From a virus, in IMG/VR virus record IMGVR_UViG_3300049629_001312, positions 1 through 22,434 of that record: a DNA stretch of 22,434 nt; one strand, written 5' to 3'. A program made the position numbers and the translations under genes. This document shows, piece by piece, positions 1 to 22,434 of the stretch; within the stretch, counting starts at the first letter, position 1; each line of letters opens with the position of its first letter. The notes under the pieces are model-generated. The model did no database searches, was not told the DNA's origin, and saw only the letters and a program-made list of their open reading frames with translations.

Positions 1-76
1 AACTCTTTTAAAAACATACAACTCCTTTATCTACATACTAATAATAAACTAAAATAAATTTTTTTCAAGGTAATTT

Positions 77-421
77 ATGATTAAAACAAGAGAAGATATT
101 TGGATGCACCTCGATGAATTAAATTGGTCGAAAGTATTCATCATGTTTTCAGTTAAATACAAAAAAAAATTAAAAATTGTTGATATTGAAATTCAAAGCG
201 TTATGCGTATTACTAAATGTGGGAAAAGTAATGTTGATTTGGAAGATGAAATTCGTAAGGAAAAACACTTCCTCACAGAACCAATCTATCAAGAATATGA
301 ATATTCAAATTGCAATTATAAAGTAGATGGAATGTTGACATGGAACAATGATTTGAAAAAGGTTTTTTTAACTGGGAAAACTACAAAGAAATTAATTGAA
401 CAATTTAAAAAAGAAATATGA
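77..421 (+). CDS. Hypothetical protein (114 aa)
   Basis: Uncharacterised small, charged protein with no signal peptide or membrane segment, so probably cytoplasmic. The ATG at 77 is preceded by CAAGG at 66-70, a reasonable ribosome-binding site six bases upstream. The sequence is lysine-rich with alternating hydrophobic stretches (for example KKKLKIVDIEIQSVMRI), which fits a small beta-rich fold, but I recognise no family. It is followed after 25 bases by the secreted Asn/Tyr-rich gene on the same strand, so the two may be co-transcribed. No function can be assigned. Confidence 0.7.
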   Translation: MIKTREDIWMHLDELNWSKVFIMFSVKYKKKLKIVDIEIQSVMRITKCGKSNVDLEDEIRKEKHFLTEPIYQEYEYSNCNYKVDGMLTWNNDLKKVFLTGKTTKKLIEQFKKEI

Positions 422-446
422 ATATATATTCATAAAGGAGCATACG

Positions 447-743
447 ATGAAATCTTTAATTTTGGCTTTGGTTATTTTTTTAGGCTTTAGTGGTGTTTCA
501 GAGGCACAATTTATCGTTGTATATCCACAAGTAAGACACTACAACAACTATAATTATAACAATTATAGATACAACTACAACAACTATAATTATGGTTATA
601 GATATAACAACTACAATTACAATTACAATTACAATTACAATTACAACAATAATTGGAACAGATATGTAACGCCAAGTGGATATATGCCATTCAATAATCC
701 ATATTTTCACATGGCAACACAAGGAATAGGTAGAAGCTGGTAA
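447..743 (+). CDS. Secreted Asn/Tyr-rich low-complexity protein (98 aa)
   Basis: The start is placed at ATG 447 because AAAGGAG at 434-440 lies seven bases upstream. The longer reading frame from 396 has no comparable site and would put 17 charged residues ahead of a perfect signal peptide. Residues 1-20 (MKSLILALVIFLGFSGVSEA) form a Sec signal peptide with a probable cut after SEA. About residues 27-68 consist almost only of N and Y in NYNY/NNY units. At DNA level this includes a short tandem AATTAC-type repeat around 612-647. The last 30 residues are ordinary (GYMPFNNPYFHM). It is probably exported to the periplasm or beyond; a surface-active or aggregation-prone role is inference. The repeat DNA could change length by slippage. 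Confidence 0.75.
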   Translation: MKSLILALVIFLGFSGVSEAQFIVVYPQVRHYNNYNYNNYRYNYNNYNYGYRYNNYNYNYNYNYNYNNNWNRYVTPSGYMPFNNPYFHMATQGIGRSW

Positions 744-749
744 GTAAAA

Positions 750-1085
750 TTACATCCCACAACCGCCAGAATGCTTTTCTTCCTCTTCCTTGTCGTGTTT
801 GAACGCATGGAAAATATCAGAAATGTAAGCACGGGATACAGATATCTTGTACTCCATCCATTCTTCAAGTTGATCATCGGGAGTGAGCATTTGTAACATC
901 ATGCTCGCATCATTTATTATATCTTTCAAATTACGCATCAACATGTCATTACCATCATCTGAAACTTCATTTCTTAAAGTAGGAGAAGGTATAGATGTCG
1001 ATGATTCACACATGTCAAAATATTCACTCTCACTTATAATGCCAGCTAAGTAAAATTTATAATTTGGATTATTTTTGTCTATCAT
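750..1085 (-). CDS. Hypothetical protein with Gly/Cys tail (111 aa)
   Basis: Unrecognised protein. The reading frame is open back to a TTG at 1130, directly after the stop of the lipoprotein gene, but ATG 1085 is preferred because an AAAAGGA site lies about nine bases upstream and the TTG has only weak upstream signal. The protein is acidic in the middle, with helical segments (LKDIINDASMMLQMLTPDDQLEEWMEYKISVSRAYISDIFHAF given here only by its type: amphipathic helices), and ends in HSGGCGM. No signal peptide. It is probably translated from the same message as the upstream lipoprotein gene (1131-1487). Role unknown. Confidence 0.7.
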   Translation of the reverse strand: MIDKNNPNYKFYLAGIISESEYFDMCESSTSIPSPTLRNEVSDDGNDMLMRNLKDIINDASMMLQMLTPDDQLEEWMEYKISVSRAYISDIFHAFKHDKEEEEKHSGGCGM

Positions 1086-1130
1086 GATTATTTGTCCTTT
1101 TGATAATAACGAGTATTTTATTTGTTTCAA

Positions 1131-1487
1131 TCATTTCTTTTTTATTTCGAACTTACGGACAGAACCTTTTTCTTTGTCCTTAATTCCCATCTCATGTCCA
1201 GTTTGATAATCATCATTATTTCCAAACAACTTAAATTTTTTACCATTCAAAGCATCTGTGTATCCACTATAAAATGACTCTGATATAAGTGTTGTCATCG
1301 CACAAGGTTTTGCATATAATACATCATCAGTAGTCTTGCATAAACTGGTATTTTTAAATTGTTCCTTATCTTTCATAATTCTTGGAAATCCACTGTATTC
1401 ACCTTCGAAATTCCTATGCCTGATTCTGCCGCATCCCGAAGTCACAAAAATAGCAACAACTAAAAACAACATAATCATTTTATTCAT
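1131..1487 (-). CDS. Predicted lipoprotein (118 aa)
   Basis: The N-terminus MNKMIMLFLVVAIFVTSGC is a lipoprotein signal peptide: positive start, hydrophobic core and lipobox T-S-G-C with the modified cysteine at residue 19. The mature protein would be tethered to an envelope membrane of the infected cell. The ATG at 1487 has AGGAG about seven bases upstream. The mature part contains a segment resembling small bacterial lipoproteins with Gly-Tyr-rich turns (FYSGYTDALNGKKF, then YQTGHEMGIKDKEKG), but no family is certain. Phage lipoproteins often act in superinfection exclusion or lysis control; that is established for other phages and only a possibility here. It is divergent from the channel gene at 1548. 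Confidence 0.75.
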   Translation of the reverse strand: MNKMIMLFLVVAIFVTSGCGRIRHRNFEGEYSGFPRIMKDKEQFKNTSLCKTTDDVLYAKPCAMTTLISESFYSGYTDALNGKKFKLFGNNDDYQTGHEMGIKDKEKGSVRKFEIKKK

Positions 1488-1547
1488 ATTATCTCCTAGT
1501 CCATTAAAATTATATGATTATCATATATATGTATGGGAGAATATAAA

Positions 1548-1907
1548 ATGAACGATGAGAAAAATTTTATAAATGTAAATCAACTGAAACAAGAATTAGA
1601 ATCATATAAAAAGTTTGCATTCTCCAATAATCTAATTGCATTGGCTCTATCTCTAACTATGGCTAATGCTACAGAAAAAATAGTAAATAGCATTAGCGAA
1701 AATGTATTAATGCCAATTATAAATTACTTTGTTGATAATGCTGGAGAAAACTGGAGAAATCTTGTTTTTGTGCCAACCGCTGGTCTTGAATTTGAAATTG
1801 GATCAATGATGAATGGATTTTTAAAGTTCATATTCACTAGCATTATTGTCTATATCTTTTATACAAAGGTTTTTAAAAAAAATGCAAATATTTCAATGGA
1901 TGAATAA
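1548..1907 (+). CDS. mscL: MscL-like large-conductance mechanosensitive channel (119 aa)
   Basis: By similarity to MscL, this is a pore-forming inner-membrane protein that opens when membrane tension rises. Residues 23-62 (starting FAFSNNLIALALSLTMANAT, with KIVNSISENVLMPIINYFV after it) align with the MscL first helix, whose E. coli form begins [20 protein letters not shown]. A second hydrophobic helix lies at about 85-108, followed by a basic KVFKK end, the right place for TM2. The periplasmic loop between them is about 20 residues, and total length is slightly below cellular MscL (about 136 aa). The start is set at ATG 1548, with GGGAGA at 1535-1540, rather than the in-frame ATG at 1533. 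The family call is from the pattern of helices and motifs; sequence divergence is large. The 3' end overlaps the methyltransferase gene. Confidence 0.7.
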   Translation: MNDEKNFINVNQLKQELESYKKFAFSNNLIALALSLTMANATEKIVNSISENVLMPIINYFVDNAGENWRNLVFVPTAGLEFEIGSMMNGFLKFIFTSIIVYIFYTKVFKKNANISMDE

Positions 1908-2553
1908 ACATATAATACCAAGAAAATTCGAAAAAATAAGAATAGGAAATAACAAAGATGGAGGATATGTTCTTCCTAAAAAATGTATCGATGAAGGTGA
2001 TCTTTGTATTTCTTTTGGATTGGGAAATAATATTACTTACGAAAAAGATTTATTGAATAGGAATAAAAAAGTTATTGGATATGATATTGCATTAAAAACA
2101 CGACACGCATGGGCAAGAAAAATGAAACTTGATACCTATGAAGAATTCGCAAACATACCAGAAGTACAACAATCTAATAAAATAGTTCTAAAGATAGATA
2201 CCGAAGGTTCGGAATGGAATTTTTTTGAAACAATGAATATGCAACATTTTGAAGAAAAAATTTCTTGCTTTGCTTTTGAATTGCATCTCCATATGAATCC
2301 TAAAAAAACACCATTATCAGTTATGGAAAAGATGCTTGATACACATTATGTCGCTCATGTTCATGGGAATAATTATGGAAATTGTAAGGAACTAGTTCCA
2401 GTTGCATTGGAAATTACACTGGTAAATAAGAAATATTTTGACAACCCACCAATTGATATTCAAAAATATCCTATTAAAAATTTAGACTATGTAAACAAAC
2501 CGGGACGCATAGAATTAGATTTGCCTTGGTTGCATAGTATTAAGCTGTTGTGA
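1882..2553 (+). CDS. FkbM-like SAM-dependent methyltransferase (223 aa)
   Basis: Predicted class I SAM-dependent methyltransferase related to the FkbM family (Methyltransf_21), which O-methylates sugars and other small metabolites. Visible marks: an N-terminal RIGNNKDGGYVLP segment (about residues 20-32), a Gly-rich SAM-binding strand and loop SFGLGNNITYEKDL (44-57), the acidic VIGYD strand end, and the typical LKIDTEGSEW motif (103-112). ATG 1882 is preferred, with AAAGGT about 11 bases upstream. The frame is open further upstream but would then overlap the channel gene by 62 bases instead of 26. The last 39 bases overlap the convergent HEXXH gene (2515-3201). Substrate unknown; modification of phage or host surface glycans is inference. 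Confidence 0.72.
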   Translation: MQIFQWMNKHIIPRKFEKIRIGNNKDGGYVLPKKCIDEGDLCISFGLGNNITYEKDLLNRNKKVIGYDIALKTRHAWARKMKLDTYEEFANIPEVQQSNKIVLKIDTEGSEWNFFETMNMQHFEEKISCFAFELHLHMNPKKTPLSVMEKMLDTHYVAHVHGNNYGNCKELVPVALEITLVNKKYFDNPPIDIQKYPIKNLDYVNKPGRIELDLPWLHSIKLL

Positions 2554-3201
2554 TTGAACTTTGTTTGGCTGCATAGTATTAGGCTGTTGTGATTGACCTT
2601 TGCTTCGATATGACGCTAGTATAGGTATTTGTTGGCGAATAACCTGCCAATGTTTGGATACCCAATCTATGAATATTTTTTCAGCCCTTACAGGACCAAC
2701 TTCACTTGTTGTTCCCGTTGTTTGCAACTCAATCTCATGAGTGCATTCGTGAACAATCGTACTGGCTATTTCAATTATAGCATCCAAAGTATCTCCGTGA
2801 GTTGCTAAATGCTTTTGAACATTTACACGAATTACATCTGATGGCTGTAATTGATTTACATCTATATCTGGAATGTATTTCTTGATAACAGCATTAGGAA
2901 CTGTATTTAACTTTTGATTCATCATAATGTCAGAACCAAATTTCATTTTGATCTTGTTTGCAACAGAAGCCCCTACAATTTTTTTATTTTCTGCTGAACT
3001 ATAAAGACCATAAGCACCTGATTGCAATAACGCAATGGTGCTTATATTTTTAAGTAACTTCTGACCTGTCAATCTATCGTAAAGTTGTACTAACTTTACT
3101 GAATATTTTGCACTTTTATATGCAGAATCAATTTGGGTCTCATCGACATTTTCTGTGCCAATGGTAGAACCTTGCTCATAAAACCATTTTGAAAAATTCA
3201 T
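2515..3201 (-). CDS. HEXXH-containing putative metallopeptidase-like protein (228 aa)
   Basis: The sequence IVHECTHEIE gives a zinc-protease-type HEXXH motif (H151, E152, H155 counted from the chosen start). Candidate third ligands are the glutamates about 12 and 19 residues after the second His. The surrounding predicted helix (AIIEIASTIVHECTHEIEL) is the usual HEXXH setting. No signal peptide. The start is set at the second Met (3201), because GGAAGG lies a few bases upstream; the ATG at 3213 is possible. The C-terminus is a Gln-rich tail made of two 13-residue repeats (QSQQPNTMQPNKV / QSQQLNTMQPRQI) encoded by a 39-bp tandem repeat. Protease activity is inferred only from the motif. Confidence 0.68.
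   Translation of the reverse strand: MNFSKWFYEQGSTIGTENVDETQIDSAYKSAKYSVKLVQLYDRLTGQKLLKNISTIALLQSGAYGLYSSAENKKIVGASVANKIKMKFGSDIMMNQKLNTVPNAVIKKYIPDIDVNQLQPSDVIRVNVQKHLATHGDTLDAIIEIASTIVHECTHEIELQTTGTTSEVGPVRAEKIFIDWVSKHWQVIRQQIPILASYRSKGQSQQPNTMQPNKVQSQQLNTMQPRQI
2526..2602. repeat. Two-copy 39-bp tandem repeat
   Basis: Two 38-base copies at 2526-2563 and 2565-2602, period 39 bases, differ at three positions by eye. The period is 13 codons, so the repeat stays in frame in the minus-strand HEXXH gene and encodes its Gln-rich tail. Copy 1 also covers the final codons and stop of the plus-strand methyltransferase gene. Confidence 0.85.
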
Positions 3202-3244
3202 AATACCTTCCATGAAAGTATCTATGATTCAAAATGTTATTTTA

Positions 3245-3535
3245 TTACTGAGGAATTTGAATTCCACCAGAAGATGCAACCACAATCCCACTGCCAAATT
3301 TGCTGTTGTATGCGTTTTTAATCTCATCGTCTGGCTCTCCATACGCAACAATATGAGACTTATTTATGGTCATTTTTTGATCTTTGGCAAAAGGTGCATA
3401 TGGCATCATACCAACGCCTTCTCTTGAAATGGCAAAAATCATCGGATTCTTTAAAACAAAAGTATCATTATCAGAAGATAAAGTTTGTGCAAGAACATCT
3501 TCACCAGTAGAAATCTTTAAATATTCAATTTTCAT
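3245..3535 (-). CDS. Small conserved phage protein, possible Sm-like fold (96 aa)
   Basis: Starts MKIEYLKISTGEDVLAQTLS and contains VLKNPM, MMPYAPFAKDQ, HIVAYGEPDDEIKNAYNSKF and GSGIVV. This combination (LK.S.GE.V.A, then LKNP, then MPYAPF, then N.YN..FGSGIV) matches from memory a small protein common in T4-like cyanophages and other marine myoviruses. The short strand pattern suggests an Sm/LSm-like beta fold. The function of the family is not established to my knowledge. ATG 3535 has AAGGAG upstream. It lies between the HEXXH gene and the membrane protein gene, all on the minus strand, so the three probably form one transcript. Confidence 0.75.
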   Translation of the reverse strand: MKIEYLKISTGEDVLAQTLSSDNDTFVLKNPMIFAISREGVGMMPYAPFAKDQKMTINKSHIVAYGEPDDEIKNAYNSKFGSGIVVASSGGIQIPQ

Positions 3536-3578
3536 AATGTATCTCCTTAGAAAGATTTAACTTAAAAGAATATAACAC

Positions 3579-3935
3579 TTATGTTTCTAATTGTAAATCA
3601 TTTATAATTTCTTTTGTTTCTTTTTCATGAGTTTGCATAACTTCTTTTTCGATTTCTGGCTTTCCTTTGATCAAATTGATAATTTCAGCCAAACCAACAA
3701 AAGGCAATGCAGCAATAATGCTAGAACCCGGAATCGGAGATAAAGTGCCTAGTAATGCCACTCCTATGATGATTTTAGCCATGTTCTTGCCATATTTGAC
3801 TGATAGTCTCTCATAATGATTTTTGATTTTTTCAATGATTTTAGATGGCGAAATAAAGTCGGCAATCCCTTCCCTATAAAATTCATAAGGTTTGAAATTA
3901 CTGACTATTTTCCATTCTGAATATGATAGCAACAT
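3579..3935 (-). CDS. Small membrane protein (118 aa)
   Basis: Unrecognised protein. Residues 1-55 are soluble and mixed (MLLSYSEWKIVSNFKPYEFY), with a basic stretch SVKYGKNMAK just ahead of the membrane. Residues about 56-90 are hydrophobic (KIIIGVALLGTLSPIPGSSI then IAALPFVGLAEIINLI), forming one or two membrane helices broken at the Pro-Gly turn, and the end is charged and acidic. The start lies three bases after the stop of the homing-type nuclease and has no clear Shine-Dalgarno, so translation is probably coupled to that gene. Function unknown. Confidence 0.68.
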   Translation of the reverse strand: MLLSYSEWKIVSNFKPYEFYREGIADFISPSKIIEKIKNHYERLSVKYGKNMAKIIIGVALLGTLSPIPGSSIIAALPFVGLAEIINLIKGKPEIEKEVMQTHEKETKEIINDLQLET

Positions 3936-3938
3936 GAT

Positions 3939-5078
3939 TTATTTAGTTTTTTTTCTTATCTTTTCGATAAAAGATCTCATATTTTTTTCATTATAAACAT
4001 GACCAAATAAATTGATTTCTGTCCAAACCTCAAACGATATACCAAGTTCTTTTGCTTTTATTTTAGCAGCATTGATTTTACATATGACAACTTCATCACT
4101 TAACCATTTCTCTGGTTTTACTTCGACTAATTTTTTTGATTCATCTTTATATTCTATTAAGATATCAATGATGTAGGAGGAGGTTATTTCTTTTATTGGA
4201 TTAAAATATTCAACTTCAATTTTTTCTACAAAATAATTTTTTACAAAATCGTCTTCGTCTAATTTTAAATATGCTTTCTTCTCATAGGACGATCTATAAA
4301 ATACTCTTCCAGCTTTTGAAGATTCATGCCAGCCACTCAAATGATGAAGTTTTGGATCAAAACCTTTTTTGTATTGTGCGACAGTAGCTTTTGAAATATT
4401 CTCTTTATGCTCTCTGGTGAACCCTCCAGTTTCTTCAAGCATTTTCTTTCTGCCTTCTGAAATATTTTGGCAATGCTCTTCAGAAAATTCTTTTCCCATG
4501 TGGGATTCAGACATTTTTTGTTTTGTTTCTTCGGAATGAACTTTTCCTAACATTCCATTAATGCAATGATTTTCGATAATATTTTTTGTTGCTCTGGCTA
4601 TACCTTCTGGATTATTTTTCATGTAATTACTTAGTTTTTTCTTAAACTCTTCGCTACGCTTGATTCCAGTAAGACTCATGCGAATTTTTTCTTTTTGTTC
4701 TTCGCTAATTTCTTTTCCTAATTGAATGCAACTTTTACAAAGCTGTAAATACGGTTCTTGTAATGAACCATAATAATTGCGTTTTTTCATTTGACGGCAA
4801 TGATTTCCATCGTGTTTTGGATGAGGACAATAAACATTAACAATTTCTTCTGTTTGTCGATTTTCTCCAACTTTGTTTACTGGATTGTTGTGATGCATAT
4901 AACATTTTCTGCAGATAAAACTTTCGCCATCATTTTTTAATATGTTTCTTTTGGCTGGTTGCTTTCCAATGATAATAATTTCATCTTTTGGTTCGTGTTG
5001 TGGATGATCACAATTTATCTCAATCTTTTCTATATCTTTAAATGTTATATACTTAAATTTAAATTCTTCTATATTCAT
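3939..5078 (-). CDS. Free-standing homing-type endonuclease: zinc fingers, NUMOD3 repeats, PD-(D/E)XK domain (379 aa)
   Basis: Residues 20-120 hold two Cys/His clusters (CDHPQH with CRKC; CPHPKH with CKSC), probably zinc-binding. Residues 124-235 contain NUMOD3-type DNA-binding modules (SEEQKEKIRMSLTGIKRSEE, HSEETKQKMSESHMGKEFSE, FTREHKENISKA), as in phage homing endonucleases. Residues 258-355 look like a PD-(D/E)XK nuclease of TnsA-like type: SSYEKKAYLKL (E266), YIIDILIEY (D305), LVEVKPEKW (E319, K321) and FEVWTE. The modules are thus visible, but the pairing of NUMOD3 with this nuclease fold is less usual than with GIY-YIG or HNH. It would cut DNA at a site absent from genomes that carry it. 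It has its own promoter (5099-5127), AAGGAG before ATG 5078, and sits just after the capsid terminator. Confidence 0.8.
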   Translation of the reverse strand: MNIEEFKFKYITFKDIEKIEINCDHPQHEPKDEIIIIGKQPAKRNILKNDGESFICRKCYMHHNNPVNKVGENRQTEEIVNVYCPHPKHDGNHCRQMKKRNYYGSLQEPYLQLCKSCIQLGKEISEEQKEKIRMSLTGIKRSEEFKKKLSNYMKNNPEGIARATKNIIENHCINGMLGKVHSEETKQKMSESHMGKEFSEEHCQNISEGRKKMLEETGGFTREHKENISKATVAQYKKGFDPKLHHLSGWHESSKAGRVFYRSSYEKKAYLKLDEDDFVKNYFVEKIEVEYFNPIKEITSSYIIDILIEYKDESKKLVEVKPEKWLSDEVVICKINAAKIKAKELGISFEVWTEINLFGHVYNEKNMRSFIEKIRKKTK

Positions 5079-5098
5079 GTTAAACTCCTTGTGATTTC

Positions 5099-5127
5099 AT
5101 TCTACACGAAATCTGTTTTTTAGTCAA
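5099..5127 (-). promoter_or_regulatory. Sigma70-like promoter of the nuclease gene
   Basis: Reading the minus strand, TTGACT (5122-5127) is followed by a 17-base spacer and TAGAAT (5099-5104). This is close to the bacterial sigma70 consensus with ideal spacing, and lies about 20 bases upstream of ATG 5078. It would be an early, host-polymerase promoter, separate from the structural genes. Motif read directly; activity inferred. Confidence 0.7.
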
Positions 5128-5167
5128 TCATAAAATTTTGATCTTTTTCTAAAAATTTTCTTTTAAC

Positions 5168-5204
5168 AAAAAAAAAGAACCCAACTATCATTAGTTGGGT
5201 TCTT
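5168..5204 (-). terminator. Rho-independent terminator after major capsid gene
   Basis: Perfect 12-bp inverted repeat AAGAACCCAACT (5175-5186) / AGTTGGGTTCTT (5193-5204) with a six-base loop. On the minus strand the stem is followed directly by a run of about nine U (A run at 5168-5176 on the plus strand). It lies 32 bases past the capsid stop codon and before the nuclease promoter, so it ends the head-gene transcript. Confidence 0.92.
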
Positions 5205-5235
5205 AAATTTTTACTATTTTTATAGAGAGTAAAAA

Positions 5236-6666
5236 TTAAATAATAAAGTTAGCAATCGACATTCTTGCGTAGAATTTAGCACCTTCCCTTAACAATTTTT
5301 TTCCGTATCTTGTCAAAATACCTTTTCTGGGGCAAAAGCTCTCTGGATCGAGAACAACAGGTGTCTGAGTAAGAGGAACATAAGGGCAGTAGAAATATCC
5401 TGAGTCAAGATATGAATCGCCTTTATAGCCCATAAGGATTTGATTGCTTTGGAACAATGGATCTTTATATAATCTCCAACGATTGTTCACAGTTCCGACA
5501 TACTGGATGCCAAGGGAGCTAGTGAATGTTTCGCTAGGAGCAGGAGCGAAACCAGCGGTTGCGGTTTCGAAGATCGAAGCAACTTCGGGAGATGTAACGA
5601 TGAAGTTAGCACCACCACGAAGGGTCTTACGATGAATAACGGAGGAAATTTCAACGATCTTCACATAGAGAGATTCGTATTTTTCCTTGATGGTATCACC
5701 TAAGGAGGTGTTGAAGTCCCAAGCGGTTACAGTACCAGCATTTTGACGGAGGTCGGTGAGGACTTCACGATCAATTTCAAGATTAATTTCTTGAGCAAGA
5801 ACTGCGGTCAATTCGGCTTCAGCGTCCAAGTTGTGTTGCGAACGAAGATCTTGTTGAGCTTCATAAGACCATACAGCCTTCAACTTACGGGTCTTGGCGG
5901 TAATATCTTCAGATTCAACAACGAGGTTGATTTCTGGAAGGTCTTGATTACATTCAAGATTAGATTCGTAGCTCATTACTACGCTATTTGCACCGGGATC
6001 GCTATCCCAAGTCAATGTCAATGCACCACTGGTCAAATCAATTGTGCCAGTAGATACAGCGGGTGAAGGTGAGCCAATTTCAGTTTTATTGAATGTGCCA
6101 CCAGCACTAAAATTGAATGTATATACTGCTGTAGCACCATCATAGATAGTACCAGTAATAGTACCAGCCAAAATTGGTCCTCGTTCAAGTGTGAAGTTGG
6201 AAGTGGTATCGCCACCTGCATCTACTAGTCTCTCGTTTTGAACGAACTGGTGAGAATAGAAGATATCAAGGTTTGCAGTACCATCAGCCTTCTGCATCAA
6301 GGAGTTTGCGTCATCACCGGGGAAGCCGCCATTATTATCTGCACCACGGGTAGCACCCTTATTGGATGAATAGCGGAAGCGGAGATAATAAACAAGACCA
6401 GTAGGTCCAAGCAAAGGCTGGACGGATACGATCTTATTAGCGATCAACTGTGGGTAAATCCTACGAACCAATGGTATGGAGATTCGTTTGAATTGTGCGA
6501 TGTCAGCGGTGTCGGTAGACACTTCGTTGATAAGGCGTTGGTTTTCGAGAAGAACTGCTGTGGCTGCACGAGTATTACGGTCTTCGATTCCATTGAGGAG
6601 ACCAGTTTTAGCCCAGCGTCCTTCTAACTCTTTAGCTTCATTTAAAAATCTAGCATTAGCGTTCAT
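5236..6666 (-). CDS. 23: Major capsid protein, T4 gp23 type (476 aa)
   Basis: Main shell protein of the phage head, HK97 fold, built as a precursor onto the scaffold and cleaved by the prohead protease. Diagnostic segments: AATAVLLENQRLINE (35-48), FKRISIPLVRRIYPQLIANK (59-78), VSVQPLLGPTGLVYYLRFRY (80-99), the helical AVWSYEAQQDLRSQHNLDAE (264-283) and EINLEIDREVLTDLR. A likely maturation cut fits the gp21 rule (hydrophobic-x-Glu) after E48 (I-N-E); this is inference. Residues about 155-235 form a Gly/Thr-rich beta insertion (GTITGTIYDG, GTIDLTSGALTLTW) like that seen in many marine gp23 relatives. Base composition is visibly more GC-rich than the flanks, as expected for a highly expressed gene. 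AAAGGA precedes ATG 6666; a terminator follows. Confidence 0.95.
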   Translation of the reverse strand: MNANARFLNEAKELEGRWAKTGLLNGIEDRNTRAATAVLLENQRLINEVSTDTADIAQFKRISIPLVRRIYPQLIANKIVSVQPLLGPTGLVYYLRFRYSSNKGATRGADNNGGFPGDDANSLMQKADGTANLDIFYSHQFVQNERLVDAGGDTTSNFTLERGPILAGTITGTIYDGATAVYTFNFSAGGTFNKTEIGSPSPAVSTGTIDLTSGALTLTWDSDPGANSVVMSYESNLECNQDLPEINLVVESEDITAKTRKLKAVWSYEAQQDLRSQHNLDAEAELTAVLAQEINLEIDREVLTDLRQNAGTVTAWDFNTSLGDTIKEKYESLYVKIVEISSVIHRKTLRGGANFIVTSPEVASIFETATAGFAPAPSETFTSSLGIQYVGTVNNRWRLYKDPLFQSNQILMGYKGDSYLDSGYFYCPYVPLTQTPVVLDPESFCPRKGILTRYGKKLLREGAKFYARMSIANFII

Positions 6667-6700
6667 ATTAAAATTTCCTTTTACTGTTAGAATTTAGCTT

Positions 6701-7603
6701 TTACTTTGGTTTTTTCACACCTGAAAGAACCAAGATTTGGTCTATTTCACTGCTGTTGTTGTTGTCATAATTTTCCGCAATTACGACTTCTTGATCAACA
6801 ACCTTATTACCTCTCCCCGTTACATTCTGTGCTTTTTCAACCCTTGCATTCTGTTCTGTAATTACTTCAGACTTTTTTCGACTTTCAACCGCCCTTGTTT
6901 GCTCTGTAATTAAATTTTTAGCATAGCGTACATTTTCATTAAGTTTAGTGTTTTCGGTAGAAAGCCTGATATTACGGGCTTCCATAATTCGAAGTTGACC
7001 TTTAAGTTCATCGGCTTGTTTGATTGCTTCTTCAACTTTTGCTGAAGAGACATTGTTCACTTCATCATCGGAAAGATAATTGCTGGTGAGGTCAACAATC
7101 TTATCGAGAACGACCTTATGTTCAGCCAAGCGAGGATCGGTTACGATGTCCTTGCGAGCTTGTTCATAGATTTCTTGACCCTTCACTTGAAGGAATTGAT
7201 CTACCTTATCAACAATGTATTCCTTCATTTCATGAAGTTTCTTGTCGTATTCTTCGTACAGTTCTACTTCAAGAGAATTGTTTTTAGCTCTTTCAGATTT
7301 AAGCATCTGATAGGCTTCTTCATATCCTTCTTCCATAGCTTGCTTGTACTCTTCGCCTTGAATTTCAAGACGATTGCGAAGATCGGCAATGATAGAATAA
7401 GCTTCTTCATAGCCTTTTTCCGCAGTATTTTCTGATTTGTTTAGTTCGCCAGAGAGATCTGAATATGCTTCTTCAAGCTTTTCATTATACTCTTTTTCGA
7501 GACTTACTTTAGCCTGATCTAGCATCTCGCTGATAGCAGAAGATACTTCCTTTACATCGGACTCAGGCAACAATTTCTTGATCGCTTCCATTATCTTTTC
7601 CAT
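6701..7603 (-). CDS. 22: Prohead scaffold/core protein, T4 gp22 type (300 aa)
   Basis: Internal scaffold on which the capsid shell assembles; degraded by the prohead protease during maturation. The call rests on position between the protease and major capsid genes and on composition: almost entirely charged, Glu/Lys-rich, predicted coiled coil with few aromatics. It shows three related units, LEEAYSDLSGEL, GYEEAYSIIADLRNRL and GYEEAYQMLKSERAKN (about residues 43-110), suggesting internal duplication. A second coiled coil follows at about 195-250. The end is low-complexity (NYDNNNSSEIDQILVLSG). Several Leu/Ile-x-Glu sites could be protease cuts. ATG 7603 has GAGG about nine bases upstream. Confidence 0.9.
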   Translation of the reverse strand: MEKIMEAIKKLLPESDVKEVSSAISEMLDQAKVSLEKEYNEKLEEAYSDLSGELNKSENTAEKGYEEAYSIIADLRNRLEIQGEEYKQAMEEGYEEAYQMLKSERAKNNSLEVELYEEYDKKLHEMKEYIVDKVDQFLQVKGQEIYEQARKDIVTDPRLAEHKVVLDKIVDLTSNYLSDDEVNNVSSAKVEEAIKQADELKGQLRIMEARNIRLSTENTKLNENVRYAKNLITEQTRAVESRKKSEVITEQNARVEKAQNVTGRGNKVVDQEVVIAENYDNNNSSEIDQILVLSGVKKPK

Positions 7604-7645
7604 TAGCCTAACCTCACTTTGCTAGTGTTTCGTTTTAAGAAATAA

Positions 7646-8323
7646 TCAAACAATTTTTGATTTAATACTTTTTGTTTGATCCTCGATTATTCCACCCAAG
7701 CAAGCAATTAACGCTTCTTTGCTAACTCTATGTATGCTGCTACTTTCATTTTTAGCAGGTATTTCCATAGAATTATTTATTGGAGCGTAATTTTCTCGCT
7801 TGTTATTTACCACCTTCTCCTGAAAGGCAGCGTGTGTGCTTGGATCTGCAACCGCATCAAAAGTTAAGAGTTTATAGCTCTCGCCAATGACAAGGATGCC
7901 GTTCTCGTCCACTTTGCCGTTGCCTACGCCACGGCTACTAATTCCGACTCGTACACCATCATTGATAAGTGCTTTGAGGATTCTTCCATGTGGAGTATTA
8001 AGAATCTCTCCCTCACCCATGAGGTTATTGCCTTCCCACCACAACTTTGTAATGACATGAGATGCCTTTTCAAAGTGAATGATAGAATCAGTGGGATGGT
8101 CAAGTTCGCCAACCAACCCACGAGATTCAATTACTGGCAAAAGTTTCTTTACATTTTCATCGAGGACTCCGTGTGGATACATCCTCTTATTTTTGTTAAC
8201 AGCTTCGGCTTCTTGGAATTTTCCTCTAAACTTAGTGAGTCCTTTATCGGTGGATTCATTAAGATTTAGAAAGAGTCCTCCATTATTGCAGGAGTCAACA
8301 AGTAGCATTTTGTTGTCGCTCAT
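7646..8323 (-). CDS. 21: Prohead core protease, T4 gp21 type, peptidase family S77 (225 aa)
   Basis: Serine protease packaged in the prohead core that cleaves capsid, core and scaffold proteins after hydrophobic-x-Glu sites, then destroys itself. Diagnostic segments: LTKFRGKFQEAEAVNKNKRMYP (29-50, part of the beta-rich N-domain), VGELDHPTDS with catalytic His76, GISSRGVG with the nucleophile at Ser129/Ser130, and LLTFDAVADPSTHAAF with the acidic member at Asp156 or Asp160. Length matches T4 gp21 (212 aa). The tail after residue 170 is Asn/Ser-rich and may be autocleaved. It is followed by the scaffold and capsid genes in the classic order. Confidence 0.93.
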   Translation of the reverse strand: MSDNKMLLVDSCNNGGLFLNLNESTDKGLTKFRGKFQEAEAVNKNKRMYPHGVLDENVKKLLPVIESRGLVGELDHPTDSIIHFEKASHVITKLWWEGNNLMGEGEILNTPHGRILKALINDGVRVGISSRGVGNGKVDENGILVIGESYKLLTFDAVADPSTHAAFQEKVVNNKRENYAPINNSMEIPAKNESSSIHRVSKEALIACLGGIIEDQTKSIKSKIV

Positions 8324-8333
8324 TCATCTCCTT

Positions 8334-10172
8334 TTATTCAACTGGTTGGGCTATTTCAGCCTTTGGATGCAATGGATTATTGAGGTTTGGCCAAGTATCA
8401 TTCGACTGGAATGTGCCGATTTCCTCATTATCCTTATCAACACCTTTTTCGCCCTTTAGAGTGAAAGTGAAGGGATCAGGAATGTAAGGGTTACTTAAGG
8501 ATGGCCAAGTATGGTCACCACCGTCATTACCCAAAGCATTATGAGCCATTTCTTCATCTCCGCCCAAATCCTTTCCATCACTTACAGGTGCATGGTTAAC
8601 ACCATATTCATCCCTTCCATTGAATTTGGAAGGAACTGCATCGGTTTGTTTTGCATTCCAAGCAGTATTTGGATGATCTCCATCAGCGGAAGTATGAACT
8701 CCATGATCTTTCCATTCGCCAGAGTTATCAATATTGGCTTCAACTAAATCATTGATATAATCAGCGATTTCTTCAGCCATTTCTAAGGACGGAGATTGAG
8801 TTTTGCTTAATACAGCTTCAACATCATACATGAAACTTGCGGTTTCAATCTTAGTTGCTTCGTCACCGATTTCGCTTGCTGTTTTGTGCATTTCATGAAG
8901 AGCCTTATAAAGATCTGAGAAAACTCTCATATCAATACTTTCGCTTTCATCAAGTTTTGAAAATAACTTAGTGGCTACATTTTGGAATTCCACATAAGCA
9001 TCTTTGCATTCTTTGCATTCTGCGGTGATATCAGTTCTAACACCAGCAGCAGTACCAATTTTCTTTACACGATCTGTATATGCACTGTGTGCAGTTCTAA
9101 GAATTGCTTCAGCAATAAACTTGCAAGTATCATCATCATAATTTGTGATATTTGCTATTTCGAAAGCTTCAGCGATATTATTAGTCAATTCTTCCTGAGT
9201 TAAATAAAGAACTCCGGGGAATTTGCTAACCATGTTTTCTAGAGCTTCTTCAAGGGAAGAATTATCAGATGTGTTGTTATATCGCTTTAATTCAGCGATA
9301 GCCTTTACAAATGTCTGATTCTCATTAAGCTTCTTGGCACTACCACGAAGAATTTTGAGATCTGTATCGATTGTTTTCCATTGGAAGGAAAGGATTTTAC
9401 CTTCGTTCCTTTTTTGTGTATTTGGAATAGCTACAGCAACAATATTTCCTTTATTGTCAGGTTGAATTATAGATTCGGTCAACATATGACCATAATTTTT
9501 GTATTCAACATAACCAGATACATTATTGGCTAAATTAGCCCATTCTTTCATATTTTTTACTGCACGAACATAAGTTCTCCAACGAGGATTTTTAGATTTT
9601 CCAAGTTTCCTTGCAGCTGTAGCTCGCTTACGACCTAATTCTTTCTTTTTGCTCTTCGAAATTTTTCTCTGACTTAGCTTTCTCATACGAACACGCTTTG
9701 CTACTAAGCTGCGTGGTTGTTTCTTGTGGAATAGCTTGCTGCGTTTGCCAGTAGGTTTGGAAACCGATACTTTAAATGCAACTGCTTCGCTAATTTGTTT
9801 ACGAACATTTGGTAGCGAGAAGTACTCGTCAAATTTATTGTCAGCGATTTCATCCTTGCTTTCGATAATTGCATCCACCATTTCAGAAATAGTTTGTCTT
9901 GCACCTTTCTTAGCGGATTCTTCATCGATAACAAGTTCTTGAATGTTTTCAAAAATAACTTGATCATCTTCTAGCTTGTAAATTGCATTGATGAAGTTAT
10001 CATCAGCGGTTTTGTAGGTAACAGCGTTTTCGGTGAAAGAAAACAACTCAACATCAATGCCGAGAGTTTTACCTAAAATGTCTTCAGCAAGAATAAGTTC
10101 TTCTTCAATACGGGTTAAAGAATTTTCTTGCAAATTTTTGAATGCTTCAAAGCTTATAAGTTTTCTTTTCAT
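8334..10172 (-). CDS. Putative prohead core / internal head protein (612 aa)
   Basis: Located between portal and protease, the place of the small core genes 67 and 68 in T4, but much longer. Residues 1-135 are acidic and helical, starting MKRKLISFEAFKNLQENSLT. Residues 142-199 are extremely basic (runs such as KRVRMRKLSQRKISKSKKKE and RKRATAARKLGKSKNPRWR), which suggests contact with DNA or with acidic core. The middle (320-490) is helical and includes a CKECKD cluster. The C-terminal 120 residues are Gly/Asp/Asn-rich, with two related units DHTWPSLSNPYIPDPF and NDTWPNLNNPLHPKAE. The product is probably cut by the protease. AGGAG lies 10 bases before ATG 10172. Core role is inferred from position and composition; no clear homolog recognised. 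Confidence 0.7.
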   Translation of the reverse strand: MKRKLISFEAFKNLQENSLTRIEEELILAEDILGKTLGIDVELFSFTENAVTYKTADDNFINAIYKLEDDQVIFENIQELVIDEESAKKGARQTISEMVDAIIESKDEIADNKFDEYFSLPNVRKQISEAVAFKVSVSKPTGKRSKLFHKKQPRSLVAKRVRMRKLSQRKISKSKKKELGRKRATAARKLGKSKNPRWRTYVRAVKNMKEWANLANNVSGYVEYKNYGHMLTESIIQPDNKGNIVAVAIPNTQKRNEGKILSFQWKTIDTDLKILRGSAKKLNENQTFVKAIAELKRYNNTSDNSSLEEALENMVSKFPGVLYLTQEELTNNIAEAFEIANITNYDDDTCKFIAEAILRTAHSAYTDRVKKIGTAAGVRTDITAECKECKDAYVEFQNVATKLFSKLDESESIDMRVFSDLYKALHEMHKTASEIGDEATKIETASFMYDVEAVLSKTQSPSLEMAEEIADYINDLVEANIDNSGEWKDHGVHTSADGDHPNTAWNAKQTDAVPSKFNGRDEYGVNHAPVSDGKDLGGDEEMAHNALGNDGGDHTWPSLSNPYIPDPFTFTLKGEKGVDKDNEEIGTFQSNDTWPNLNNPLHPKAEIAQPVE

Positions 10173-10295
10173 GTCTCATCAACTCCTGTGCCTGTAAGTT
10201 ATGATTTATGTAGCACGATTTTCAATGCTGTCATTATGCTATATATTACTCACGCCATAATATTTTAAATCCAATTTTAAAAAATAGATTAACAC

Positions 10296-10347
10296 TATAA
10301 AAATTAGATCGACAATATAAAAATAGCATCTATCAACTATATAAGTA
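10296..10347 (+). promoter_or_regulatory. Three TATAA-type boxes upstream of the 10377 gene
   Basis: In the 204-base divergent gap 10173-10376 there are three spaced boxes on the plus strand: TATAAAAAT at 10296-10304 and 10316-10324, and TATAAGTA at 10340-10347. They resemble the T4 late promoter box TATAAATA. The third lies 29 bases before ATG 10377. The minus-strand promoter of the core gene may also lie in this gap (TTGAAA near 10220 is a weak candidate). Function inferred. Confidence 0.3.
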
Positions 10348-10376
10348 TGCTTTTGGGATTAAAATTGAGGTAAAAA

Positions 10377-10712
10377 ATGAAAACATTTCAACAATATATT
10401 GAAGATGTCGCAATGGATCTTGGTCGTGAAATAGCTGGAAGGGGTCTAAGTGCATCAAAAGGACCAGTACTAGCTCATCTTCTTCGTGCAGTTCGTATTG
10501 CAATTGCTGACGACCCAACTTTTGCTCGAAGACTACTGACTTTGTTGCAAAGCGAAGGTCCAGATGTTCAAGGAGAACTAGATAAGTCAAATATGGATGA
10601 TCTTAATGATTCTGCATTTTTGTCTGGTTTGAGAACGGCTGCAAAATCTGGTTTGAAAACTTCTAAAGATGAACCAGATGTAGTTGCTCCAAACGCTTCT
10701 GACATGGCATAA
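10377..10712 (+). CDS. Hypothetical protein, lone plus-strand gene within the head module (111 aa)
   Basis: Small soluble protein, mostly helical: MKTFQQYIEDVAMDLGREIA, then an Arg/Leu-rich helix (LAHLLRAVRIAIADDPTFAR) and an Asp/Ser-rich end. The GAGG at 10367-10370 gives a ribosome-binding site. It is the only rightward gene between the portal and capsid genes, and its stop codon abuts the stop of the zinc-ribbon gene (10713) with no gap. I recognise no family. Codon use looks phage-like, and the frame is far better than the antisense frame at 10333-10590. Role unknown. Confidence 0.75.
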   Translation: MKTFQQYIEDVAMDLGREIAGRGLSASKGPVLAHLLRAVRIAIADDPTFARRLLTLLQSEGPDVQGELDKSNMDDLNDSAFLSGLRTAAKSGLKTSKDEPDVVAPNASDMA

Positions 10713-10961
10713 TTATTTCTGGAACCAGTATTGATAAGCTTTTTTAAGACTGTCTTCAGTCAATTCAAATTCTGCATTATCAAAAACAACTGAATCTACA
10801 GAGCATAGTGGACACAAAGCTGTCTGCCCTGCATCTGTATATTCTTTTACATCAATTGCTTTGAAAATTTTAGTGCAATGATAGCATCCAGCATTCACTG
10901 CTACATTTTGTAGATTTTTATTTTTAAAAGCAAAGTGTGCTAATTGTTTAATTGTTATCAT
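10713..10961 (-). CDS. Small zinc-ribbon protein (82 aa)
   Basis: Two CxxC knuckles, C26-YH-C29 and C50-PL-C53, spaced by 20 residues, make a probable single zinc ribbon. The segment EYTDAGQTALCPLCSVDSVV resembles a small bacterial and phage family of zinc-ribbon proteins of unknown function (EYTD.GQTA.CP.C.VDSV, from memory). Its ATG at 10961 follows the portal stop by one base, so translation is coupled to the portal and the protein is probably made at late times. It sits where T4 has gene 67; a role in head assembly is inference from position only. Confidence 0.78.
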   Translation of the reverse strand: MITIKQLAHFAFKNKNLQNVAVNAGCYHCTKIFKAIDVKEYTDAGQTALCPLCSVDSVVFDNAEFELTEDSLKKAYQYWFQK

Positions 10962-10962
10962 A

Positions 10963-13900
10963 TTAACTCATTGTGCTATCATCACGATCTTCATGATCTT
11001 GTTCTATTCCATAATTTATAATTTCAAGATTGTACTTTTTCAAATCATTTTCTTCAGCATCTGGAATTTCATCTGTTGCTGTTGTTGGAGGTTCGCCTTC
11101 TGGCGGTGGTGTAGTTTCGCCTTCTGCTGGCGGTGGTGTAGTTTCGCCTTCTGCTGGCGGTGGAGCTTCTGCACCAAGATCTGGAGTTGGACCACCAGCT
11201 TCAGACCCTATTTCTTTTCCTGCTTCTTCTGGAGTAGGAACACCAACACCTAGCAATTGAGGATTTTGAGACATAATCTGAATTTTTAGATCTTCTAATT
11301 TTTGCAATTTAAGTCTGCTCAACATCATAGATGTATCTTCTTCTGAATACATTAAAACTTTTGTATAAATGTCATAATCTGACATTAACAAACCACTTTT
11401 TAAAGAACCTGCATTTGTAAGTCTTGCTGTTTTTACTTCGGCTCTTGATAATTCTCTCCAATCTGATGGTGGAGTCATACGAATTTTTAAATCTTTAAAC
11501 ATTTCTTGTGGAAATCCACGAAGTTCAAGATGTCTTTCGCATATATCTAAAATTCCATCTTCAAAATTCGATTGAAGTCTTTCGATCATTCTTGCGAACT
11601 TAACATCTTGTGCTGATAATGTAATTCTAGTTGCATTAACATCTTCACTTGAAAAATAACTTTTTGGAAAGTTCAATGAAACAAATAATTTATTTCTAAA
11701 ATAAACAGCATCATCAATTTCTCCAAGGTTTTGTGCGCCCGGAAGAGTTTCAATTCTACTATTTGCATTTGGACGAACTGGAACCCAATAGTCTTCATCT
11801 TGTGCTGGTGGTTGCCATCTTTCTTCTACAAGGTTTGCACCTGTTGTTGCACGATTACCAGCAGTTTTTCTTTTACGAAATTGATCTTTTAATCTTTCCA
11901 TAAAAGCTTCTGCTTTAAATGGTGGAAGTTGACCGACATCTATATAAAACACTCGTCTCTCGGGCGCACGAGTATTATGGGTCGGTATGCCATTGGCTAT
12001 GAAATTATGAAGTTCATTTTCAACTGTAATATCAAAAACTTCTTCTTTTCCTACATGTTCTACAGATATTACATTTTCATATTTCGGCAATTCATTTTCA
12101 GATATTGTCACAGAATAAGAAATAGTTGACGGCATCTTTCTATTTTTTTCTATGATATGACCACATTTACGATGTCTAGTTTTAAGTTTTCCAGAACACA
12201 ATCCAATTGAAGACCAAATTTCCTTGATATCTTCAATCAATTTTTGATTACACAATTCAATTGTAGAAAACCATGTTCCCTTTTTTGTTGTTCTTTCACA
12301 TCCATCTGCATTACAAATTCCTTCGACAAATGCTTTTCTAATATTTTTCGATGCTGTGTGAACCCAATCAGGAATTCTTTTGTTTTTAGCTCCATGGATA
12401 TATCCCAAAGTGATAAAAGTTTTACAAGCTATTCTAGAATCGACTACATATTTACCTAGTTGTTTATGCTTGCTTCTAGTTTCTTTTTCAAATCTCACTT
12501 TTCCAAAATATTTTTTCAATAAATTTGCATAGAATTTATTTTGTCTATCATCCATGCCAGCAGTAAAGTTTAACTGGCATTTATTCTTACTCATTGATCC
12601 ATCGCCAATCAGAAATCCAAAAAGACGAGCAAAATCTTCATCTACATATTTTGGTAAATCAATTCTTTCTTCATTGTACTGACCTTTACTTACAACAATT
12701 AAATTGTCAGGATTAATTTCAAATTTGTCACATATTTCCAAAGCTTTTTCATATGGCAAAGCCTTTCCTTTAGAATACAAAAACTGTTTGACTCTATCCG
12801 CTTTAGTGCTACACAATCTCATGATTTGAGATTTATTTGCGTAGGTATTATTACGGAATGATTTTCTTTGGGAATCACTTATCTTTGCCCATTTAGTTCC
12901 AAATATTTTTGGGATCTCAACTTCTTTATCATTATTCCTTTGAACATTTATAATCATATCATGTTTTGGAATTAAGTTTTGAATATCAACATATTGAATA
13001 ATTCCGTTTCTGTTAACCAGAATTGGATGGGTTGCTGTTCCTGTAATTTCCACATGTTTTGTCTTAACTTTATAAACATCTTTAATTCCATTGTTCATAA
13101 AGTTTATAACATTGGTAATTATAGTGTTGTTAGATTGATCATAAGAATAAACTTGATCATTTATTTGTAAGTCCTTGATGTATTTATAGCTATTTTCGGT
13201 TCTAATTCTTGTATTTCCAACAAGACACAGGCGATATACCACCATTGCATCTTCCATAAGTCTTAATTGATGTGCTGGTCCTCTGGCTGGTTCGATAAGA
13301 GATTGTCCGTAAGGATAGAAATTTCTTCGATCATCTCCAATTCTCATATGCAAAATTTGGGATGGTGCAAATCTTATTGCTGTAGATTGGGATAATTCTG
13401 CATCACTTTGTTGTGATACATCTCCTCTTGCCAATGCTTGATAGTCTGGACCTTCTTTTGATTGTTGGAATTCAATTAATTTTCCTTTAATTGTTTCGAT
13501 TCGATACATTGTCTCTGGTGGCAAAGGTATAATTTTATAGATACCCTCAGCTGGTTTATCTGGATTTATAACTATTTCGAAAAATTTGTCACCATGAACA
13601 ATCATATCTTTGAAGTACACATAACCATATCTGTTAAGATTTAACATTTTTCGATGAAGAAGCAAAAATTCAATTTCTTTTCTAACTTCGTCATTTTTGC
13701 ATTCAATAGTCATAATATTCCCTGCATCATTCTTTTGGCAATTATGAAGGATTACAGAGTCTGTTGCAAAGCACAAATGTTTCTCAACTGATATATCATA
13801 AACATCCATTTCTGGACCTTCGGCTACACTAACAACCTTTCTTACCGTTGCTCTCCTGTGCAATTTTCTAATTTCTTTTAGTGTGAATCCATTCTTTTGA

Positions 13901-14733
13901 ATCATACTATCGATAGTATTCCAATCATGTTCCATTATTTTGGCGATTTGTCTTACTGGAATGTCGCTTCCAATTAGTCTGCAAGCTCTATTTAACTTTT
14001 CATATTCGGGAGTTATTTTGCCACTTTTCCAATCATCTACAAATTGTCGTTCATGAATCCATCCTTTATCAAATGAAAATATTCTTGGAAATTGATTCAC
14101 TCTAAGATTTGTTAAATTTTGATTGGCTGGAATACGATAAAATGGCATTAATTCATCGCCAAATTCAAGTTCTCCGCAAGGAATCCATTCGCCATTTCGT
14201 TTTAAAATGCGATGATCTGGTGTTGCGTATATGATTTTTCCATCATCTAGAACAACTTCAACAGTTTTGGCTTTCTTTACAAGTCTTGGAGCAAATGCCC
14301 ATCCAAGTGTGTAATCTCTTTTTTCTAAGTTGTAGCAATAAACTAAAAATCTTTCATTAGCTTTGTTTTTTGTGAGCCATTCTATAGTTTGGTAGCCATG
14401 TGGAGTTGCAATCAATGTATCTCCGCTGACGCATGCTTCATCAGCGAATACGGTCATAGCCATTTCAATTTCTGGTAAATTTCTTAGTCTTTCGTATTCT
14501 TTATATCTTGAAGATCGATTACCAAGTGTGGTAGTATCGATCATATCATAGGTTTGACGAAGGTTGATGTAATTACTTGGACCTTGTCCAGCAACTAATT
14601 CGCCGCCAGTTTGCAAAGCATCAGCCTGAGAAATCCCTGCACCAGAAAATTTAGAAGAATCTTTTCTTTTTGCTAGTGGGTCTTTTTCTGTGGCGTATGT
14701 AAATAGCTTAAAAAAATCTGACCAAAGTGTCAT
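10963..14733 (-). CDS. 20: Portal protein, T4 gp20 type, interrupted by two inteins (1256 aa precursor)
   Basis: The portal ring at one head vertex starts head assembly and is the DNA gateway. After removal of both inteins the extein is about 607 aa, near the gp20 size (524 in T4). Extein segments: residues 1-100, 332-502 and 921-1256. Diagnostic parts: YKEYERLRNLPEIEMAMTVF, IIPLPPETMYRIE, the signature TRAPERRVFYIDVGQLPPFK, DYWVPVRPNANSRIETLPGA, then FRNKLFVSLNFPKSYF. Insertions are after DEA100 (joined to C332) and after YRL502 (joined to T921). The tail is a PPPAEGETT repeat (27-bp DNA period, 11101-11160) and a charged end. GAGG precedes ATG 14733. All extein and intein boundaries stay in one open frame, so splicing is at protein level. 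Confidence 0.95.
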   Translation of the reverse strand: MTLWSDFFKLFTYATEKDPLAKRKDSSKFSGAGISQADALQTGGELVAGQGPSNYINLRQTYDMIDTTTLGNRSSRYKEYERLRNLPEIEMAMTVFADEACVSGDTLIATPHGYQTIEWLTKNKANERFLVYCYNLEKRDYTLGWAFAPRLVKKAKTVEVVLDDGKIIYATPDHRILKRNGEWIPCGELEFGDELMPFYRIPANQNLTNLRVNQFPRIFSFDKGWIHERQFVDDWKSGKITPEYEKLNRACRLIGSDIPVRQIAKIMEHDWNTIDSMIQKNGFTLKEIRKLHRRATVRKVVSVAEGPEMDVYDISVEKHLCFATDSVILHNCQKNDAGNIMTIECKNDEVRKEIEFLLLHRKMLNLNRYGYVYFKDMIVHGDKFFEIVINPDKPAEGIYKIIPLPPETMYRIETIKGKLIEFQQSKEGPDYQALARGDVSQQSDAELSQSTAIRFAPSQILHMRIGDDRRNFYPYGQSLIEPARGPAHQLRLMEDAMVVYRLCLVGNTRIRTENSYKYIKDLQINDQVYSYDQSNNTIITNVINFMNNGIKDVYKVKTKHVEITGTATHPILVNRNGIIQYVDIQNLIPKHDMIINVQRNNDKEVEIPKIFGTKWAKISDSQRKSFRNNTYANKSQIMRLCSTKADRVKQFLYSKGKALPYEKALEICDKFEINPDNLIVVSKGQYNEERIDLPKYVDEDFARLFGFLIGDGSMSKNKCQLNFTAGMDDRQNKFYANLLKKYFGKVRFEKETRSKHKQLGKYVVDSRIACKTFITLGYIHGAKNKRIPDWVHTASKNIRKAFVEGICNADGCERTTKKGTWFSTIELCNQKLIEDIKEIWSSIGLCSGKLKTRHRKCGHIIEKNRKMPSTISYSVTISENELPKYENVISVEHVGKEEVFDITVENELHNFIANGIPTHNTRAPERRVFYIDVGQLPPFKAEAFMERLKDQFRKRKTAGNRATTGANLVEERWQPPAQDEDYWVPVRPNANSRIETLPGAQNLGEIDDAVYFRNKLFVSLNFPKSYFSSEDVNATRITLSAQDVKFARMIERLQSNFEDGILDICERHLELRGFPQEMFKDLKIRMTPPSDWRELSRAEVKTARLTNAGSLKSGLLMSDYDIYTKVLMYSEEDTSMMLSRLKLQKLEDLKIQIMSQNPQLLGVGVPTPEEAGKEIGSEAGGPTPDLGAEAPPPAEGETTPPPAEGETTPPPEGEPPTTATDEIPDAEENDLKKYNLEIINYGIEQDHEDRDDSTMS
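11101..11160. repeat. 27-bp tandem repeat in portal 3' end
   Basis: Copies at 11101-11127 and 11128-11154 are identical by eye, followed by a partial third copy. They encode the nine-residue unit PPPAEGETT in the disordered C-terminal region of the portal protein. A diverged copy lies just to the left. Confidence 0.85.
11974..13227 (-). mobile_element. Portal intein 2: full-length intein with LAGLIDADG endonuclease (418 aa)
   Basis: Residues 503-920 of the portal precursor. The first residue is C503 in CLVGNTRIRT (block A); block B is GTATHPIL with T566 and H569; block F is EVFDITVENELHNFI; block G is GIPTHN with H919 and N920, and T921 is the +1 nucleophile. Two dodecapeptide motifs, RLFGFLIGDGSM (D711) and FVEGICNADGCE (D810), mark a two-repeat LAGLIDADG homing endonuclease. 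Both catalytic aspartates are present, so it looks active. Residues about 600-690 are basic and helical and may add DNA contacts. The insertion lies immediately before the conserved RAPERRVFYIDVG of gp20. Read directly from sequence; activity is inferred. Confidence 0.93.
13741..14433 (-). mobile_element. Portal intein 1: mini-intein with HTH-like insert (231 aa)
   Basis: Residues 101-331 of the portal precursor. Block A is CVSGDTLIATPHGY (C101); block B is YATPDHRILKRNGEW (T171, H174); block F is MDVYDISVEKHLCFA; block G is SVILHN (H330, N331), with C332 as +1 nucleophile. All splicing residues are present. No LAGLIDADG, HNH or GIY-YIG motif is seen. Instead residues about 205-295 form a helical insert (EYEKLNRACRLIGSDIPVRQ, then IAKIMEHDWNTIDSMI) resembling a helix-turn-helix DNA-binding domain. 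It may be a decayed homing intein or one that moves with help in trans. Boundaries checked at codon level: TGC at 14431-14433 and AAT at 13741-13743. Confidence 0.9.
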
Positions 14734-14801
14734 AATATTCCTCTACTTATATTAGTGTGCTTTCTTAGTTATTGTATTATCCAACTTTTTTAGGGCATTT
14801 G

Positions 14802-15392
14802 ATGAAAAAAGTTCTATTTATAATGAGTCACATTGGTAGTGGATCTAATGAATTATATGCTTTATTGAATAATGAAACAAGAATCATGGGATTTGAAAAA
14901 GATAATATTTATGATACACCATTGAGATTGTTGGGTCTTACTGAAAATAAGCACAAGTTAAATAATTCATCAAGAATATACATGGATCACCTACTGTATA
15001 ATTATCAATATAGTCTCAAGCCTAATCAATTTTGCCAATTTATATTTTTGGTAAGAGAGCCAGAAGCAACGATTGATTATCTTATAAATCAAAAGATTTA
15101 TAAAAAAAATGATGCAAAAAGATATTATCTTTACAGAATCAGAAGATTGTGCGAATTAGCAAAAAGAAATCCAAATTCTGTTTTTTTGACACATTCGAAT
15201 CTTCGTGAGGGAAAAGGTTTAGATTTAATATCAGAATATATTGGATTAAAAACTAAATTGAAATTCAGTCAAGAGTTCATTATCCCATCTGGAAAAAATA
15301 CTTTACAATTACAAGAATATGAAAATTTATCTAATGCTTATGAGAAATATATTTATTTTGCAAATAAAGTTTGTAACATAATTGTTAAATAG
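14802..15392 (+). CDS. Sulfotransferase-like P-loop protein (196 aa)
   Basis: The N-terminus KKVLFIMSHIGSGSNELYAL (2-21) resembles the 5'-phosphosulfate-binding loop of sulfotransferases, and FIFLVREPEATIDYLI (80-95) resembles the second (3'-phosphate) motif with its Arg (R85). The usual Ser in that motif is not obvious, so activity is uncertain. The later part (RRLCELAKRNPNSVFLTHSN, then LDLISEYIGL) fits the family order. ATG 14802 is preferred to the in-frame TTG at 14772. It is divergent from the portal gene and followed after three bases by the 15396 gene. A role in sulfation of cell-surface or virion sugars is inference. Confidence 0.6.
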   Translation: MKKVLFIMSHIGSGSNELYALLNNETRIMGFEKDNIYDTPLRLLGLTENKHKLNNSSRIYMDHLLYNYQYSLKPNQFCQFIFLVREPEATIDYLINQKIYKKNDAKRYYLYRIRRLCELAKRNPNSVFLTHSNLREGKGLDLISEYIGLKTKLKFSQEFIIPSGKNTLQLQEYENLSNAYEKYIYFANKVCNIIVK

Positions 15393-15395
15393 ATT

Positions 15396-15608
15396 ATGAA
15401 ATTTAAAAATTGGTTATCTAAAAAATCTGAAAATTTTAATATTGGCATTTCTGATATTGGACCCGACTCTCATGATATGCTCCCGCCCATGGATAGTGCG
15501 GGAGCATTTCAAACAATTGGTGATGATAAACCGCCAGTAAATAAGAAAACAAGATCTGTAAAGAAATGTAATTGTGGAAAAAAGAATCATTTTGGAAAAA
15601 GAATATAA
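15396..15608 (+). CDS. Short hypothetical protein with Cys-x-Cys motif (70 aa)
   Basis: Follows the sulfotransferase-like gene by three bases, so likely in the same operon. Starts MKFKNWLSKKSENFNIGISD, has a Met/Pro/Ser-rich middle and a basic tail KKTRSVKKCNCGKKNHFGKR with C-N-C and a His, perhaps a metal-binding tail. There is no strong Shine-Dalgarno; translation is probably coupled. The gene contains a strong GC-rich 10-bp hairpin at 15477-15507, and its last 22 bases overlap the end of the convergent cysteine-protease gene. It could be a structural-head appendage; nothing certain. Confidence 0.6.
   Translation: MKFKNWLSKKSENFNIGISDIGPDSHDMLPPMDSAGAFQTIGDDKPPVNKKTRSVKKCNCGKKNHFGKRI
15477..15507 (+). 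other. GC-rich perfect hairpin inside a coding region
   Basis: ATGCTCCCGC (15477-15486) and GCGGGAGCAT (15498-15507) are exact reverse complements, 10 bp, with an 11-base loop. It is the most GC-rich local stem in this AT-rich window and lies within the 15396 gene. It lacks a following U run, so it is not a standard terminator. Structure read directly; role unknown. Confidence 0.75.
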
Positions 15609-16300
15609 TTCTTTGGAGCCAGAAAATTTAAATTTTCCATATCAATAACTTTAATTGTTGATGCCAACCATTTATTTGGAATGTGATCCACATCGGCATA
15701 AACTGCACAAATCCAACCATCCCATCTGCGGTTAAATTCATCGATTGTCCAAGTTCTTATTTTCAATTCTTTATCGCTATTGTTTATATATTTGATAATT
15801 CCTTTTGCTTCATCATAGTGAACCATGACCATAGCATGACCGGGAATACCAAATAATACACCACGCTTTTCTTTCACTACAGCCTTACGGATCAAACTTT
15901 TATCAGACAAACTTGTAGTCTGTTCAAATTTGACATTTAAAGCCATAAGCTTTCTTGCTGATCCACTTGGGCTGCTATAACCTTGACATTCGGAATCATT
16001 CGTTAGGTTGATAAGTTTTTTTTCTTCAGCATATCTTCCAATACATTCAAGTGATGCCCAAACACATTGAATTCCAGTCTTATTATAGACTCTATCCTTC
16101 ATAGGAATTGGAACCATTACATTTGAAACATCATCATCTTCATAGCCTTCGAAATTGGCTACTGGATTAGTAATTTTCTCGTGTGAAACTTGAGCAACGC
16201 TTTGTAAGTTCGGTGCTTTAGCTACAACCAGAAAACACAATGAAAATGAAAGTATTGTACAGACAGAAATCAGGAAAAAACTTGCTTTTTTAGATTGCAT
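15587..16300 (-). CDS. Membrane-anchored or secreted C39/papain-like cysteine protease (237 aa)
   Basis: Residues 6-29 are a hydrophobic N-terminal signal or anchor (SFFLISVCTILSFSLCFLVV). The catalytic pattern fits papain-like folds of the C39 group: KTGIQCVWASLECIGRYA with C79 as nucleophile and Q78 as oxyanion Gln, then GIPGHAMVMVHYDEAKG with H155, and KYINNSDKE with Asn173/174 or Asp176 as third member. The WTIDEFNRRWDGWICAVY segment is also typical of C39-like proteins. AAGGAGG before ATG 16300 is the strongest ribosome site in the region. Export suggests action in the periplasm or envelope, or against a secreted peptide. Substrate unknown. The 3' end overlaps the 15396 gene by 22 bases. 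Confidence 0.75.
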   Translation of the reverse strand: MQSKKASFFLISVCTILSFSLCFLVVAKAPNLQSVAQVSHEKITNPVANFEGYEDDDVSNVMVPIPMKDRVYNKTGIQCVWASLECIGRYAEEKKLINLTNDSECQGYSSPSGSARKLMALNVKFEQTTSLSDKSLIRKAVVKEKRGVLFGIPGHAMVMVHYDEAKGIIKYINNSDKELKIRTWTIDEFNRRWDGWICAVYADVDHIPNKWLASTIKVIDMENLNFLAPKNYILFPK

Positions 16301-16315
16301 ATTCCTCCTTGAAAA

Positions 16316-16335
16316 TTCCTATAAATATATAGGAA
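16316..16335. repeat. Dyad-symmetric site upstream of cysteine-protease gene
   Basis: TTCCTATA (16316-16323) and TATAGGAA (16328-16335) are exact reverse complements separated by four bases. The element is 15 bases from the start of the protease gene, so an operator is plausible. It also contains TATAAATA (16320-16327) on the plus strand, identical to the T4 late-promoter box, though facing away from that gene. Confidence 0.6.
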
Positions 16336-16359
16336 AATAGGAGTCTATGTATGCAATCA

Positions 16360-16410
16360 TTACACAATAATATTATCAAATATATATTGATAATGTTACT
16401 ATTGGTGTAA
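16360..16410. repeat. Nested inverted repeat in intergenic region
   Basis: Inner arms ATTATCAA (16372-16379) and TTGATAAT (16387-16394) are exact reverse complements with a seven-base loop. Outer arms TTACACAATA (16360-16369) and TATTGGTGTAA (16400-16410) pair with one bulged base. The whole can fold into a 51-base hairpin or be a dyad protein-binding site. Confidence 0.6.
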
Positions 16411-16442
16411 ATTTAAAATTTGTCTTATATTATTTGTAATTT

Positions 16443-16475
16443 AGAGATCGCCTTGAATAAATTAAGGCGATCTCT
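16443..16475. terminator. Perfect 12-bp hairpin, possible terminator of poly-Asp gene
   Basis: AGAGATCGCCTT (16443-16454) and AAGGCGATCTCT (16464-16475) are exact reverse complements with a nine-base loop. It starts 10 bases after the poly-Asp stop codon on the minus strand. A U run is missing on that strand, so it may act as an mRNA 3'-end stabiliser or factor-dependent terminator. Confidence 0.5.
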
Positions 16476-16485
16476 TTGCGAATCA

Positions 16486-16872
16486 TTAATCATCGTCTTC
16501 ATCGTCATCATCCCAATCATCATCGTCATCATCGTCATCATCGTCATCATCGTCATCATCATCGTCATCATCATCGTCATCGTCATCATCATCGTCATCG
16601 TCATCATCATCGTCATCCCAATCATCTTCATCGTCATCATCGTCATCTAAATCGTCATCTTCATCTAAATCGTCATCATCTTCATCAAAATCATCATCAT
16701 CTAAATCATCATCTTCTTCTTCATCATCCCAATCATCATCTTCATCATCTTCATCGTCTTCATTATCGTCATAGTCGTTATCATATTTCCAACTCTCTTT
16801 TTCTGAGAATTCTTTTGTATCCCATTCATCATACTGAATGAACAAATTGTTTCTATTTTTTTTATGATTCAT
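16486..16872 (-). CDS. Poly-aspartate protein (128 aa)
   Basis: Residues 1-32 are ordinary (MNHKKNRNNLFIQYDEWDTK). From about residue 33 to the end the chain is almost only Asp and Glu, with occasional Trp, Leu and Phe. It is encoded by a GAT/GAC microsatellite-like stretch (roughly 16495-16770). The net charge is extreme and negative. The start is supported by AAAAGGA upstream of ATG 16872 and by the normal N-terminus, which shows this frame is the coding one; the other frames of the repeat give poly-Ile/Val, poly-His or poly-Met. Acidic phage proteins can mimic DNA or bind cations or basic proteins; here this is inference. Length is likely to vary by slippage. Confidence 0.72.
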   Translation of the reverse strand: MNHKKNRNNLFIQYDEWDTKEFSEKESWKYDNDYDDNEDDEDDEDDDWDDEEEDDDLDDDDFDEDDDDLDEDDDLDDDDDDEDDWDDDDDDDDDDDDDDDDDDDDDDDDDDDDDDDDDDWDDDDEDDD

Positions 16873-16921
16873 ATTTGCATCCTTTTATAAAAGACTTCAA
16901 TACATAATATAAGAGGTTACA

Positions 16922-17368
16922 ATGAAAATTTACAAGGTTTTTTTATTTTTTATGGTTTTTTTATCTGGATGCCAATTTGTTGGTCTTATTAGCCCTATTG
17001 TTACGGGAATAATTATCTGGAAAGACGGCAGAGCGCATAAGTATTACGAACTTGAAGTTGATGTTTTATTTAAAGCGGTAAAGAATACTTGTTCTGATTT
17101 AGAATTCAAAATAACATCTGAATATAAAACTAAAAATGGATATTATGTCGGAGCAAAAGGAAGAGACAAATTTTCATTCTATATTGAAAAAACAAGAAGT
17201 AATATAACTGATTTAAGTTTGCGTATAAATACACTTGGTAATAAATCATATACAGAAATGATAATTCACAAGATTGATGATAATATCAACCTTGTGAATT
17301 ATGATGATTATAAAACTTCTTTAAAATTAACAGACCTTCCTGTTGATGTTTTGACAGAACACCCTTGA
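16922..17368 (+). CDS. Predicted lipoprotein, DUF3568-like (148 aa)
   Basis: The N-terminus MKIYKVFLFFMVFLSGC is a lipoprotein signal with lipobox L-S-G-C, modified Cys17. After a short hydrophobic stretch (LISPIVTGIIIW) the mature domain begins KYYELEVDVLFKAVKNTCSD, continues with FKITSEYKTKNGYYVGAKGRDKFSF given only in part here, and has ITDLSLRINTLGNKSYTEMI. This layout (lipoprotein, then a domain with FKAVK, and TDL.IR.N..GNK) resembles DUF3568 bacterial lipoproteins, recalled rather than searched. AGAGG precedes ATG 16922. The end overlaps the convergent metalloprotease by 42 bases. Function unknown. Confidence 0.72.
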   Translation: MKIYKVFLFFMVFLSGCQFVGLISPIVTGIIIWKDGRAHKYYELEVDVLFKAVKNTCSDLEFKITSEYKTKNGYYVGAKGRDKFSFYIEKTRSNITDLSLRINTLGNKSYTEMIIHKIDDNINLVNYDDYKTSLKLTDLPVDVLTEHP

Positions 17369-19066
17369 TGTATTTGAGCATGATTTTGTATTTATGTAAC
17401 AACCAAGTTTGGGTGCAGGTGTTGGTTCTGGAGAATTGCATTCGCAATCAACTGTAATTCCTTTTGAACCGCAACCAGCGTTATTTTCGCCCCTCCAAGG
17501 TTTTCCATATTCTGGAGATTGTGGATTGCAAGCATTGTTTGGATGACAACGACACATAATTCTTTTTCTAATTAATTTTCCATTTTTTATTTCAAACAAC
17601 TGATTTTCTTCAGCACCGATGAGATTTTTACTTTGCAATTTATTGACACAAAGAGTTACCATTTCGGTAGTTTCTTTCTCTGTGGTTTCAGTTGCATGAA
17701 TTAAATTTTTATCTTTATCTAAAATGTAGATTTTAGTGCATGGAATCTCAACAGAAAATGATTCTACATTTCCGGAAAGTGCAGACAAACCATTTGTAAA
17801 ATTTAAAGTCTTAACTGTTTTTGTTGTCCATACAAATCCGTGATCTGTCATTTCTTGTATAGCATATTCAGATTTATTTTTTATTTCATTGTAATCAATA
17901 TTACTTAACAATTTTAAACTAGAAATAGGAATATTTCTATTGGCAAAAACTTGAGATAAAACATTTTGATATTTACCAGAATTTTTAGTTCTATCATAAT
18001 AAAGCATTTGAGCAGCACAAGAACTATAAAATTTAATTGTATTTGCAAATTGACATGCGTATAAAACATATTTCGCAGCAGTATCTCTTGCCAATTTAAG
18101 AGCATCAATGGCTCCCATGCCATTTTGTAAGTTTTGTTTGAACATACCAACTAAACATTCATACCAAGCACCAGTCCATACTCTACTGAAATTGTGACAC
18201 TCATTTGATAATTGAGTATTTGGAGCATCTTCTGGTAAAGATGCTGGATTAACATACTTAAAATTATTTGAAGCATCTCTAAGTGCCAATGCATAAGAAG
18301 GATCACTAGAAATGTTAGAAATTGCTTTGCCTAATTCTTCTGCCAATCGTGAAATTATATTAGACTTTGATAAATCATTGGAAGTTTCGCTTAATGCTCT
18401 AGTTAAAATTTCATCATATTGCATAATGTTGCATATTGCAACAATATCTCCGAATGATTCATGAAATGCCCAAGCCTCATAAGATTGCGCACTCCACAGA
18501 TCTGGTCTTAAAATATCTAGAAATGCATGTCCAAATTCATGAGCCACAATATCTGTAGATTCAGATGTATATACCATTTTTTTGGTAATAGGGTCTTTGT
18601 CGTAAAAGAATTTGAGTGCTTGTCGATCATAATAGGCATTAAAATCTTTTCCAGCCCTTGGATTTACATTTAAAATACTAACAGCAGCCCACCTCGTAAA
18701 TGTTTTTTTTGTATCAACTAAAGATATAAGATATTTGGCGACTGTATTGATAGTCACATAACAACCAGCAGCTTCGCCCTGCAATGTGTTTGGTTCATAA
18801 CCACCACCGACATATCCTGCAATATTCATTTTTAATGAACATGGAGTTGGTGGCAACAAATTTATCAATTGATCCGATGTTGTTGGATCATTTAAAATAT
18901 ATTTAATTTGCTTTATTGCTGGCACTGGTTTTGGTGTCGGCACTGGTTTTGGTGTCGGCACTGGTTTTGGCTTGGGTACTGGCAATTTTTTTGGACTTGG
19001 TGTCGCTTCTTTTATTTCTGGAGATGAATTGAATAGATTGATTATTTTTTTAAACCATTGAATCAT
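17327..19066 (-). CDS. Thermolysin-like (M4/M36 type) metallopeptidase with Pro-rich linker and Cys-rich tail (579 aa)
   Basis: Residues 28-50 are a PKPVPT repeat linker. The peptidase domain includes FNAYYDRQALKFFYDKDP (142-159), matching the M4 region ahead of the active site, then DIVAHEFGHAFLDI with HEXXH (H176, E177, H180) and FHESFGDIVAI with third ligand E203. This is the gluzincin layout of thermolysin. A likely later His is in NECHNFSRVWTGAWYE. After residue about 390 comes a separate domain, then a Cys-rich end (CRCHPNNAC, AGCGSKGITVDCECN, and more). There is no classic signal peptide; the N-terminus MIQWFKKIINLF is amphipathic. AAGGAGG precedes ATG 19066. It may be virion-borne or released at lysis. 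Its final 42 bases overlap the lipoprotein gene 16922-17368. Confidence 0.8.
   Translation of the reverse strand: MIQWFKKIINLFNSSPEIKEATPSPKKLPVPKPKPVPTPKPVPTPKPVPAIKQIKYILNDPTTSDQLINLLPPTPCSLKMNIAGYVGGGYEPNTLQGEAAGCYVTINTVAKYLISLVDTKKTFTRWAAVSILNVNPRAGKDFNAYYDRQALKFFYDKDPITKKMVYTSESTDIVAHEFGHAFLDILRPDLWSAQSYEAWAFHESFGDIVAICNIMQYDEILTRALSETSNDLSKSNIISRLAEELGKAISNISSDPSYALALRDASNNFKYVNPASLPEDAPNTQLSNECHNFSRVWTGAWYECLVGMFKQNLQNGMGAIDALKLARDTAAKYVLYACQFANTIKFYSSCAAQMLYYDRTKNSGKYQNVLSQVFANRNIPISSLKLLSNIDYNEIKNKSEYAIQEMTDHGFVWTTKTVKTLNFTNGLSALSGNVESFSVEIPCTKIYILDKDKNLIHATETTEKETTEMVTLCVNKLQSKNLIGAEENQLFEIKNGKLIRKRIMCRCHPNNACNPQSPEYGKPWRGENNAGCGSKGITVDCECNSPEPTPAPKLGCYINTKSCSNTSRVFCQNINRKVC
18921..18974. 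repeat. 18-bp tandem repeat, three copies
   Basis: Copies at 18921-18938, 18939-18956 and 18957-18974 (last diverged at the end) encode the PKPVPT units of the metallopeptidase linker. In frame with the gene, six codons per unit. Confidence 0.85.
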
Positions 19067-19163
19067 AATAAACCTCCTTGATATAGATTTTGAAATGGAC
19101 TAAAATATATATGAGATTATGAATCATAGATAAATTAAATTGGAGATTATCTGACCGAAAATC

Positions 19164-19685
19164 ATGAATAAAGAAAAACTAATACAAGAGCAAAGAACTA
19201 TAGAAGCCATGAAAAATGGCTATATGGGATTAGAAGGTAAGTTTTCAAATATAGCAAAAAAGTTAGGATACCCAATAATTTCTCAATCTAGTCCAAATTT
19301 TCAACAAACATTTGTGGAAGATTTCTATGGGTTCGATGAAGAGCCAGATGAGTTGCCAACTATGGATGAAGATGAAATGTTCAATGAAATTGGACACTCT
19401 TTCGATGGGTATAAATTTGGTTGTAATTTAACTGTAAATTTATTTTTTTCAAATATGGAAATTAATGTATCATACAATGGATATGTTGTTTATAAAGAAG
19501 TTGCTGGAGAATTGGAAAGATATATTCCAAATGATGAGTGGAGTAAAATTATTGATGATTTGTATGAATCTTCAATTAAAACAGATAAAAAAATGAGGCA
19601 AAAACAAGTTGAAGAAAATATAGTTTTGGCAAACAGAAGAAAAAAAGAAATATTGGAGAAATTAAAAACAAAATGGGGAATATAA
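19164..19685 (+). CDS. Hypothetical protein (173 aa)
   Basis: Unrecognised soluble protein. Starts MNKEKLIQEQRTIEAMKNGY, has an acidic middle (FDEEPDELPTMDEDEMFNEI), a beta-like segment (CNLTVNLFFSNMEINVSYNG) and a basic helical end (RQKQVEENIVLANRRKKEIL). ATG 19164 lacks a close Shine-Dalgarno; GGAG is about 18 bases upstream, so the start is less sure. The 3' end overlaps the next gene by 13 bases, so the two are probably translated together. No function assigned. Confidence 0.7.
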   Translation: MNKEKLIQEQRTIEAMKNGYMGLEGKFSNIAKKLGYPIISQSSPNFQQTFVEDFYGFDEEPDELPTMDEDEMFNEIGHSFDGYKFGCNLTVNLFFSNMEINVSYNGYVVYKEVAGELERYIPNDEWSKIIDDLYESSIKTDKKMRQKQVEENIVLANRRKKEILEKLKTKWGI

Positions 19686-20029
19686 ATTATAAAGAATTAA
19701 ATGAATGTGGCATCGTAATATATCAAATAGAAAAAGGCTATGGAATTCAAAAAGTATCAACTCCAAAAGACAATCGTTCATTTGATGAGAAATTTTTTGA
19801 AAATGAAGATTTTTTAAAAGAATTCATAAATTCTTTGTTTGAAGAAGAAAAAAAAGTTTACAAAGCTATTATAAGATTTGATAGAGGATTGGGTATCGAA
19901 TACAAAACTATTGAAAATATTCATTGCCAAAACGAAGCAGAAGCAGAAAAAATGGCATTGGAAACCAGTAAATTGTTAAATAACTGTAAGGTTGGGATAG
20001 CTGAGATAAAAATACGCAAACAAAATTAA
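19673..20029 (+). CDS. Hypothetical protein (118 aa)
   Basis: Small alpha/beta protein beginning MGNINYKELNECGIVIYQIE, with an acidic helix (FENEDFLKEFINSLFEEEKK) and a C-terminal strand-helix-strand (NCKVGIAEIKIRK). The helix NEAEAEKMALETSKLLN is typical of small phage domains. ATG 19673 lies inside the preceding gene, overlapping by 13 bases, which suggests coupled translation. I recognise no family. Confidence 0.68.
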   Translation: MGNINYKELNECGIVIYQIEKGYGIQKVSTPKDNRSFDEKFFENEDFLKEFINSLFEEEKKVYKAIIRFDRGLGIEYKTIENIHCQNEAEAEKMALETSKLLNNCKVGIAEIKIRKQN

Positions 20030-20039
20030 TATCAGATGG

Positions 20040-20047
20040 CATAAATA
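20040..20047 (+). promoter_or_regulatory. T4-like late promoter box
   Basis: CATAAATA differs from the T4 late box TATAAATA in one base and lies in the gap 33 bases upstream of ATG 20080, a suitable distance. It would allow late expression of the tail-anchored protein. By eye only; the genome's own consensus is not known. Confidence 0.4.
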
Positions 20048-20079
20048 GAAATAGCCATATTCTTTACAAGAGGGGTATC

Positions 20080-20631
20080 ATGAGCAATAACACTGAAAAA
20101 TGGACTTTGGAAGACGGAAGGAAAGCCGAGAAGCGTGTACAAGAAAATATAAATCACGCAGATTTAACCAGCGAAAAGGTTGTTGAGCTTCATATGCAAG
20201 ATGAACGACCACTTAAGCTTAAACAAAGAGTTATTGAAAAAAGCAAGCCAATTATTTATGAACGCAAAATTGAAACAGTAGATGACGCTGGCAATGTTGT
20301 GGATGTAAAAATTGAAAGTGCAGAACCAAGAGTTCCTATGCAGCTTGTTGAACACATTTCTGCAGCTAATTCTTTTGCTGCTCAAGGCTGCAAAAAAGTT
20401 TGTCATCCTAAAGGATTGACAAAAGAAGATATGATTGAAGCCATAACCATGGCAATTAAATCTGTAAAATCTTCTGATGTTTGCGAATCAAGGATTAGTA
20501 GCCTTGGAATCGCAGATCAAATTGCCGAAAAAGTAAATGAAGATTCTAATAACGGTGTAACCAATAAAATTCTTATTGGCGTTATTATTGTTCTTGCCGC
20601 TGGTTTGGGATACATGTTATTTGCAATGTAA
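20080..20631 (+). CDS. Tail-anchored membrane protein (183 aa)
   Basis: The first 155 residues are soluble and charged (LEDGRKAEKRVQENINHADL, then VVELHMQDERPLKLKQRVIE). The last 21 (KILIGVIIVLAAGLGYMLFA) form one C-terminal membrane helix, so most of the protein faces the cytoplasm. GAGGGG lies upstream of ATG 20080 and a late-type box sits further up. It is followed 26 bases later by a clear intrinsic terminator, making it the last gene of its transcript. No known family; roles such as membrane remodelling, scaffold tethering or lysis timing are possibilities only. Confidence 0.72.
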   Translation: MSNNTEKWTLEDGRKAEKRVQENINHADLTSEKVVELHMQDERPLKLKQRVIEKSKPIIYERKIETVDDAGNVVDVKIESAEPRVPMQLVEHISAANSFAAQGCKKVCHPKGLTKEDMIEAITMAIKSVKSSDVCESRISSLGIADQIAEKVNEDSNNGVTNKILIGVIIVLAAGLGYMLFAM

Positions 20632-20657
20632 TGATTCTAAACAGATAAAACTAAATT

Positions 20658-20687
20658 GGGGGAAGCTTCACAACTTCCCCTTTTTTT
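20658..20687 (+). terminator. Rho-independent terminator after 20080 gene
   Basis: GGGGAAG (20659-20665) pairs with CTTCCCC (20674-20680) around an eight-base loop and is followed by seven T (20681-20687). It ends the rightward transcript and separates it from the convergent RCC1 gene. Confidence 0.9.
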
Positions 20688-20791
20688 CTATTCATATCTT
20701 TGAAAATAAAGAAATTTTATCAATTCATAAAAAAGTTTCTATCGCAGAATTGGAAGATAGTGCAGAAAATTGGTCTCTGAGAGAATTTTCT

Positions 20792-22434
20792 TTACGCCTT
20801 CCTGATTCCAAAGGTGTTCACATATCCAGCCGAAACATATAACCAGTTGGTGTCTGCCATAATCGTTTGTACTGGTGATGATCTGTCAATGAGATCATTT
20901 GTTCCCAATCGACCATCATTTTCTTCATCCCCAATATTGGTTCCCCAAACCCAACATGTTCCATCGTTCTTGATCGCAGCGGAATGATCCTGTCCACCGT
21001 CAACCTGCTTCCAATCAGTTCCATATGCAACCGTTTGAACTGGCGAAGATCTATCATCTGTTGTTTCGTCACCTAATTGACCATAGTTGTTTCTTCCCCA
21101 AGTCCAGCATGTTCCATCATTCTTGATAGCAAGCATGTGATTGTCGCCACAGGAAATTTGTTTCCAATCGGTTCCGCCAGCGATTGTTTGAACTGGAGAA
21201 GATTTGTTGTCTGTTGTTTCATCGCCCAATTGACCATCATTATTCTCGCCCCAAGTCCAACATGTTCCATTGTTCTTTATTGCTGCGGTAAATTTTTCTC
21301 CACAAGAAACGGATTTCCAGTCAGTTCCGCCACATATCGTCTGTACTGGTGATGATTTATTTATAATCGTATTGTCGCCAAGTTGACCATAGTCATCACC
21401 ATCCCCATCACCATTCCTACCCCACATCCAAAGAGTTCCATCGTTCTTTATTGCTGCCGTGTGGTTGCCACCAGACGCAATCTGTTTCCAGTCAGTTCCG
21501 CCAGCTATGGTTTGTACTGGTGATGATTTGTCAACAGTTGTTTCATCACCGATTTCCCCATATTCATTATGACCCCAAAGCCATAATGTGCCATCAGTCT
21601 TTATCGCAGCACAATGTTCGTAGTAGGTTCCGACCACCATTGTTTTCCAATCAGTTCCGCCAGCAATTGTTTGAACTGGTGATGATTTATCAACAGTTGT
21701 GTTATCTCCCAAGCCACCTTGTTCATTTTGACCCCAAGTCCAAAGTGTTCCATCATCTTTCAAACCAGCGATATTGTAGTAGCCACAATTGATTTCAACC
21801 CAATTGCTACCACCAGCGATTGTTTGAACTGGAGATGATCTATCACTTGTTGTATTATCAGCAAGTTCTCCGTTACCATTGCTCCCAACGCCCCATACTG
21901 TTCCAATAATTGGTGTTACAAGAGGTGCAGGAGGCGTGATCAAGTCACCAGATGTGAGAACATGTGGTATCTGGAAAATTTCATCAGGTTCGGTATTTGT
22001 GTCGGTGAAGGTGTAGATGGTCTTTCTGGCTAGATCACCAACCAATGCACCTGCTGGATATTCGATTATCTCGACAATTCTTCCTTCTTCGTCTACGGTT
22101 TGTTTCTTGAATGTGTATATGCCAGAAGCACGACCACGCAACAGTTCCCAATCTGCTTTTGGGCTATCTGGATCAAATCCAGCTGCCGTGATGATAGCTG
22201 CATCGACCTCATTTTCCGGATCGAGCTTGATAAGATGGTTGTTCGCTGGTTCGTAATTAAAACGATTCGCTATTGTGTCTCTCTCGAAGTAGCTTGGAAG
22301 TTCGGCTACATTGGCTTTCTTGTTGAATTTTAAGGCAGATTCCGCAGATGAATTCAACACATACATTTTAATGATTTGTTTGGCTCTTTGAGTCTTTGAT
22401 GTAATAAGAACATGACTTGCGTTAAAATTCTTTA
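20792..22434 (-). CDS. RCC1-type seven-repeat beta-propeller protein, 5'-partial
   Basis: From about residue 155 (counted from ATG 22366) to the end there are seven repeats of about 50 residues, of the form CWTWG.N..GQLGDETT, SSPVQTIAGGTDWKQ, HxAAIKNDGT. This matches RCC1 repeats, and seven equal one closed seven-bladed propeller. The first repeat is atypical (VWGVGSNGNGELADNTTSDR). Repeats are much alike, suggesting recent duplication. The N-terminal 150 residues are non-repetitive and could be the virion-attachment part. ATG 22366 has no ribosome-binding site, and the frame stays open through 22 more codons to the window edge, coding a plausible sequence (NASHVLITSKTQRAKQIIK), so the true start is probably outside. 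RCC1-repeat proteins occur in marine phages; a tail-fibre or receptor-binding role is inferred. Confidence 0.85.
   Translation of the reverse strand, partial: KNFNASHVLITSKTQRAKQIIKMYVLNSSAESALKFNKKANVAELPSYFERDTIANRFNYEPANNHLIKLDPENEVDAAIITAAGFDPDSPKADWELLRGRASGIYTFKKQTVDEEGRIVEIIEYPAGALVGDLARKTIYTFTDTNTEPDEIFQIPHVLTSGDLITPPAPLVTPIIGTVWGVGSNGNGELADNTTSDRSSPVQTIAGGSNWVEINCGYYNIAGLKDDGTLWTWGQNEQGGLGDNTTVDKSSPVQTIAGGTDWKTMVVGTYYEHCAAIKTDGTLWLWGHNEYGEIGDETTVDKSSPVQTIAGGTDWKQIASGGNHTAAIKNDGTLWMWGRNGDGDGDDYGQLGDNTIINKSSPVQTICGGTDWKSVSCGEKFTAAIKNNGTCWTWGENNDGQLGDETTDNKSSPVQTIAGGTDWKQISCGDNHMLAIKNDGTCWTWGRNNYGQLGDETTDDRSSPVQTVAYGTDWKQVDGGQDHSAAIKNDGTCWVWGTNIGDEENDGRLGTNDLIDRSSPVQTIMADTNWLYVSAGYVNTFGIRKA

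Follow-up and report, generated by a model that had tools for sequence, protein, structure and literature searches.

The window analysed here, the whole 22,434-base stretch of the virus record IMGVR_UViG_3300049629_001312, carries an open reading frame predicted, by its active site and modelled fold, to encode an intact gluzincin (HExxH...E), a zinc endopeptidase that would act by zinc-dependent proteolysis. The phages that carry the peptidase form a clade of huge, uncultivated phages whose head genes are of T4 type. The peptidase is the constant part of a module to which a divergent gene (c1), a poly-Asp/Glu protein and, optionally, a Cys-rich protein also belong. Within a known superfamily, it represents a branch that is new and non-secreted, and the conserved module of peptidase, c1 and poly-acidic protein is new here; no description of this arrangement was found in the open-access literature. 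Nearly all that is known of huge phages comes from metagenomes, and the majority of the genes conserved among them are without an assigned role. One of these genes now gains a firm enzymatic identity from its predicted fold and invariant active site. The features of the window are collected in Table 1.

Table 1. Features of the peptidase module and its surroundings, in window positions
Feature	Position	Strand	Basis or remark
Fungalysin/thermolysin-like zinc metallopeptidase gene, 579 aa	17327..19066	-	ORF, HExxH/E, homologs
Pro-rich PKPVPT repeat linker, residues 30-50	18917..18979	-	Sequence
Catalytic domain, residues about 52-386	17909..18913	-	Structural alignment of model
NAYYD, residues 143-147	18626..18640	-	N143, A144, Y146 invariant in 54/54
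HEFGH zinc-binding motif, residues 176-180	18527..18541	-	H176, E177, H180 invariant
Third zinc ligand, E203	18458..18460	-	Invariant in 54/54
H291	18194..18196	-	Invariant in 54/54
C-terminal domain, residues 387-504	17555..17908	-	Model, pLDDT mostly 61-91
Cys-rich tail, residues 505-579, PEYGKPW..NNAGC motif	17330..17554	-	Pattern search
Acidic partner, 128 aa, 73% Asp+Glu	16486..16872	-	Downstream of peptidase
C39/papain-like membrane-anchored protein (putative)	15587..16300	-	Next same-strand gene after acidic partner
TATATAT promoter-like element	19106..19112	.	Between divergent c1 and peptidase genes
Divergent partner c1, 173 aa, conserved	19164..19685	+	In 55/55 phage groups
Prohead protease, T4-type	7646-8323		Within window

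The peptidase frame begins with ATG behind an AAGGAGG ribosome-binding site, and its length of 579 residues and its strand are as originally predicted. The same prediction held that the gluzincin residues H176, E177, H180 and E203 are intact, and all four are indeed invariant in 54/54 aligned homologs, with 22 residues separating HExxH from Glu203. The positions without any change in this 54-member alignment are N143, A144, Y146, H176, E177, H180, D184, E197, H202, E203, D207, R263 and H291, and the phage groups being related, this invariance, like the module counts below, does not represent independent events. By reference to thermolysin, we take this set to comprise the substrate-binding Asn-Ala, the zinc ligands, the catalytic Glu, a ligand-orienting Asp and the transition-state His, with NAYYD as the candidate counterpart of the Asn-Ala motif and H291 as that of His231. 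Identity between the window protein and the aligned homologs is mostly 28-40%. The observation exceeds chance, because the four residues are invariant in 54/54 and the structural model matches M36/M4 enzymes only at Foldseek E <= 1e-3 or better.

Placement within the superfamily was approached by profiles and by fold. Against Pfam Peptidase_M4 (PF01447), the window protein by itself reaches 18.8 bits, short of the curated cut-off of 22.4, whereas 26/55 family members match this profile at E <= 0.01 (best 1.3e-7). Peptidase_M36 (PF02128) is matched by 10/55 members (best 9.9e-10), the window protein not being among them, and the best profile match among solved structures is fungalysin 7z6t (E 0.0041). 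An AlphaFold2 model of the peptidase has a mean pLDDT of 81.9 and a pTM of 0.79, the catalytic domain lying mostly above 90, and all 12 of its 12 Foldseek matches at E <= 1e-3 are M36/M4 enzymes. The top of the structural alignment is formed by four M36 entries (Z 26.5-26.6, rmsd 2.8-3.1, 286-289 aligned), among which residues 52-386 superimpose on fungalysin 4k90 with Z 26.6, rmsd 2.9, 287 aligned residues and 18% identity; thermolysin 4ow3 follows with Z 22.3, rmsd 3.3 and 262 aligned. M4/M36 chains span Z 20.5-26.6, and the M1 aminopeptidases come next at Z about 11-11.6. The viral structure library contained no homolog at E <= 0.001. The model displays the conserved M36/M4-type fold, and the earlier designation as thermolysin-like holds for the gluzincin fold and needs adjusting for the M4 placement, the predicted fold being nearer to M36 (Z 26.6) than to thermolysin (Z 22.3). 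On the model, the peptidase takes a place among the gluzincins that is intermediate between fungalysin (M36) and thermolysin (M4), with a slight lean towards M36.

Relatives in M4 and M36 are classically secreted, and a secreted pre-pro-enzyme is typical of M4, if not strictly defining. In the phage family, no signal peptide or Sec-type N-terminus is apparent, and a hydrophobic N-terminal segment occurs in just 3/55 homologs, in keeping with the original prediction of a protein without a Sec signal; that prediction was equally accurate on the PKPVPT linker, present at residues about 30-50, and on a Cys-rich end, since residues 505-579 hold 10 of the protein's 19 Cys. No prodomain was matched in the window protein by Pfam. 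The linker is preceded by a basic amphipathic helix (residues 1-12), the N-terminal region having a net charge of +8. Such a basic amphipathic N-terminus was found in 12/55 homologs, compared with 14/916 other genes, and the linker behind it is Pro-rich in several; other homologs have no such extension, their first residues already belonging to the catalytic domain. A T4-type capsid-targeting signal was sought by eye at the homolog N-termini, and no common motif was seen. Few rows of the structural alignment extend into the modelled domain of residues 387-504. The Cys-rich tail, by pattern search among 53 phage representatives, is fused in 32, a separate downstream gene in 6 (there directly after the peptidase stop codon) and without a match in the remaining 15; in at least five of these (L070, L071, L073, L074, L079) the protein ends in another Cys-rich tail. 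The tail counts and alignments do not include L056 and L069, whose contigs break off within the gene. More separate tail genes occur in L026, L107 and L108. Linker and Cys tail are therefore variable accessories, and the finding of the tail both fused and split off suggests, at the level of sequence, that it works together with the peptidase. Median net charges across the family are +3 for the N-terminal region and +4.5 for the tail.

A profile scan of IMG/VR found peptidase homologs in 74 loci. Grouped at 90% identity along with the window, LR756511 and two Chloroflexi contigs, they gave 57 groups, of which 55 are phage; the group counts leave aside L014 and L026. The former (MT836994.1), labelled 'Bacteriophage sp.', was dropped from the phage counts because its remaining ORFs look bacterial, and is probably a mislabelled contig; the latter has an intact peptidase frame followed by a separate tail gene. 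A tblastn search of 50,697 phage records matched only LR756511.1 (39% identity) and one bacterial-looking contig, and none of 54 members matched a PHROG. The original statement that such proteases are rare in phages is thus correct for catalogued phages, with one real match in 50,697 records, and not for metagenomic huge phages, with 74 loci. The description as a phage protein is well founded, since the peptidase shares the window with portal, prohead protease and major capsid genes of T4 type, and the capsid protein has 78% identity with its counterpart in the 595-kb uncultured phage LR756511.1. The peptidase is single-copy in 15/15 large records (111-595 kb), two extra matches being C-terminal pieces in the same place. 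In all 14 of these records that have a capsid gene, the two genes are 12-22 kb apart, and the peptidase gene is also near portal and terminase. A tail sheath was found in 4/15 of these large records, and DNA polymerase B, sought as an early-gene control, had no match in any of the 15. Relatives outside phages occur in 123/72,556 plasmid records, which are for the most part rhizobial and in every case cover less than 80% of the query, and in 5/251 genomes from the phylum of L015, so that cellular relatives are sporadic. In the two Chloroflexi metagenome contigs (L015 128-2682 and L016 1219-3729), a peptidase homolog adjoins bacterial-microcompartment-type shell genes in identical order, the gene names being our own reading, and an intervening gene of 154 to 161 aa looks like the peptidase's own C-terminal region.

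Several other genes of the window deserve description. The T4-type portal gene (1256 aa, 10963-14733, minus strand) carries intein material, with an Intein_splicing match in two stretches (2e-24) and weaker Hint and homing-endonuclease matches. At 2515-3213 (minus strand) lies a second zincin-like protein with a VHECTHEIE motif and no Pfam match above cut-off, whose N-terminus, MNFSKWFYEQ, we take to resemble a T4-type head-targeting peptide. Directly downstream of the capsid gene, the protein of 3939-5078 (minus strand) combines a TnsA-like endonuclease N-terminal domain with a NUMOD3 motif and is likely a homing-type nuclease. Upstream of the peptidase module, 20792-22366 (minus strand) encodes an RCC1-repeat protein (PF00415, 7 stretches).

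The acidic partner is a near-constant companion of the peptidase. An acidic ORF of at least 40% D+E starts within 1.5 kb in 43/57 groups, and in four further groups (L031, L061, L071, L073) overlaps the gene end or lies up to 1.9 kb off. Among the 52 phage groups whose contig extends more than 164 bases beyond the gene, 47 have the acidic protein downstream on the same strand, and it is missing at this threshold in five testable groups (L041, L050, L053, L058, L078). When only ORFs of at least 50 aa with at least 50% D+E are considered, the loci of the 55 phage groups contain 45, and every one of them shares the strand of the peptidase gene and sits at its 3' end or beyond it (44 at 0-2 kb, 1 barely overlapping); none lies elsewhere in these loci. 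This placement reflects a conserved arrangement and not 45 independent events, since the groups share ancestry. For the same reason, and because it was calculated with an approximate total length, a binomial probability of 1e-55 was set aside. The acidic ORF was found in 0/12 bacterial loci, and the acidic protein of the window matched no Pfam family above cut-off and no inhibitor family. The partner c1 is present in 55/55 phage groups, and its match rows are divergent from and adjacent to the peptidase in 72/75 cases, the exceptions being L078, L056 and L058. Searching in the opposite direction, from c1, recovered 30 loci, and the peptidase accompanied c1 in each of them (30/30); nine of the contigs were new, and 7/9 of these have the acidic ORF. 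The c1 model (pLDDT 89.9) had no PDB match at E <= 1e-3, its best structural Z of 5.7 involving the C-terminal helix only, and 25 c1 members matched no Pfam family above cut-off. An assignment of c1 as an Alc homolog was rejected, because the single weak match (E 0.0021, below cut-off, in 1/25 members) is probably due to chance. Frequent neighbours of the module are a ferritin-like gene (PF00210, 40 groups; L051 4785-5237) and a CYTH-domain gene (PF01928, 22 groups; L011 2536-3078).

The sequence TATATA/ATAAATA occurs 8-70 nt upstream of 38/49 peptidase genes, compared with 2.9% of random 62-mers, and is possibly a phage-specific promoter. It also precedes 18/30 terminase, 8/9 M14, 6/8 trypsin-like, 7/13 C39-like and 6/12 M28 genes, and was found before 0/15 primase and 0/15 nuclease genes. 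Within the window, TATAAATA alone has 5 matches against 2.68 expected, which is not above chance. An assignment of the peptidase as a late gene on the basis of this promoter was dropped, as the element lies upstream of only 4/31 portal and 0/14 capsid genes (L125, with a misread start, among the latter).

Further peptidases accompany the module in part of the clade. Neighbour clusters match Peptidase_M28 (E 8e-44), Peptidase_M14 (2.5e-31) and Trypsin_2 (1.3e-7) in Pfam. In addition, 14 phage groups have a protein in which Cys79, His155, His161, Asn174 and Asp176 are invariant among 11 aligned; its window copy matched nothing in Pfam, and the designation C39-like is our own reading of the sequence. 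At least one of these four types is present in the fetched flanks of 25/56 groups and at least two in 20/56, mostly on the same strand as the peptidase. An N-terminal hydrophobic segment is found in 18/18 M28, 9/9 M14, 11/12 trypsin-like and 12/14 C39-like proteins, against a background of 151/1391 for all genes of at least 100 aa. Linkage is best for M28, which occurs in 6/15 genomes, each time 3.3-5.6 kb from the peptidase gene; M14 is near the peptidase in 3/6 genomes and elsewhere in the other three, and trypsin-like genes show mixed linkage, several lying away from the peptidase. The L002 contig, which encodes the same 579-aa protein, has an M28 gene past the window's end, and neither M28 nor M14 was matched in LR756511.

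The explanation that we favour, with a confidence that is roughly evenly balanced, is that of a non-secreted zinc gluzincin that is controlled by its acidic partner and breaks down proteins of the host, with the envelope as the likeliest site. The peptidase would be made in the cytoplasm, where the acidic protein may restrain or stabilise it, by analogy with the protealysin-emfourin operon; it could do so by binding the basic N-terminal region and the tail, by acting as a pseudo-substrate or by binding metal ions. Degradation of host proteins would then disable or digest the host in the course of infection. An envelope target is plausible because membrane-anchored M28, M14 and trypsin-like peptidases lie nearby in part of the clade; no route of the peptidase to the envelope is apparent in the sequence. 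A more far-reaching and distinctly speculative version envisages a clade-wide proteolysis system, in which a cytoplasmic fungalysin-like endopeptidase is curbed by a dedicated poly-aspartate/glutamate protein serving as electrostatic inhibitor, chaperone or metal buffer, c1 is a further regulator or docking factor, and some lineages add membrane-anchored aminopeptidase, carboxypeptidase and trypsin-like enzymes that jointly digest host envelope proteins. To our knowledge, no gluzincin has such a poly-acidic inhibitor, chaperone or metal buffer.

The peptidase might instead serve virion assembly or maturation, as a second processing enzyme of T4-type heads or tails, with the acidic protein being scaffold-like or head-internal. 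This would agree with a single-copy gene in every clade member examined, at its steady distance from the capsid gene and close to portal and terminase, with the upstream element that it has in common with terminase genes, and with the argument, in PMC7824862, that those jumbo-phage peptidases that are well conserved serve mainly to process viral proteins. However, a prohead protease of T4 type is already encoded in the window, the peptidase gene lies outside the 20-21-22-23-like operon, and its homologs have no common capsid-targeting N-terminus, some beginning with the catalytic domain; the capsid gene does not share the upstream element, and the linkage to M28 fits poorly, so that we regard such a role as rather unlikely. 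The original prediction of an extracellular or virion-borne protease, which would digest surface proteins of the host on entry or once lysis has taken place, draws on the classical secretion of M4/M36 enzymes, the Cys-rich tail and the envelope-anchored peptidases that some of the clade encodes close by, but the protein has neither signal peptide nor prodomain, no tail-fibre or baseplate domain is fused to it, and the tail can be dispensed with or encoded separately, which makes this reading improbable. The sub-threshold M4 score of the window protein could be taken to indicate a non-catalytic or vestigial zincin that acts as a binding protein; with every catalytic position invariant in 54/54 and open frames across the whole family, we consider this highly improbable.

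The module of peptidase, poly-acidic protein and c1 is conserved over some 55 phage groups with contigs of up to 595 kb, and the near-constant pairing of peptidase and acidic protein points to an unrecognised protease module in giant uncultured phages. If the acidic protein controls the enzyme, this would be a new mode of regulating an M4/M36-type protease, and if the membrane-anchored peptidases act with it, the breakdown of host proteins by these phages would be an organised process, like that of host DNA.

Among known systems, fungalysin (MEROPS M36; Aspergillus Mep, 4k90, 7z6t) provides the best fold and the best solved-structure profile match. Fungalysins are secreted with a propeptide, whereas the window protein has neither signal nor prodomain, differs in its N- and C-terminal parts and does not match PF02128. 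With thermolysin (MEROPS M4) it has in common HExxH...E, NA(Y/F)Y, a His231-like residue and the fold at Z 22.3; unlike thermolysin, it falls below the M4 cut-off, has 22 residues from HExxH to Glu and, with no signal apparent, is not secreted. Emfourin, the small protein encoded with protealysin, is not a poly-Asp protein, and c1 (25 members) and the acidic protein of the window match no Pfam family above cut-off. The protealysin-emfourin operon of Serratia is nevertheless the closest working analogy to the phage module, as an intracellular M4 protease whose operon encodes its inhibitor and which, according to PMC9505478, cleaves FtsZ and RecA. Group-1 jumbo phages have a conserved zincin-type peptidase (AMR59696.1), with function unassigned in PMC7824862; no homology to cultured jumbo phages emerged from tblastn (50,697 phage records) or PHROG (0/54), AMR59696.1 itself being outside the comparison. 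The available parts of two other sources are off-topic for this gene, PMC12660748 dealing with Borg JAMM proteases and PMC9769972 naming a thermolysin-like enzyme in its references only. A bacterial gluzincin with HEXXHX(22)E, described in PMC10815107, has a spacing identical to that of the window peptidase.
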